Source: Bifidobacterium sp. 7101 (GTDB lineage: Bacteria > Actinomycetota > Actinomycetes > Actinomycetales > Bifidobacteriaceae). Taken from it: a DNA stretch of 64,000 nt. Made by a program: the position numbers and the translations under genes. Within the stretch, counting starts at the first letter, position 1; every line of letters begins with the position of its first letter. The notes beneath the pieces are model-generated. The model ran no database searches. It had not been told where the DNA came from and saw only the letters and a list, made by a program, of their open reading frames with translations. The stretch is from NCBI RefSeq assembly GCF_000499285.1, contig NZ_AWUN01000002.1, positions 186,001 through 250,000 of the forward strand, read 5' to 3'. Of this stretch, positions 1 through 64,000 are shown piece after piece.

Positions 1-666
1 GGCGTTGCTGCCCATCCAGGCCCGGGCGGAGTGGGCCGTCGTGCCGTGGGTAATCAGGTCGAAGCGCATGGTTCCGTTGCAGCCGGCCTCTATGGCGCAG
101 TCGGTGGGCTCGCCGATGATGGCGAAATCCCCCCGTACCCAGTCAGGATGGGCAGCCACCACCCGGCCCAGCCCGTTCAGGTCGGCCTGGACCTCCTCAT
201 GGTCGTAGAAGACGAAGGTCAGGTCATAGACCGGCTCCCGCAGGGTGAGTGCCAGATGGAGAAAAACGGCATCCGAGGCCTTCATATCGGCTGTGCCCCG
301 GCCGTAGAGCACCCGGGATCCAGGGTGGGCGACGGACAGGTCGGTGCGGATGGCCGGGTCGCCGGGCTCCAGCCAGCTCGGGGGCAGGTTCCCATCCACG
401 GGTACGGTGTCCAAATGCCCGGCAAGGACGATGCGGTGGGGGCGACCCAGCTGGGTGGAGGCCACGACCGTGTCGCCCAGCCGACGGACCAAGAGGTCAG
501 CCCGTGAGGACAGGGCCCTCTGGACGGCATCGGCCAAGGCGGTTTCCTGACCGCTGACCGAGGGCAGGGCGGTCATGGACTCCAGTATCCTTGCCAGGGC
601 CTGGGCAGGTTCAGACCCCCGGACGCCGGCGAGAAGATCAATATCCGTCTGTGTGTTCTTGGCCAT
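1..666 (-). CDS. dapE: Succinyl-diaminopimelate desuccinylase, N-terminal part (runs off window)
   Basis: M20-family zinc peptidase-fold enzyme that hydrolyses N-succinyl-LL-diaminopimelate in the lysine/peptidoglycan precursor pathway. The minus-strand frame is open from the ATG at 666 to base 1, giving 222 residues of an enzyme usually about 370-400 long. Seen: the metal-ligand segment AGHLDTVP, the second metal site region GRGTADMK, and the catalytic Glu pair in DHEEV, in the order expected for DapE. The start MAKNTQTD is the only one consistent with the family. A -10-like TAGCAT lies six bases before the ATG, so the transcript may be leaderless (inference). Divergent from the AEC transporter. 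The dimerisation and C-terminal catalytic parts lie outside the window. Confidence 0.88.
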   Translation of the reverse strand, partial: MAKNTQTDIDLLAGVRGSEPAQALARILESMTALPSVSGQETALADAVQRALSSRADLLVRRLGDTVVASTQLGRPHRIVLAGHLDTVPVDGNLPPSWLEPGDPAIRTDLSVAHPGSRVLYGRGTADMKASDAVFLHLALTLREPVYDLTFVFYDHEEVQADLNGLGRVVAAHPDWVRGDFAIIGEPTDCAIEAGCNGTMRFDLITHGTTAHSARAWMGSNA

Positions 667-810
667 AGTGCCATGCTAGCGGGCCGAGGAAGCGCGGATG
701 GACCTGGAGCCGCAAGCAAGAGGTCCGGGTGGCACAATGGGGACGACGGAAGCGGTGGCCCTCCGCCCGGGAGGCCGCCGTCCACCATGCGAGACGAGGA
801 GGATGCCGGA

Positions 811-1755
811 GTGCCTGGACTGCTTAGTGCCATGGAAGGGTTCTTCATCATCGGCGTGGTCATCGCCGTGGGCTATGTGGCCGCCCGCTTCCATGTAGGC
901 GGTCCCACGGCCCAGCTGGTGCTCAACAAATACTCTTTCTTTGTGTCAACGCCCTGCCTGATGTTTGCCATCCTCTCCAAGCAGAAGCTGTCGGTCATCT
1001 TCCACCCCAGCATCATCGTGGCCTTCCTGTCGGCAGCGGCTGTGGGCCTGCTCTTCGTGGCCCTGAACGCAACCAGCTTCCACCTGCCGGCCGCCGAAAC
1101 CACCATCGGCGCTCTGGACTCCCTCTATTTGAACTCCAACAACATCGGATTGCCCGTAGCCACCTATATTCTGGGCAATCCCACACTGGTGGCACCCATC
1201 CTGGTCATGCAACAGGCCCTGTTCACCCCAATTGGACTGACCGTTCTGGACGCGACCACCTCCGGCAAACTCTCGGTCAAGACCATCCTCAAACAGCCCC
1301 TGAAGCAGCCCATCCTCATCGGCTCCATAGGCGGCATAGTGATTTCGGCCATCAGTGCCCAGGCCGGACATTTCATCATTCCCGACTTCGTCTACAAACC
1401 CATCGACATGATCGGGCAGTCGGCCGTGCCCATGATCCTCATGGCCTTCGGCATGTCCCTGCGGGGTTCACGGCCCATGGGCCAGGGCACCGACCGTCGT
1501 GCCACCCTCTGCGCGGTGATTCTGAAGAATCTGATCATGCCGATAATCGCCTACCTGCTGGCCCGGTTCATGATGGGTTTCAGCGGAGCGGAACTGTACG
1601 GATGCGTGGTTCTTGCGGCCCTGCCTACCGGCCAGAACGTCTACAACTATGCGGCCCGCTACGAGGTGGGAACCACCTTCGCCAGGGACGGCATCCTGCT
1701 GAGCACAATCAGCTCGCCCGTAGTCATCGCCCTGATCGCTCTGCTCCTGAGTTGA
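811..1755 (+). CDS. AEC (auxin efflux carrier) family transporter
   Basis: Predicted inner-membrane secondary transporter of 314 residues, the usual size for AEC permeases of organic or amino acids. Hydrophobic segments alternate through the whole length, starting with GFFIIGVVIAVGYVAARF and ending with VVIALIALLLS. The family signature region is seen as NSNNIGLPVA, and LPTGQNVYNYA matches the conserved second half. I chose GTG at 811 because GAGGAGG lies eight bases upstream. The frame stays open further upstream but that part is low-complexity and lacks a ribosome-binding site; ATG 832 is the alternative. The substrate cannot be inferred. It converges with the maf-nudix gene, with 22 bases between stops. 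Confidence 0.85.
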   Translation: MPGLLSAMEGFFIIGVVIAVGYVAARFHVGGPTAQLVLNKYSFFVSTPCLMFAILSKQKLSVIFHPSIIVAFLSAAAVGLLFVALNATSFHLPAAETTIGALDSLYLNSNNIGLPVATYILGNPTLVAPILVMQQALFTPIGLTVLDATTSGKLSVKTILKQPLKQPILIGSIGGIVISAISAQAGHFIIPDFVYKPIDMIGQSAVPMILMAFGMSLRGSRPMGQGTDRRATLCAVILKNLIMPIIAYLLARFMMGFSGAELYGCVVLAALPTGQNVYNYAARYEVGTTFARDGILLSTISSPVVIALIALLLS

Positions 1756-1777
1756 TGAGCCCGGACAGGCCTTCCAC

Positions 1778-3127
1778 TCAGCCTTCGGCCGCCAGGGCCT
1801 TCAAGCGTTGCCGGAAGTGCGGCCAATCCTGACCGAAGGCCTTCAGAAGGGGCAGGTCCGCGACCTTGTCCAGATCCACCCATTCCAAGGCAATGCTCTC
1901 ATCGTCATTCATGTGGGGATCGACCTGGTGGCCGGGACGCTCGAAGGCCAGGATGGTCGTGTAACCCCAGGGACCATGGTCCTCCAGGTAGGAACCCACC
2001 ACCTGAATGTCCTCCGGGCGGATGTTGGCCTCCTCATAGCTCTCGCGCAGGCCGCCCTCCAGGGGGTTCTCCCCGTCGGAGATGGCACCGCCCGGCACAC
2101 CCCAGGTGCCGCCCTCGGCGCTCCAGCGCGCCCGGTGCTGCAGAAGCACGCTGACCGGCTCACCAGTGCGGGCATCACGCCGGGCCAGCAAGACGCCGGC
2201 AGCCCCGTTGAGCCCCCAGTGCCGCTTGCCGCAGGCACAGTTGACCCATCCGTCGCCAGGCTGATGGACGTTCTCCACCGGGGCGACCAATCCCTCAGGA
2301 CCATGCGTCGGTCCTTCTGCCCGCTGCCGCTCGGGCAGGACCCGTTGGGCCCACAGGTCAGGCCAGGAGACGCCCAGCTCCTGGGCCAGGGCGCGCAGGG
2401 TAGGCATGCTCAATCCCATCACCCCGCTGGGATCGCCTTGGATGCCCTGGATGAAGGCGCTGCCCAATCCCTCCAAGGTGAAGGACCCAGCCACCTCCAG
2501 TGGTTCGCCGGTGTCCACATAAGCCTGCATGGTGGCCCTGTCATAGTCTCCAAAGACCACCTGAGCGCTGCTGACCGCTCGGGCCCGGCGACCGGTGGCC
2601 AGATCGATCAGACAGTGGCCGGTGACCAGGGTGCCGGTTCGGCCGCGCATGGCCATCAGCCGCTCCAGAGCACGCTCCGGCTGGTGAGGCTTGCCCATGA
2701 CGGCGCCGTCCATGCTGAACAGCGAGTCGCACCCCAGCAGGAGGGGGCCACGCCCGGCGCCGAGCATCCCGCCCCAGGTCCCGATGACCTGGCTCATGGG
2801 ATCCCTGGAGGATGCATCCGAATCACCCTGGCTCAGAGGCCTAAACGTGACCAGGTCGCCCCGCGAGCGCCTTTCGGCATCCTTGACGGCATCCATGGTG
2901 GCTTGGACAGCCGAAGCCTTGGCCTCGGCCAAGACACTGACCCGTTCGCGCACACCCAGGTCATCCAGGCGACAACCCAGTTTACGGGCCCGTTCCGCCA
3001 GGACGGCCGGCTCATCCACCTTTGAGGGTCGGATGATGGGATCAATACCCGCCTGGACCAGAAGCCGCCGCCTGGAGGGAGAGGATGATGCCAGGATGAG
3101 CGGGATATGCCTGTCTTCAGTGTTCAC
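1778..3127 (-). CDS. Maf-like nucleotide pyrophosphatase fused to NUDIX hydrolase
   Basis: 449-residue two-domain house-cleaning enzyme. The N-terminal part (about 1-275) is Maf-like: LILASSSPSRRRLL at the start is the Maf signature, and LLLGCDSLF plus GKPHQPERA match the later Maf motifs; Maf enzymes hydrolyse non-canonical or modified NTPs to NMP and PPi. The C-terminal part (about 290-449) is a NUDIX hydrolase with a box near 346-369 that reads G-x5-E-x7-REsYEEan, where the usual Gly after EE-x is Asn. The start GTG at 3127 overlaps the end of thrB by 11 bases and has AGGAAGG just upstream, which indicates translational coupling with hom-thrB. An upstream extension of the frame exists but only mirrors thrB. 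Domain calls are firm; the exact substrates are not. Confidence 0.9.
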   Translation of the reverse strand: MNTEDRHIPLILASSSPSRRRLLVQAGIDPIIRPSKVDEPAVLAERARKLGCRLDDLGVRERVSVLAEAKASAVQATMDAVKDAERRSRGDLVTFRPLSQGDSDASSRDPMSQVIGTWGGMLGAGRGPLLLGCDSLFSMDGAVMGKPHQPERALERLMAMRGRTGTLVTGHCLIDLATGRRARAVSSAQVVFGDYDRATMQAYVDTGEPLEVAGSFTLEGLGSAFIQGIQGDPSGVMGLSMPTLRALAQELGVSWPDLWAQRVLPERQRAEGPTHGPEGLVAPVENVHQPGDGWVNCACGKRHWGLNGAAGVLLARRDARTGEPVSVLLQHRARWSAEGGTWGVPGGAISDGENPLEGGLRESYEEANIRPEDIQVVGSYLEDHGPWGYTTILAFERPGHQVDPHMNDDESIALEWVDLDKVADLPLLKAFGQDWPHFRQRLKALAAEG

Positions 3128-4169
3128 GATTGCCTTCCTGGTCCCGTTCCACCTGGACCCCCCTGCCATCCACGTCCAGGGGCAGAATCCGCCAGCGGCC
3201 GGAATCCAGATAGTCCTTGGCAAGGGTCCACAGCTGATTTTCGGCATCTCCGTAGTGTAGGACGATAATGCAGGGCCCGGCTCCAGATACGGCCGCCGCA
3301 TAGCCCTGACGGCGCAGGAGCTGCAGGAGCTTGGTTGATGAGGGCATGAGCCCGGCCCGGTATGGCTGATGAAGCCGGTCCTGGGTGGCTACGAAGAGCA
3401 GGGCATTGGCCCTGGCGGCCTGCTCGGCTGCATCAGTTCCCAAGTCATCCAAGGACCCGGGGTTCAGAGCCCCGGGAATCAGGGCCGCCCTTGACAGGTT
3501 ATGAACGGCATCCGCGTAAGGCACCCGGTTGGGCAGGGCCTGCCGGGCCTTCTGAGTGGACAGGCGAGCGCCAGGGACGAAGACCGTGGCTTTGATGGCC
3601 GGGTCCACCTTATAGCGCAGGGTGTGGTACCCCCCCTCCAAGGGCGCACCCCCGGCTATAGGTAGGGAACCCACCCCTTCGCCAGTGGCCAGGTCGTAGG
3701 AAACGGTCAGCCCCCCGTAGACGGCAGGCGCCACATTGTCGGGATGCCCCTCGATCTGGGCAGCCAGTGCGAAGACGGCATCACGGCGCAAAGGGCCGGT
3801 GTGGGCAAAGGCCGCAGCCGCAGCGATCCCGGCCACGATGGCCTCGGCACTGGATCCCAACCCCCTGGCCTGGGGGATGCGGTTGACCGCGCGCATGATG
3901 AAGCCGAACCTTGGCAGTCCAAAGACCTGGCAGGCCCGCCTAAAGGTGGAAACGACCAGATGTGTCTCGTCTCGGGGCAGGGTCCGCTCACCCTCGCCCT
4001 TGATGACCACATAGGCGGTGGTATCGCCCGGGTCCACGGAACGGGTGAAGACGATTTCGTCATGGTAGTCCAGTGCCAGACCGACCGCATCGAAACCCGA
4101 TCCCAGGTTGGCGCTGGTGGCCGGCACACGCACCCGCACAGTGGACGGGCCCTCTGCAGCAGTGGTCAT
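3117..4169 (-). CDS. thrB: Homoserine kinase
   Basis: GHMP-family kinase, 350 residues, that phosphorylates L-homoserine at O with ATP, committing it to threonine. Seen: N-terminal VRVPATSANLGSGFDAVGLA, typical of ThrB, and the ATP-binding GHMP motif PQARGLGSSAEAIVAG; the C-terminal GHMP motif is AAVSGAGPCIIVL. The ATG at 4169 shares its A with the hom stop codon (TGATG), the tightest possible coupling, so hom and thrB are one translational unit. The downstream maf-nudix gene also overlaps. No attenuator or T-box is visible ahead of the operon. Confidence 0.95.
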   Translation of the reverse strand: MTTAAEGPSTVRVRVPATSANLGSGFDAVGLALDYHDEIVFTRSVDPGDTTAYVVIKGEGERTLPRDETHLVVSTFRRACQVFGLPRFGFIMRAVNRIPQARGLGSSAEAIVAGIAAAAAFAHTGPLRRDAVFALAAQIEGHPDNVAPAVYGGLTVSYDLATGEGVGSLPIAGGAPLEGGYHTLRYKVDPAIKATVFVPGARLSTQKARQALPNRVPYADAVHNLSRAALIPGALNPGSLDDLGTDAAEQAARANALLFVATQDRLHQPYRAGLMPSSTKLLQLLRRQGYAAAVSGAGPCIIVLHYGDAENQLWTLAKDYLDSGRWRILPLDVDGRGVQVERDQEGNREH

Positions 4170-5509
4170 CACTGGGCCTGCCGATCGAAGACGCGCAGGA
4201 TGGAGGCCTGCCCGGTGACCGAATCGAAGGTGGAGATGCGCTTGACCACCTGTCGCAGGGTCACCTCGTCGCACAGGTGGGTAACCACGCGCAACTGCTG
4301 GATCTCACCACTGTAGCCCGGGTCGTGCAGGGTGGGCTTGATGTCCTGGTTGACCCCGTTGATGGAGATGCCCGCCTCGGAAAAGACCTTGGCGATGGCC
4401 GCCAGCACGCCAGGCTTGTCGTGAATCAGGAAACGGACGGCAAAGGCGGCCCGGGATGCATCCAGCGGGGCCATGGGAATGTTGGCATACATAGGGATTC
4501 CCGGACCCATGCCATGCTGGACGATGTGGCGGGCCTCGGTGACCACGTCCCCCACAACGGCTGATGCTGTGGGCGCTCCGCCGGCACCCCGGCCGTAGAA
4601 CATGAGATCGTCGGCGGCCTTGGCGGTGACAAAAACCGCGTTGAAACTGCCATGGACCGAGGCCAGGGGGTGACTGTCGGGGATCAATGCCGGATAGACC
4701 CGGGCGGAGATGCCCTGTTCGCCGCGTTCGGCCACGGCCAGAAGCTTGATGACCCTGTGCTCGGTCTGCGCTGCCGCAATATCGTCGGCGGTGATGGCGC
4801 GGATGCCCTCAACAGGGACATCATCCAGGCGCACGTCGGTGTGGAAGGCCAGCGTAGCCATGATGGCGGCCTTGGCGGCTGCATCCAGCCCGTCCACATC
4901 GGCAGTGGGGTCCGCCTCGGCGAAGCCCTTGGCCTGGGCGTCGCGCAGGGCCTGATCGAATTGAAGACCCTTGGTGGTCATCTCATCCAGAATGTAGTTG
5001 GTGGTCCCGTTGACGATGCCCACCAGGCTGGTGATGCCGTCACCCACCAGGGATTCGCGCAGGGGCCGCACGATGGGGATGGCCCCGCCCACGGCCGCCT
5101 CGAAGTAAATGTCAACTCCACGCTCTTCGGCAGCCCGGTAGAGCTCAGGGCCATGCTGGGCCAGCAGGGCCTTATTGGCGGTGACCACGCTGGCGCCGGA
5201 CTCGATGGCCTTGAGCAACAAGGTGCGGGCCGGCTCGATGCCGCCGATCAGCTCGATGACGATGTCCGCCCGGGTGACCAGGCTGGCTGAGTCTGTAGTC
5301 AGCAGTGACGGATCGATCCAATCTGCCTTGACCTTGTCAGGGTGGAGGACTGCGATGCCCACCAACTCCAGAGGACGACCCACTCGGCTGGCCAGATCCT
5401 GGCTCTGCTCCACCAGGAGGCGGGCGGTCTGGGAACCCACGGTCCCTGCCCCCAGAAGTGCTATGCGGATGGGCCTGACATCCTCCTGCTGCTGCGTATT
5501 CTTGGGCAT
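4169..5509 (-). CDS. hom: Homoserine dehydrogenase
   Basis: 446-residue NAD(P)H-dependent enzyme reducing aspartate semialdehyde to homoserine, the branch point to threonine and methionine. Seen: N-terminal Rossmann loop IALLGAGTVGSQTARLL; the substrate-domain segment NGTTNYILDEM; the FAEADPTADVDGLDAAAK stretch that is diagnostic for homoserine dehydrogenases; and a C-terminal ACT domain (about 365-440, beginning FLIHDKPGVLAAIAKVF) of the type used for threonine feedback inhibition in actinobacteria. It is monofunctional, with no aspartokinase domain. It lies 110 bases after lysA on the same strand and is coupled to thrB by an overlapping stop/start. Confidence 0.96.
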   Translation of the reverse strand: MPKNTQQQEDVRPIRIALLGAGTVGSQTARLLVEQSQDLASRVGRPLELVGIAVLHPDKVKADWIDPSLLTTDSASLVTRADIVIELIGGIEPARTLLLKAIESGASVVTANKALLAQHGPELYRAAEERGVDIYFEAAVGGAIPIVRPLRESLVGDGITSLVGIVNGTTNYILDEMTTKGLQFDQALRDAQAKGFAEADPTADVDGLDAAAKAAIMATLAFHTDVRLDDVPVEGIRAITADDIAAAQTEHRVIKLLAVAERGEQGISARVYPALIPDSHPLASVHGSFNAVFVTAKAADDLMFYGRGAGGAPTASAVVGDVVTEARHIVQHGMGPGIPMYANIPMAPLDASRAAFAVRFLIHDKPGVLAAIAKVFSEAGISINGVNQDIKPTLHDPGYSGEIQQLRVVTHLCDEVTLRQVVKRISTFDSVTGQASILRVFDRQAQ

Positions 5510-5619
5510 ATGGATCCTCCATCCGCCCCAACGGGGCCGGTCACCGTGTGTTGCTCCATCTTAGAAAGCCAATCCGACACCCGCATCCACATCAAGGACG
5601 CCTGCATCCGGAGCGGGAC

Positions 5620-7194
5620 TCATCCTTGGTCCAGGGCCAGCAGGTCATCCATGGTTTGCCGCCGCATCATCAGATGGGCGCCGGACTGGTCCAGGCCCAC
5701 CACAGGAGGGATCAGGGCCTGGTTGTAGTTGCTGGCCATGGTCCGCCCGTAGGCGCCGGTCACCGGCACCAGGAGCAGGTCACCCCGGCGAATGTCGGCA
5801 GGCAGGGGCACATCCTGCACCAGGATATCCCCAGATTCACAGTGCTTACCCACCACACGGGCCTGGATCCGGTCCGCGCTGCCATGTCGGTTGGCCAGAA
5901 CAGCGGTGTATTCGGCCCCGTAAAGGGCCGGACGGATGTTGTCACTCATACCGCCGTCGACCGAAACGTAAGTGCGCACGCTTCCGTCAGACAGGGGGAC
6001 GGGCTTGACTGTGCCCACCCGGTACAGGCTCATGCCGCAGGGTGCCACAATCCAGCGGCCGGGCTCGAAGGCAATGACCGGCATGGGCATGCCCAACCGA
6101 CGGTTGATGGCGACCATGTCAGCCCCCAGACCGGTCAGGGTCTGGTCCAGGTCCATCCGATCCTCACCCGGGGTGTAGGGCACGGAGAAGCCGCCACCCA
6201 GATCCACCTCGGGCATCAGGTATCCATCGGTGGCCCAGAAGGTGTGCCTCAGCAACATCATGCGCCGGGCAGCCTCGATGAAAGCCGAGGAATCATGGAT
6301 CTGGGAGCCGATATGGGTATGGATGCCTACCAGCTCCAGTTCTCGCTCGTAGGAGCGAATCTCCTTGAGCAGGGCGATAGCCGGTCCGTCAGCCAGGGCG
6401 GACATGGCCTTGATTCGGGCGGGATCAGCCGGTTCAGCAGGCCCATTGGCAGCGGAATACAGGGCTGAAGAGGAGGGTGAGAGCACGGAATCGACAGGAG
6501 TCGAGGAGCCGTTCCCCTTCATATCCGCCGAAGTCACTGCTCCAGCCTGTTCGGTAGAACCGGGCTCAGGCCCAAGGTCCAGCAGCCCCACATCGGTGCC
6601 CTGGGGCAGCAGGGGGATGCCGAACTTCTGATCCTCATGTGCCGTGGAGATGTACTCGTGGCCGCCGGCGTGCACACCCACGGTCACCCGGAGCATGACC
6701 TTGGCGCGGCGACCCTGGGCCCTTGCGGCAGCGGCGATCCGAGCAGGCTCGTCGGGCGCGTCGATGACGATGGCCCTGTAGCCCTCCCTTACAGCCAGGT
6801 CGATCTCCTGATCGGACTTGTTGTTGCCGTGCAGGACCAGACGGCGGCCAGGTGCGCCAGCGGCCCGGGCAATCAGCATTTCACCCAGGGAGCAGGTATC
6901 GATATCCAGCCCCTGGCGCAGCATGATCCGCACGGTCTCCTTGCTGAGGAAGGCCTTACCGGCGTAGCTGACCCTGGTGGTCGCACCACCCAGGTCTCTC
7001 AGGGCCGTCTGTCGGAAGGCCGATGCCCGTTCCGCCATCATCGCGGTGTCCATCAGATACATGGGAGTGCCGTAACGCTTGACTAGTTCCTCCATGGAGC
7101 ACCCATGCATGGTCAGCATGCCCTGGCTGTCCCGCCGCAGAGCTCCGGGCCAGAATCCGTCGGACCCCAGCCCGCACATCCCTGTTTCCATCAA
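5620..7194 (-). CDS. lysA: Diaminopimelate decarboxylase
   Basis: PLP enzyme (fold type III) that decarboxylates meso-diaminopimelate to lysine. The PLP lysine is seen in VSYAGKAFLSK (residue 80). GIHTHIGSQI, the glycine-rich LGGGFSVPY and FEPGRWIVAPCG follow in the normal order. At 524 residues it is about 80-100 longer than usual. The excess is a low-complexity Ser/Ala/Pro/Gly-rich insertion at about residues 198-265, placed between HEDQKFGIPL and the helix before GIHTHIGSQ. It sits 23 bases behind argS, the standard actinobacterial argS-lysA-hom-thrB order. Alternative starts within the first six codons cannot be excluded. Confidence 0.95.
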   Translation of the reverse strand: MMETGMCGLGSDGFWPGALRRDSQGMLTMHGCSMEELVKRYGTPMYLMDTAMMAERASAFRQTALRDLGGATTRVSYAGKAFLSKETVRIMLRQGLDIDTCSLGEMLIARAAGAPGRRLVLHGNNKSDQEIDLAVREGYRAIVIDAPDEPARIAAAARAQGRRAKVMLRVTVGVHAGGHEYISTAHEDQKFGIPLLPQGTDVGLLDLGPEPGSTEQAGAVTSADMKGNGSSTPVDSVLSPSSSALYSAANGPAEPADPARIKAMSALADGPAIALLKEIRSYERELELVGIHTHIGSQIHDSSAFIEAARRMMLLRHTFWATDGYLMPEVDLGGGFSVPYTPGEDRMDLDQTLTGLGADMVAINRRLGMPMPVIAFEPGRWIVAPCGMSLYRVGTVKPVPLSDGSVRTYVSVDGGMSDNIRPALYGAEYTAVLANRHGSADRIQARVVGKHCESGDILVQDVPLPADIRRGDLLLVPVTGAYGRTMASNYNQALIPPVVGLDQSGAHLMMRRQTMDDLLALDQG

Positions 7195-7217
7195 CGACCT
7201 CCCGGTGACCTTCAGGC

Positions 7218-8975
7218 TTACATACGGTCCGGGGCCTGGACGCCCAACAGATCCAGACCGTTGGCGATGACCTGCTGCACGGCGTCATTGAGCCGCAGAC
7301 GCGCCGCCGCCCGGGCCGGCTGTGGATTCCTGTCCTCGTCCTGGTCCAGATCCGCCCGGCCAGTAGGCTCCATGGGTACCACGCGCTCCAGGTTGTACCA
7401 ACGGTGATAGACCCCAGCCAGCTGCTCCAGGTAGTGGGCCACCCGGTGGGGGGCCTTCTGGTCGCCGGCGGTCTGAACCACATTCGGATAAAGGGCCAGG
7501 ACACCCAGAACATCGTTGTCAGCGGCAGTGTCCAGCAGGGACAGGTCGGCCCCGGACCGGTCGATGCCCGCCTGGGCTGCGTTCCGATCCACGTTTTTAG
7601 AGCGGGCGTGTGCGTACTGCACGTAGTAGACGGGGTTGTCGTTGGTGTGCGAGGCCAGCAGATCCAGGTCGATGTCCACGCTCTGGTTGTAGTCGGTGCG
7701 GGCCAGGGAATACCGTGCGGCATCCACCCCCACGGCATCCACCAGATCGTCGATGGTGACCACGTTGCCTGCCCGCTTGCTCATGCGCACGGCCTGGCCG
7801 TCCTTGATGACGTTGACCATCTGGCCAATCAGAATCTGCATGTTCACGCCTGGGGTGTCTCCGAAGGCCGCGCAGATGGCCATCATCCTGCCGATGTAGC
7901 CATGGTGGTCGGCGCCCAGCATGTAGATGGCCTCATCGCAGGGATCCTTGGCCCTGCGCCGCTTGTTCAGGTAGTAGGCGATGTCGGCCGCCACATAGGC
8001 TGCGTGGCCGTCGGACTTGATGATCACCCGGTCCTTGTCGTCACCGTAAGTGGTGGAGCGGAACCAGGTAGCCCCGTCCTTCTCAAAGATGTCGCCCTTG
8101 GCCCGCAACTCATCAATGGCCCTGTCCACCTGGCCGGACTCATAAAGGCTGTTCTCATGGAACCAGACATCGAAGTTGACCCGGAAGTCACGCATGGACT
8201 GCTGGATCTCGGCGAACATCATGGGCACGGCCCGGGTGCGGAAGGCCTCGCGCTGGGGGCTGTCACCCTCGGCGCCGTCCTCGTCGCGCACCCTGGGCAT
8301 GGCCAGGATGTCCTGCCCTTCGTCGGCAGCCTCCTTGACCACCCGCGATGCAATCTCATCAATGTAGGAGCCCTTGTAGCCGTCAGCGGGCACGGGCTCG
8401 CCGTGGGCCGCCGCCACCAGCGAACGGGAGAAGCGGTCAATCTGTGTGCCGTGATCGTTGAAGTAGTACTCCCTGACCACCTTGGCGCCGTTGGCCTCCA
8501 GGACGCGAGCCATGGAGTCGCCCACAGCCGCCCAACGTGTGCCGCCGATGTGGATGGGACCCGTAGGGTTGGCCGAGACGAATTCCAGATTGAGCGTGCG
8601 CCCGCTCAGGTGATCGTTGCTTCCGAAGGCGGGTCCCGCATCCAGGACCGCATCGACCACAGCAGCCGCTGAGGCCGAGTCCAAAGTTATGTTGATGAAG
8701 CCGGGCCCTGCCACGTCCACCTGGGCGATCCCGTCGGCCTCTCGCAGGGCATCGGCCAGGGCCTGCCCCAGTTCTGCAGGCCTCATGCCAGCCTTCTTGG
8801 CCAGCTGCATGGCGATGTTGGTGGACCAGTCCCCGTGGGAACGGTCCTTGGGACGCATGACCGCCAGATGGTCGGCGTCAGGAACCATGCCGGGCTCCAG
8901 GCTTCCCAGGCGGCCTGACTGGGCCATCCGGACGGCGGTCGAAGAGATGATACGGGCAAGTGCTTCAGGACTCAT
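7218..8975 (-). CDS. argS: Arginyl-tRNA synthetase
   Basis: Class I synthetase that charges tRNA-Arg, 585 residues. Seen: the HIGH-type motif in ANPTGPIHIGGTRW; the class-I catalytic region with AYVAADIAYYLNKR; GADHHGYIGRM; and a KMSKS-type loop reading VRMSKRAGN. The C-terminal anticodon-binding domain is helical and ends LLGVQAPDRM. I placed the start at ATG 8975 (MSPEALARII), because the in-frame extension upstream mirrors ridA on the same strand and does not resemble an ArgS N-terminal domain. Directly upstream of lysA, so argS, lysA, hom, thrB and maf-nudix may share transcripts. Confidence 0.96.
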   Translation of the reverse strand: MSPEALARIISSTAVRMAQSGRLGSLEPGMVPDADHLAVMRPKDRSHGDWSTNIAMQLAKKAGMRPAELGQALADALREADGIAQVDVAGPGFINITLDSASAAAVVDAVLDAGPAFGSNDHLSGRTLNLEFVSANPTGPIHIGGTRWAAVGDSMARVLEANGAKVVREYYFNDHGTQIDRFSRSLVAAAHGEPVPADGYKGSYIDEIASRVVKEAADEGQDILAMPRVRDEDGAEGDSPQREAFRTRAVPMMFAEIQQSMRDFRVNFDVWFHENSLYESGQVDRAIDELRAKGDIFEKDGATWFRSTTYGDDKDRVIIKSDGHAAYVAADIAYYLNKRRRAKDPCDEAIYMLGADHHGYIGRMMAICAAFGDTPGVNMQILIGQMVNVIKDGQAVRMSKRAGNVVTIDDLVDAVGVDAARYSLARTDYNQSVDIDLDLLASHTNDNPVYYVQYAHARSKNVDRNAAQAGIDRSGADLSLLDTAADNDVLGVLALYPNVVQTAGDQKAPHRVAHYLEQLAGVYHRWYNLERVVPMEPTGRADLDQDEDRNPQPARAAARLRLNDAVQQVIANGLDLLGVQAPDRM

Positions 8976-9018
8976 GCCCTCAAGTCTAGCGACGGCGGGG
9001 ACCAGCAGCCGACCTGTA

Positions 9019-9408
9019 TCAGGCCAGAGCCACGACCTCGATCTCGACCAGGGCGCCCTTGGGGATGTCCGCACCGCCGAAAGCCACACGGGCCGGCCGC
9101 ACCGAGCCGATGAAAACCTGTGAGTAGGCCTGGTCCACCTGGGTGAAATCCTCCACCCGCCGCATAAGGATGGTGGCCTTGACCACTTTCTCCATGCCGC
9201 TGCCGGCTGCATCCAGGATGTTCTTGACGTTCTTCAGAGCCTGGGTGGCCTGGTCAGCCGCAGTGCCTTCCACAAGCTCGCCGGTGTTCGGGTCGATGCC
9301 CAACTGCCCGGAGACAAAGACAAAGCCCCCGGCCTTCACAGCCTGACTGTAGGCTCCCAAGGCCTGGGGCGCGTATGGCGTGCCGATCTCTTCCGGTCCA
9401 TCTTCCAT
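9019..9408 (-). CDS. ridA: RidA (YjgF/YER057c/UK114) family enamine/imine deaminase
   Basis: 129 residues, the normal size for this trimeric cytosolic family, which hydrolyses reactive 2-aminoacrylate and related imines released by PLP dehydratases. Seen: N-terminal PYAPQALGAYSQAV, VFVSGQLGIDPNTGELV, and the catalytic-arginine region VRPARVAFGGADIPKGALVEIEVVALA. The Arg that binds the substrate carboxylate in RidA is present in RPARVAF. It is placed between pyruvate oxidase and argS on the same strand, 43 bases before the argS start, next to PLP-dependent amino-acid genes. Confidence 0.94.
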   Translation of the reverse strand: MEDGPEEIGTPYAPQALGAYSQAVKAGGFVFVSGQLGIDPNTGELVEGTAADQATQALKNVKNILDAAGSGMEKVVKATILMRRVEDFTQVDQAYSQVFIGSVRPARVAFGGADIPKGALVEIEVVALA

Positions 9409-9511
9409 GAGTCCGTCCTTTCTTCAGGTCCGCCGCACCCATACCGGGCCGAAGCCCCGGGCGGACACCGTCCACTATAGGAGTGCCCGCCCGGCGCAAG
9501 TGGCAACAGTC

Positions 9512-11266
9512 TCAGCCCTTGCGGGCCTCCTGGCCCATCCAGTAGGCCAGGGAGCGCAGATCGCCGGCCTCGTAGGTCTTGACGAATTTCTCGACCTGGT
9601 CCGGATCCGAGCAGGTCTCCGGGAACCGCATGTAGCGGGTATCCAGAGGGCTGGCTCCTGTCAGCTTGATGTCAATGACCGAAGACCTGTCGGCCTTGCG
9701 GGCCTCGGAGAAGGCGTGACGGGCATCATCCACCGTGCGCACAGTGAAGCCCAGGGCGCCCATGCCCTCGCCGACCTTGGCCCAGTCGGTGTCGGGCAGA
9801 TCCACCCCGCTCAGGGGCTGATGGCTGTCGTCGCGCTGCTCGGCCTCGATGTAGCCCAAGGACTGGTTGGAGAAGACCACGTTGATGACCGGGGCATGGT
9901 ACTTGAGCTGGGCCAGCACCTCCTCGCCGAGCATGGCGAATCCGCCGTCGCCGCTCAGGGAGTAGACGGTCGATTCCGGATGCTCCAACTTGGCAGCCAA
10001 GGCGGCCGGCACAGCGTAGCCCATGGTGGCGTGCTTGCCGGAGACGGTCCAGCGGTTGGTAGGCTTCAGATGCAGCAGACGCAGGAAGTCGATGTCCACA
10101 TTGCCCACGTCGGGGATGACAATGTCATTGTCCTCAAGCTGCTGATCGATGACGTGGAAGACAGGCTCAGGCCTCAGGGGCGTGCGGGTGTCTTCGTTGA
10201 AGGAGGCCAGCCACTGGTCCCAGTTCTCCTTGCTGCGCAGGCAGGCCCTGTAGAAGACGGACTCCTCCTGATCCTGACCAGCGGCGGTTATCGCCTTGAG
10301 GGCCTCGCGGGCATCGGCCTGGATGGCCAGAACCACGTTGGCCTGGAAGCGCTTGCCCAGCTTGACCGGGTTCAGATCGATCTGGATGACCTTGGTGTTG
10401 GGAGTGACGAACATGGACCCGAAGGGGTTGTCCGAGCCAACCCAGACCGTCAGATCGGAAGTGTAGATGGCCTCCGTGGCGGTCTTGGTGGCCACACGGC
10501 CGGCCGACTGCAGGTAGGCAGGATAGGTGTCCTCCACAATCCCCTTGGCCGGGAAGGTGGAGACCATGGGCATCTTGAAACGCTCGGACATGGCGACCAG
10601 CTCATCGCGAGCACCGGCAGCGCCCTGGCCGAAGTAGAGCAGCGGAGCCTTGGCGGACTGAATGATCTCCACCGCCTTGCTGACCTGGTCGGCCGCAGGC
10701 TTCAGAGGCTCAGGCTTGCGGAAGTTAGATGCAGATGCCACTGGGCGGTCGTCGATCTCGGCCCAGGCCAGATCCTTGGGAATGATGACCACGGAAACCC
10801 CGTGGCTGGCATAGGCGCGGCGGATGGCCTCGTCCACCAGGGCCGGCAGTCCTTGGGCGTTGGTGGCGGCCCGGGCGAATACGGCCACATCGGTAAAGAT
10901 AGGCACCTCGTCCATGGCCTGGAAGAAGTCCATGTTCATAAAGGCCTGGGGCACCTCGCCCACCAGGGCCAGCACCGGCACGCCGTCCTCACGGGCATCA
11001 TAGAGGCCATTGAGCAGATGGACCGCGCCAGGACCAGACGAGCCGAAGCAGACACCAATCCGACCGGTCAGCTTGGCCTCGCCGGCAGCAGCCAGGGCTC
11101 CGGCCTCCTCGTGACGGACCTGGATGAAGTCGATGCGCTCGCGCTCGTTGTGGATGGCGTTCATCATGGAGTCGAAGGAGCCGCCGGGCAGACCATAGAT
11201 GCGCGGCACCCCCCACTGCTCCAGGACGTGAAGAACAGCATCCCCTGCATTGATTCGATTGGCCAT
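9512..11266 (-). CDS. spxB: Pyruvate oxidase (ThDP- and FAD-dependent)
   Basis: 584-residue enzyme of the thiamine-diphosphate family. Seen: N-terminal ThDP Pyr domain with IYGLPGGSFDSMMNAI and the catalytic Glu in QVRHEEAGALAAAGEA; central FAD domain; and C-terminal ThDP-binding motif starting SGDGGFAMLGEEVLAQL and ending NVVFSNQSLGYIE, the GDG-x(about 25)-N signature. It most resembles Lactobacillus/streptococcal pyruvate oxidases, which turn pyruvate, phosphate and O2 into acetyl phosphate, H2O2 and CO2. The membrane-targeting C-terminus of E. coli PoxB is not apparent. Acetyl phosphate would feed the same ATP step as the bifid shunt. A promoter and palindrome lie upstream. Acetolactate synthase is the main alternative call and fits less well. 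Confidence 0.85.
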   Translation of the reverse strand: MANRINAGDAVLHVLEQWGVPRIYGLPGGSFDSMMNAIHNERERIDFIQVRHEEAGALAAAGEAKLTGRIGVCFGSSGPGAVHLLNGLYDAREDGVPVLALVGEVPQAFMNMDFFQAMDEVPIFTDVAVFARAATNAQGLPALVDEAIRRAYASHGVSVVIIPKDLAWAEIDDRPVASASNFRKPEPLKPAADQVSKAVEIIQSAKAPLLYFGQGAAGARDELVAMSERFKMPMVSTFPAKGIVEDTYPAYLQSAGRVATKTATEAIYTSDLTVWVGSDNPFGSMFVTPNTKVIQIDLNPVKLGKRFQANVVLAIQADAREALKAITAAGQDQEESVFYRACLRSKENWDQWLASFNEDTRTPLRPEPVFHVIDQQLEDNDIVIPDVGNVDIDFLRLLHLKPTNRWTVSGKHATMGYAVPAALAAKLEHPESTVYSLSGDGGFAMLGEEVLAQLKYHAPVINVVFSNQSLGYIEAEQRDDSHQPLSGVDLPDTDWAKVGEGMGALGFTVRTVDDARHAFSEARKADRSSVIDIKLTGASPLDTRYMRFPETCSDPDQVEKFVKTYEAGDLRSLAYWMGQEARKG

Positions 11267-11352
11267 GTGAACTCCTTTGCTTCGCCGCGGAAAGGAGGCT
11301 CCGCCACAACGCGGAAGCGTCGGTCCTCCCCGACGTTCGGTCTTACCCTTTC

Positions 11353-11380
11353 ACTATGGCACCTGAGAACGAAGACACAA
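11353..11380 (-). promoter_or_regulatory. Candidate promoter of the pyruvate oxidase gene
   Basis: On the minus strand TTGTGT (11380-11375) and CATAGT (11358-11353) are separated by 16 bases, about 85 bases before the ATG at 11266. The good ribosome-binding site AAAGGAG lies just before that ATG. The call rests on consensus matching by eye only. Confidence 0.4.
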
Positions 11381-11421
11381 GCGGGCCAAGGGTCATGTTC
11401 CTCAAAAGCTTAGTGATTCAC

Positions 11422-11438
11422 CACACATAAGATGTGTG
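11422..11438. promoter_or_regulatory. Palindrome upstream of the pyruvate oxidase promoter
   Basis: CACACAT and ATGTGTG form a perfect 7-base inverted repeat around a 3-base centre, about 40 bases upstream of the putative -35 of the pyruvate oxidase gene. It could be a regulator-binding site. No regulator gene lies next to it. Confidence 0.35.
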
Positions 11439-12446
11439 TAAAGAGCTTCTACAATTTGCATGGTTAAGCATCCATTCAATCCATCAAGGAATGCTGCCAG
11501 CTTTCTATACTTCAAAATTTCAATTATCGTCCATAAAATTATCTTTATGCTTTGCCTATATTATTTTATTCAATAATTATCTAATACAATAAAAGCTGCT
11601 CGCTTTAAAGCGCCGATAACCCAGACATGCTTCTTTTCTTACAGGAGCTTTGTTTCTCAGACCTGCCGTCCGCTACACAATCCCTCCCATGAGGTCTATA
11701 GGTATCTTTATTGATTGAGCCAATCTTTAAAGTCAATAACTACTTATAATGAGGGCGCAGACGTCAATAAATAGATTAAGAATTAGATTCCAATCCACTC
11801 AATTCTCAAATAGAGCAATACTTTCTTTTAAAGTCCTCATGTGCGTAATGGCTTTCCTGACCAATCATCCACGATTACAGGTCAGAGGCAAGATAGAATT
11901 TTATAGCATCACGAACTAAGTCTTTTTCACTCAGCAGCAACGGCAGAACTTATTAGATCTCTGTCAGCCCCCTACCCCCTTTGCAACCAGGAAACAGGAC
12001 ATGCCGATAAAATTGATACCAAGTGAATAATCGTCAAGAAACTGCAGATTAGTTGGTTTAGAGCGAACGGGATATTTACGACGAAACCCATACCTGTCTG
12101 GAACGACCGAGAAATATAATATTCCCACATCTAGACTGAAACAAACTGAGCTAGATTTAGTTGCGTTGTTTCGAAAGCACCCCCATCTTTTCCTTCGGAT
12201 GTCGCTTTGTACCTGTCGGACTTGCCAATCCAGGTCGCCTAGCCAAAACACTCCTTTGCCGATAGAGTAAAAATCTTCTCACCTTTTGAGGAGTCGCCAA
12301 CACTAGATATAAAAATGAATTTTCAACACCTACTGAAGAACGCCCAATCGGTAGAACGCAATACTAAAGCTTGCTCAGTGTCAAACTCCAAAGCCGAAGA
12401 CCATATTGTTGAAGGCATGGGGCAATCTATTCTGTGTGATTCTCCT
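11439..12446. other. AT-rich stretch without a convincing gene
   Basis: About 1 kb with base composition far below the flanking genes. Short open frames exist (for example a 95-codon minus-strand frame at 11964-12251), but none has a ribosome-binding site with a family-like sequence. I see no transposase, integrase or RNA gene. It is probably accessory DNA or remnants between the core genes and tRNA-Arg. Confidence 0.5.
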
Positions 12447-13292
12447 TCATACTTTTTCGACGGTCATCTCCTTCAGGAAGGCTTCACCACTCTCTGTTAT
12501 ACGTAACGTCTTATCGTTTGTCGAGTGGTTTATGCGGTTGCCTGCTCGATGACTACGTGCTGCTCTGGATATATTCTTGCTATCCACAGCATTTCCTAGT
12601 TCATTGGTCAGCCAAGCAATTGCAGAGGTTTTAAGCCCGTTGATGTTGTTATTTTTTGCAAAATATAATGCCCACAGCACCCGATCTGCTTCAGTTTTCA
12701 TTTTCGCATAATCGGGTATACCTTCTATCTGAGGTGAGAATTCGTCTATCTCTGAAAACACTTCCGGCTTTTCTTTTGTGGCTTTATTTGCGCTCCTTGT
12801 TCTGCTAACGTGCGACCCTGCCTTAGGGAACTTGAAGTTACCGTCGAAAATTCCATTAATTTTGTTGGTAATATAGTAATTACCAGGAGTAGCTTCATCA
12901 ATCCAGCCTTCTCTGATAGCACAGTTGAGGTCGCGGGAGAAGTTCTTAGGAGCTATCTCTCGTGCGCGATGAAACTGACTTTTGATTTCCTGCGCCGTAA
13001 ACGAGTTCCCACCATCCTGCATTATGTATTTTCCAAGAGCAACTATTTTTTCCGGGTTTGTCTTTGCGTTCGAGCGGTTAAGCGCATCTCGTGCACTGGT
13101 GACTAATCTTCCGGAATTCTTGTAAGCTGAGGTTCTGTAGCTATCTATAGCTACAGGCATTTTTGTTTCAGCGTTATCTTCGTTCTCTTCAGAGTTGAGC
13201 AATAGGATGATGTTAGCCGCTTGGTCAACAGAAATCGAGTCGTCATAAGTGATTTTACCGCTCATCTTGAGATTAACTGTGTTTGTCGTCAT
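12447..13292 (-). CDS. Hypothetical protein with probable winged-helix segments
   Basis: 281 residues, AT-rich relative to the core genes, not recognised. From about 70 to 145 the sequence has helix-rich DNA-binding-like character, with FTAQEIKSQFHRAREIAPKN followed by a segment ending CAIREGWIDEATPGNYYIT, which resembles a winged helix. A second similar segment may occur near the C-terminus (about 215-275, TSAIAWLTNELGNAV ... LRITESGEAFLKEM). The middle (about 150-205) is charged and linker-like. No membrane segment or signal peptide. It stands alone in a low-GC tract on the 3' side of tRNA-Arg, which suggests horizontally acquired DNA. A regulatory or DNA-binding role is inference. Confidence 0.6.
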   Translation of the reverse strand: MTTNTVNLKMSGKITYDDSISVDQAANIILLLNSEENEDNAETKMPVAIDSYRTSAYKNSGRLVTSARDALNRSNAKTNPEKIVALGKYIMQDGGNSFTAQEIKSQFHRAREIAPKNFSRDLNCAIREGWIDEATPGNYYITNKINGIFDGNFKFPKAGSHVSRTRSANKATKEKPEVFSEIDEFSPQIEGIPDYAKMKTEADRVLWALYFAKNNNINGLKTSAIAWLTNELGNAVDSKNISRAARSHRAGNRINHSTNDKTLRITESGEAFLKEMTVEKV

Positions 13293-13712
13293 ACTCTACA
13301 TCGTATCACATCATTACGAATATGTCGCATTGTAGTACATAACTACATCAACTGTGGTACCAATATTCGTGTATACACACATTCGCATAAATCGCTGTGA
13401 TTTCGTTAGTAATTCATGGCAAGATCTCAGCTTTAGAAAGCGCAAGTCCGTAACTTGAGAAGATCTGAATATCTAGAGCAAATCTGCGTTTTGACGACGC
13501 TCGAACAAGTACCAACTGTATATGTGAAATGATCGCGTTCGGCCATCAAGTGGATTAATCCTGCCAACGGAAACATTTAAATTCGAGCACCCACTATGAC
13601 ATAAGCCAGATTAGTCAGTCTTTTCGTTTTGAACATATCCCTAAACACTGTCCTACTTTAAGACAGCGAAGAGACTATTGATAAAGTCACGTGCCTAATA
13701 ACAATCACGAAG
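13293..13712. other. AT-rich intergenic region next to tRNA-Arg
   Basis: About 420 bases between the hypothetical gene and the 3' end of tRNA-Arg. I see no gene and no perfect copy of the tRNA 3' end that would mark an att site. Confidence 0.5.
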
Positions 13713-13785
13713 TGGGCTCGAAGGGATTCGAACCCTCGACCTTCTGTTCCGGAGACAGACGCTCTATCCGCTGAGCTACGAACCC
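13713..13785 (-). tRNA. tRNA-Arg (anticodon CCG)
   Basis: Full cloverleaf on the minus strand. The acceptor GGGTTCG pairs with CGAGCCC through a G-U; the D arm is GCTC-AGCGGATA-GAGC. The anticodon stem TCTGT/ACAGA encloses the loop CTCCGGA, with anticodon CCG reading CGG. The T arm is GAGGG-TTCGAAT-CCCTT. The discriminator is A and CCA is not encoded. Its 3' end faces the AT-rich tract. Confidence 0.95.
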
Positions 13786-14136
13786 GAGAAACCACCTTAC
13801 AGTGGACATCAGAAATAATAATAGGACACTTTGCGCCTTTACGCATCTAAGCGCGTCTTGCCGTGTCGGTCTGACTCCAGTCACTCTCGGCGTGTTGCCG
13901 CAAGATTCCGGGCGTTTCGCAGGTATCGTGATGGCAAGGCCTCGTGCCACCGCCCCGGTTGCGCCATTGCATCCTCATGCGGTGGCGCGAAGCCGCCAAC
14001 ATTCCCGGATGATCTTCTCTCGGGATAGTCTCCACTGTAGTTCCTTCACCCGGCCATCACAAGCGGCCTTCACATACCTGGACAACTCCAATGGGCCGTG
14101 AACAGCAAATGGTGGCCGCAACCGGCCTACCGTACC
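13786..14136. other. Intergenic region between tRNA-Arg and the CYTH gene
   Basis: About 350 bases that return to high GC. Presumably holds the promoter of tRNA-Arg (leftward) and of the CYTH-domain gene (rightward). No clear gene is seen. Confidence 0.4.
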
Positions 14137-14781
14137 ATGGGAAGCATGGCCATGAATGAGGACGAGGACGATTTCGAGTTCGAGCGCAGATTCTTCTGCC
14201 GGGACCTCCCCCGGGAACTGCTCGGAGAGAGTCGGCCGACCCTGATTGTTCAGAGTTACTACGTGCATGAAGACAACTTCGCCCTGCGGGTTCGCCTTCA
14301 GGGGCAGGTGGATCCGGTGGTGCCCATGACGGCCCGGACCGATGCCCTCCATACCCTGCTTGAGGAGGGCGACCACTTCGACGCTGCCTCAATGACAGCC
14401 AAGGGGCCCTCCGTCGGCGGCACACGCTACGAGGCTGAACGGACCATCGACCCAGGCATCGCCCTGGAGCTGATCCTGCGCGGCGGCATTCCCATAGTCA
14501 AGAACCGGTATGGGGTCTGGCTAGACGAGGACTGGTGGAACCTGGATGTCTTCGGGGACGGCAACGCTCCCCTGGTGGTGGCCGAGGTGGAGCGGACCGG
14601 GCCGGTGACCGACCTGACCATCCCCGACTTCTGCGCCACTGAAATAACCGACGACCCACGGTTCTCCAACGACGGGCTGGCCAACCACCCCTTTGGCGAC
14701 TGGGCGACCGACTTCGACCGGGAGCTGAAAGCCAGCGGACCGCGCTTCCTGACCAACTTCGATGGGAACCGTGAGGCCTGA
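14137..14781 (+). CDS. CYTH (triphosphate tunnel metalloenzyme-like) domain protein
   Basis: About 214 residues. The pattern fits a CYTH/TTM fold: FEFERRFFCRDLP near the start (ExExK-type strand, here E-x-E-R-R), ALRVRLQG, TRYEAERTID, KNRYGVWLDEDWWNLDVF, then LVVAEVE, giving the alternating charged residues that line the tunnel and bind triphosphate and metal. Family members include inorganic triphosphatases and class IV adenylate cyclases; the activity here is unknown. The start is uncertain among ATGs 14137, 14146 and 14152. The last has GGGAAG seven bases upstream. It converges with the thioredoxin/TPR gene, with 12 bases between stops. Confidence 0.72.
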   Translation: MGSMAMNEDEDDFEFERRFFCRDLPRELLGESRPTLIVQSYYVHEDNFALRVRLQGQVDPVVPMTARTDALHTLLEEGDHFDAASMTAKGPSVGGTRYEAERTIDPGIALELILRGGIPIVKNRYGVWLDEDWWNLDVFGDGNAPLVVAEVERTGPVTDLTIPDFCATEITDDPRFSNDGLANHPFGDWATDFDRELKASGPRFLTNFDGNREA

Positions 14782-14793
14782 CCCAGGAACGGT

Positions 14794-15759
14794 TCAGTAC
14801 ATCAGTGTGGATAGACGGCGACGGGCCTTGGCCAGCCGGGGATCAGTCGGTTCAGGAATGACGAAGTACTCCAGCAGACGGCGGCGGATGGGATCGGTCT
14901 GATCCCGGTGCCCGGCCAGAAAGTCCAGCAGGCGATCGAAGGCATCCTGAATCTGGCCGCCGATCATGTCCACATCGGCCACATCCAACTGGGCCTGCAG
15001 GTCGTCAGGGGCATCGGCGGCCGCCTGACGGACCTTGCGGACATCGGCCTTTGCTGAACGGGCCATCAGCAGGCACTTGGCCTGTTCACGCTTGGCCAGA
15101 TCGTCGGTCGAGTCGGCCTGGACCAGCTTGCCATAGGCCTCGGCTGCAGCTGCATAGTCGCCCTCCTGGGCCAGCCGATGGGCCTCTTGATGGGCAGGCG
15201 GGATGGCATCAGCCGCTGACTGGCTGGCCTGCTCATCTTGCCCCTGGTCGTCGGTCTCCTGGTAGGGAGCACTGCCGGTGATACCGGCCTTCTGTGCCAT
15301 CTGAATCACCTGGGGAATGAGCTGATCGGTGATCTGGTTCATCTCCTCATCGGTGGGCAGCCCCTGCAGAATAGGCATGGGCCTGCCGGCCAGCAGGGCG
15401 AAGAGGGCCGGGGCGCCCTGCACCTGGAAGGTCTGGGCGATCTGCGGATTGGAAGCGATATCGATGCGGGAGAGCTGGATGTGTCCCTCCTGGGCGTTGA
15501 CGGCCTGGGCCAGACGGGTGGCCAGAGGGAAGAGGCGGTCGTCGGTGGGCACCCAGAGCAGGATCAGAATGGGGAAGGTGGTCGAGGTCTGGACCATGGC
15601 CTGGAAACTGGCCTCGGTGGTATCGATCACGTAGCCACCGGCTGCGGGCGCACCTCCCTGCTGACCTGGCTCGGCATCGACCTGATGCTTGAGAGCGCCC
15701 AGGTCAACCGCTCCTGCCAGCGAGACACCCGGCTGCCCCTGCCCGTTCTTGTTCGCCAT
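14794..15759 (-). CDS. Thioredoxin-fold/TPR protein, CnoX (YbbN)-like, lacking CXXC
   Basis: 321 residues. After a variable N-terminus (about 1-45), residues 46-150 follow a thioredoxin fold (FPILILLWVPTDDRL ... LSRIDIASNPQIAQTFQVQ ... GAPALFALLAGRPMPILQG). The active-site CXXC is replaced by VPTDD, so it cannot do dithiol chemistry. The rest (about 190-321) is helical and TPR-like (AHRLAQEGDYAAAAEAYGKL, then repeat-like helices ending LAKARRRLSTLMY). The architecture matches CnoX/YbbN, a co-chaperone-like holdase linked to GroEL in E. coli. An acidic Gln/Asp/Ala linker joins the halves. Cytosolic. The function is inferred from architecture. Confidence 0.8.
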   Translation of the reverse strand: MANKNGQGQPGVSLAGAVDLGALKHQVDAEPGQQGGAPAAGGYVIDTTEASFQAMVQTSTTFPILILLWVPTDDRLFPLATRLAQAVNAQEGHIQLSRIDIASNPQIAQTFQVQGAPALFALLAGRPMPILQGLPTDEEMNQITDQLIPQVIQMAQKAGITGSAPYQETDDQGQDEQASQSAADAIPPAHQEAHRLAQEGDYAAAAEAYGKLVQADSTDDLAKREQAKCLLMARSAKADVRKVRQAAADAPDDLQAQLDVADVDMIGGQIQDAFDRLLDFLAGHRDQTDPIRRRLLEYFVIPEPTDPRLAKARRRLSTLMY

Positions 15760-15876
15760 GTCAGTCCTCCTTAACCCCGCGGACGCCGACTGCAGCTTCG
15801 GCCCGCCCTCGATTGCATACTCCTGGAAGCCAATCTAGTCCAAGGCCCGGGCGTTCACCCAGCGCAATCCCGCTCC

Positions 15877-16908
15877 TCAGACCGCCTCCACCTTGATGGG
15901 CTCACGTTCGGCACCCACGGCCCTGATGGGCTCATGCGAGTCCGCAGAAGGCACATAGAGGGCGATCACATTGACATAGGTGACCTTCATGGTGCTGGTG
16001 GGCTTGCCCTGCCCAAAGAGGGCCGTCTCCGCATCCGAAGCAGGCGAGGATTCACGTCCCTCACCTGCCTGCCTGGTCCAGACCGAATCGATCCGGGCCA
16101 CGACCAGGTCGCCTCCATCGGAGGAGTGCATGACCCGCAGCTGCCCCTGTGCCGGGGTGAAGGTCTGCGACTGACTGCCCTTGTTGGCCTCGATCCCCTG
16201 CTGGACCACCTGAGTCAGCGTGCCCAGCGAGTTGCGGAAGTCATCCTGGGCGAACTCCTTGGCATACTTGCTGCCCTGGGGGTTCTGCAGGAGGTCGGCG
16301 TAGCGGCGCACGGCCTCCACCGGCGTAGCCTTGAGCCCCTGATCGTCGCCCTGCCCCATCCTGGCGCCTATGGTGGCCACCGGGAACTTGGGCAACTGTG
16401 CTCCTTGGAAGAGCCGGGCCACACCCCATAGCTTGTAGTTCTCACGGGCGGACTCCTGGTCGAGGACCAAGAGGCGCTTGGACTGCTGATCCTGAGTGGT
16501 GGTGGTAATCGAGAAGACCGAGCGCGGCCAGCCTGGATCGCCGGGGATGACCGTCTGGGCGATGGTGGTAGGAATGGTCGTCTTGGGATCCAGCTGCCCG
16601 GTGGCCCGGGCTATGGTCAGTTCGCTGGTGCGGATCTCCAGCTGGGGACCGCTGACCCGCTGGTCCAGCCCGGCAGGGTCTTTGGCCTCGTTGGCCTGGT
16701 CCAGAACAGCCCCGATGCTCTTGCGGATACGGGCTTCCTGGGCCGGGGTCAGGTTGGGCGCGGGAGCAGTGGTTGCAGTGCTTTGAGGCTCTGTCCGGCG
16801 GGCCTGGGGAACCTGCCCCTCACAGGCGGACAGACCTGGCAAAAGAGCCAAGGACAAGGCCAGCGCAGCTGCAACCGCCACCTTGTTCATCGATTTGTTC
16901 ATACTCAT
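15877..16908 (-). CDS. Predicted lipoprotein of unknown function
   Basis: 343 residues with a lipoprotein signal: basic MNKSMNK, a hydrophobic core, and the lipobox LSAC just before EGQVPQ. The mature part begins with a Thr/Pro/Ala-rich linker and then a domain of about 270 residues without motifs I recognise; RVMHSSDGGDLVVARIDSVW is one conserved-looking stretch. Its start overlaps the stop of the upstream membrane-protein gene (ATGA type), so the two are a translational pair and probably act together at the cell surface. Three close ATGs are possible starts. Confidence 0.75.
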   Translation of the reverse strand: MSMNKSMNKVAVAAALALSLALLPGLSACEGQVPQARRTEPQSTATTAPAPNLTPAQEARIRKSIGAVLDQANEAKDPAGLDQRVSGPQLEIRTSELTIARATGQLDPKTTIPTTIAQTVIPGDPGWPRSVFSITTTTQDQQSKRLLVLDQESARENYKLWGVARLFQGAQLPKFPVATIGARMGQGDDQGLKATPVEAVRRYADLLQNPQGSKYAKEFAQDDFRNSLGTLTQVVQQGIEANKGSQSQTFTPAQGQLRVMHSSDGGDLVVARIDSVWTRQAGEGRESSPASDAETALFGQGKPTSTMKVTYVNVIALYVPSADSHEPIRAVGAEREPIKVEAV

Positions 16909-17972
16909 TGGCGCCCCTCCTCCCCCTCGTGGGCAAGCCTGGCTAGGTAGGAGGCCATCTCCTGGCTGCTGATGACCCTGGTGGACGACATATCATCGGC
17001 TCTCCGGTCGTCACCCTCCTGTTGGTCAGCGACCAGGTTCCGATTGCGTGGATCAATCACCACAGGCGGCCTGGGCGGGGGTCCCGGATCCCCCTGCCGC
17101 GCCTGGCCGCGGGCGTGACGCAGGCGCCGGCCGGAAGCCGGGCTACGCCGATTCCCGAGACCAGGCAGAATGGCGTTGCCCAAAGCCTGGGCCACGCTGA
17201 CTTCGGGAGTCTCCTCAGCCTCCTGTTCAGGCTCGGTCTGCTTACGGCGCTTGACCGGATCCATGGCGAAGACCGTAGCCGAAAGAACAGCCAGCAGGGC
17301 CAGAAGCCCGCCTGCAAAGTAGAAAGGCATGGCAAAGTTGGGCAGTTTGTCGCGCTGCCAGAGCATCTCCAGCCCCAGGGAATGAGCGCCTTGGGGAACC
17401 GCCACCAGCAGGACGGCCTGCGGATCGTCGGTCTTCAGGGACATTGACACGCTGCTGTCGGAGCAGGTGACCTGTTGCCACATATCCGAATCCTGAAAGG
17501 CCACGCCCTGATCACTTTTGACGGACTTGCCAGGACTGGTGTCCCTGCCGACGGACAGGGTCTGCCAATTATCCAGGCCTCGCACCCGGGCCACATCTTG
17601 TCCGGCCGTCCAGCCAGCTGCATCCTTGGCCGTGGTCAGGGCCATACAGACGGCGGGCTTCTGCGAATTCTGATCTGCTGACGCGGCAGTCCCAGTCGAT
17701 GCCGCATCCACGCGCATGGTCACTTTGCTGTCCACCAAGGGAAGCACACCTGGATCGGTCACCACATAGGCCGCCTTGGTGCGCGCATGCGCATCCACAT
17801 GAGCCGAAGGCTTCCAAACCGTGGCATTGAGAATACCCAGCACAATGGCCGTTACAGCCAGCAGTCCGAAGATGGGGGTGACGATGCCGCGCATGATCAT
17901 GCTGTGACGCGAGGGCTTACCAGGCCGCGTCATCTCATCTTTTTCCTCGGGTACTTGCTCCATATTATCCAC
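16905..17972 (-). CDS. Membrane protein of unknown function, paired with lipoprotein
   Basis: 355 residues. A charged N-terminus (PEEKDEMTRPGKPSRH) precedes one transmembrane segment (about 32-50, VTPIFGLLAVTAIVLGILNA). An extracytoplasmic domain follows (about 55-215, with VVTDPGVLPLVDSKVTMRVD), then a second transmembrane segment (AGGLLALLAVLSATVFAM) and a cytoplasmic Arg/Gln/Glu-rich tail ending in VISSQEMASYLARLAHEGEE. No enzyme motif. The start is GTG at 17972 or ATG at 17963, and neither has a strong ribosome-binding site. Couples by 4-base overlap to the lipoprotein gene. The pair looks like a conserved cell-envelope module; its role is unknown. Confidence 0.72.
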   Translation of the reverse strand: MDNMEQVPEEKDEMTRPGKPSRHSMIMRGIVTPIFGLLAVTAIVLGILNATVWKPSAHVDAHARTKAAYVVTDPGVLPLVDSKVTMRVDAASTGTAASADQNSQKPAVCMALTTAKDAAGWTAGQDVARVRGLDNWQTLSVGRDTSPGKSVKSDQGVAFQDSDMWQQVTCSDSSVSMSLKTDDPQAVLLVAVPQGAHSLGLEMLWQRDKLPNFAMPFYFAGGLLALLAVLSATVFAMDPVKRRKQTEPEQEAEETPEVSVAQALGNAILPGLGNRRSPASGRRLRHARGQARQGDPGPPPRPPVVIDPRNRNLVADQQEGDDRRADDMSSTRVISSQEMASYLARLAHEGEEGRQ

Positions 17973-18045
17973 ATTCTACCGTCGGCCCCCTATGAGATGG
18001 TTTCCAGCACCGGGAAATCACCTATAAGCCCTAAACTGGTCTTCT

Positions 18046-18981
18046 ATGACTATCAACGCAAGGAAATCAGGCATCAAGCGCCTGCTTGGCGCCATGACCG
18101 CTCTGACCCTATGTCTTGGACTGTCAGCCTGCAGCGGGAAATCCGATGGGGGCGGGCACTCGGGTGACACCATGCAGGGCGTATCGGCCAGTGGCAAACT
18201 CGGCAGCAAGCCCGACATCAGCTTCAAGACCCCCTTCAAGGTCGAGAACCAGACCCATCAGGTCATCCAGGAGGGCAACGGCGCAGTCATCCGCGACGGG
18301 GACCGCGTATGCACAAGGAGCCTGGCCCTGGATGCCAAGACCGGCAAGGTGATCAACTCCACCTGGGACAAGAGCAGCCCGGAGTGCTCCATCGTCATCA
18401 GCAAGAAATCCATCCCGGCCTACTACGACACCTTCAAGGGCCTCAAGGTCAACTCCACCGTGGCCGTGGGCATCGATGAGTCAGGCTCCGGCAGCAGCCA
18501 GGGAACCGACTCCTATATCATGGCCCTGACCTTCGTCTCCAGGTCCAAGAACCTGACCCGCGCCCAGGGTAAGAAGGTGACCGACCTGCCCAGCGACCTG
18601 CCAAAGATCAGCTTGGACGACAAGGGCAAGCCCTCCCTGGATCTCAACGGATACAAGCCAAAGGGAGGATTGGTCGTCCAGCCCCTGATCAAGGGCGAGG
18701 GGGCCAAGGTCGGCGAGCATCAGAGCGTCAGCGCCAACTACACCGGCTGGCTGGCCTCCGACGGCAAGCAGTTCGACTCCTCCTGGGACAGGGGTGAGGC
18801 CAGCGACTTCAGCCTGGACCAGGTGGTCAAGGGCTGGCAGCAGGGTCTGGCAGGCCAGACGGTGGGCTCTCAGGTTCTTTTGGTCATTCCGCCCGACCTG
18901 GGCTATGGCAGCCAGCAACAGCAGAAGATTCCGGCCAATTCGACCCTGCTCTTCGTGGTCGACATCCTGGCCGCCTACTGA
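18046..18981 (+). CDS. FKBP-type peptidyl-prolyl cis-trans isomerase lipoprotein
   Basis: 311 residues. Lipoprotein signal peptide with lipobox LSAC (lipidated Cys 29). The C-terminal domain (about 205-311) is a clear FKBP fold: VSANYTGWLASDGKQFDSSW, FSLDQVVKGWQQGLAGQTVG, then LLVIPPDLGYGSQQ and LLFVVDILAAY. These are the canonical FKBP motifs, including the active-site Tyr/Asp/Phe positions. The N-terminal half (about 60-170) looks like a degenerate second FKBP-like domain (GDRVCTRSLALDAKTGKVI, IPAYYDTFKGLKVNSTVAVG). It would assist folding of exported proteins. It converges on the glutamate-type ABC operon across a strong hairpin. Confidence 0.9.
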   Translation: MTINARKSGIKRLLGAMTALTLCLGLSACSGKSDGGGHSGDTMQGVSASGKLGSKPDISFKTPFKVENQTHQVIQEGNGAVIRDGDRVCTRSLALDAKTGKVINSTWDKSSPECSIVISKKSIPAYYDTFKGLKVNSTVAVGIDESGSGSSQGTDSYIMALTFVSRSKNLTRAQGKKVTDLPSDLPKISLDDKGKPSLDLNGYKPKGGLVVQPLIKGEGAKVGEHQSVSANYTGWLASDGKQFDSSWDRGEASDFSLDQVVKGWQQGLAGQTVGSQVLLVIPPDLGYGSQQQQKIPANSTLLFVVDILAAY

Positions 18982-19017
18982 CCAGCCGATCCACCAACTC
19001 AGACAGATCAGACAAGC

Positions 19018-19063
19018 AGGGGCCCGTACCCATCCAGTCGCATTCGGATGGGCTCGGGCCCCT
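19018..19063. terminator. Strong hairpin between convergent genes, probable bidirectional terminator
   Basis: AGGGGCCCG (19018-19026) pairs with CGGGCCCCT (19055-19063), and CCCATCC (19029-19035) with GGATGGG (19046-19052). That gives 16 base pairs with a 2x2 internal loop and a 10-base terminal loop. There is no T run on either side, so it is either an atypical terminator or an mRNA 3'-end stabiliser. Confidence 0.65.
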
Positions 19064-19084
19064 GTCATAAACCAGATGGTCGGG

Positions 19085-19996
19085 TCAGTCCTTGCCGCCC
19101 TCGACCACGATCTCATCGGGGTTGGCTGCGCTGCCGTAGACCGGTTCCAGGGTCTTGCGGTAGTCCTCATGGAAGAACTGCTCCTGGCCCAGCTTGACCA
19201 GCTCCTTGTTGATGTAGTCCAGCAGGGGCTTGTTCCCCTTGCGCACGGCCGGGGCGATGACCGCCTCATCCCCAAGCTTGGTGATACCCACCGAGAAGCC
19301 CTTGTTGGCCTTGGCCCAGGCCAGCACCTCGGTGTTGTCGGTGCTCATGGCGTCGCCACGGTGGTCCAGCAGGGCGTTGTAGGCATCGGCATACTGGTCG
19401 TACTTCTGCAGCTTGACTTCCGGATAGTGCTGCTCGAAGTAGGGCTCGGCCGTGGTCCCCTTGGCGATGATCAGGGTCTTGCCGTTGAGCTCCTTGACAT
19501 CCTTGATCGGCGCCGAATCCGGGGAAACCACGCCCAGGAAGACCTTCATATAAGGCTTGGCGAAGTCCACCTTGCGAGCGCGATCATCAGTGACAGTGAA
19601 GTTGGCCAGAACCACGTCCACCTTGTTGCTGGACAGCACGTCCACCCGGGCGGCCGGGTCCACCGAGGTGTATTCGGGCTTGACTCCCAGGTCCTTGGCC
19701 AGGCGCTCGGCCAGGACCACGTCGTAGCCTTGGTTCTTGCCATCCTTGTCCACGTAGCCGAAGGGGGCCTTGTCGGTGAAGACCGCCACCTTGAGCTTCC
19801 CGGACTTGGTGATCTGCTCCGGGGTGCGTGCAGACCCGGATGCCGCCGAGGAGCCGGAGTTGCTCCCCGAGCCGCTTCCAGCGTCACTGGGGGTGGCCGC
19901 CGAAGGGCCGCAGGCCGCCATGGAAGCCATCATCGCGATCGTCGCCCCCGTGGCCAGCGCCGCCCGTATCAATCGGTTCATTACCCTTGCGGTCAT
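19085..19996 (-). CDS. Polar amino-acid ABC transporter, substrate-binding lipoprotein
   Basis: 303 residues of the family-3 solute-binding type. Signal peptide with lipobox MAAC (Cys 29), then a Ser/Gly/Asn-rich linker of about 30 residues, then the binding domain from about 60. Seen: LKVAVFTDKAPFGYVDKDGK, GYDVVLAERLAKDLGV, and VDVVLANFTVTDDRARKVDF, the classic glutamate/glutamine/cystine-binding layout. It is the last gene of a four-gene leftward operon (permease, permease, ATPase, binding protein). Glutamate or a related polar amino acid is the most likely ligand, but the sequence alone does not fix it. Confidence 0.9.
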   Translation of the reverse strand: MTARVMNRLIRAALATGATIAMMASMAACGPSAATPSDAGSGSGSNSGSSAASGSARTPEQITKSGKLKVAVFTDKAPFGYVDKDGKNQGYDVVLAERLAKDLGVKPEYTSVDPAARVDVLSSNKVDVVLANFTVTDDRARKVDFAKPYMKVFLGVVSPDSAPIKDVKELNGKTLIIAKGTTAEPYFEQHYPEVKLQKYDQYADAYNALLDHRGDAMSTDNTEVLAWAKANKGFSVGITKLGDEAVIAPAVRKGNKPLLDYINKELVKLGQEQFFHEDYRKTLEPVYGSAANPDEIVVEGGKD

Positions 19997-20083
19997 GATC
20001 CCTCTTTTCCTATTCTTTCTCTTTCCTTTGGCCGCCCCTGGGGACGGTTCCGGCGAATGCCGCCGGACGAATATGCGGAGTAC

Positions 20084-20959
20084 TCATCGGGACTCCTGAT
20101 CCTGGTCCTGATCCCGCCTACGCTCATAGGTGAAGGTGGACAGGAAGCGTTGCGCCCGGTCAGTGGCCGGGTGGGTGAAGAAGGCCTCCGGGTCGTCGGA
20201 CTGCTCAACCAGGGCGCCTCCATCCAACAGGACGATGTGATCGGCGATGCCCCTGGCGAAGGCCATCTCGTGGGTGACGATCATCATGGTCAGCCCCTGG
20301 TCGGCCAGCTCCAGAATGACCTGGAGGACTTCGCGCACCATCTCCGGATCCAGAGCCGCGGTCACCTCGTCAAAGAGCATGATCTCGGGATGGAGGATGA
20401 GCGCCCGGCAGATGGCGACCCTTTGCCGCTGGCCGCCCGAGAGCTGGCTGGGCCAGGCGTCCCGACGGTCGGCCAGACCAACCCGGTCCAGCAGCTCCAG
20501 AGCCTCCTGACGCGCCTGCTCCCGCTTGCGCTTCTGAACCAGGACGGGCGCCAGGGTCACGTTGTCCAGCACGGTCCTGTTGGGGAAGAGGTCATAGCTC
20601 TGGAAGACCATGCCGATCCTGGTGCGCAGGTCAGAGCTGCGACTGCCCGACATCAGTCCTCCAGGACCTCCGCTGTGCTTGCCCAGGGGATGGCCGGTCT
20701 CCACCACCTGATCGTCCAGAAGGATGCGGCCGCCCTGTATGGGCTCCAGTCCGGCTATGGTCCGCAGCAGGGTGGACTTGCCTGAGCCCGAGGGGCCCAG
20801 GACCACAAAGACCTTGCCCTTGGGCACCTGGAAGGAGATGTCATTGAGCACAGGGCTTTGCGCCTGCGGATACTGCTTGACCAGGTGCTCGACGGTCAGT
20901 ACCGCCCCTTCCTCCTGGTCATCCTGTGGCTGATTCGCCGTCGTTTGCCCCTCAGTCAT
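20084..20959 (-). CDS. Polar amino-acid ABC transporter, ATP-binding subunit
   Basis: 291 residues with a complete set of ATPase motifs: Walker A LGPSGSGKSTLLRTI, Q-loop GMVFQSYDLFPNRTVLDN, signature LSGGQRQRVAICRAL, Walker B EIMLFDEVTAAL, and the H-loop in MMIVTHEMAFARGIADH. A short insertion sits between the Walker A domain and the Q-loop (about residues 92-112, Gly/Ser-rich). Its start overlaps the end of the upstream permease by 8 bases, so the subunits are translationally coupled. Energises uptake through the two permeases. Confidence 0.95.
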   Translation of the reverse strand: MTEGQTTANQPQDDQEEGAVLTVEHLVKQYPQAQSPVLNDISFQVPKGKVFVVLGPSGSGKSTLLRTIAGLEPIQGGRILLDDQVVETGHPLGKHSGGPGGLMSGSRSSDLRTRIGMVFQSYDLFPNRTVLDNVTLAPVLVQKRKREQARQEALELLDRVGLADRRDAWPSQLSGGQRQRVAICRALILHPEIMLFDEVTAALDPEMVREVLQVILELADQGLTMMIVTHEMAFARGIADHIVLLDGGALVEQSDDPEAFFTHPATDRAQRFLSTFTYERRRDQDQDQESR

Positions 20960-21626
20960 GGGCCCACCTCTTTTCCAGATGCCGGGCCACCAGGGACAGG
21001 GGCCAGCAGATGAAGAAATACATGAAGAAGATCACCCCGTAGATCCACAGGGTCGCCTGGGGGTAGGCGAAGCGGTTGGCATCGATGATCTGCTGGCCGA
21101 CCTTGATGACCTCGATGACGCCCAGCAGGGCGGCCAGGGAGGTGGTCTTGACGATCCTGGTGGCCAGGTTGACGCTGGCCGGCAGCAGTCGGCGCAAGGC
21201 CTGCGGAAGGATGATCCTGGAGAAGGTCTGCCAGGAGCTCAGCCCCAGAACATAGGCCGACTCCACCTGGGTGCGGGGAATGGACTCCAGGGCACCGCGG
21301 ACCAGGTCGCCCAGCTCGGCCCCACCCCAGAGCACGAAGACCAGCAGGCAGGCACCGGTGGCATCCAGATTCAGGTTCCATGCCCTGGACAGCCCATAGA
21401 AGGCGATGAAGAGCAGGGCCAGCTGGGGCATGATGCGGATGAAGTCCAAATAGATCCTCATCAGGAAGCGGATCAGGCGGTTGCGCCGGGTCATCAGCCA
21501 TCCGACCACCAACCCCAGGGGCAGGGAGAGCAGGACCGAGACGCCTGCTATCCAGACGGTCACCCAGAGCCCCTGGAAGAGCCTGGGCATGACCCCTGGC
21601 TGGAAGAGCACCTCAACGCCGTGCAT
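20952..21626 (-). CDS. Polar amino-acid ABC transporter, permease subunit 2
   Basis: 224 residues, His/Glu/Gln-type ABC permease with about five transmembrane segments. The ATPase-coupling EAA loop is seen around ELGDLVRGALESIPRTQVES ending in the IILPQALRRLLPA region. ATG 21626 was chosen because GGAGG lies seven bases upstream; a longer frame from 21644 is possible. It overlaps the preceding permease gene by 14 bases and the ATPase by 8. Pairs with permease 1 to form the heterodimeric channel. Confidence 0.92.
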   Translation of the reverse strand: MHGVEVLFQPGVMPRLFQGLWVTVWIAGVSVLLSLPLGLVVGWLMTRRNRLIRFLMRIYLDFIRIMPQLALLFIAFYGLSRAWNLNLDATGACLLVFVLWGGAELGDLVRGALESIPRTQVESAYVLGLSSWQTFSRIILPQALRRLLPASVNLATRIVKTTSLAALLGVIEVIKVGQQIIDANRFAYPQATLWIYGVIFFMYFFICWPLSLVARHLEKRWAHD

Positions 21627-22266
21627 AGTCGAACCTCCGCTCAAGAACGGTTCCGATGACGGAGATGGGCAGCAGGATGACCAGGTAGGTGACGATGAGC
21701 AGGGTCAGCGACTCGTAGGTGTCGTAGGAGGTGCCCATGAGGTCCTTGGTGACATACATGACATCGGCCAGAGCAATGGCCGAGACCACCGAGGACTCCT
21801 TGATCAGGAAGATAATGTTGGCCACCACGCCCGGTATGGCGCTGCTCAGGGCCTGGGGCAACACGATTCTGGACAGGGTCTGGGCTCGCGTGAATCCCAG
21901 GACGCGGGCTGACTCGATCTGCACCCGGGGCACCGCCTCCAGTCCGCCACGCATGGCCTCGGCCATGTAGGAGCCACCCAGGAAGGCAAGCCCAACGATG
22001 GCGCAGGTCTGTGCGCTCCAATTGACCCCAAGCTTGGGCAACCCGAAATAAAGGAAATAGAGCTGAACCAGGAGCGGGGTGTTTCTCGACAGCTCAATGT
22101 ATACCCTGGCCACCTGCGAGAGCAAGGGGATCCTGAAGACCTCCAGCCCGGCGCAGACCAACCCGATCAGCATGGAAAACACCACACCGAAGAAGGAGAT
22201 GAAGACCGTCACATAGGCCGCGTTGACGAAGAAGTGCAGATTCTGCGCCATAAAGGTCCAATTCAT
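21613..22266 (-). CDS. Polar amino-acid ABC transporter, permease subunit 1
   Basis: 217 residues, the first gene of the operon. It has about five transmembrane helices, beginning AAYVTVFISFFGVVFSMLIG. The EAA loop region is GGSYMAEAMRGGLEAVPRV followed by LSRIVLPQALSSAIPG. ELSRNTPLLVQLYFLYFG is the segment typical of polar amino-acid permeases of the HisM/GluC type. Start at ATG 22266. The upstream 470 bases contain no gene, so the operon promoter should lie there. Confidence 0.92.
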   Translation of the reverse strand: MNWTFMAQNLHFFVNAAYVTVFISFFGVVFSMLIGLVCAGLEVFRIPLLSQVARVYIELSRNTPLLVQLYFLYFGLPKLGVNWSAQTCAIVGLAFLGGSYMAEAMRGGLEAVPRVQIESARVLGFTRAQTLSRIVLPQALSSAIPGVVANIIFLIKESSVVSAIALADVMYVTKDLMGTSYDTYESLTLLIVTYLVILLPISVIGTVLERRFDYARR

Positions 22267-22738
22267 ACCCCCACCCCCCTACTTGCTTGAGTCCTGTTCA
22301 TCGTCTCCTCTTCACCGCTTCTCGCCCGCTTCCCGCCGCCTGCGGCATATAGTGGACCATCCTAGGGAACGCGGGCTGTTTTCCTCTGCTTTTCGATATA
22401 CGAATACCGGATACCGCGTTATCATCCGCGCTCGCAGCAACCTGTACGGCGATTCGTATTCACGCCACAACCAGAGAGCAGCAATGAGATAGCCACTGGT
22501 CGGCAAAAGCTAACCGACACCTGCAGGTCGTGCCTCCCGAACTATCGGATACACTCCAAAACCACAGATGGTCTCTCTGTCATTGCAACACTTATCAAGT
22601 AGGCAGTGCCCAATCGAACAAGTTCAACTGATCAAGCACTTGCAGAACAAACATCAGCCAATTACTTACCTACCAAGCATCTACTAACCAAGTAGGCGCA
22701 CAACGCGATTTGTACTAACCCGACTGCTGACCAAGCTA
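22267..22738. other. Intergenic region upstream of the amino-acid transporter operon
   Basis: About 470 bases of mixed composition between the divergent-facing ABC operon start and the nrdH terminator. Several short direct-repeat-like strings (such as CAAGTAGGC twice, near 22598 and 22690) are present. No open frame looks real, and no riboswitch was recognised. Confidence 0.4.
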
Positions 22739-22740
22739 TG

Positions 22741-22774
22741 AAAAAGCCCGGTCCACATATTCGTGAACCGGGCT
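22741..22774 (-). terminator. Rho-independent terminator of nrdH
   Basis: AGCCCGGT (22745-22752) pairs with ACCGGGCT (22767-22774) around a 14-base loop. On the minus strand the stem is followed by a T run, 14 bases after the nrdH stop. Confidence 0.85.
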
Positions 22775-22787
22775 CCGAGTGCTTTGA

Positions 22788-23030
22788 TCAGGCGAAAACC
22801 TTGGCGCTCTGCGCTACCTTCCTGATCAGATCGGGGCGATACCCGCTCCACGTCTCCTGGTCAGTGACTACGATGGGGGTCTGCTTGAATCCCTGGGCGA
22901 TGAACTGGTCGATCAAGGTCTGATCCTCAGTCAAATCCACCTGCTCGAAATCCAGCCCCTGCTTGGTCAACTGACGCTTGGTGGCATCACACTGGGGACA
23001 GTGCGCCTTGGTGTAGACCGTGATGGACAT
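22788..23030 (-). CDS. nrdH: NrdH-type glutaredoxin-like redoxin
   Basis: 80 residues, the exact family size. Active site CPQC at residues 11-14, preceded by ITVYTKAH; C-terminal TPIVVTDQETWSGYRPDLI matches NrdH with its WSGxRPD signature, which favours reduction by thioredoxin reductase. It delivers electrons to class Ib ribonucleotide reductase (NrdEF). nrdI, nrdE and nrdF are not adjacent here, so the redoxin is a stand-alone unit with its own terminator. Confidence 0.94.
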   Translation of the reverse strand: MSITVYTKAHCPQCDATKRQLTKQGLDFEQVDLTEDQTLIDQFIAQGFKQTPIVVTDQETWSGYRPDLIRKVAQSAKVFA

Positions 23031-23265
23031 AATCGCCTCTCCCTTAAATGTAGCCGTGATATTCCAAGCCCTATAGCCCTCTGCTTGGAACCTGTTGATT
23101 GCACTCTACACAATCCCAGACACAAGCACAATACCACCTGTAGTGGCGTGTCAGACCATAAACCCCAATATCTAGTAGCTTTTTGGGTCTTTTGAGCCAA
23201 ATGAGAATCTACGTGAGCTGCCTGACATGTTGACTATACAAAACGATATAAGACTGAAAACTGTC

Positions 23266-24069
23266 TCAGAAGAGGGTCAGTTCATCGCTGTCAGCGCCCT
23301 TCATGGCCTCGTAGTCCAGGATCAGGCACTCGAATCCCCTGTCCTCGGCAAGGACCCTGGCCTGGGGTGTAATGGTCTGGGCCGCGAAGATTCCGCGGAC
23401 AGGGGCCAGCAGAGGGTCGCGGTTGAGCAGGCGGCAGTAGCGGGTCAGCTGTTCCACCCCGTCGATGCCCCCATGCCGCTTGATCTCGATGGCCACATGC
23501 CGTCCCTGGCCATCCACGGCCATGATGTCCACCGGGCCGATGGGCGTGGGATACTCCCGACGGACCAGGGTGGCTCCCGGGCCGATGCGGTCAATCTGTT
23601 CAGCCAGGTAGCGCTGCAGATGCGCTTCCACACCGTCCTTGACCAATCCCGGATCCGTCCCCAGGTCGTAGCTGTCGTCGGCATAGACCTGGTAGAGCCT
23701 GATGGTGAGTACATCGCTGGATTTGACCGCCGAAACACGCAGAACCTTACGGACAGGTCGAGCCTGGTCCTGATCCTGCTCCTGGGCGATCAGCGCGGCG
23801 GGCGCGGCGGCTTCGACTACCTCATCCGGCCCGGTTCCAGCCACGGAATCAGTCTTGACACCCGCGCCGTCTTTGCCCGCCTCCTCGGGCTCAATCTCCC
23901 TGATGGTGCAGGGGGCGCACATCCAGTTCAGGGGCTTGTAGGAGCCCAGCTCCGAAAAGATCAGACAGCTCATGTCGGCCTTGATCAGCAGAACGCGCCT
24001 GGCCGGCGGCAGGCTGGCATTGAGACGCCCGGAGTATTCGGCGGAGCAGTCGGCAACAATGATTCGCAC
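23266..24069 (-). CDS. nucS: Endonuclease NucS/EndoMS (non-canonical mismatch repair)
   Basis: 267 residues. Starts VRIIVADCSAEYSGRLNA at GTG 24069, the standard NucS N-terminal domain. The C-terminal nuclease domain has the PD-(D/E)XK layout: PIGPVDIMAVD (catalytic Asp) and HVAIEIKRHGG (E-x-K). The linker (about 95-135) is long and acidic/Gln-rich. The protein ends DELTLF, which resembles a sliding-clamp-binding motif as used by NucS. In actinobacteria NucS replaces MutS/MutL by cutting both strands at mismatches. Follows atpC after a terminator; a TATATT box six to seven bases before GTG suggests a leaderless transcript. Confidence 0.94.
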   Translation of the reverse strand: MRIIVADCSAEYSGRLNASLPPARRVLLIKADMSCLIFSELGSYKPLNWMCAPCTIREIEPEEAGKDGAGVKTDSVAGTGPDEVVEAAAPAALIAQEQDQDQARPVRKVLRVSAVKSSDVLTIRLYQVYADDSYDLGTDPGLVKDGVEAHLQRYLAEQIDRIGPGATLVRREYPTPIGPVDIMAVDGQGRHVAIEIKRHGGIDGVEQLTRYCRLLNRDPLLAPVRGIFAAQTITPQARVLAEDRGFECLILDYEAMKGADSDELTLF

Positions 24070-24076
24070 AGGTGCC

Positions 24077-24082
24077 AATATA
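24077..24082 (-). promoter_or_regulatory. Candidate -10 element of nucS (leaderless)
   Basis: TATATT on the minus strand ends seven bases before the GTG start of nucS, the spacing that would put the first transcribed base at or next to the start codon. No clear -35 is seen; its place overlaps the T run of the atp terminator. Confidence 0.4.
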
Positions 24083-24102
24083 TCAGTCGCTGTTCCGGGC
24101 GA

Positions 24103-24142
24103 GAAAGAAAAAGCCCGGCCGATGCAAGTGCACCAGCCGGGC
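24103..24142 (-). terminator. Rho-independent terminator of the ATP synthase operon
   Basis: GCCCGGC (24113-24119) pairs with GCCGGGC (24136-24142). Reading leftward the stem is followed by a T-rich tail (TTTTTCTTTC). It starts 15 bases after the atpC stop. Confidence 0.87.
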
Positions 24143-24157
24143 GGAAGAGGATGGGAG

Positions 24158-24454
24158 TCAGGACTGCTGTCCCTGATCAGCATCCTCCAGGTAGTGGTCC
24201 ACGGCCACAGTCAGCTTGTTGCTGTCGAAGGAGGCGAATCCGCTGTCCACATGGAAGGACTGACGACCGCCATCCGTGGCCTGAACCCGGATGTTGCCCT
24301 CCTGCAGCAGGGCCAGCACCGGTTCGTGGTCGGGCATGATGCCCATGGACCCCTGGGTGCCGGGCACGGTGACCGACCGTGCCTGACCCGACCAGATGGG
24401 CCTGTCAGCCGAGACGATGTTGACCTGCATGGAGGTCTTGCCAGTATCCGTCAT
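24158..24454 (-). CDS. atpC: ATP synthase F1 epsilon subunit
   Basis: 98 residues. Seen: MQVNIVSADRPIWSGQARSV and the GTQGSMGIMPDHEPVLALL segment that defines the epsilon N-terminal beta barrel. The C-terminal helical hairpin that inhibits the enzyme in E. coli is essentially absent, so this is a short actinobacterial form. Start ATG 24454 lies two bases after the atpD stop. Last gene of the operon, followed by a terminator. Confidence 0.93.
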   Translation of the reverse strand: MTDTGKTSMQVNIVSADRPIWSGQARSVTVPGTQGSMGIMPDHEPVLALLQEGNIRVQATDGGRQSFHVDSGFASFDSNKLTVAVDHYLEDADQGQQS

Positions 24455-24456
24455 GA

Positions 24457-26900
<2,444 letters not shown>

Positions 26901-26903
26901 GGT

Positions 26904-28562
26904 CTACCGCTTCCCGGCCTTGCTGCCGCTCTTGCCTTCGGCCACAAGCTTCTCCTGCTGGACGGCCACCGGCTGCTCTTGATCCTGATCGGCCTTGTGA
27001 CCATCCAGGGTCTCACCCTTGTGGGTCACGAAGGTCTTGGCGAACTCGTCCACGGCCTTATCCAGGGCCTTCTCGGTATCGTCGGTGAAGTCCTCCGTGT
27101 CGCGGATGGTCTTGAGGATGTCCGTGTTGTGGTCCAGGTAGTCCAGGAGCCCGGACTCAAAGGGCAGCACGTCCTCCAGGTCCAAGTCGTCCAGCTTGCC
27201 GTGGGTGCCCACCCAGACGGAGACAACCTGCTTCTCCATGGAGTATGGGGTGAACTGAGGCTGCTTGAGCAGCTCGGTCAGCCTGGCACCGCGGGTCAGC
27301 TGGGCCTTGGAGGCCGCATCCAGATCCGAGGCGAACATGGCGAAGGACTGCAGAGAGCGGTACTGGGCCAGGGAGATCTTCAGGGTCGAGGAGACCTTCT
27401 TCAGAGCCTTGGTCTGTGCGGCGCCGCCCACTCGGGAGACGGAGATGCCCACATCCACGGCGGGACGCTGGTTGGCATTGAACAGGTCGGACTGCAGGAA
27501 GATCTGGCCGTCGGTGATGGAGATCACGTTGGTCGGAATGTAGGCCGAGACGTCGTTGGCCTTGGTCTCGATGATGGGCAGACCGGTCATGGATCCGCCG
27601 CCCAGGTCATCTGAGAGCTTCGCGCAGCGCTCCAGCAGACGCGAATGCAGGTAGAAGACGTCGCCAGGATAAGCCTCGCGCCCCGGCGGACGACGCAGCA
27701 GCAGGGAGATGGACCGGTAGGCCTCGGCCTGCTTGCTCAGGTCGTCAAAGACAATCAGGACGTGCTTGCCGCCATACATCCAGTGCTGGCCGATGGCCGA
27801 ACCGGTGTAGGGGGCTATGTATTTGAAGCCTGCAGAGTCGGAAGCCGGGGAGGCCACGATGGTGGTGTACTCCATGGCGCCGGCCTCTTCCAGGGAGGAA
27901 CGGACCGAGGCGATGGTGGTGCCCTTCTGGCCGATGGCCACGTAGATGCACCGTACCTGCTTCTTGGGATCTCCGGACTCCCAGTTGCGCTTCTGGTTGA
28001 TGATGGTGTCGATGGCGATGGCCGTCTTGCCGGTCTGCCGGTCGCCGATGATCAGCTGGCGCTGACCGCGGCCGATGGGTGTCATGGCGTCGATGGCCTT
28101 GATGCCGGTGGCCAGGGGCTCATCGACGGGATGCCGGTGCATGACGTCGGGGGCCTGGGCCTCCAGGATTCTGCGGCCCTCGCTCTTGATTTCGCCCAGG
28201 CCGTCGATCGGCTCGCCCAGAGGGTTGACCGTACGACCCAGATAGCCGTCGCCGACGGGCACTGAAAGCACCTCACCGGTCCTGTGGACTTCCTGGCCCT
28301 CTTCGACACCTGCGAAGTCGCCCAGGATGACCACGCCGATCTCTCGGGCGTCCAGGTTGAATGCCAGACCCAGCGTGCCGTCCTCAAAGGTCAGCAGCTC
28401 GTTGGCCATGCAACCAGGCAGTCCCTCCACATGCGCAATGCCGTCACCGGCCGTACGGACGTAGCCCACCTCCTGGGTGGGGGTGTCCGTCGGCTTGTAG
28501 GACTCGACGAACTGGTCGAGCGCCTTGCGCACCACGGCGGGATCAATGGTCATTTCTGCCAT
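26904..28562 (-). CDS. atpA: ATP synthase F1 alpha subunit
   Basis: 552 residues. Nucleotide-binding P-loop [51 protein letters not shown]. The C-terminus is extended by about 30 Lys/Gln/Glu-rich residues compared with E. coli. ATG 28562 ([11 protein letters not shown]) was chosen because AAGGAG lies five bases upstream; the in-frame GTG at 28568 has no such site. 46 bases after atpH. Confidence 0.97.
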
Positions 28563-28608
28563 GATCACTCCTTATTTCTATTCTTGTTCAAGTCTGTTGG
28601 TCCCCTGC

Positions 28609-29436
28609 TTATCCCGCCACGGCCATTCGCCGCTTCAGATGCTTGAGCTGGGTGGCCACCGTGCCGTCGGTGGAGACCGAGCCGTACTGGACCTTCATGC
28701 CACCTATGACCGAGGGATCGACAACCGAGTTGATGTGGACCGGCTTGCCCAACTTGCGCCCGTAGACCTCCTGCAGGCGGCTGACCTGCTCGTCCTTCAT
28801 GGAGACCGCCGTGGTGACGGTGACCATAACCTGGTCCATGTGCTCGGAGAAGCGATCCACCAACCAAACGATGGTGTCGGGGAAGCGTCGTCCGCGCAGA
28901 TCTATGGTGGCGTTCAAGGCCATCTGCTCGGTGACTGGATGCATATGCTGCCCGTCAAGGAGCGCCTTGAGCAGGTCGGCCCGGGGCTTGGGATCACTGT
29001 ACTCATCCGAGAGTCGGAAGAGCACCAGAGGCATCCCGAGCAGGGCCGAATGAATCTCAGCCAGCTCGCCGGCCACTTGGTTGGTGATGCCCAGAGCATC
29101 GGTGTAATAGGCGGTGGCATCCACTGACATGTCCTCGGCAGCGTTGGCGATGTGCACCACACGGCTCCACTGATGATCGGTCAGATCATGGAGGATATCC
29201 ACGGTCAGTGGGTCGGCCTTATCAGCCAGGATGGTGTCAATCACACGCCACTTGTCCTCAGCCGGACGGGAGGGGTCGGTCAGCGCACGCTCCAGGGGCC
29301 TGTTGGCATCAAGCAGGGTCACGAAGGTATAGAGCTCCATGGCCACGCGGAGGGCATCTTTCCCTTTGCTCTTGAGCAAAGGGGCATACTTGGCCCTGGT
29401 CTCCTTATCGGAGCTCAGCGAAGTCTCTCCTCGCAT
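28609..29436 (-). CDS. atpH: ATP synthase F1 delta subunit
   Basis: 275 residues, about 100 longer than E. coli delta, as usual in actinobacteria. The C-terminal part (VMVTVTTAVSMKDEQVSRLQ ... INSVVDPSVIGGMKVQYGS) is the conserved delta/OSCP signature. The N-terminal half is divergent and helical. It forms the peripheral stalk link between b and the F1 head. Start ATG 29436 (MRGETSLSSDK). Confidence 0.95.
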   Translation of the reverse strand: MRGETSLSSDKETRAKYAPLLKSKGKDALRVAMELYTFVTLLDANRPLERALTDPSRPAEDKWRVIDTILADKADPLTVDILHDLTDHQWSRVVHIANAAEDMSVDATAYYTDALGITNQVAGELAEIHSALLGMPLVLFRLSDEYSDPKPRADLLKALLDGQHMHPVTEQMALNATIDLRGRRFPDTIVWLVDRFSEHMDQVMVTVTTAVSMKDEQVSRLQEVYGRKLGKPVHINSVVDPSVIGGMKVQYGSVSTDGTVATQLKHLKRRMAVAG

Positions 29437-29487
29437 GTCACCTCCCCTTTCGCGGAATCAACGTACCCATCGTCCGCCAATCAGTCA

Positions 29488-30030
29488 TCATGCCTGCCGC
29501 TTGTCCGAGGACTGGCCGCCCTGGTCCGCAATGATCGAGTCGATCATGGAGGACTGCACGGCATCATCCTGAAGCTGCGAGCCCAGAATTTTGCCTGCAA
29601 GAGCCGTAGCCAGCGTGCCCACCTCGCCCTTGAGCGAGACCAGCGCTTGCTGCTGCTGGGACTTGAGGGATCGCTGGGCGTTCTCGGTGATCTGGTTGGC
29701 CTCGGTCTCAGCCCGGGTCCTGGCATCCGCCACAATCCTGGAGGCCTCGGCGCGGGCGTCATCACGGATCTGGGAAGCCTCAACACGAGCCTTGCCCAGC
29801 TGATCCTGATACTGCTTACGGGCCTGATCCGCCTCTTCACGAGCCTTGGCGGCTTTCTGGATGTTGCCCTCGATCTTGGACGAGCGCTCATCGAAGATGG
29901 CCTGGAACTTGGGCATGAAGAACTTGTAGAAGAAGACGGCCAGAATGACCAGGATGACCAGCGACCAGAAGATATCGTAAATCGGAGGAATAAACAGCTT
30001 GATTCCTTTGCCTGCCGCTAGAGCGTACAT
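29488..30030 (-). CDS. atpF: ATP synthase Fo b subunit
   Basis: 180 residues. One N-terminal transmembrane helix (IFWSLVILVILAVFFYKFF), then PKFQAIFDERSSKIEGNIQ, then a long charged coiled coil rich in Ala/Arg/Glu/Gln that forms the stator stalk. 51 bases after the downstream atpH start and 50 after atpE, each gap containing a ribosome-binding site. Confidence 0.96.
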   Translation of the reverse strand: MYALAAGKGIKLFIPPIYDIFWSLVILVILAVFFYKFFMPKFQAIFDERSSKIEGNIQKAAKAREEADQARKQYQDQLGKARVEASQIRDDARAEASRIVADARTRAETEANQITENAQRSLKSQQQQALVSLKGEVGTLATALAGKILGSQLQDDAVQSSMIDSIIADQGGQSSDKRQA

Positions 30031-30080
30031 TGGCTCCTCCTTTCCTTTATCGAAGCCGGATCATGCAGGAATCGCACGGC

Positions 30081-30308
<228 letters not shown>

Positions 30309-30439
30309 TTATTTTCCTTTCCTCCACCGTTGCCGGTTCTTGGATTGTGGTTCGGCCCCGACCCCCGTCTACTGGTCGGAACCAACGAATATGTAGGCTG
30401 CGGCCGCTTAAAACGCCGACCACGGCTTGTTCTTTTCGC

Positions 30440-31255
30440 TCAACCTTCTTCAGGGTAACTCATGGAGATGTAAACCGTGGTCAGGATGGCGAAGATGTAG
30501 GCCTGAAGGGCCGCCACGAAGATTTCAAAGGCCGTCAGGGCGAAGCCCAGAACGAACCAGCCCACGCCAGCCAGGGCCAACACCTTATTGCTGGCCTCAA
30601 CAATGTAGAACTGGGTAAAGGCTAGGGTAACCGCCACCAGCAGATGGCCGGCGATCATGTTGGCGAAGAGTCGGATGGTCAGAGAGGCCGGCTTGACGAT
30701 GACCATCTCCAGAAGCTGGATGGGCGTGAGAATAATATAGAGAGGCCATGGCACACCCGCTGGGAAGAGCTCCGACTTGAAGTAGCCCCAGACGCCCTGC
30801 TCCCGGAATCCCGTTACCATGTACTGGCAGAAAGTCCAGATGGCGAAGACCAGAGGCATGGTGATAGTGGCCGTGGCCGCTATGTTCATGCCTGGCACGA
30901 TGCCACAGAGGTTGAAGACCAGGATGGTCAAGAAGATGGTCGTGATCATGGGCACGTAGCGCTTGCCACGAATTTCGCCCAAGGTGTCGTAAACGACCGA
31001 GTCACGGATGAACTCGATGACCCACTCAATGGCCCCCTGCCAGCGGGAGGGAATCAGCTTGGCCCTTGCGGCAGTGATTCCCAGCACCAGAAGAATGATG
31101 ACCATGGCCACGAACCTGATCAGGATGATCCGGTTCATGGCAAAGGGCGTTCCCTGGAAAAGAATCTCAGGAGGCAGGAAATCTTCGATGGAAGGCAGCT
31201 CACTCGGCTTGGCCATGGCCAGACTGAAAGCTTCACTTCCCATTGCCTCTAGCAT
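30440..31255 (-). CDS. atpB: ATP synthase Fo a subunit
   Basis: 271 residues, about five to six transmembrane helices. The proton-channel arginine lies in the KPASLTIRLFANMIAGHLLV region. The first gene of the operon; ATG 31255 has AGGAGG six bases upstream. An I subunit gene (atpI) is not present upstream; metA follows instead. The 131-base gap to atpE contains no gene. The 190 bases before the start carry the operon promoter; TATAGT at 31289-31284 is a possible -10 without a good -35. Confidence 0.95.
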   Translation of the reverse strand: MLEAMGSEAFSLAMAKPSELPSIEDFLPPEILFQGTPFAMNRIILIRFVAMVIILLVLGITAARAKLIPSRWQGAIEWVIEFIRDSVVYDTLGEIRGKRYVPMITTIFLTILVFNLCGIVPGMNIAATATITMPLVFAIWTFCQYMVTGFREQGVWGYFKSELFPAGVPWPLYIILTPIQLLEMVIVKPASLTIRLFANMIAGHLLVAVTLAFTQFYIVEASNKVLALAGVGWFVLGFALTAFEIFVAALQAYIFAILTTVYISMSYPEEG

Positions 31256-31446
31256 CTATCGCCTCCTGAACGACACAGTGAACACTATAGCGCGCATGCG
31301 ACTCATGGCTGCACCGTATGGGTAGTGTAGCCCACACCAAGAGCCACGGTAATCATAGATTCATCCAGTGTGTCACAAATAGTGGCCCCAGGTCCAATCC
31401 GCACCGCGACGTGGACAGGCCGATGATGAACTTAATGCAATCGTCA

Positions 31447-32493
31447 TTAACTTTTAACGGCGCCCGGAATAAGCCCGTACCCGTCGGCTGCCAGAGGGCG
31501 GTATCCGTCGGCGCGTGGGCTGCCAGGGGCGTGTCTGATGGATCGGTCAGTGCCTAGCCGGCCCGCAGCCCGCAGAGTCGGCACCTGGTCCAGGTCATAG
31601 GGAGTGGTCTCGTAGACCCAGTTCAGCCAGTTGCGCCAGAGCAGGTTGGCGTGGGCCCGCCAGGAGAAGACCGGCTCCAATGTTGGATCGTCGTGAGGAT
31701 AGTAGTTGACCGGGAAAGGCACCTGGTCCAGGCCCTTGGCCATGTCACGCTGGTACTCGTGGGCCAGAGTGTCACGGTCGTACTCCCAGTGACCCAGCAC
31801 GAAAATCTCTGAGAAATCCTGGGTGCTGATAAGCCCGGGACCGGACTGGGGACCCCAGGTGAGCACCTGCAGATCCGGACAGGCCCGCACCTGGTCTTCG
31901 TCCACCCCGGCCCAGCGGGAGTGGGGCTGCAGGGCGATCTCATCGAAGCCATTGGTGATGAAGCAGTATTCGTCCTGCAGATACTGAGGAAAGACCCCGA
32001 AGACCTTGCGATCCAGGTCGCGCTTGGCGATGCCGTGGCGGTAGTAGAGCCCGGCCATGGCCCCCCAGCATAGATACATAGTGGAGAAGACGTGGGTAGA
32101 GGCCCAGTCCAGAATATGGGTCAGTTCATCCCAGTAGTCGACTTGCTCGAAGTCCATCTGCTCCACTGGAGCGCCCGTCACGACAAGACCGTCATAACAG
32201 TTGTCCTGGAAGGAATCCAGATTCTCGTAGAACTTGACCAGGTGATCCATGCTGGTATGCACGGCCTGATGGGTGGAAGTCTTCATGAAGTCGATTTCCA
32301 CCTGAAGCGGCGATTTGGAGATCAGCCGCAGCAGCTGGGTCTCGGTCTCCACCTTGGTAGGCATCAGGTTGAGGATGACCAGCCTAAGCGGACGCATCTC
32401 CTGGCGCTCCGCCTCGTGGCTTTCCAGGGCGAAGATGCGCTCCGAATCCAGGATGGATCTGGCCGGCAACCCGGTGGGGATGGTGATAGGCAT
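31447..32493 (-). CDS. metA: Homoserine O-succinyl/acetyltransferase
   Basis: 348 residues. Enzyme of methionine synthesis that acylates homoserine. Seen: MPITIPTGLPARSILDSER, LNLMPTKVETETQLLRLI, the nucleophilic Cys 142 in STMYLCWGAMAGLYYRHG, and the catalytic His/Glu in LGHWEYDRDT. The C-terminal 45 residues (Arg/Gly/Asp-rich) exceed the usual MetA length. Acyl-CoA preference (succinyl or acetyl) cannot be read safely. Start at ATG 32493; the frame is open further upstream but without MetA similarity. It uses homoserine made by hom elsewhere in the window. Positioned head-on before the atp operon, same strand. Confidence 0.94.
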   Translation of the reverse strand: MPITIPTGLPARSILDSERIFALESHEAERQEMRPLRLVILNLMPTKVETETQLLRLISKSPLQVEIDFMKTSTHQAVHTSMDHLVKFYENLDSFQDNCYDGLVVTGAPVEQMDFEQVDYWDELTHILDWASTHVFSTMYLCWGAMAGLYYRHGIAKRDLDRKVFGVFPQYLQDEYCFITNGFDEIALQPHSRWAGVDEDQVRACPDLQVLTWGPQSGPGLISTQDFSEIFVLGHWEYDRDTLAHEYQRDMAKGLDQVPFPVNYYPHDDPTLEPVFSWRAHANLLWRNWLNWVYETTPYDLDQVPTLRAAGRLGTDRSIRHAPGSPRADGYRPLAADGYGLIPGAVKS

Positions 32494-32588
32494 GACTCTA
32501 TTATGGCCCAGTGCAGGCATTCCCACACACGGACTTGACAAGTGCGCTGGAATCCGTAATATAGATAACTGCTGTGTTGAACAGCCGA

Positions 32589-32665
32589 CGCGGGGTGGAG
32601 CAGTTCGGTAGCTCGCTGGGCTCATAACCCAGAGGTCTCAGGTTCAAATCCTGACCCCGCTACCA
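32589..32665 (+). tRNA. Initiator tRNA-fMet (anticodon CAT)
   Basis: 77 bases including encoded CCA. The first base C is not paired with T72, the initiator hallmark. The anticodon stem CTGGG/CCCAG has the three G-C pairs of initiators around CTCATAA. The T arm is CAGG-TTCAAAT-CCTG. Its 3' end faces the large AT-rich region to the right. Confidence 0.97.
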
Positions 32666-33319
32666 GTAAGTTATTTAGCCCAAAAACTAATCCTTGTATT
32701 ACTCTAGTTTTAAGAGTTTATTTATATATTTGAAATGGATTATATAGCGTCATCTTTTGAGTTTCCGTATGTAGCTCCCCCTTATATCCAGCTCCCATTA
32801 AATGAAACAAATAATGACCAATAATTGTGGACAGTTCAGCCTGATTCGTTCCCTCCCATCCCCGCTATACAAACGTCAGTACTCGCAATAGCACTCAAAG
32901 CTGGCGTTTATATTTTGTTTTTTGTGTCGCAGTTTCATTGCTTAACCGCAATGAAACTGTAAATCAATCGCCAAAGTCTCCCCTTAGGAGGAAATTACAT
33001 CCTTTTCGGTGAGATATGGAGTATAATTTTACTGCATAACTTCATATCCATTCGATAACTTTGAAAGTACAAAGATGTCTTCTCAGTCTCTTTGTCGAAT
33101 CAGATTTAGCTTGCAGTCTTAGAGAATTGCTCTATCATTTTAAAGAAACTTTACGGCCGTATAGTTTACACTTAGTAAGATAGATTCAATTTCGCATATA
33201 TCAACAAAATCAGAAATTAAGGTTGAAATTTACCCTTCCTTGTGAATATATGGAGATTGAAAAGGAGTTTATTGCAACAAAGAAAACTAGTTAAAGTTTT
33301 CTTGACTTAGTGAAAGCGT
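32666..33319. other. AT-rich stretch after tRNA-fMet
   Basis: About 650 bases, strongly AT-rich, with no convincing open frame on either strand and no integrase. It marks an abrupt composition change immediately after the tRNA 3' end. Confidence 0.5.
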
Positions 33320-34042
33320 TCAAGGAACGGGAGTGTGTGGTTCGTTATTGTTTTCAGAAAGCATGCCTGTGCCCACCACTACATACTTATAGTGGTTTGC
33401 ACCAAGCCAGTTTGTAGCATTATCAAACGCTGACATTTTGTCTTTAGTGATGTCATGAATATATCTACGCCGATCACCGGTTACTGCCTCATCAAAAAGT
33501 TGACCTCCGGCGTATTCTTCTTTTTTCTTCTGTCTTCTGGTTGGTTTTGAATACAGCTGGAGCAAATATGTTGTGGGTATGAGTTCGCTAAGTTTGAATC
33601 GTTCGAATCTGATTGTCTTCGAGTCGCTGTGAGTAACGTATTCGAGTACTACTGTGGCGTCTTCTCCTATGTTCTTACATGGTATATTCATCGATTGCCC
33701 CGGCATGAGAATATTACTAATCGTCTCATTCCTGAGAGACATCATTTTGAACGACACCTCGCAGCTCTTCATCCATATCATTTGGATGCACATGCCAGTC
33801 GCTCCGATATTTTGGATACGAAGATACGATCCCTGTTTAAGCAACTCGGTCCCTCGTTTGGCAGTCCAAGTCCCAATATTTGCGATGTCGGGGAAAGCAT
33901 CAACGATACGTGACTTGTCTTTAGCCCATTTCCATGCCGTTATAGCAAATGTTACGCACGTTGTAACAGACGCAATGAGACTGACTATCGATATACCGAA
34001 ACTAGCCCATTCAACCCAAGTCGTAATTTCTCTCCCTCTCAT
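33320..34042 (-). CDS. Hypothetical membrane-anchored protein
   Basis: 240 residues, AT-rich gene, not recognised. The N-terminus carries one strong transmembrane segment (about 13-38, WASFGISIVSLIASVTTC then VTFAITAW) followed by KWAKDKSR, so the C-terminal part is probably cytoplasmic. The soluble domain (about 55-170) looks beta-rich: SYLRIQNIGATGMCIQMIW and ATVVLEYVTHSDSKTIRF. This membrane-helix plus small beta domain layout occurs in many island-encoded orphan proteins. Alone, with no partner gene within 200 bases. Start ATG 34042; the ribosome-binding site is weak. Confidence 0.6.
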   Translation of the reverse strand: MRGREITTWVEWASFGISIVSLIASVTTCVTFAITAWKWAKDKSRIVDAFPDIANIGTWTAKRGTELLKQGSYLRIQNIGATGMCIQMIWMKSCEVSFKMMSLRNETISNILMPGQSMNIPCKNIGEDATVVLEYVTHSDSKTIRFERFKLSELIPTTYLLQLYSKPTRRQKKKEEYAGGQLFDEAVTGDRRRYIHDITKDKMSAFDNATNWLGANHYKYVVVGTGMLSENNNEPHTPVP

Positions 34043-34294
34043 CTATTCTTACTACCGCATTTCGAGTTTAGAGCGGCTGGTGGCCTTAATGCAATGAAGT
34101 GGAACTTGAGGTAGCTCTATCGAGTCAATATTGCATCGTTTATGTATCCGGCGGCTGTGATTCTAGCTGTGATAAATGTGCAAGACTTCTAGCAGAACAA
34201 GACGAACAGGGCGTGGGGAGGAGGGCATGCCCTTAGGCGCTGTGAGCTAAGTTCAAGCTGTTTAGCAGCTTATGCTGTCCCCGAAACCATTCGG

Positions 34295-34489
34295 ATGGGC
34301 TGGAAGTCGGAAACGAACAACAATGGGATTGTCAGCGGTGGCAACAATCCGCTCAGCTACGTCTCAAACATGCTGCAAGACAAGCTTTCTGCAGATAGTC
34401 TACTGAACGAGGCAACATCGGGTGTCCTGAATGACACCATCAAGAGCGCGAATGTAATTCGCAAGCTCGGCCGCACGCATCCGCGTTAG
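34295..34489 (+). CDS. Short hypothetical frame, possibly a gene remnant
   Basis: 64 codons of nearly normal GC inside the AT-rich region. The frame is open upstream to about 34193, so this could be the tail of a larger decayed gene. The sequence NNPLSYVSNMLQDKLSADSL is helix-like and ends VIRKLGRTHPR. No ribosome-binding site and no recognised family. It is the best candidate coding piece here but weakly supported. Confidence 0.3.
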   Translation: MGWKSETNNNGIVSGGNNPLSYVSNMLQDKLSADSLLNEATSGVLNDTIKSANVIRKLGRTHPR

Positions 34490-35130
34490 ACGGAACAATT
34501 CGTATCGATACGCATGTCCTTTAATCTGATTTAAAAGTACAAAGTACACTGTCTGTAGAATCGTAAAGCACCGTGCCATAGTTTGTTTACCAGATTAAAA
34601 GCGAGCTGTTTTGAGACTTCCACTAAAAGCCTGAGGGCTTAGCGAACCGAAGAAGCACATTACAACAAGTACGGTGGAACACCTTCACTCAACTGGAGCA
34701 TTCCATCGCAACCATCAACTTGAGTTCGCCCACTCCTTTAAAGCCATGCTGCCTTAGCTCCGTCATATAGCGCCAAGGGAACATCAAAGCCGGCAAAGAA
34801 TGTAATACGCGTTTTCGTTCCCATCACCGAAGCCCCGCCAACCAAAGGTGAGTTTCTCATCAGACATTGGTCTGAGCGACAGCTCTATTAGGTGTATAAA
34901 AGATTATACAGTCAATACGATTTCTCAGAAGTTATATGTATGCTCAATATGCAATTGGTTTTTACTTGTACAAACTCTTCGACCTTTCTGTAAACAAGCT
35001 GTTTTAGGTATATACAAGCATTTCAACATACACATACATTGTTATAACTAAGAGTATTATAACCCGAGTGTTTAGCATCGATTGTTTAGAAGCTATTCCA
35101 TTCAGCTTACTGAAGGATAGGGTTGATAAC
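34490..35130. other. Gene-poor stretch with a probable minus-strand remnant
   Basis: About 640 bases. At 34689-34784 (minus) a short frame reads FPWRYMTELRQHGFKGVGEL and then stops after 31 codons; its composition is higher in GC than the surroundings and it looks like a fragment of a longer protein. Nothing else is supported. Confidence 0.3.
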
Positions 35131-36063
35131 ATGTCTTCTAATAAACATAATGCAACAACCGAACGTAAGGCGCGCTTAGGAGCAATTGCACAATGGGCAA
35201 AAGTAGGGGTACTAAAACCACGCGAGCTGTTTTCAATTGAAGAAATATTCATGAAAAGAGTCGAGGCGAAGACCAACACCTTTTTCAGACCCATACAAAT
35301 CGGCGAGCTCAATTCGGTTGAGTTCAATCGACAACTGAGTTATCTGATCGATGCCTTTGATTCTCTTCCGGGACGAGTTGATATCGCTTTCGATTCAACG
35401 TGGAAAGCATTCGAACTCGAAACTAGAGAATTTGCTCCGCGACAAAATATTACTGATCGCCTTAGAACCATTGCCGAAGCTGTAGATAAAGATGTTATTG
35501 ATTTGATTTGTTCGAACTTTCCCGTTCAATCATGCGAATACCTTTACAAACGACTTATCTCTGACGTCGTGGATAAAAACGTAAATTATGGTCTTAAAAA
35601 TAGAATAAACTATTCAAAAAATAATCAACAAATTTGCCAACTTTTAGAGCATTTAGAATTAAAATATAAGAAAGGTTCTAGTGTAACACGCAGAAATGGT
35701 GCTCTACTAATTCGCCGAGCATTAGAAGGTGAGCAGCTCAAGTTAGCGAACAGCTCGGGTGTTACTTTTGTTACCTTGGGCAGCAATTCGAAGACACAAA
35801 TCCTTATTTCGCTCTTCCTATATACTGCCAGGAACGAACGAGTCCACGGTTCTACTTTTTCACCCTTTATCAGTAGTGCGGCAAGCCTCCGCACATACAC
35901 GCATCCTTACTTTGCATTCCTTGCGACCTATTATCTGCTAATATCTCTTTGGAAGAGAAAACATCCTCAAGTGCTGATATTAAACCAAGGCTCAGTGATT
36001 ACGTCCTTAAAGGAAAATATAGAAATAGCAAGAAAGATACTCGGAAGCAACTGGAATAACTAA
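35131..36063 (+). CDS. Hypothetical protein with HEPN-type R-x4-H motif
   Basis: 310 residues from ATG 35131 (MSSNKHNATTERKAR), with AGGG eight bases upstream. Mostly helical. Near the C-terminus the motif YTARNERVHGSTFSPF contains R-N-E-R-V-H (Arg 234, His 239), the R-x4-H catalytic signature of HEPN ribonucleases, followed by helices AFLATYYLLISLWKRKH as in HEPN folds. The N-terminal 200 residues have no recognisable domain. HEPN proteins act as toxins or abortive-infection RNases; that role here is inference. There is no adjacent nucleotidyltransferase-type antitoxin. Codon use is AT-rich, unlike the core genes, indicating transfer. Confidence 0.7.
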   Translation: MSSNKHNATTERKARLGAIAQWAKVGVLKPRELFSIEEIFMKRVEAKTNTFFRPIQIGELNSVEFNRQLSYLIDAFDSLPGRVDIAFDSTWKAFELETREFAPRQNITDRLRTIAEAVDKDVIDLICSNFPVQSCEYLYKRLISDVVDKNVNYGLKNRINYSKNNQQICQLLEHLELKYKKGSSVTRRNGALLIRRALEGEQLKLANSSGVTFVTLGSNSKTQILISLFLYTARNERVHGSTFSPFISSAASLRTYTHPYFAFLATYYLLISLWKRKHPQVLILNQGSVITSLKENIEIARKILGSNWNN

Positions 36064-36391
36064 CCAGTTTGATAATGAGCGAAACTCATTTAGAAAAGGT
36101 AACAGTCTAATAAAGCTACTCTTTTGATTTGTTTATCATAAACCTCCAACAACTGAACAAATTGCAGATACTAGACATCGAGCGCTTTAGTTTTTTAATA
36201 TTACTTTAGTGTTGAGGTATTTCATCAGGCAGCAGCTCATAATCTGATATAAATAAACAGTCTGAAACAGACAAACGGTTTCTAACTTATCGGATGTTCT
36301 GTCCGTTGGATTATTTTGCTAGGAGCGATCATATGATCTATGCCGATAACAAGATGCTTGTGTTGCATTTAGCGCTGAATCTTCAACATGA
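36064..36391. other. AT-rich intergenic stretch
   Basis: About 330 bases after the HEPN-motif gene with no supported gene. A short plus-strand frame from 36294 runs into the poly-G tract, but nothing identifies it. Confidence 0.4.
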
Positions 36392-36783
36392 TTTATTCTT
36401 TTTCTTTCGAAGTATCCCGGTGGGGGGGGGGGGGGGCAATTCAAAGTTATATTTTTGTCCCTCAAAGTCGAGTCTAGATTAAATGCTCTTGGTGTCATTA
36501 ACTCCATACACGAGCTATTTAATTTAAGCAAAACTGAGTTTCTAAAAGTGGCGACGGTGCCTATTCTGTTACAGTTCCACTCGACTTCTCATCTGTACGC
36601 AAATTGGTGAACTTTCATTCTAATGAAACCTCTTCCCATACCGAGGAACTTCCTTTGTCTTCGACTAAAGCTGCCAAAGAGCTTCTTCTCTACAAACAGC
36701 AGAATCGGACATTTAACTATGCCCCGAGCATTAGAGTCTCGAGTAGCAACTGCGCACCACGCTCCAGGAATACAACATCCTAA
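36392..36783 (+). pseudogene. Decayed gene interrupted by poly-G tract and frameshift
   Basis: One frame is open from 36392 across the poly-G run to 36594 and contains protein-like sequence (VIFLSLKVESRLNALGV, NSIHELFNLSKTEF). From about 36535 the protein-like signal moves to the next frame (SGDGAYSVTVPLDFSSVRKL, then STKAAKELLLYKQQNRTF) and stops at 36783. Together they look like about 120 residues of one protein broken by a single-base shift near 36535-36560. Upstream, the first frame has a stop at 36389. The family is unknown. The shift could also be a sequencing error. Confidence 0.4.
36422..36436. repeat. Homopolymer tract of 15 G
   Basis: Fifteen consecutive G in otherwise AT-rich DNA, inside the decayed open frame. 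Tracts of this length slip during replication and can switch reading frames. Confidence 0.95.
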
Positions 36784-38079
36784 ATCAACATTCTAACTAT
36801 CATGATAATTGCTCTTCAGATCCTAGATTGTCTCTTAAGAACATAAAATATCTTATACTTACCATGATACTTATCAGTGACGCGATGCTTAAAGACCTGA
36901 GTAATCTAAGACCAAATACCGAGCCCACTCTTACACCCCTATAACTTCGCAGAACCATACTGCAGTAATTTTACTATTTTGCTCGTCGCTCCTAATTCTT
37001 GGGCGAACAAAATCGGACGCGCTTTGATAATCTTCCAATTTAATGATCTCACCGATCTAGTTCGAATCACTTGATATCTTCCCACGAGTTGCAAAGGTTG
37101 TGTCCGGCCAATCATCCGAGCTATCCCTCACGCCTTACTTACAACACAACCTCATAGACTCTTCGTGTATAGGAATTAAAGGTATGTTATGGATGCATTC
37201 ATTTTCAAGTTTACTTTTTTAGTAATCGCTAGAGCTGAATCAATAATTCGACTTCCGCCCAGATAATTTGCAATCTAACTAATCTTCATGACCAGACCAT
37301 CACATTTTAGTGGCTATATGGACAATGAGCGTTAACGTCTCAAATTAAGCTGAAAGATATTCGCCTGCTTTGGACGCGTACACAATTTGCTAATTTTGGT
37401 ATTGTCAAACTTCTGCTTGTATATAATTAGCCGCGCCTTTAATGAGGCTTTACTCTCCCTGACCACGAGACGACTACAGCTGATGTGGTAACCCGTGTGT
37501 CATTAGTATCAGTTTTACTCAAGGAAACTACATATGTCTGAATTTACATTCGATACTTTACTCTGAATTACATTACTTAGACATCCTTCACCTATGAATT
37601 CTATTTACACTTAATAGAGCTAGAAAAAATGACCAGTAGTAATAAGCCGATTCTGTATTAAAATCAGATAAATTTGCAATTCTACAACGTTCATCATTCA
37701 CTGCTAACCTATGTTTATGTGTGAGACCACATTCTTGCAATTCTACCAACACGGCTTTAAATTCGAAATCTAATGCAATCAGAGAACGACTAACGCTGGC
37801 TTTTGATCTTTCTCATACCAGTCTTTGTATACACCGTATACACTCTGACGAACACAACTTATGAATCGCGTGGACCTGGACTAACTGTTTCAAGATTTAG
37901 TTCTGAGATTATTGACCGTATTCATCCCTTATTGTTTTACCTTTTCCACAGATTTACTGTTTTCTCAAATTAGATTCTTATAGACTGCGTGGCGTAACAG
38001 TGATAACTACGACGACTCGAACGTAAACGAAAGACAGCCTCTACATCCAGTTCCTTACATAGATGCACCGTTCATGGTC
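36784..38079. other. AT-rich stretch without recognisable genes
   Basis: About 1.3 kb. Stop codons are dense in all six frames. No tRNA, no repeats longer than a few bases and no transposase remnants were recognised. Confidence 0.5.
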
Positions 38080-39606
38080 TCAGGCTCCTATCGCCTTCGA
38101 CTTCTTTACTTCGTCGAACTTGGCTTTCATAGTCTCATTGTTTCTGGTCAGTCTTCGTATAGTTACGTCCTGCGCCTTGTTGTTGGCCAGACGAAGCTGG
38201 TTCTCGGAACCCAGCAGGGCGTCCTTGATCTTGTTCAGATGACTGATAGATTTGTCGATCTCCTCCACTGCGGTCTTGAACTTCTTCGAAGCGATATCAT
38301 AATTGCGGCCAAAAGCGCTCTTGAAAGACTCCAACTCGTCCTCAAAATGCGTTATATCGATGTTCTGCGCTCTCTCCTCTTCAAGTTCGTTCTTGTATTG
38401 CAGAGAGTTCTTGGCGGCATCACGAAGCAGGGTGATTATCGGTATGAAGAACTGCGGGCGGACGACATACATTTTCGGGTAGCGATAGGAGACATCCACG
38501 ATACCCGTGTTGTACAGGTCACTGTCAGGCTCCAGCAGGGAGACCATGATGGCGTATTCGCAGTCCTTTTCCCGCCTGTCCTTGTCGAGCTCCTTGAAAA
38601 AGTCCTCGTTCTTATGCTTGGTGGAGGTGGTGTCCATCTCATTCTTCATCTCGAACATGATGGACACGATCTCCGTGCCGGAATCATCCTTGTCACGGAA
38701 GATGAAGTCGCCCTTGCTGCCCGTCCGCGCATCGTTGTCCTTCTCAAAGTAGGCATTGGTGAAGGCCGTGGACCTCAGTTTATTGAATTCAATCTGGCAA
38801 TGCTGCTCAAGCGTCTCCCCCACCATCTTGGTGGACAGCTTCGCCTTCAGATCACGCAGCCGCTCAATCTGCTCGTCACGATCCTGGATCTGGACCTCGT
38901 AACGCTCCTTGAGGGACTTGGCCTCGACCTTGCTCTGCAGCTCCGCCTTGTCCAGACTGCTCTTCAACTCTGCTATCTCGGAATCCTTGTCCGCGACGAC
39001 CGCCTGCAGCTGCGATTTCAGCTGCTCCTTGGAGAGCTTCTCCTCTGACTCCTTTTCAAGCCGCAACCTCTCAAGCCTACCCTTGAAATCATCCCTCTCC
39101 TTCTCCACCGGACTCAAAGCCTGGGCAAGCTCCTGCTTCTTCTGCAACTCAAAAGCATCAAGCTGATTCTGCAATTTGACGATCTCGGCCTCTTTGTCCG
39201 CAGCCGCCTTTTGCAGCTCGCTTTTGGAATTGGCCTCTGCCAGATCGAGCGCTTGTTGCTTCTCCGACTCGGCCTTATCCAGTTTGGCGCTCAGATCGTC
39301 TTTCTCCTTCTCGACCTTCCGCAAGGCTTCTGAAACAGCCAATTCCTTTGCAGCCTGCTCAGATTCCAGCTTTGCCTGCAGCTCCTGTATCTGGGCATCC
39401 TTGGCGCTTTTGGTCTTCTGCAAGATTTGCTCGGCCTGCGCCTTGTCCAGTTCGCGGATCTTGCTATTCTCACGTTCAGTCTGCTCAAGCCGTTCATGAA
39501 GCTGCCTGTCAAAATCCTTATCACGAACCTGCTTCAGGATATCGGCATATCCGGCCTCGTCAATGGTGAATGCGGTTCCGCATTTGGGACAAATAATCTC
39601 GGGCAT
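38080..39606 (-). CDS. DUF2130 family coiled-coil protein (nuclease-like fold)
   Basis: 508 residues. The N-terminus PEIICPKCGTAFTIDEAGY resembles half a zinc ribbon. Residues about 25-265 form a long, highly charged coiled coil (Lys/Glu/Gln/Ala heptads). Residues about 268-410 are the conserved DUF2130 domain: GETLEQHCQIEFNKLRSTAF, GSKGDFIFRD, IVSIMFEMKNE. In that domain Glu, Asp and E-x-K are arranged as in PD-(D/E)XK nucleases. The C-terminal part is a second helical region. The start ATG 39606 has AAAGGA six bases upstream. The call is firm at family level. A DNA-targeting or defence role is inference from the nuclease-like core and the island setting. Confidence 0.85.
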   Translation of the reverse strand: MPEIICPKCGTAFTIDEAGYADILKQVRDKDFDRQLHERLEQTERENSKIRELDKAQAEQILQKTKSAKDAQIQELQAKLESEQAAKELAVSEALRKVEKEKDDLSAKLDKAESEKQQALDLAEANSKSELQKAAADKEAEIVKLQNQLDAFELQKKQELAQALSPVEKERDDFKGRLERLRLEKESEEKLSKEQLKSQLQAVVADKDSEIAELKSSLDKAELQSKVEAKSLKERYEVQIQDRDEQIERLRDLKAKLSTKMVGETLEQHCQIEFNKLRSTAFTNAYFEKDNDARTGSKGDFIFRDKDDSGTEIVSIMFEMKNEMDTTSTKHKNEDFFKELDKDRREKDCEYAIMVSLLEPDSDLYNTGIVDVSYRYPKMYVVRPQFFIPIITLLRDAAKNSLQYKNELEEERAQNIDITHFEDELESFKSAFGRNYDIASKKFKTAVEEIDKSISHLNKIKDALLGSENQLRLANNKAQDVTIRRLTRNNETMKAKFDEVKKSKAIGA

Positions 39607-39723
39607 ACACAATCCTTTCTTTCCGAACCTGTGTTAAAAACCACTCTTGCTCTAAGCAGTCTGCACTAAAAACCGAGTACCTACGACACTTATTAAAACT
39701 ATATTTGATATACGGTAATGCCG

Positions 39724-40136
39724 TTACAAGCATTCAATAATCATGGACCAAGTGATGATCTTCCTGATTGCTCCGCAGGCTCGGCGATAGTCTCCCGCCT
39801 GTCTCGCAGCCTCGAAAGCTTCTGCTACAATCGGTTTTTCAATGCCAACCGCCTCGGCAATCCACAGCAACGAGGCAGCATTCTCCAATTTGTTATAACA
39901 ATTTTTGCACTTTTATTTGGCTTCTGCCGGGAATAGGCGCCCGATCCATGGGTTGTATTATTTGCAAACCACTGCACCATATGCTGCTTTTCCGTCCTTG
40001 CACGACTATCCGGCGAATTGCCCACCTCGTGAAGATACTTATCGGAATACGGATAATGCGGGCGCTTGAAACGCAACAAATATGAAAAAACACCACAGCT
40101 TATATCGTTTCCACTTGCCACGTGAGCCTTCTTCAT
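39724..40136 (-). pseudogene. Small conserved protein gene broken by a one-base frameshift
   Basis: The first frame starts MKKAHVASGN at 40136 and reads EKQHMVQWFANNTTHGSGA then SRQKPNKSAKIV. At about 39895 the coding signal moves to the next frame, YNKLENAASLLWIAEAVGI followed by EKPIVAEAFEAARQAGDYRR, and ends at the TAA 39726-39724. Restoring one T in GTTAT (GTT TAT) joins both parts into a continuous protein of about 137 residues. The joined pattern (H-x-x-W-F ... G-S-G-A-x-S-R ... Y-N-x-L-x-N ... LLWIAEA-G) resembles a small conserved family of gut bacteria, which I cannot name. Either a recent inactivation or a sequence error. Confidence 0.65.
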
Positions 40137-40849
40137 TAAAGGTTAGATTCAACTTTTATCTTGATTGTATCAGCGGGAAATAATGGCGCAGGTGCCGTTG
40201 GCAATTAGTCTGATGGCATTGCTCAGGTCACATCTATGAGACTGGCAAATGCGTTTGTGCTGGCTACCGATTTCTGGCCGAGTGTGCTGGAATCGCCAGC
40301 ATTTTCATCAGTGTCACCCTCAAACGACTAGGCAGGGGCAGGGGGGGGGGGGTACTCTGGACCCCGCTTGCCACGACTCTTGTAGGCATCTGATCGATAC
40401 AGGCCCCTTTGGCTTACACACTGCATCGCACCTACAAGCTCATTCTGTAAAACGGTATATGCAGTCGCCAATCTGGCATGCTGGACCATTTACATAGATA
40501 GAGCTATAAAAATTTTCTTCGCTCTCGCCTCTTTTGATATTGACTGAGTGCATGACTGTTGAGCTGATCTTTAATTTCGAAGCGGCTTTCTTATTAAACT
40601 CCTTCTTAATAGATGCACATCTTTACTTAAAGCGCTATCAAGATCGCCTGAGCGTGAGGAATAGGTCTCGAACCCATGGTTCATGGATAATTAACCATAG
40701 ACGAAAACAGCAGTAGTTGATTTTAGCTTAATAATATAAATATTCAGACACGGTTATTATGCGTTTCCGAGCGATATAGATACGATATAATTGAATTTGC
40801 AGAGTTGCACCATCACAACGACTCATAGTGATGTTACAAAAGCACTCGA
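40137..40849. other. Gene-poor stretch with a degenerate membrane-protein-like frame
   Basis: About 710 bases. A plus-strand frame open from 40214 to 40393 contains AECAGIASIFISVTLKRLGR, which looks like one transmembrane helix, and then runs through the 12-G tract. There is no start codon with a ribosome-binding site. Probably the remnant of a membrane-protein gene. Nothing else is supported. Confidence 0.35.
40341..40352. repeat. Homopolymer tract of 12 G
   Basis: Twelve consecutive G preceded by GGCAGGGGCA, inside a degenerate open frame. The second long G tract of the AT-rich region. Confidence 0.95.
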
Positions 40850-41419
40850 ATGAATGCAGCAAATCATAATGGCAAAAAAAGGGGCAAAGCAATGCAACTA
40901 TTCTCCGTCGATGCACAAGTGGAAATAAATGTACCACCTGTCAATCAGCCTTATACAAAGCCGTCTCTTGCTATCGATTTCATGACTGAAAACAAAGAGG
41001 CCGAAAAGCTAATTACGAACGAATCACCACTTTATGATTCTGGTATGTGTGATGTAGCTTGGCGAATACATGGTCCGGCTAAAAACGAGACATGCTTTGT
41101 ACTGTTTCCAGGAAAGGACAATACAATTCGTTCCTCTATTTCTAATAATCTCGATACTCCTAAAACCAACTATTTCATAAGTCAGTCTCTTCCTTATTTG
41201 GATACACCTTCAGAAAGCAGAGTGCACTTATTCTCTTATTACGTCTGTCCTAAAAATCATCATATTTATTGGTTATACCGTGGAATTTATACCTTGGCAA
41301 AGGAATTCAAATCTACTTTGTCCATTGACCAGAGTACTTCCTCGCTTCATAGAACTAAGCTACCCATAACTGGGAACATTCCCGTATATCTGTCTTTATG
41401 GTCAAGCACGATTGAATGA
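40850..41419 (+). CDS. Hypothetical protein
   Basis: 189 residues from ATG 40850, or 175 from ATG 40892 (MQLFSVDAQVEINVPPV), which may be the real start. AT-rich, no signal peptide or membrane helix, not recognised. Moderately Ser/Thr/Asn/Tyr-rich with likely beta strands: TCFVLFPGKDNTIRSSISNN, VHLFSYYVCPKNHHIYWLYR. It sits at the right end of the AT-rich region between the degenerate frame and a 14-base inverted repeat. I cannot assign a function. Confidence 0.5.
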   Translation: MNAANHNGKKRGKAMQLFSVDAQVEINVPPVNQPYTKPSLAIDFMTENKEAEKLITNESPLYDSGMCDVAWRIHGPAKNETCFVLFPGKDNTIRSSISNNLDTPKTNYFISQSLPYLDTPSESRVHLFSYYVCPKNHHIYWLYRGIYTLAKEFKSTLSIDQSTSSLHRTKLPITGNIPVYLSLWSSTIE

Positions 41420-41454
41420 TGCAGCAATAACTGAATCACTATAAAAGTTAAACG

Positions 41455-41521
41455 ATGTACTTCCATTACTCTTCTTAACGTGCATTTTGAAAAGCCCGCT
41501 TTGACTTTAATGGAAGTACAT
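41455..41521. repeat. Perfect 14-base inverted repeat with 39-base spacer
   Basis: ATGTACTTCCATTA (41455-41468) is the exact reverse complement of TAATGGAAGTACAT (41508-41521). It could be a long hairpin (terminator of the hypothetical gene), the ends of a miniature element, or a recombination site. No T run follows. Confidence 0.8.
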
Positions 41522-41740
41522 TAGCATGCTTACACGGTTGATATCGATAACGCACAAACATTGTAATTTTCAAATTGAACTGGCTCGGAGCACACCAAAG
41601 TAGGCTTAAGCGTTCATCAAGCACAGAACACCTTCCACCCAGTGATCTAAACACCACAGCTATCTCACAAGTAGACTTCCACCGACTCAAACTTGCTAGC
41701 ATGATTGCATCAGCACCAAGGAAGGCCAAGGGGGCTCATC

Positions 41741-42748
41741 ATGCAATACACACAACTGGGTAAAACGGGCATCAACATATCGAAAATCTGCGTGGGGTGC
41801 ATGAGCTTCGGCAAACCAGGCACCATGCACGACTGGACATTGGATGAGGAAGGGACTGACGCGGTCGTTGCGCACGCACTCGATCTGGGCATCACCTTCT
41901 TCGATACGGCCAACGGCTACTCCGCCGGGACCAGTGAGGAATATCTGGGAAAGGCGCTTAGAAAGCATACAAGCCGCGACCGGGTGGTCATCGCCTCCAA
42001 GGTCTATTTCAATGAGGGGCGACTTTCATCCAAGGCCATCCATCGGGAGATTGATGGAACGCTCAAGCGACTGGGCACCGACTACCTGGACCTCTACATC
42101 ATCCACAGGTTCGACTACGAAACCCCCATCGAGGAGACCATGGAGGCGCTGAACGATCTGATCCAGGCTGGCAAGGTGCGAGCGCTGGGCGCCTCAGCCA
42201 TGTACGCCAGCCAGTTTCAGGATATGCAGAAAGTCGCCCAAGACAACGGCTGGACCCCTTTCAGCGCCATGGAAAACCATTACAACCTGCTCTACCGGGA
42301 GGACGAGAAGGACCTGATACCCTTCTGCAGAAAGACGAACGTCTCGCTCATGCCCTACAGCCCTCTGGCCGCCGGACATCTGACAAGGCCTACCTGGACC
42401 GCCGACACTCTGCGCAGCGCCACTGACAAGGTCTCGCGCGGCAAGTACGACCGGGCCGAAGACAACGACCTGGCCATCATTGACCGCGTACAAAAAGTGG
42501 CGGAGCAGCACAATACTCCGATGGCTCAGGTAGCCATAGCCTGGCAGTGGGCCAAAGGCGTTGCTTCACCGATCATCGGAGCCACCAAAGCCCGGCACCT
42601 TGACGATGCGGCGGCCGCACTGGATTTGAAACTCACACCCGAGGAAATCGCCTCCATGGAGGAGCCCTACCTGCCACATGAGACCGTGGGAGCCATCGAC
42701 AGCAATCCTCCCCAGGGCGTGGTGTTGCTGGATGCAGAAGAGAATTGA
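41741..42748 (+). CDS. Aldo/keto reductase
   Basis: 335 residues, NADPH-dependent TIM-barrel oxidoreductase. The catalytic tetrad is visible: Asp and Tyr in FFDTANGYSAGTSEE, Lys in VIASKVYFNEG, His in LYIIHRFDYETP. NADP-binding C-terminal segment: ASPIIGATKARHLDDAAAAL. It most resembles the AKR11/YhdN-type general stress reductases acting on small aldehydes and ketones. ATG 41741 follows AGGGGG by six bases. High GC, so core-like DNA resumes here. No operon partner. The substrate is unknown. Confidence 0.9.
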   Translation: MQYTQLGKTGINISKICVGCMSFGKPGTMHDWTLDEEGTDAVVAHALDLGITFFDTANGYSAGTSEEYLGKALRKHTSRDRVVIASKVYFNEGRLSSKAIHREIDGTLKRLGTDYLDLYIIHRFDYETPIEETMEALNDLIQAGKVRALGASAMYASQFQDMQKVAQDNGWTPFSAMENHYNLLYREDEKDLIPFCRKTNVSLMPYSPLAAGHLTRPTWTADTLRSATDKVSRGKYDRAEDNDLAIIDRVQKVAEQHNTPMAQVAIAWQWAKGVASPIIGATKARHLDDAAAALDLKLTPEEIASMEEPYLPHETVGAIDSNPPQGVVLLDAEEN

Positions 42749-43191
42749 CTCTGCCAACATCCCTCCGCGTCAGGACTTTCTACGGCAAACGCTTCGAAGT
42801 CGGCTTCCCCAGCTGTGTGGAGGTCTTACGCACTGCAGAACCAACAGCAGTGGCGCCAAACATAGTGCGGACATCTCGCTAAAAGTCCGATCCCGCAGGA
42901 AACGCGATGAGCCGGAATCTCCATCCAACGCGCTTTTGTGAGGTGCAAGGCCATGGCATGTCCTTTCTTCATCAAGTGGGATACGAGACGCCGAAAGGAT
43001 CATGATCGCTGACGCTGGAAACCAGACCAGACGGCCTATGGCTGGATTCTGAGCGGCAGCTCCGGCACTGGTCATGGTAAGAAGAAAATTTGTTAAATAA
43101 AAAAGTTGCTGACAGTTAAAGAGTGAAAGACTCGCTTGTGTCAGTAAGGTCGCAATTGTATGACCCTCTGAAATCTGCCGACGGACTGGCT
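42749..43191. other. Stretch with degenerate coding-like fragments
   Basis: About 440 bases at coding-like GC between the aldo/keto reductase and lacI stops. Plus-strand fragments look protein-like but are interrupted by stops and frame changes: FYGKRFEVGFPSCVEVLRT (stop at about 42880) and LETRPDGLWLDSERQLRHWS ending at 43080. This suggests a decayed gene, not identified. Confidence 0.35.
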
Positions 43192-44196
43192 TTACAACGG
43201 CATTCTGGTAGAGGCTCGCTGAACAAGCGTACCCTTGACATATTCGATGCCCTGGTGATCTCGGCCGTCCAGCATATCAGCCAGGCAGCTGGCCGCCCTG
43301 GTACCGATGGCCTTCAGGTTCAGGTCAACGCTGGTCAGCGGGGGACGCGAGTTGCCGACAATGACCTGCCGATTGTCAACCCCAACCACCGATACCCTAT
43401 CCGGCACGGAGACTTGGCGATCATGCAGGATATCCAGACATCCCCGGGCTATCTCGTCGTCGCCGCAAGCCACCCCATCGAAGTCGATGCCCTCATCCAG
43501 CAAGCCAACCATGGTGCGACGTCCGGTCTCTTCGTTCCAGCCTCCATACCGAACCGTACGCACGGGCGCCAACCCACGGCTATCCAGTTCGGCCATCTCG
43601 CCCTTGAGCCGTCTGACCGAGGACTGGAAGGCCGGATCACCAGCGATCAGCACGATTTTTCTAGATCCACCCTCGACCAGATGCCGGACCATCAGCCGCC
43701 CGATATCCTCGTTGTCAGTGACGACCGAGCAGTCATGGGGATCCAGGGACGCCTGGTTGGCATAGACAACCGGCACCGGGCAACTAGTCAGCGCTGGCCG
43801 CGGATCGGTACGCCATCCGACCATCAGCAGACCTTTGACGCCATAGGCCAGCAGATTGTCTATGTGGTGCTGTTCAAGAGCCGGGTCCCTGCCGGCGTTA
43901 CAAAGAAAAACAGGGATGGACTCGACCCCGAAGTAGCTTTCCGCGCCAATCAGGATGGGCATGGAGAACTGTCCATCCAGGTCCGATGTGACCAGGCCCA
44001 CCGACTTGGGCAGGCTTGGGGGCTGGGACTGCTTCTGACGCTCATTGAGCGAGAAGGAGAGCTCCGCGGCAGCCTTGAACACCTTGGCCCTTGTCGGGCC
44101 GCTGACCTGTGCGCTGTTGCGCAACGCCTTGGAGGCCGTGGACACAGCAACCCCTGCCTTGGCAGCCACGTCGGCCAGCGTCACTTTCTTGCTCAT
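43192..44196 (-). CDS. LacI-family transcriptional regulator
   Basis: 334 residues. N-terminal helix-turn-helix VTLADVAAKAGVAVSTASKA plus the hinge-helix region; C-terminal sugar-binding domain with SVGLVTSDLDGQFSMPIL and DGVACGDDEIARGCLDIL, ending in the LTSVDLNLKAIGTRAASCL segment typical of the family. ATG 44196 has GGAGG eight bases upstream. It is divergent from the GH115 gene with 192 bases between starts. It very likely represses that gene in response to a glucuronic-acid-containing sugar (inference from the arrangement). Confidence 0.93.
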   Translation of the reverse strand: MSKKVTLADVAAKAGVAVSTASKALRNSAQVSGPTRAKVFKAAAELSFSLNERQKQSQPPSLPKSVGLVTSDLDGQFSMPILIGAESYFGVESIPVFLCNAGRDPALEQHHIDNLLAYGVKGLLMVGWRTDPRPALTSCPVPVVYANQASLDPHDCSVVTDNEDIGRLMVRHLVEGGSRKIVLIAGDPAFQSSVRRLKGEMAELDSRGLAPVRTVRYGGWNEETGRRTMVGLLDEGIDFDGVACGDDEIARGCLDILHDRQVSVPDRVSVVGVDNRQVIVGNSRPPLTSVDLNLKAIGTRAASCLADMLDGRDHQGIEYVKGTLVQRASTRMPL

Positions 44197-44296
44197 CGGA
44201 TCGCCTCCCGGCTCTGCTGTACTGTAAGCGTCTCCAACCATGGTAACGGAATGAAGCGGCCGCCATGCTCTCCAAGTCGCGCTTATTTTTTCCTTA

Positions 44297-44312
44297 TTGA
44301 AAATTTTCCTAA
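44297..44312 (+). promoter_or_regulatory. Candidate LacI operator overlapping the GH115 promoter
   Basis: GAAAATTTTC (44299-44308) is a perfect 10-base palindrome. It overlaps a possible -35 TTGAAA (44297-44302), which has TAGCCT 18 bases downstream. The site is about 80 bases before the GH115 start and 100 before lacI. A repressor here would block the -35. Confidence 0.45.
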
Positions 44313-44388
44313 TCCGATGTTAGCCTATGGATGTCCGAACACAGGCGGCAGATCATCCGCCTGATCAGCAGACAGTGGGAGCGCCATC

Positions 44389-47300
44389 ATGGTCACCTTG
44401 TTTCATCCTCAGCCCGGAACCATACCAGTGACCGCCGAGTCGGGCGCAGTTCTGGCCGATTCAGGGGTCCGGCCCAATTGGCTACTTGGTCATGGGGAGA
44501 ATTCTGCCGTGCAAATTGCGGCCGACAATCTGATGAGGGATTTCGCGACCGTGACAGGCCGGACCCAGAGGTCGACCAGTCTGATCGATGAGGGCAGCCC
44601 GACCATTTGCTTGGGCACTCTGGGCCATTCCAGCTGGATCGATTCGGCTGTCTGCTCCGACAAGATTGATCTGACCCCACTCAAAGACCCACAAGGAGGG
44701 TATCGCTGGGAAGGCTTCACCTTGCAGGTCGTCAACGGCACCCTCTATGTCGTCGGAACCGACCGGCGCGGAACCATCTACGGAATCTACGCTCTCAGCC
44801 GGGCCATCGGCATCTCACCCCTGCACTGGTGGGGAAACGTGCCAGCACGTCACCATGAACGGATATGCCTGCCCGACGACCTGCGCGTCTTCGACTGGCC
44901 CTCAGTCAAATACCGGGGCTTCTTCATCAACGACGAGGAGGAGCTGGACGACTGGGCCCGCCTGCACACTCCGGACGGAACCATCGGACCGGCGACCTAC
45001 GAAAAAGTCTTCGATCTGATCCTGCGACTGGGTGGTAACTATCTGTGGCCGGCCATGCACGTCAACGCCTTCAACTCCGATCCGCGCAACGGGAGGCTTG
45101 CCCAGAGCATGGGGGTGGTCATCGGGAGCAGCCACTGCGACATGCTCCTGCGGAGCAACCAGCATGAGTGGGACCCCTGGGTAGCCTCACAGGGCAGGCA
45201 TGTGGACTATGACTATTCGCTGCCCGGACGCAACCGGAATATGATTCGGCGCTACTGGTCACAAAGCGTGGACATGAACCGGAACTACGAGGTCACCTGG
45301 ACCCTGGGCATGCGAGGCATTCACGACACGGGCCTGACAACGCGTGCCATCGACGAGGATCCGAACCTGGACCAGAAGGGCCGCCTGCAAGCTCGGGTCG
45401 ATCTGCTCGGTCGGATCATTCATGACCAGAGGGACATCCTGCGTCAGCACCTGGGCCGACCTCCACAGGAGGTCCCCCAGCTCTTCATTCCTTACAAGGA
45501 AGTACTGCCCCTCTACGACGCAGGCCTGGACCTGCCCGAAGACGTGACCATCATGTGGGTCAACGACAACTATGGGTATATGCGCCGCTTCCCCAATCAG
45601 GACGAACGGGCACGCAGCGGGGGCAATGGGGTCTACTACCACAGCTCCTACTGGGCGCCGCCGAGGACCAGCTACCGGTGTACTTCATCCACTCCCCTGG
45701 CTCTGATGAACGACCAGCTGGGCAAGTGCTGGGATCGGGGCATCCGCCGGGTATGGGTGGATAATCTGGGAGCCATCAAGCGCCTGGAGCTGGAGGGGTC
45801 CTACTTCCTCCACCTGGCCTGGAATGCGGACGAGGATCACCACAGTCTGTCGGCCCGGGACTTCGTGGCCGCCTGGTTCAATCAGACCTTCGACGACAAT
45901 CGCGGATCTGAGGCTGCCGACCTGTGCATGAGCTACTACCGGATCAACAATCAGACCAAAATCGAACACCTGCACGAGGACTCCTTCACCCAGACAGGCT
46001 ACGACGACGAGGCCGGCGGCCGCCTGGCAGCCTTACGAGAACTGGCTGAGCGCTCGCACAATCTTGGCAGGAGCATGAAACCAGAGTTTCGCGAATCCTA
46101 CCGATCGTTGGTGAATCTGAAGATTGCCATGGCCTACTACGTGAACGCCCAGTTCTACCATGCGGACCGCAGCCGTCTCGAGGCCGCCCGAGGCGCCATG
46201 CCGGCCGCCGACAGGCAAATGAGAATCTCCCATCTCTTCCAGGGGATGATCCGGGCCCTGCTCCATTGGTACAACAAGGAGCTTGCCCAAGGCTGCTGGG
46301 ACGGCATCCTTACTCCAAACAGGTTCCCTCCCCCTACGCTGCCTCAGTACCCGGCTTGCAGACCAGTCAAGGTACAACCGGACCAGGGGCTGATCCTAAC
46401 ACCACAGGGAGCAGAGGAGAGCGTTAAGATTCCCGGCAATAACGATCACGCCAGGCTGGTCTTCGACCCCTATGGCATCGACGACAAGTGGTTTGATCTG
46501 GACCTTATGGGCAGCCCTGTGCAGGAAGTGTGCGTCAGTGCCGATCAGGACTGGATCCGCCTACCAGAGAGGCGGCGGATCGTCAGGGACGAGTGGCGAA
46601 TCCATGTACAGGTCGAGAACGCTTCAACCCATGCGGGTCGTCAAGGCACGCTGACCATCATCACTCGTCCCTGCAACCCGGAGGCAACAGAAAAAGCCTG
46701 GTCTACCCCGATCAGGGTCGATGTTCTGGTAGGCGAAGACCCTCGTCTCGAACGAGGATTCACCGGCTACGTTGAGGCGGATGGCCACATTAGTATGGAC
46801 CCCTCACGCGGACGCGTCAGCCCCGACCTCACTGAGGCCACTACTTGGCTGGCGACCCAAGACCTGGGCCGTTTCGGTCCGGACCTGATGCAGACCAAGG
46901 GCTGGAGCGACCCGGAATCGGAAAGCGGGGCCTGTCTGAGCCTGGACTTCTGGCTGAAGACCCCCGGCCGTCATCGTCTGGAGATTCACCGGCTGCCCAC
47001 CCTGAACTCACGTGGCCGAATTCGCCTGCATGTCAGCTTTGATGGCAACCGGGGCGAAATCCTGGAATCGCCCACCACTGACGAATTCCGTGGCAACTGG
47101 CAGGAAACCATCGTATACAACGCGGAACAACTGACCATGATCCTGCCCTATTTGGAGGCAGGAGCCCACCGGTTGCAGCTGATCGCCGTGGACGACTCCT
47201 TCGGCATCGATAAAGTCGTAATCAACACCGGTCTGGAACGACCCAGCCGGCTAGGACCGGCTTTCAGTACCTGGATGGCAAATGGCCGGCCCTCCGAACA

Positions 47301-48093
47301 GACTGATAACAGTAGTTCTCACGCAACTCTCATAGACAGGGCTCAGACCAGCAATCAGATTGCAGACCTTCAGCCAACGCCCACGGCCGAGACTTTGGAC
47401 CGCCCTCTGCGGAACCTGGCCATCAAGGATTACAAAATCGATCCGGACTGCACTCCGGACGAACCTGTACCCTACTTCGATCAGGACTACTGGCTGCACG
47501 GAGGTTTGTATACTCGGCCGAAGCTGGTCTGGCCAGACGAACGCAAGAACAGTGACATCAACAAGACGCCAGAACGCATCTACCTTGAGGCCGCCGACTG
47601 CCTGAGACAGGATGAAAACGCCTGGCTGTCACAGAATGGGCCACACAATGGCAAACCTCGAAGGGGCTGTTGGGTCCCCACCGATGCCCCCACTCACAGG
47701 GGCCGGGGCCTGGCCATGCGGGCCGAGCCAAGGCAACGGCTCTGGCCCGATCCCGGTCAGGCTCCCGGCATGAACATGGCTTTCCAAATTAGCAAGCCAG
47801 GCAATTACCGGATCTGGCTCCTCGCCCAGTTCGCCTCCGACCTGGAGGACTCCTGCCATCTGATTCTGGACGGCGACCCGCTGGCCCGGACCGACCTCTT
47901 CCCCCGAGGGGGAAGACTGATGACCTTTGCCACCGAGCATGTCTGGGGATGGTCAGAGATGACCGCCGTCCAGCTGACCGACGGTCGGCACGTTCTGACC
48001 TTGGAGCCGGAACGGGCCGGCATGCGCATCGCCCGTGTCTACCTGGCCTGCGATGGATCACGGCCACCTTTGGATGAGCAGTGGCCTCGTTAG
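44389..48093 (+). CDS. GH115 family alpha-glucuronidase (xylan alpha-1,2-glucuronidase type)
   Basis: 1,234 residues. The N-terminal domain (about 1-165) has QIAADNLMRDFATVTGR and GTDRRGTIYGIYALSRAIG, and the barrel begins at VKYRGFFINDEEELDDWARL with NYLWPAMHVNAFNSDP following. These are strong GH115 signatures. GH115 enzymes remove (4-O-methyl)glucuronic acid from glucuronoxylan or its oligomers. The domain after the barrel and C-terminal beta modules (about 720-1,234) make it longer than the usual 850-1,000. No signal peptide is present, so it acts in the cytoplasm on imported oligosaccharides. ATG 44389 has GGGAG seven bases upstream. Regulated with the divergent LacI gene. No transporter is adjacent. 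Confidence 0.9.
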   Translation: MVTLFHPQPGTIPVTAESGAVLADSGVRPNWLLGHGENSAVQIAADNLMRDFATVTGRTQRSTSLIDEGSPTICLGTLGHSSWIDSAVCSDKIDLTPLKDPQGGYRWEGFTLQVVNGTLYVVGTDRRGTIYGIYALSRAIGISPLHWWGNVPARHHERICLPDDLRVFDWPSVKYRGFFINDEEELDDWARLHTPDGTIGPATYEKVFDLILRLGGNYLWPAMHVNAFNSDPRNGRLAQSMGVVIGSSHCDMLLRSNQHEWDPWVASQGRHVDYDYSLPGRNRNMIRRYWSQSVDMNRNYEVTWTLGMRGIHDTGLTTRAIDEDPNLDQKGRLQARVDLLGRIIHDQRDILRQHLGRPPQEVPQLFIPYKEVLPLYDAGLDLPEDVTIMWVNDNYGYMRRFPNQDERARSGGNGVYYHSSYWAPPRTSYRCTSSTPLALMNDQLGKCWDRGIRRVWVDNLGAIKRLELEGSYFLHLAWNADEDHHSLSARDFVAAWFNQTFDDNRGSEAADLCMSYYRINNQTKIEHLHEDSFTQTGYDDEAGGRLAALRELAERSHNLGRSMKPEFRESYRSLVNLKIAMAYYVNAQFYHADRSRLEAARGAMPAADRQMRISHLFQGMIRALLHWYNKELAQGCWDGILTPNRFPPPTLPQYPACRPVKVQPDQGLILTPQGAEESVKIPGNNDHARLVFDPYGIDDKWFDLDLMGSPVQEVCVSADQDWIRLPERRRIVRDEWRIHVQVENASTHAGRQGTLTIITRPCNPEATEKAWSTPIRVDVLVGEDPRLERGFTGYVEADGHISMDPSRGRVSPDLTEATTWLATQDLGRFGPDLMQTKGWSDPESESGACLSLDFWLKTPGRHRLEIHRLPTLNSRGRIRLHVSFDGNRGEILESPTTDEFRGNWQETIVYNAEQLTMILPYLEAGAHRLQLIAVDDSFGIDKVVINTGLERPSRLGPAFSTWMANGRPSEQTDNSSSHATLIDRAQTSNQIADLQPTPTAETLDRPLRNLAIKDYKIDPDCTPDEPVPYFDQDYWLHGGLYTRPKLVWPDERKNSDINKTPERIYLEAADCLRQDENAWLSQNGPHNGKPRRGCWVPTDAPTHRGRGLAMRAEPRQRLWPDPGQAPGMNMAFQISKPGNYRIWLLAQFASDLEDSCHLILDGDPLARTDLFPRGGRLMTFATEHVWGWSEMTAVQLTDGRHVLTLEPERAGMRIARVYLACDGSRPPLDEQWPR

Positions 48094-48144
48094 AAAGACC
48101 ACAGACCGGGGGACACGCATGGGCTGGATGCCTGAGATCGACGG

Positions 48145-51100
48145 TCACTGCCACCTCCCATGACCCTTAGACACCCGCCTGACCAAGCCGGAGAGAAGCG
48201 AGCCGGTCCCGACCGCCACTGCAACGATGGCCAGCGGAAGAGCCACTGCTGCCCCGGTTTTGGGCAGTGTTTCCCCAAGGGCGTTCCAATCGTCACTATT
48301 GGAACGGACGGCCCGATCCGAGCACAACAGATGGCCTTCGACCATCACGCCCCGAGAATCAGGCTGCAGAGAAGACTTGCCGGTATCTTCCCGTTCAGGA
48401 AGGGACGCCTCATCTTCTACCGGACAGGGCACCAGAGGACTGCCGATCACCCTGGCCCTGTCGGTGTGCCGACCTGATATGCCCGTCACCGTAGCATGCA
48501 CGTCCACTGACTGGCCAGGACGGAGCATAAGGGTTGACCAATTATCCGGATAGCGGATCCCGGTCACCCGTCCCTGACCCACGATTGTCTGATCTTCCAA
48601 ATGCAGTTGCCGTGCGGGGAAGATTGCTCCAGTCCCATCGCTGGGATCACGAGGAGAATCATTGGTGATCCGGAAGACAATGGGAACATCGTCATGAGTC
48701 TGGAGGGCCTGTTCCGGCTGGTCCCGATCACCCTTGGGCATACCGCCAGCCTGATCAAACTTCTCTATGTGCAGAGCCGGTGTCATATCGGGCGTTCTGG
48801 TCCAGACCGTGTTGGAGACCAGCGTCTTGTCCTGATAGAACTCAGTGAATCGGTTCTCATGATGTTCCACGTTCTTCAGACGCCTGCACTGCAGATAGGC
48901 CCTCCAACCGACCGGGCGGTCGCCTGAAGCGCTGACCAAGGCCAGATACCGCGGTGTAGCCTCCACTTTGACAAGACCTGCAGGGTCTGCGGTCATCGTA
49001 AACAAAGGACCGCCATGGACATCTGCGGGCATGTCTGAACCAGCCATGATCTGTCCATGATGAATCAGGATGCGTCCATTCTCGTAGAGATCCTGGGTTG
49101 CGTAGACGGCCCAATGGCCAGTGAACCGATCCACCGCTGGGTCCAACCGATCCTCAATCCGCCAGGTTTTCACCTGCGGATAGGCACGTCCGGCCGGCAG
49201 CAGACTGGAGTCCAGACGGTAGAGGAAGAGTCGGTCACGGTAGATACTGCCAGCATGAGCGCTTCCTCCACCCACGGCGACCACCACATCCTTGGCGGGA
49301 TTGAGCGGCTTGACCGGATTGGTGACCACGTTGGTCGCTTTGTGCAGGTCGTTGATGATCTGGGTCGCCTGGTTGCGAACCACGTGATCGGTTTTCGCAC
49401 GGATGACCGTGTAGGGCAAAACCAAATCGTAGGTGCGCCCCAGCAACCCTTGGTCAATAGACGGTTCCAGGAGGGGATTATGGCCTCGGGCAGCGGCATA
49501 GGCAGCCAGATCGGCAGGCTGGGGATCCCCTTTGAGGGTCACGCCTGTAGCCGGAACATAGGTATCCACGGTTTTGGCGAAGACCAGGACTGTACCGTTT
49601 TTTACCTGAATGTTGAAAGCCTTGGTGTAATCGCGGCCATCGGAACCCAGAACCTCGATGCCCTTGGGATCGATATCCAGGTGACGAGCGTCGTAGCCAT
49701 CCGTCATGCCCAACCGCCAGACCGGATAGGCGGTGTCTTTTCGGCGGGCGTCCAGACTGATCCGATAGACACCACGGTCGCCCACAAAAAGCACCTTGCC
49801 ATCGATGCTGATGCCTGGATCATGCGTGCTGACATCGCTCTTTGAAGGATGGAAGTCAGCCGGCGGATTGCTCACCTGGTTGGAGGGAGTCAGCGAGTTG
49901 TTCAGCGTCAGCACCCATTGATTGTCCACACGATGATCCGTTGGGGCCTTGGGATCAACCCTGCCCTCGAAGCGCAGGCGGATTCTGGGGTTGCCCCCGG
50001 CCCGCCACTGTCTGATACGGGCGGGATCGGTAATGGTCACTCGCAGGACATGATCCTTGTCCTTCCACTGTGTGGCATATCCGGTCTTGGCGATGACATC
50101 GCCGCTCTGCAGGTCAGTCACCTCAAGAGTCTGTTTGTCGGGCAAAAACCAGCGGTCATAGACATCCGTCAGGATGATTGATTCGACTGGGTAGGCCAGA
50201 TTGTCAGGCAGGCTGGGCTGGGTATCCAACTGATACTCCAGCCGCTGACCAGGAAAGACCACCTTGCCGTCAACACTGGCCTGCTCCCCGCCCTGACCGG
50301 CCTCCGAAATGACATCCTTGCGCACCGGAGGCAGATACCCGCAGATGCCTGGCTTGTTGGTCTGTACACTCTGCCTGTTGACAGTTTGGGAGCCTGAGTT
50401 GGTCAGGGCCTCGCCCTGGTTTCCATGGCCGTCTGGCGCTTTGCAGAAGGTCAGCTCCTGGTCGGGTGTTCTGCCCAGATCCTTGCGAACCTGGGCCGCG
50501 CCACCGCCGTTGGCGAATCGGACCGTGAAGGGAACCAGCATGGTGACCTGCATAGGGTCCTCCATCCCCTTGAGACCGCTCAACCATCCGCTCTTGGCCT
50601 GGGCCCGCGCGCGAGTGCCTGTCACGCTGATCTCAAAACGGTCGGTCACATCCCTGCCTTTGGTCACGATGTCTCCGACGCTGCTGCGGTGGTAGTGCCC
50701 GTCTGCATCCGCCTTGGCCTTGGACACAAAAATGCGGATAGCCCCAGCCCCATCCTGATCAACCAGATAGTCGGCAGCGCTCCAGTCGTCAGTCAAGGCG
50801 AAAACCTTAGGGGCTTCAATCAAATGGGCTTCGACAGTAGCGTTGACCACCGATCCCACCCGGTCGCCGTCCAAAAAGGCATGTCCATCAGCACCAGTCC
50901 CGTTACTCCATTGGGGGTCTATTACGCTCTTCCACGCCCCCGTGGCAGTGTCTCGTAGAATCCAGGATTTGTCCGGCCTGGGCTTCCAGGTGGGCGTACG
51001 ACGCTCGGGAGTCGACTGGTCAACCTGCCGGGCAGCGCCCTTCCAGCGGATTCCTCCCTGGTCCAGGATCACCCCGGTCTCCGGCCGGTCGACAGTCACA

Positions 51101-52050
51101 TCCAGCTGCCATGCCCAGCGGTGTTCCTCCGGCAGGGTCCCGCCCTTCCAGGTGGCTGTGGCCCGGTCACCAGGCGGCCTGGCCCCTTCGGCGGTGTTGA
51201 AAACGAATTGGTCGGTCAGGTCTTCGCCGCTGGTCTGGTCTCTGACATGCTGACCACTGACACGGTACTGCTTGCCCTGAGGGTTGAAGACATCGGTAAA
51301 TGTCAGTTCGCGACCGCCACGACCGGTTCCAGTAACGATATGGGTGCGATTGGTCATTCCATCCGCGCTGGTGCCCCAATCCACTTGCTTATCGGGCGGA
51401 CCCGGCGGCAGATCGGCCGGCTTGGGCTCGTAGTCGTTGAGCATGATCACCACCAGGGAGATGCCTTTTTCGTCACCTGCATACTCTTCAGCGAATTTGT
51501 CTAGATTGTCGTTGGACTGATCCCAGAAGGAGTCGCTGGTCCGATAGGTCACCCCACGGTTGCTGAAGGTGCTGTTGGCCACCTGGCTACGCCAGTTATC
51601 CATCCAAAGCTTGTGAATAGCCACGGAGATCCCGTCAAAGATACGTTGGGATCCACGGTAGCCGGCAACCACGCCCACGCCGGTCACCCGGCAGTGGCCC
51701 TGTCCGGACTGGTCGGCATGGGCCTCGTTAAAGCGCGCCTGGCAATTGCCGTTGGCCTCATCCAGAGCCTGTCGCTTGACCCGGGCCGTAGTGGCATTGC
51801 CTCCATCCACCACGCCCATCTGGGAGAACGCCCTGTCTACGCTGCCTATCTCATAGCCACCAAAAGCCCCCTGGTCATCATCCTTGTAGGCCCAACCCTG
51901 CCAGAGCCGGACCTTTTGGCCGCCGGGGGGCACTGGTCTGCCACCGGCATGACCTGATCCTCCGCCAGCCATGGCCGGGGCCGCCGGACCGGCAAGGGTC
52001 GCCAGGGCAGCCAGAGCCGCCAAGAGGCCGATCCATCTATGCTTGTTCAT
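48145..52050 (-). CDS. LPXTG-anchored surface adhesin with repeated isopeptide-type domains
   Basis: 1,301 residues from ATG 52050 (GAGG six bases upstream). Signal peptide KHRWIGLLAALAALATLAGP ending near AMA. The C-terminal sorting signal LPKTG (about 1262-1266) is followed by a hydrophobic stretch and RRVSKGHGRWQ, so sortase should attach it to peptidoglycan. The middle and C-terminal parts contain at least three related modules of about 160 residues, marked by VDGKVVFPGQRLEYQLDT, SIDGKVLFVGDRGVYRISLD and YRDRLFLYRLDSSLLPAGRA, each followed by a tD-x-yD motif. They resemble the C-terminal domains of antigen I/II adhesins, which carry Lys-Asn isopeptide bonds. The N-terminal 350 residues form a separate head domain. 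The ligand is unknown. It converges with GH115 (51 bases). Confidence 0.85.
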   Translation of the reverse strand: MNKHRWIGLLAALAALATLAGPAAPAMAGGGSGHAGGRPVPPGGQKVRLWQGWAYKDDDQGAFGGYEIGSVDRAFSQMGVVDGGNATTARVKRQALDEANGNCQARFNEAHADQSGQGHCRVTGVGVVAGYRGSQRIFDGISVAIHKLWMDNWRSQVANSTFSNRGVTYRTSDSFWDQSNDNLDKFAEEYAGDEKGISLVVIMLNDYEPKPADLPPGPPDKQVDWGTSADGMTNRTHIVTGTGRGGRELTFTDVFNPQGKQYRVSGQHVRDQTSGEDLTDQFVFNTAEGARPPGDRATATWKGGTLPEEHRWAWQLDVTVDRPETGVILDQGGIRWKGAARQVDQSTPERRTPTWKPRPDKSWILRDTATGAWKSVIDPQWSNGTGADGHAFLDGDRVGSVVNATVEAHLIEAPKVFALTDDWSAADYLVDQDGAGAIRIFVSKAKADADGHYHRSSVGDIVTKGRDVTDRFEISVTGTRARAQAKSGWLSGLKGMEDPMQVTMLVPFTVRFANGGGAAQVRKDLGRTPDQELTFCKAPDGHGNQGEALTNSGSQTVNRQSVQTNKPGICGYLPPVRKDVISEAGQGGEQASVDGKVVFPGQRLEYQLDTQPSLPDNLAYPVESIILTDVYDRWFLPDKQTLEVTDLQSGDVIAKTGYATQWKDKDHVLRVTITDPARIRQWRAGGNPRIRLRFEGRVDPKAPTDHRVDNQWVLTLNNSLTPSNQVSNPPADFHPSKSDVSTHDPGISIDGKVLFVGDRGVYRISLDARRKDTAYPVWRLGMTDGYDARHLDIDPKGIEVLGSDGRDYTKAFNIQVKNGTVLVFAKTVDTYVPATGVTLKGDPQPADLAAYAAARGHNPLLEPSIDQGLLGRTYDLVLPYTVIRAKTDHVVRNQATQIINDLHKATNVVTNPVKPLNPAKDVVVAVGGGSAHAGSIYRDRLFLYRLDSSLLPAGRAYPQVKTWRIEDRLDPAVDRFTGHWAVYATQDLYENGRILIHHGQIMAGSDMPADVHGGPLFTMTADPAGLVKVEATPRYLALVSASGDRPVGWRAYLQCRRLKNVEHHENRFTEFYQDKTLVSNTVWTRTPDMTPALHIEKFDQAGGMPKGDRDQPEQALQTHDDVPIVFRITNDSPRDPSDGTGAIFPARQLHLEDQTIVGQGRVTGIRYPDNWSTLMLRPGQSVDVHATVTGISGRHTDRARVIGSPLVPCPVEDEASLPEREDTGKSSLQPDSRGVMVEGHLLCSDRAVRSNSDDWNALGETLPKTGAAVALPLAIVAVAVGTGSLLSGLVRRVSKGHGRWQ

Positions 52051-52207
52051 ACTCGTCCTCACTCTTCGCCCGCCCCATGCCTTGAGTATGAGCGGCCGCT
52101 GGGCATATAGGTGCGTGAGCGGGAGACTGTGGTCGAATGTGCCGCGGGACGGTTATGCTGTGTATGAGACATACCTATGCCGTCCAGACCGAAAAGGAGA
52201 CAGGACA

Positions 52208-52699
52208 ATGGCAGAGACATTCGACGTATTGGTCGAGATCCCCCGGGGCTCCCGCAACAAGTACGAGATGGACCACGACAGCGGCCATATCAGGCTGGAC
52301 CGCACCCTCTTCACCTCCATGGGCTACCCCGATGACTACGGCTACATCGACGGCACCCTGGGCGAGGACGGGGATCCCTTGGATGCCCTGGTCATGATTC
52401 CCGACTCGGTCTTCCCGGGCTGCATCGTTGAATGCCGCGCCGTAGGCCTCTACCACATGGTCGACGAGGCCGGCGGGGATGACAAGGTCCTCTGCGTGCC
52501 CGCCGACGTCCGCTTCGATGGCATCAAGGACATCGACGATGTCTCCGATTTCCACAAGCAGGAGATCAAGCACTTCTTCGAGCAGTACAAGGCTCTGGAA
52601 CCGGGCAAGGAGGTCATGCCCGGCGATTACTGGACCAACGCCGAGGCCGCCGAGACCCAGATCAAGGCTGCACGCGAGCGCCTGGCCGCCCAGCACTGA
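52208..52699 (+). CDS. ppa: Inorganic pyrophosphatase (family I)
   Basis: 163 residues, soluble Mg-dependent enzyme hydrolysing PPi to phosphate. Seen: VEIPRGSRNKYEMDHDSG, MGYPDDYGYIDGTLGEDG and DPLDALVMIPDSVFPG; the signature D-G-D-P-L-D with its metal-binding Asp residues is complete. ATG 52208 has AAGGAG eight bases upstream. Monocistronic with its own terminator. The frame is open upstream of this start but that part does not match the family. Confidence 0.97.
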   Translation: MAETFDVLVEIPRGSRNKYEMDHDSGHIRLDRTLFTSMGYPDDYGYIDGTLGEDGDPLDALVMIPDSVFPGCIVECRAVGLYHMVDEAGGDDKVLCVPADVRFDGIKDIDDVSDFHKQEIKHFFEQYKALEPGKEVMPGDYWTNAEAAETQIKAARERLAAQH

Positions 52700-52729
52700 C
52701 CACTCAAGGCTGGTCAGCAGTCATAACCA

Positions 52730-52769
52730 CCCCGGCAAGGGCCCAACAGACAGCCCGAACCGGGGTTTT
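52730..52769 (+). terminator. Rho-independent terminator of ppa
   Basis: CCCCGG (52730-52735) pairs with CCGGGG (52760-52765), followed by TTTT; it lies 30 bases after the ppa stop. The 24-base loop can form a further short pairing. Confidence 0.75.
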
Positions 52770-52849
52770 GCATGCCTAAATCCTCCCAAATTGCGTCTGC
52801 CCGTCTACGATTACGAATTGCGGGTGCGCGCGCAAGGGCAGGAGCGGCT

Positions 52850-53296
52850 ATGACTTTCTATACGTACCAATACCTCAAGGGCGGGCAGACCAATTGGACC
52901 ATGATCAGGATCATCGTGGTCGTCGTTCTGGCCCTGGCCTTCCTCTTCTTCCTGTTTATGTACTCCCGCCATCGCTGGAACCATAAGTACAAGGATCTGT
53001 CCATCATCCTGGCCACCCTGCTCCTCTTGGCTGCAGCCATCCAGTACAGCGACTACACCAATCTGCGCACGGCCAGTCTGCAGAGCGGCCAGCTGACCAC
53101 GGTCATCGACAAGTCGGCAGCCAAGCTCAAGGTCAATCCTGAGCAGATCAGCATCAACGACACCTCGCGCAACAACGACATGATCATCAAGACCCCCAAA
53201 GGCTACTACACCCTGGTATTCAACAGCTCCGGCTCAGAGTTCCTGCTGCAGCGCGCAGACCTGTACCACCCAGACATCACCGTGATCGGAGAGTGA
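52850..53296 (+). CDS. DUF3290 family membrane protein
   Basis: 148 residues. Two transmembrane helices (about 19-42, MIRIIVVVVLALAFLFFLFM, and 53-68, IILATLLLLAAAIQY), then a small extracytoplasmic/soluble domain with DTSRNNDMIIKTPKGYYTLV. The protein matches DUF3290, which in other bacteria is found next to DUF421 genes, as here (3 bases between stop and start). ATG 52850 has AGGAG seven bases upstream. The function is unknown. Confidence 0.82.
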   Translation: MTFYTYQYLKGGQTNWTMIRIIVVVVLALAFLFFLFMYSRHRWNHKYKDLSIILATLLLLAAAIQYSDYTNLRTASLQSGQLTTVIDKSAAKLKVNPEQISINDTSRNNDMIIKTPKGYYTLVFNSSGSEFLLQRADLYHPDITVIGE

Positions 53297-53299
53297 CCC

Positions 53300-53944
53300 A
53301 TGGATATCAATTTCTACGTCAACGTGGCCCTGAAGCTGATCGTCGGGCTTCTCTTCATCACCCTGCTCATCAATGTGACCGGCAAGGGGAACCTGGCGCC
53401 CACCTCGCCCATGGACCAGCTGCAGAACTACGTCCTGGGCGGCATCATCGGCGGGGTCATCTACAGCGACAGCATCTCCATGGCCCAGTACATTGTCATC
53501 CTGCTGATATGGGCGGCGCTGATTCTCATCACCCGGTACGCCAAGACCCACATCCACGCGGTGGGCAAGTACATCGACGGCGAACCGGTCACCATCATCA
53601 AGAACGGCAAGCTGCTGGTCCAGAACTGCCTCAAGGTCAACCTGACGGCCAAGGAGGTGGACTTCAAGCTGCGCACCAAGGGCATCAATGACATCCGCGA
53701 CGTCAAGCGGGGCATCGTTGAGCAGAACGGCGGCCTGACCATCATCTCCGAGGGCGACAAGGACGTGCGCTACCCGGTGGTCATGGACGGGCGGGTCAAT
53801 CCCGACGTTCTTGACACCATGGGACGGGACGAGGACTGGCTCGACGAGCAGCTGGCCAAGCAGGGCATACACAAGGTCAGCGATGTGTACATGGCCCGAT
53901 ACCAGAATGGCGAGTTCTACGCCGTCACCTACCAGGACCAGTAG
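53300..53944 (+). CDS. DUF421 family (YetF-like) membrane protein
   Basis: 214 residues. About three transmembrane helices in the first 85 residues (including LIVGLLFITLLINVTGK and YIVILLIWAALILITRYAK), followed by the conserved DUF421 cytosolic or surface domain: KYIDGEPVTIIKNGKLLVQN and LTAKEVDFKLRTKGINDI. Relatives in Bacillus (YetF, YdfS, YrbG) are spore- or envelope-related, with no known enzymatic role. Translationally linked to the DUF3290 gene; the two probably form one membrane complex. Confidence 0.88.
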   Translation: MDINFYVNVALKLIVGLLFITLLINVTGKGNLAPTSPMDQLQNYVLGGIIGGVIYSDSISMAQYIVILLIWAALILITRYAKTHIHAVGKYIDGEPVTIIKNGKLLVQNCLKVNLTAKEVDFKLRTKGINDIRDVKRGIVEQNGGLTIISEGDKDVRYPVVMDGRVNPDVLDTMGRDEDWLDEQLAKQGIHKVSDVYMARYQNGEFYAVTYQDQ

Positions 53945-54022
53945 CGCGCTATAGACGCGATCTGAAGCATCCTGTCGGTAACCAAGGCTCATTGAGCAGG
54001 GTCATCCGGCTTCATGTCATGC

Positions 54023-54051
54023 TTGATTGTTCCAGCGCTGACAGGTAAAAT
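54023..54051 (+). promoter_or_regulatory. Promoter of mntP
   Basis: TTGATT (54023-54028) and TAAAAT (54046-54051) with exactly 17 bases between them. The expected start of transcription is near 54058, giving a leader of about 155 bases. Confidence 0.6.
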
Positions 54052-54057
54052 CTATGT

Positions 54058-54213
54058 CCATATTGTTTTGGCGTAGCATGTGAACGGCATTCAACGAATT
54101 CAAAGCCGACTCCAATCGGCAGTTCCGCGCTCGACGCTCCCGAGGCGTAGGCGGGTTTGAGGAGACCTGGTCGAGGCCCATCCCAGCGGGGATGAACCCT
54201 TTCGAGGAATGCC
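54058..54213 (+). ncRNA. Structured 5' leader of mntP, candidate metal-sensing riboswitch
   Basis: A closing stem ACGGCATTC (54084-54092) with GAATGCCGT (54207-54215) encloses several hairpins: GCCGA/TCGGC (54105-54109 with 54116-54120); CCGC/GCGG (54125-54128 with 54151-54154) stacked on ACGC/GCGT (54134-54137 with 54145-54148); CATCCC/GGGATG (54179-54184 with 54189-54194). The 3' side of the closing stem covers the bases between ribosome-binding site and GTG and part of the GTG itself, so the fold would block translation. Genes for MntP are commonly under yybP-ykoY manganese riboswitches. I did not find that consensus here, so it may be a divergent member or a different class. Confidence 0.6.
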
Positions 54214-54777
54214 GTGTTCTTGAGATTGTTGTTTATCGCTTTAGGTGTATCTTCTGACGCTTTTGCCGTCTCCATCAGCAAAGGACTGTCCGTGGACCGG
54301 CTGCGGGCCCGCCATCATTGGCTGGTCGGACTTTGGTTCGGCGGATTCCAGACTCTGCTGCCCCTGCTGGGCTACTTCACCGCCTCCATGCTGCAGGACT
54401 CCCTGGCCGCCGTGGATCACTGGATTATCTTCGGCATCCTTTCAGTCATCGGGGTCAACATGATCCGCGAGGGCGTCTATGGCGAGGAAGAAGGAGCGAG
54501 GGGCGAGGAGGGCTTCTCCTGGCGTCAGATGCTCCCTGCAGCCATCGCCACCAGCATCGACTCATTCGGCGTGGGCGCAGGCCTGGCCCTGCTGGGCATC
54601 AACATCTGGCTGTCCGCACTGGTCATCGGGCTGGTGACGGCGGCAGCCTCCATTCTGGGACTGCGCATCGGATACGCGGTCGGGTCCCGCTGGCGCAAGC
54701 CTGCCAGAATCGCCGGCGGCATCATTCTGATCGTCATGGGCATCCAGATCCTTTTGGATCACCTGATGAATGCCTGA
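54214..54777 (+). CDS. mntP: MntP family manganese efflux pump
   Basis: 187 residues with six transmembrane helices, the MntP (YebN) size. Seen: the repeated acidic motifs LGVSSDAFAVSISKGL in helix 1 and ATSIDSFGVGAGLALLG in the second half, carrying the Asp residues that bind Mn in this family. Start GTG 54214 with GAGG six bases upstream; the start region is part of the leader's closing stem. Expected to export Mn(II) when it is in excess. Converges with the downstream membrane-protein gene, one base between them. Confidence 0.93.
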   Translation: MFLRLLFIALGVSSDAFAVSISKGLSVDRLRARHHWLVGLWFGGFQTLLPLLGYFTASMLQDSLAAVDHWIIFGILSVIGVNMIREGVYGEEEGARGEEGFSWRQMLPAAIATSIDSFGVGAGLALLGINIWLSALVIGLVTAAASILGLRIGYAVGSRWRKPARIAGGIILIVMGIQILLDHLMNA

Positions 54778-54778
54778 C

Positions 54779-55441
54779 TCAGAACGTCGTCTGCAAGACC
54801 ATAGCGGCCAGAACCACGATGGATCCGGCCAGAAGAACCGACATCAGCGCCAGACCAACGGCTCCACGCCGATCAGCTGCCTCCTGGGCCCAACGGTAAC
54901 CCGAGGTCATGAGCCCGACCAGCAGCAGCAAGGCCACAAGCACCACCAGAATCGGCATCAGGTCAGGATGCAAGCCTCTGACCAGCTCCGGCAGAAAGAC
55001 CCACCCTGAGGCGGCCACAGCGGTCACCCCGCCCATGGCGGTTGCAGAAATGCCACGGATAACCATCCGCCGATCCCGACGCAGCATCTGACGAACAAAC
55101 ATAAATACAGCCAGAAGTGCCAGCAGGAATGCCGCAGCCGACAGCCAGGCCCAGAGGGCACCAGGCCCTTGCACGACCAGGGACGGCACCAGAGCGACCA
55201 AGGCCAGCAGACCAGACACGGCTCGGTCAGGACCGGGTCGGATGCCTCGGCCCACCAGGGGCCAAGAGACCAGCATGGCTGAGGCCAGCACCAGAACCAG
55301 AACGGCCTGCACCCATCGAGCGACCCGGGGCTCGGCCAGCAAGCCCGCCGCCACGCCCGGCAGAATCAGGGCCGCCAGGGCCAGCAACTGAGTCAGGGCG
55401 GGCGCGCGCCCATCCCGGGTTTCTTTTACGGTCTGCGCCAT
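54779..55441 (-). CDS. Integral membrane protein of unknown function
   Basis: 220 residues. Six or so hydrophobic segments: LLALAALILPGVAAGLL, AVLVLVLASAMLVSW, GLLALVALVPSLVVQG, AWLSAAAFLLALLAVFMFV, LMPILVVLVALLLLVGLM, ALMSVLLAGSIVVLAAMVL. Short loops rich in Arg. ATG 55441 was chosen because AGGAGG lies five bases upstream. No recognised family. It is divergent from the GlnR-like regulator, but no functional link can be shown. Confidence 0.75.
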   Translation of the reverse strand: MAQTVKETRDGRAPALTQLLALAALILPGVAAGLLAEPRVARWVQAVLVLVLASAMLVSWPLVGRGIRPGPDRAVSGLLALVALVPSLVVQGPGALWAWLSAAAFLLALLAVFMFVRQMLRRDRRMVIRGISATAMGGVTAVAASGWVFLPELVRGLHPDLMPILVVLVALLLLVGLMTSGYRWAQEAADRRGAVGLALMSVLLAGSIVVLAAMVLQTTF

Positions 55442-55604
55442 GGGTCCTCCTGCCTGTCCCCGTCGGGGAGCCATACGTCACATCCTAGGGCAAGGCCATC
55501 CTGTGAACTCGGAGCCCCTGTGACGGGCCGATTGTACAATGATGACGACTGTTCAACGAATCCACCCCCGCTATGGACGAACGGACAGGGAAGAAGGTAC
55601 CCCC

Positions 55605-56444
55605 GTGACGGATCTGACCTTGATGACCTGCGCCGAGGACCCGGCATCGGTTCTGCCAGCCTTGGCCCTGCTCTCCCATCGAGTGCGCGTCCTGCCCCTG
55701 GATGCCGCCTCCCTGGTAAGAATGCCCGAGGACACCGTGCTGCTGATCGATGCCAGCGACGACCTGGCCGAAGCCAAGACCCTCTGCAGCCTGACCCGGG
55801 CCTCGGGCCTGTCCACGCCTATCATCCTGATTCTGAGCGAGGGCGGCTTCACCGTGGTCAATGCCGGCTGGGGCGTGGCCGATGTCATCATTCAGTCCGC
55901 ATCACCTGCCGAGGTCGAAGCCCGGCTGCGTCTGGTCTGCCAGCGTGTGACACCGACACGCAAGCCTGATGTCCAGCCGGAAGAGGTGGAAGACCAAGTC
56001 CCCACCGGTCAGGTCCGCTCGGGCGATCTGGTTGTGGACACCGAGAGCTACACGGCCCGAATCCACGGCCGTCCCATAAACCTGGCCTACAAGGAGTTCG
56101 AGCTGCTCAAATACCTGGTCCAGCATCCCGGCAGGGTCTTCACCAGAGCCCAGCTCCTCCAGGAGGTCTGGGGTTATGACTACTACGGCGGCACCAGAAC
56201 GGTGGATGTGCACGTGCGGCGTCTCAGGGCCAAGCTGGGCAGCGAGTACGAGCACCTAATCGGCACGGTCCGCAATGTTGGCTACAGGTTCGACCCACCC
56301 TCCTCGGCAAGGACGACCTCAGTGCCCAAACCGGAGCCGGAGGCCGGGACCAACCCAGACCCAGCCGAGCAACACGAGCAACAGGACAGCCAGTCAGAAC
56401 AACCCCAGGATTCCAAAAAGAAGAAAACCGATCATAGTGACTGA
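55605..56444 (+). CDS. GlnR-like OmpR-type winged-helix regulator
   Basis: 279 residues. The N-terminal domain (about 1-120, VTDLTLMTCAEDPASVLPAL ... VVNAGWGVADVIIQSASPAE) has a receiver-like fold, but the acidic phosphorylation pocket is incomplete, as in GlnR-type atypical response regulators. The C-terminal winged helix (about 145-230) is canonical: INLAYKEFELLKYLVQHPGR, FTRAQLLQEVWGYDYYGG, VDVHVRRLRAKLG and GTVRNVGYRF. No adjacent kinase gene. A Gln/Ser/Pro/Asp-rich tail of about 45 residues follows. The start GTG 55605 has GAAGG seven bases upstream. Nitrogen-related control is inference from the family. Confidence 0.85.
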   Translation: MTDLTLMTCAEDPASVLPALALLSHRVRVLPLDAASLVRMPEDTVLLIDASDDLAEAKTLCSLTRASGLSTPIILILSEGGFTVVNAGWGVADVIIQSASPAEVEARLRLVCQRVTPTRKPDVQPEEVEDQVPTGQVRSGDLVVDTESYTARIHGRPINLAYKEFELLKYLVQHPGRVFTRAQLLQEVWGYDYYGGTRTVDVHVRRLRAKLGSEYEHLIGTVRNVGYRFDPPSSARTTSVPKPEPEAGTNPDPAEQHEQQDSQSEQPQDSKKKKTDHSD

Positions 56445-57153
56445 TGCATCATCAAACCGAAAGCACCCCCAGGGTAGGGAGAGCAAGGCCCGACGCCTGG
56501 CCCGCATGCACGAGGAGTACCGCATCCTCTGCCAGGTCTTTCCCGAGGCGGTCTGCGCCCTGCACTTCCGCAACCCCTTCGAACTGCTGGTGGCCACGGT
56601 CCTGAGCGCCCAGACCACCGACAAGCGGGTCAATTCGGTGACCCCCGAACTCTTCGAGCGCTACCCCGACCCCGAATCAATGGCCCAGGCGCAGCCTGCC
56701 GAACTGGAGTCCATCATCCACCCGGTGGGCTTCTACCATGCCAAGGCCCGACACCTCCTGGGGCTGTCCCTGATGCTGACCGAGGACTACGGGGGCAAGG
56801 TCCCCCAGACCATGGAGGAACTGACCAGCCTGCCCGGCGTGGGGCGCAAGACCGCCAACGTGGTCCTGGGCAATGCCTTCAACATCCCCGGATTCCCGGT
56901 GGACACCCACGTCACCCGGGTCACCGGCCGTCTGCGCTGGCGGACCGACTGGCGCAGCACCCACCCCGATCCGGTGAAGATCGAGCATGAGATCTGTGAC
57001 TGCTTCCCGCCCGAGGACTGGACCAATCTGTCGCACAGGCTGATTCTGCACGGCCGGGCCACCTGCCACGCCCGCAAGCCCGACTGCCTCCACTGCCCCT
57101 TGGCTGAAACATGTCCCAGCGCCGAACTCCTGGCAGGACCAGCCTCTCGGTAG
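56437..57153 (+). CDS. nth: Endonuclease III (DNA glycosylase/AP lyase)
   Basis: 238 residues from GTG 56437, which overlaps the end of the upstream regulator gene by 8 bases. Helix-hairpin-helix LTSLPGVGRKTANVVLG contains the catalytic Lys; the catalytic Asp lies in PGFPVDTHVTRV. The 4Fe-4S cluster ligands follow the C-x6-C-x2-C-x5-C spacing in CHARKPDCLHCPLAETC. It removes oxidised pyrimidines. ATG at the MHEEYRIL position, 25 codons in, is an alternative start. Confidence 0.95.
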   Translation: MTDASSNRKHPQGRESKARRLARMHEEYRILCQVFPEAVCALHFRNPFELLVATVLSAQTTDKRVNSVTPELFERYPDPESMAQAQPAELESIIHPVGFYHAKARHLLGLSLMLTEDYGGKVPQTMEELTSLPGVGRKTANVVLGNAFNIPGFPVDTHVTRVTGRLRWRTDWRSTHPDPVKIEHEICDCFPPEDWTNLSHRLILHGRATCHARKPDCLHCPLAETCPSAELLAGPASR

Positions 57154-57163
57154 AATCAAAACC

Positions 57164-58696
57164 ATGGCACGCGGCAGACACAAACAAATCAGATCCGGAA
57201 TCATCTTTTTCCTGGTACTGGCGGTCCTGACCGCGGGCACCTACATGGCCTGGCCCCTGGTGACAGGCCAAGGAGGCTGGCGGCTGCCCTGGGCCCAGGA
57301 GGGTTCAGGCCGAATCGTGCGCATCCGGGCACGCCAGGCCCCCGTCTCCCTGGACATCCGCACCGAACCAGGACGCGCCACCGACCAGGCCCTGATGGGC
57401 AACGTCTACCAGACCCTGACCAGGCCCGACGCCAAAGGTCGGCCGACGCCCGGCCTGGCCCAGAACTGGGAGGTCTCCGCAAACGGCCTGCTCTATACCT
57501 TTCATCTGCGCAATGACGCCCGCTTCGCCGACGGACGCCGCCTGACCTCGGAGGATGCCCTCTGGTCCCTGCACCAGATCATCGACCATCAGTACCAGGG
57601 CCATCGGGACTTGGACGGACTGGCCAGGGTCACCAACCCCGATGATGCCACACTGGTGATTGGCCTGAAGAGCCCGAACGCCAGATTGCTGACCGCCCTG
57701 AGCGGTCGGGCGGGCATAGTCTACGACCGCCAGGCCCGGGTCAACTATTCCACTCGATCAGCCGGCTCAGGCCCCTACCAGGTGGATGACTGGCAGCCCG
57801 GCACCAGCCTGACCCTGACTGCCAACAAATCCTACCGAGGCCCGGACAAGGCCGCCATCAGCAAGGTGATATTCACCTATACCGGCAGTCCGCAAGAGAC
57901 CGTCAAGGATCTGGACCAGGGACGCCTGGACGCCGTAGTGGACTTGGACCCTGCCACCGCCGCACAGGCCCACAAGAAGCCGACCGCCACGCCCAGTACA
58001 GACAATGTGGTCCTGGCCTTCAACAACATAGCAACCAGCCCGCTGTCAGACCAGCATATGCGTGAGGCCGTCCGCTACGCCCTGGATCGAGAAGCCATTG
58101 CCAAACTGGAGGGAGGCGGAGCCAAGGCGCTGGGCGGACCGCTCAACCAGCTGAGCCCTGGCTACGATTCTGACCTACAGGCCTTCCCCTTCGACCGTGC
58201 TCAGGCGATTCATCGGTCCTCCTACTACCGCCCTTCCTTCTTCAAGAACGGTCTGCGTCTGGTCTATCCCCGCGAATTCGGCAGCCAGGTGGGCGAGCTG
58301 ATGCGCACACAGCTCAAGGCAGCAGGCATCCCCACTCAGGTCTCCATGGTGGATCAGCCCACCTTCCGTGACCAGGTGCTCAACCGCCGCGACTACGACA
58401 TGGCCCTGATGGTCATGGACAACGATGAAATCGACCGCTTCGCCGACCCCGACTCCACCATGCTCTTCGACAACGTCGATGTCCAGAACTCCTGGAAGCA
58501 GGTGACGGACTGCACCGACCAAAACACCTATGCCGAGCGACTGAAGGCCTTTGCCCGACAGGTCAGCGACCTCTCCCCCAGCGACTGGCTGTATCAGCGC
58601 ACGCCCCTGGTCCTCACCGCCCCCCGCCTCCAGGGCATGCCCAGCTCTCTGTTGGACCGCTACCTGCCCCTGTGGAACCTGCGCATCCAGGGGTGA
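57164..58696 (+). CDS. Family-5 extracellular solute-binding protein (peptide type)
   Basis: 510 residues. A single N-terminal hydrophobic segment (IRSGIIFFLVLAVLTAGTYM) is without a lipobox Cys, so it is probably a membrane-anchored protein. The mature protein shows SBP_bac_5 motifs: YQTLTRPDAKGRPTPGLAQN, then NWEVSANGLLYTFHLRNDAR and FADGRRLTSEDALWSLHQI, and ALDREAIAKLEGGG. ABC permease genes do not follow, so it is an orphan binding protein whose partners are elsewhere or absent. Ten bases after nth, so probably cotranscribed. Confidence 0.85.
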   Translation: MARGRHKQIRSGIIFFLVLAVLTAGTYMAWPLVTGQGGWRLPWAQEGSGRIVRIRARQAPVSLDIRTEPGRATDQALMGNVYQTLTRPDAKGRPTPGLAQNWEVSANGLLYTFHLRNDARFADGRRLTSEDALWSLHQIIDHQYQGHRDLDGLARVTNPDDATLVIGLKSPNARLLTALSGRAGIVYDRQARVNYSTRSAGSGPYQVDDWQPGTSLTLTANKSYRGPDKAAISKVIFTYTGSPQETVKDLDQGRLDAVVDLDPATAAQAHKKPTATPSTDNVVLAFNNIATSPLSDQHMREAVRYALDREAIAKLEGGGAKALGGPLNQLSPGYDSDLQAFPFDRAQAIHRSSYYRPSFFKNGLRLVYPREFGSQVGELMRTQLKAAGIPTQVSMVDQPTFRDQVLNRRDYDMALMVMDNDEIDRFADPDSTMLFDNVDVQNSWKQVTDCTDQNTYAERLKAFARQVSDLSPSDWLYQRTPLVLTAPRLQGMPSSLLDRYLPLWNLRIQG

Positions 58697-58740
58697 AAAG
58701 GCCGGCGCCCCTTGTCACTGTTCGTCCATAAAATGCTGGT

Positions 58741-61482
58741 ATGTCTGCTGAACACCAAGGAATCGTCAATGCCCATCTGACCCCCCTGCCCGACAGGGTG
58801 GGCGTGGATGGCCTGGAGGAAAAGTGGTGCCGCGACTGGGATGAGTCCGGCGTCTACCGCTTCCGCAACACCCGCGAGCGCTCCGGCGTCTACTCCATCG
58901 ACACCCCGCCGCCCACGGTCTCCGGGCATTTGCATGTGGGGCACGTCTTCTCATACACCCATACCGACGTGATCGCCCGGTTCAAGCGGATGCAGGGCTA
59001 CGACGTCTTCTACCCCATGGGCTGGGACGACAACGGCCTGCCCACTGAGCGGCGGGTCCAGAACTACTACGGGGTCCGTGTGGACACCTCGCTCAAGTAC
59101 GATCCGGACTTCAAACCCCCCTTCCATGGGACCAAGGGCAAGAAGATCAGCGCCAAGGATCAGGTGCCCGTCTCCCGTCAGAACTTCATCGAACTGTGCG
59201 AGGAACTGACCGCCGAGGACGAGAAGCTCTTCGAGCAGCTCTGGCGGTCGCTGGGCCTGTCGGTGGATTGGTCGCAGACCTACCACACCATCGGCGAGCA
59301 TCCCCGACGGGTGGCGCAGAAGGCTTTCCTTCGGAATCTGGCCCGGGGCGAGGCATACCAGAAGGAGGCCCCGGGACTCTGGGACGTGACCTTCCAGACC
59401 GCCGTGGCCCAGGCCGAGCTGGAGTCGCGCGAGTACGACGGCTTCTACCACAGGGTGGCCTTCCGGTTCGCGGACGGCACCCCAATATACATCGAGACCA
59501 CCAGGCCTGAGCTGCTGGCGGCCTGCGGCGCCCTGATCGCCCACCCGGATGACAAGCGCTACCAGAAGTACTTCGGGCAGAAGGTCTACTCCCCCCTGTT
59601 CAAGGTCGAGGTGCCCATTCTGGCCCACCCTGCCGCAGAGATGGACAAGGGCGCCGGCATCGCCATGTGCTGCACCTTTGGCGACGTGACCGACGTGCAG
59701 TGGTGGCGGGACCTGAACCTGCCCACCAGGTCCATCATCCAGCGCAACGGACGAATCGTCATGGACGTGCCGGATTGGATCACCGATGAAGGCGGACGGC
59801 GCATCTTTGAGCAGACCGAAGGCAAGACCACCTTCTCAGCCCGCAAGATCATCGTGGACGCCCTGCGCGAGTCCGGCGACCTGGACGGCGAGCCCAAGCC
59901 CACCAAGCGCATGACCAATTTCTACGAGAAGGGCGACAAGCCCCTGGAGATCGTCACCTCCCGTCAGTGGTACCTGCGCAATGGCGGCACCGACCAGAAG
60001 CTCAACAAGGAGCTGCTGGAGCGCGGCAAGGAACTCAACTTCCACCCGGACTTCATGCGGGTGCGCTACAACAACTGGGTCGAGGGCCTGAACGGCGACT
60101 GGCTGATTTCCCGCCAGCGCTTCTTCGGTGTCCCCTTCCCTCTCTGGTACCCGGTCAAGGAGAACGGCGAGACCGACTACGCCCATCCCATCACCCCGGC
60201 CGAGGACAGGCTCCCCATCGACCCCAGCAGCGATGTGCCCGAGGGCTTCGAGGAATCCCAGCGCGACCAGCCCGGCGGCTTCACGGCCGAGAAGGACATC
60301 ATGGACACCTGGGCCACCAGCTCCCTGACCCCCCAGATCGTGACCCACTGGGCCGAACCGGGCGAACAGGACCAGGCCCTCTTCAAGGCCACCTTCCCCA
60401 TGGATCTGCGCCCCCAGGGCCAGGACATCATCCGCACCTGGCTCTTCAGCTCCATGGACCGCGCTCATCTGGAGAACGGTTGCCTGCCCTGGAGTGACAC
60501 CACCCTGTCGGGGTGGATCCTGGATCCGGACCACAAGAAGATGAGCAAGTCCAAGGGCAATGTGGTAGTGCCGGACGAACCCATCAAGAAGTATGGCGCC
60601 GACGCTGTGCGTTATTGGGCATCCTGCGCCCGGTTGGGCCTGGATGCCACCTACGATGAGGGGCAGATGAAAATCGGCCGCCGCCTGGCCGTCAAACTCC
60701 TCAACGCCGTCAAGTTCGCTCTGGCCATCGGGCGGGAGGACGAAAACCATAAGGTCACCCAGGCAGCGGACGTCACCTGGAACCCCGCTGACGTCACCGT
60801 CACGCTGGACCGGGCGGTCCTGGCCGGCCTTGCCCAGGTGATCGACCAGGCCACCAAGGCCCTGGAATCATACGAGCACTCCAAGGCCCTGGAGGTGACC
60901 GAATCCTTCTTCTGGGACTTCTGCGACAACTACATCGAACTGGCCAAGAACCGGGCCTACGGAACTGCGGATGCCACCGGCAGAACCCCTGACGAGGCCC
61001 AGGTGCTGAGCGCCCGCACGACCCTAGGACTGGTCCTGGATGCTCTGGATCGTCTCCTGGCGCCCTTCCTGCCCTTCGCCACCGAGGAGGCTTGGCAGTG
61101 GATGCACCAGGGGGATGGATCGGTTCACCGGGCATCCTGGCCACGCCCAGAATCCTACCGGGCAGCTGCCCAGGGCCAGGATCCGGCTCTTCTGGCATGG
61201 GCAGGCACTGCTTTGGCTTCACTGCGGCGAATCAAGTCCGAGGCCAAGGTCTCCATGAAGACCCCTATCCTCTCCGCTTCCTTGAGCGTGGCGCCGGAGG
61301 GCCTGGGAGCCGTCAAGGCCGCCCTGGACGACATAGCCGAAGCGGGCAGGGTCACAGGAGATCTGAATCTGGTCGAGGAGACCACCCAGCCCGAAGCCAA
61401 GGGAGCCGGCGAGGATGAAGCGGGCATCCGAGTGACCGCCAGCCAGCTGGGCGAGCCCCCGGCCAAGAAGCCTCGTAAGTAG
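58741..61482 (+). CDS. valS: Valyl-tRNA synthetase
   Basis: 913 residues, class I enzyme. Seen: PPPTVSGHLHVGHVFSYTHT with the HIGH motif as HVGH, GWDDNGLPTERRVQ, the editing domain (TTRPELLAACGALIAHPDD), the KMSKS loop KKMSKSKGNVVV, and the C-terminal anticodon-binding helical domain. Lys/Glu-rich end. Start ATG 58741, 44 bases after the solute-binding protein; TAAAAT lies shortly before it. No T-box leader is seen. Confidence 0.97.
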   Translation: MSAEHQGIVNAHLTPLPDRVGVDGLEEKWCRDWDESGVYRFRNTRERSGVYSIDTPPPTVSGHLHVGHVFSYTHTDVIARFKRMQGYDVFYPMGWDDNGLPTERRVQNYYGVRVDTSLKYDPDFKPPFHGTKGKKISAKDQVPVSRQNFIELCEELTAEDEKLFEQLWRSLGLSVDWSQTYHTIGEHPRRVAQKAFLRNLARGEAYQKEAPGLWDVTFQTAVAQAELESREYDGFYHRVAFRFADGTPIYIETTRPELLAACGALIAHPDDKRYQKYFGQKVYSPLFKVEVPILAHPAAEMDKGAGIAMCCTFGDVTDVQWWRDLNLPTRSIIQRNGRIVMDVPDWITDEGGRRIFEQTEGKTTFSARKIIVDALRESGDLDGEPKPTKRMTNFYEKGDKPLEIVTSRQWYLRNGGTDQKLNKELLERGKELNFHPDFMRVRYNNWVEGLNGDWLISRQRFFGVPFPLWYPVKENGETDYAHPITPAEDRLPIDPSSDVPEGFEESQRDQPGGFTAEKDIMDTWATSSLTPQIVTHWAEPGEQDQALFKATFPMDLRPQGQDIIRTWLFSSMDRAHLENGCLPWSDTTLSGWILDPDHKKMSKSKGNVVVPDEPIKKYGADAVRYWASCARLGLDATYDEGQMKIGRRLAVKLLNAVKFALAIGREDENHKVTQAADVTWNPADVTVTLDRAVLAGLAQVIDQATKALESYEHSKALEVTESFFWDFCDNYIELAKNRAYGTADATGRTPDEAQVLSARTTLGLVLDALDRLLAPFLPFATEEAWQWMHQGDGSVHRASWPRPESYRAAAQGQDPALLAWAGTALASLRRIKSEAKVSMKTPILSASLSVAPEGLGAVKAALDDIAEAGRVTGDLNLVEETTQPEAKGAGEDEAGIRVTASQLGEPPAKKPRK

Positions 61483-61501
61483 GCTCTACAATTCCCAATA
61501 C

Positions 61502-61539
61502 AACCGGGACGGTTCGGCCATAGGCACCGCCCCGGTTTT
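61502..61539 (+). terminator. Rho-independent terminator of valS
   Basis: AACCGGG (61502-61508) pairs with CCCGGTT (61531-61537), with an inner GGT/ACC pairing, and is followed by a run of T. It lies 19 bases after the valS stop. Confidence 0.85.
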
Positions 61540-61809
61540 CTATCCGTGTCACTGGTGACAACGGCAATCCTACAATGTCAGTCGAGCCATCGTCGCTCAT
61601 GCAAAAGTGCGGCTTCCATACTTCTCCGTAACTGAAGCATGCCTCCTGCAGTGAATTTGCCCAGCAAGAGCCTGATCAGGTCACTATGAACTGTCCGAAG
61701 AGTGTAATGCTATAGTAAAAGTCATAGAGGGACTTTATTTTAGTGTGCATCGACGCAGATTTAGGGGCCACGACCTGGGGAATCGGCACGCTTGGGGAGG
61801 AAGAATCGA

Positions 61810-64000
61810 ATGGGGAATGCTCATGGCATCCGCAGACTGGTGACGCTGACAGCCATGGTTGGATTGGCACTGATCGGAGCATCAACAGGCGCATACGCAA
61901 CCACCGGCGACATGGCACCTGCATCTGCCACAGAATCGCCCTCGCCCAGTCCGGACAGCAGCGCAAGTCCATTGCTCCGGACAGGCAGCGAGGCACGGGC
62001 TGGAGCTGTTGCTCCGACTGCCTCACCATCACCGCTGGCCAGCAACAATCCTTCACCATTCAAGTCCATCCAACTGTTCAACAGCAAAAGGGCGGACAGA
62101 TCGTTCAGGGACAGCTCACCGAGAGACAAGTCACCGCAGACCAGGGATTCATCCTCATATACCCTCACCTTCGAGCCCGACGGGGGCTCGCTGGTATCCG
62201 GCTCGCCTGCCCTGAGCCAGACAGTAGCCTCAGGTCATCTGGCATCCCCACCTGCTGTCAACAAATCAGGCTACCTGTTTGACGGATGGTTCCTCAAAGG
62301 CTCCAACGTCGCTTATGATTTCGGCAAGCCGGTCACCAGCACGCAGTCGCTGACGGCCCATTGGTCATCGGTCAACGATGGTCAGTGGACGACAACCGAC
62401 GTCAACGGCGACGACACCGGCGGCTCTGCTATCACCCTTACGCCCCCCAAGCCAAGAGGGGTCAGATTCGCGCAGGTTAGCGCCGGCCACGACCATACAC
62501 TGGCCGTAGGCTCGGACGGCCACGTCTACGCCTGGGGAGACAACAGCAAGGGCGAGCTTGGCGACGGCACCACAATCAACAAAAACACGCCGGTGCGGAT
62601 CACCGAAAACGACGCCATCAAAGGCAAGACCTTCATATCCGTCAGCGCAGGGACCACTTTCTCCATGGCCTTGGCCTCCGACGGCACCGTCTACACCTGG
62701 GGCGACAACAGTCGCGGCGAACTCGGCAACGGGTCCACCACGAATTCTTCAGTACCGGTAAAGGCAAATCTTAATGCCACCATCACCGCCATCAGCGCCG
62801 GATACTGGCATGCCATGGCCCTGTCCTCGAGCGGGACGATCTACACATGGGGAGACAACCAATACGGCCAGCTCGGCAACGGGCACACGGGCGTCAACGT
62901 CAACTCTTCACCTGCAGCGGTCTCTTCATCCGGCGTCACCTTCACCACCATCAGTGCCGGATACGATTTTCAAACGGCGCTGGACAGCCAAGGACATGCC
63001 TACGCCTGGGGACGCAACCAGGGCGGCCAGCTCAGCATCGGCACCATGGACGGCACCAGCAGTGGTTCCAATGTCTACACTCCATCGCGCATTTACGGCG
63101 ACTCGACCGGCAACCCAGACAGCACTGTCTACACCGACATCGATGCAGGGTACCTGCACGTCCTGGCACTGAGCAATACAGGCAAGGTGTACTACTGGGG
63201 TTATCCCCTGACCAAGGGCAATGACGCCAATGCCGACAGCGTCCACTCCTTCTATCCCAGCCTGGTAAGTTTGCCCACGGAAGCGGCGACGCCTGTTTCA
63301 GCCAGCGCCGGGGACTACTCCTCTGCGGTGGTCGACTCTGCGGGCAGCCTGTATATGTTCGGCAGCAATTCCAGCGGCCAGCTGGGCGACGGCACCACAA
63401 AGCCCAAATCAACTATGACCAAGGTGAGCCTGACAGGCGTCACGGTCACTGCATTCGATGTCTGTCGGCACAGCCTGGCCATTGGTTCGGACGGGCTCCC
63501 CTACAGCTGGGGGGAAGCGAAAAACGGCAAGCTGGGACAAGGCAGCAAGGGACCTCAAAGCGGTTCGCAGACCACGCCTGCAGCGGTCGGCCCGCCCCAG
63601 ATAGACCTGGCCAAGGTGACCTTCGGCAGGACGGATGTAGCCAAGACCGACACCAACAGCCCGATTAGCCGAACTTCAGCAGGCGACGATACCTGGAGTT
63701 CAAATACCCCATGGACGGTCACTACCCCGCACCACACTTACGGAACCACCAAGATCAGGATCAACGACGGTCAATGGTCCATTGGCGGCGCCGCACAGCA
63801 GGGGCAAAGCATCGGCAACTATACATTCACACCCACTGCCCAGAAGATCACCTTTGATTCGGACGGAGGCTCATCAGCCTCGGACCAGTTCGTCACCGCA
63901 GGCAAGCAGGCTTCACCTCCCACCGTGACCAAGGCAGGTTCCCTCTTCGACGGCTGGTTCATCAAGGAGGCAGACGGCAGCTCCAATGTGGCCTACGACT
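61810..64000 (+). CDS. Secreted RCC1-repeat protein with InlB-type repeats, N-terminal part (runs off window)
   Basis: 730 residues visible. Signal peptide [17 protein letters not shown] ending at AYA. A Ser/Pro/Ala linker follows (about 37-115). An InlB B-repeat (Listeria-Bacteroides type) starts at about 118 ([12 protein letters not shown] ... [11 protein letters not shown]). Seven consecutive RCC1-type repeats run from about 215 to 590, each built as SAG-x-x-H-x-x-AL-x-x-G-x-vY-x-WG-x-N-x-x-GqLG-x-G; seven is the number of blades in the RCC1 propeller. A second InlB-type repeat begins at about 680 ([12 protein letters not shown] ... [11 protein letters not shown]) and runs off the end. GGAGG lies nine bases before the ATG. 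Expected to be surface-exposed and probably wall-anchored at the unseen C-terminus. Function unknown. Confidence 0.85.

Follow-up and report, generated by a model that had tools for sequence, protein, structure and literature searches.

A conserved structured RNA in the mntP leader of Bifidobacteriaceae, a candidate class of Mn(II) riboswitch

The window, that is, the whole 64,000-nt stretch of DNA analysed here, comes from a genome that belongs to the Bifidobacterium asteroides group; MntP is 92–98% identical to the proteins encoded at the closest named loci (B. asteroides, B. apousia, B. mellis and others). A DUF3290 gene and then a YetF/DUF421 gene lie at 52772–53944, 5′ of the mntP leader; the YetF-type gene ends at 53944, and the gap to mntP is about 270 bases. 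The original prediction had placed a promoter before the leader, and a promoter-like sequence is present there, from which transcripts would be expected to start at about 54058. A second promoter candidate occupies 54038–54066. With either candidate the transcript start is expected to fall 5′ of 54083, and use of the second would clip the edge of the P1 stem described below. The elements around the leader are as follows:

54023..54051, + strand: promoter-like sequence TTGATT-17-TAAAAT, 9 of 12 consensus bases, kept in relatives
54204..54208, + strand: Shine–Dalgarno sequence GAGGA, read in the sequence
54214..54777, + strand: mntP, Mn efflux pump, GTG start, 187 aa, PF02659 at E 2.7e-43

The leader at about 54068–54216 is a member of a conserved structured RNA class of Bifidobacteriaceae. 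The structured mntP leader noticed in the original prediction is thus real, and belongs to a conserved RNA. In an alignment of leaders, conservation was near-perfect within the asteroides group, and short invariant words were shared with another genus (L017). A pattern of three invariant words matched 64 of the 189 Bifidobacteriaceae genomes, its reversed control none. A covariance model (R1) made from 36 leaders, using alignment A4 and a hand-drawn structure, matched 96 of the 189 genomes at E 0.01, with one match in each, in three genera. All 96 matches are on the mntP strand, 95–166 nt 5′ of the MntP domain. The training set consists of 36 of the matched leaders, most of which were gathered with a pattern that fixed 26 bases, so that the invariance of those words is in part a product of the selection; GUCGAGGCCCAU, which makes up the second half of the core, lay outside the gathering pattern and is still nearly invariant. 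An mntP gene scoring over the Pfam cut-off is present in 120 of the 189 genomes, and none of the 69 remaining genomes has an R1 match (Fisher p 2.4e-31, a value that ignores shared ancestry). Stronger than this p value is the fact that the 96 genomes contain no other R1 match anywhere, the linkage being exclusive to mntP in the genomes searched. The 24 of the 120 mntP genomes that lack an R1 match comprise 11 of the main genus, among them five whose MntP is distant, 3 of the window's genus and 10 of other genera. In the window, the gene directly 3′ of the RNA is a PF02659 gene, a predicted Mn exporter gene, as in the genomic context of the yybP-ykoY family (RF00080).

The RNA consists of a 5′ domain, closed by stem P1 and holding the hairpins P2 and P3, with P4 and P5 located 3′ of the domain:

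54068..54199, + strand: full RNA, R1 match, 100.4 bits, E 4.7e-22 (G000:C2:240068-240199, offset 186000); the sequence is in the training alignment
54136..54200, + strand: core RNA P4-P5, match of model R2, 60.3 bits (G000:C2:240136-240200, offset 186000); the sequence is in the training alignment
54071..54077, + strand: P1 5′ strand (P1 closes the conserved 5′ domain); pairs checked, covariation across leaders
54129..54137, + strand: P1 3′ strand, with a two-base bulge at 54132-54133 in the window species; covariation across leaders
54080..54095, + strand: P2 hairpin, loop CGGCA (relatives mostly CRGYA); double changes at 2 of 5 pairs
54096..54125, + strand: P3, GAAUU-CAAA-GCCG...CGGC-AGUUC, with a one-sided CAAA bulge; mainly conservation
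54144..54178, + strand: P4, core, GGC-GUA-GGC ... GUC-GAG-GCC, with a variable apical hairpin; five inner pairs near-invariant
54179..54194, + strand: P5, core, CAUCCC-AGCG-GGGAUG hairpin, followed by the conserved AACC at 54195-54198; double changes at 4 of 7 pairs

Covariation was evaluated on A6, a model-fitted alignment of 57 leaders, and on two plain MAFFT alignments, A4 (36 leaders) and A5 (the core only). In A6, double changes occur at 5 of 6 pairs of P1 (which is 84% paired), 2 of 5 of P2, 0 of 5 of outer and 1 of 3 of inner P3, 1 of 8 of P4 and 4 of 7 of P5. With shuffles that do not keep the relatedness of the leaders, this total of 13 in 34 pairs compares with a mean of 8.6 and the 63 compensating cells with 24.7, none of 500 shuffles being as high in either case; sliding the partner strand lowers pairing from 93.6% to 31–46%. 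Support is weaker on the MAFFT alignments. A4 yields 8 pairs with double changes (19 of 500 shuffles as high) and 25 compensating cells versus 12.2 shuffled (0 of 500 as high), with further pair types at shuffle level (202 of 500); the cell count is again 25 when the partner strand is shifted by +1, with pairing then at 39.3%. For the core in A5, 6 pairs have double changes, a number reached by 56 of 500 shuffles, and the 30 compensating cells (11.8 shuffled) are reached by 0 of 500; in pair types, 343 of 500 shuffles do as well. Shifting the partner strand by −1 raises the cells to 36 at a nearly equal covariation score, but lowers pairing from 91.8% to 59.5%. The double changes of P5 are found at 4 of 7 pairs in A5 as well as in A6, and those of P4 (1 of 8 pairs in A6, 2 of 10 in A5) are all at the tip, the five inner pairs being formed in 57 of 57 leaders of A6 and in 43 or 44 of the 44 of A5. 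P1, P2, P5 and the tip of P4 are therefore backed by compensating changes, whereas P3 and the base of P4 rest mainly on conservation and fit, because there is no variation at the base of P4, and in P3 it is mostly confined to one side. RNAalifold on A3 (44 leaders) gave 20 pairs, 4 of them with double changes, and a covariation term of −0.73; it missed P1, probably because the 5′ end of A3 was cut too short. The folding energy of the window leader is unremarkable (z −1.76, 11 of 200 shuffles folding as well), and by itself is insufficient to make the case. A4, A5 and A6 nevertheless show a trait of riboswitches in this mRNA leader, a structure that is conserved and in which changes compensate one another. 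The original prediction had made its stems depend on such changes; they occur, strongly in stems that it had not named and at one pair of the stem that it had. That the leader is a structured cis-regulatory RNA we regard as almost certain.

P1–P3 are missing and P4–P5 kept in 20 of the 96 genomes (G072, 083, 084, 085, 089, 092, 100, 112, 116, 121, 123, 127, 136, 137, 139, 140, 141, 142, 166 and 186), the core starting about 20 bases 3′ of a TATAAT-like box in most of the core-only leaders that were read; the other 76 have the whole of P1–P3 or recognisable parts of it. P4–P5, with its nearly invariant words GGCGUAGGC and GUCGAGGCCCAU, is therefore taken as the core and P1–P3 as accessory. As separate observations, the mntP start of the core-only leaders L111, L112, L118, L130, L132, L214, L216 and L217 often lies in a small inverted repeat in the first codons of mntP (e.g. 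ATGAT..ATCAT), which may be a chance effect of the codons, and in L102 and L106 GAGGUUCAU replaces GAGGCCCAU, so that U-A pairs take the place of two C-A oppositions. These pairs would extend P5 in competition with P4, and the change may mark an exchange between P4 and P5. AUGAAC was considered as the start of a conserved small ORF and rejected, its frame relative to mntP and the length varying.

The window leader is also predicted to adopt a second fold that shares or crosses the bases of the first. According to the original prediction, a 9-bp stem closes the leader and buries the start codon. The stem itself stood: it is part of the MFE structure and dominates the predicted fold, with a central pair probability of 0.96 in the free ensemble. 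Its closing role did not, the conserved fold being closed by P1 (54071–54077/54129–54137), and burial of the start applies to the asteroides/indicum group but not to the 43 other leaders, in which no start pairing was found. The two strands are:

54084..54092, + strand: anti-start stem, 5′ strand (A54084-C54092), an alternative pairing that overlaps P2; from the MFE structure and the P2-start duplex
54207..54215, + strand: anti-start stem, 3′ strand (G54207-T54215), covering the end of the Shine–Dalgarno sequence and the first two bases of the GTG at 54214-54216

The anti-start stem joins the 5′ strand and loop of P2 to the Shine–Dalgarno sequence and start; some of its bases belong to P2 as well, and its pairs would run across those of P1. 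Since its nine pairs are kept in all 16 asteroides/indicum-group leaders (16 of 17 alignment rows), it stands above chance. The changes seen are a G-C to A-T double change in three leaders (L018, L019 and L020, with AACAGCATT and GGAATGCTGT instead of AACGGCATT and GGAATGCCGT) and an A-T to G-T change in one, so that the stem has one compensated pair, in three related genomes. Scanning whole leaders for duplexes with the start region was uninformative, this group included, because long gapped duplexes dominate (17–75% of shuffled start regions were as good in 14 group leaders). The duplex of the P2 strand with the start averaged −16.9 kcal/mol in 12 distinct group leaders, versus −7.7 kcal/mol with shuffled starts and −16.0 with permutation (0.2% of permutations as good); these leaders had been selected for carrying TGAAC in P2 and GGAATGC ahead of the start, and so in part by a start-region word, and the permutation test was unspecific in them, segments P1b_J (0.0005) and P4P5 (0.02) also beating permutation but neither beating shuffled starts. 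In an ion-free energy model the anti-start fold reaches −59.9 kcal/mol versus −48.0 for the conserved fold, and the start-hiding stem is feasible together with P4–P5 at −58.0 kcal/mol. The modelled preference for the hidden start, about 12 kcal/mol, is a large one for an ion to reverse, unless folding during transcription plays a part.

Mutually exclusive folds, one of them hiding the start, are thus predicted in the asteroides/indicum group; in the 43 other distinct leaders, no segment clearly outdid shuffled or permuted controls in its pairing with the start region. For the main genus, the P1 3′ strand was tried as a general anti-start partner for the bases before the start and discarded, the permutation test being negative. 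As the anti-start stem competes with P1–P2, it resembles the OFF state that a translational switch would have. Found in one clade, with no segment standing out in the 43 other leaders, this start lock was apparently added to an older RNA at the level of the clade; alternatively, the other clades may have lost it. Of 77 distinct starts from all clades, 59 have no Shine–Dalgarno-like word, according to automatic start calls of which a few are plainly wrong. With this and the lack of start pairing in the 43 leaders, no expression platform common to all clades was found. Several mntP genes without the RNA do have a Shine–Dalgarno-like word when their starts are read by eye, which hints that the RNA may take part in ribosome recruitment.

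The mntP leader of E. coli is described in the accessible part of PMC11647493 as a Mn-dependent translational riboswitch. From that precedent and from the link to mntP, one can presume that the ligand in bifidobacteria would be Mn(II), and that Mn would turn the switch ON; binding would be by the P4–P5 core. A riboswitch seems likeliest because the RNA is intricate, its core near-invariant and tied to one metal exporter, and because in one clade its fold could decide access to the start. We think it probable, though well short of assured, that the leader RNA is a Mn(II) riboswitch. The wider reading, in which a conserved Bifidobacteriaceae class of cis-acting RNA controls mntP, senses Mn(II) directly and acts as a translational switch in the asteroides/indicum group, is likewise the one we favour, with reasonable but limited confidence. 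In that group, absence of the ligand would leave the P2 strand paired with the Shine–Dalgarno sequence and GTG start (OFF), and the bound ligand would hold the P1–P5 fold, locking the P2 strand in its own hairpin and freeing the start (ON), so that the exporter would be made at high Mn. The ion site would probably be in the core (GGCGUAGGC, GUCGAGGCCCAU), P1–P3 forming an accessory 5′ domain. Somewhat more tentatively, though still with the balance in its favour, we propose a second, structurally unrelated class of Mn(II) riboswitch, in which a two-stem core of about 65 nt senses and a detachable three-stem 5′ domain serves as a start lock in one clade.

It could also be that the structured leader does control mntP but is read by something other than Mn(II), be it a metabolite, a different metal or a protein that binds RNA. 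The invariant core might just as well serve as a site for a protein, and most clades have no visible expression platform. On the other hand, there is one RNA per genome, linked at E 0.01 to the Mn exporter and nothing else, and the E. coli mntP riboswitch, whose place the RNA takes, is Mn-dependent as far as the available portion of PMC11647493 goes. This reading is a serious candidate but, on balance, an unlikely one. Very improbable is a plain translation-attenuating hairpin or thermometer, with the 9-bp stem alone mattering and the rest passive: dominant as that stem is in the predicted fold of the window leader, it was seen in a single clade, while conservation of the core spans three genera, including the 20 leaders without P1–P3.

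Even less can be said for a divergent form of yybP-ykoY, which the original prediction had offered beside a new class. In yybP-ykoY riboswitches conserved docking loops form the Mn site, and RF00080 is, to our knowledge, the sole Mn-sensing RNA family known. The downstream gene is the same and the job presumably so, the bifidobacterial RNA occupying the mntP leader as yybP-ykoY does, but its stems and conserved words are others, and in the searches made it was found only in Bifidobacteriaceae. The covariance-model scan for yybP-ykoY that had been recommended with the prediction detected RF00080 neither in the leader nor anywhere else in the window genome, even at E 10; the same search found matches in 9 of 14 control genomes, two of them over the cut-off, and the 189 family genomes yielded one weak match (E 0.007, 18.1 bits) and none over the cut-off. 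The positive control, the mntP leader of E. coli K-12, matched at E 8.9e-10 and 41.6 bits; this is just below the gathering score of 45, so that a missing cut-off match alone would be uninformative, but here weak matches are missing as well. No Rfam 15 family matched window positions 53900–54300 even at E 10, nor did any match the leaders of L070, L112, L095, L106, L074 and L018 at E 1, microRNA-like matches in L112 (1036–1148) lying about 180 bases 5′ of its core; it is thus the new class that gains support. NiCo and other metal-sensing riboswitches occupy the leaders of metal transporters. They too differ from the window leader, which matched none of those in Rfam at E 10. SAM-VI of Bifidobacterium bifidum is likewise a riboswitch of bifidobacteria, but its ligand is S-adenosylmethionine, as stated in the portions available of PMC11274715 and PMC6914780, and the window leader has no Rfam match. 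A conserved DNA element or coding constraint in place of an RNA, suggested by short words of very high primary-sequence conservation, has as slight a chance, in view of the compensating double changes and of length variation that falls mostly in loops.

Outside Bifidobacteriaceae, no convincing relatives were found in two samples of 396 genomes each, one from the order and one from the phylum. R1 gave three weak matches outside the family in the order sample (24.9–27.6 bits), which were judged to be chance from their scores and from a look at the sequences. R2, run on the phylum sample, matched 153 genomes at E 0.01, the window genome included, but the E-values of this short, GC-rich model are much too optimistic: within the family it matched 108 of 189 genomes, the same 96 plus 12 in which all matches are weak, with a background of up to 26.1 bits. 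Of the 15 best R2 places in the phylum sample, 14 (22.6–29.2 bits) were read and none was convincing; on one strand, each coincides with an open frame of 232 aa or more. L236, one of the 14, has both core words but no 3′ side of P5. The exact core pattern had no match in viral contigs. No earlier description of a bifidobacterial mntP-leader RNA was found in the literature searched, which was available in part and with supplements outside the search: the accessible main texts of PMC8632094, PMC11109978 and PMC6429828 do not mention bifidobacteria, mntP, manganese or yybP, the accessible part of PMC2864571 names Bifidobacterium in a reference only, and the Mn riboswitch items in the references available from PMC10043782 are all of the RF00080 type.

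Other arrangements were seen before mntP elsewhere in the family. Three genomes of the window's genus have a different leader (L014, at about 1395–1450; L016, in G016 and G018; L015, on the reverse strand, in G015), with the common words GGGGTAGTC..TTTT.GCCTTG.AGTA.GGCT.AG.GGCTATTACT and no Rfam match; possibly this is another leader RNA. About 100–210 bases before the MntP-like gene of L021, L195, L196, L202 and L203, and more weakly of L198, lies AAGTTCGACCCCTCGAAACT, an inverted repeat (TTCGA-CCCC-TCGAA) that is perhaps a protein operator. In L189, L191, L192 and L193, of the main genus and without the RNA, a Shine–Dalgarno-like word precedes mntP, and further 5′ there is a hairpin and then a T run, suggestive of loss and replacement of the RNA.

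Twenty core-only variants and a clade-specific start lock suggest that sensor and output are separable. If the proposed Mn(II) riboswitch is confirmed, a second, unrelated Mn RNA would mean that selective recognition of Mn(II) by RNA has arisen more than once, and the chemistry of the Mn(II) site would gain a case for comparison. It would also be an independent RNA solution to Mn sensing across a whole bacterial family in which yybP-ykoY was not found, and the leader RNA offers a way into the study of metal control in bifidobacteria, for which no convincing RF00080 match was obtained.
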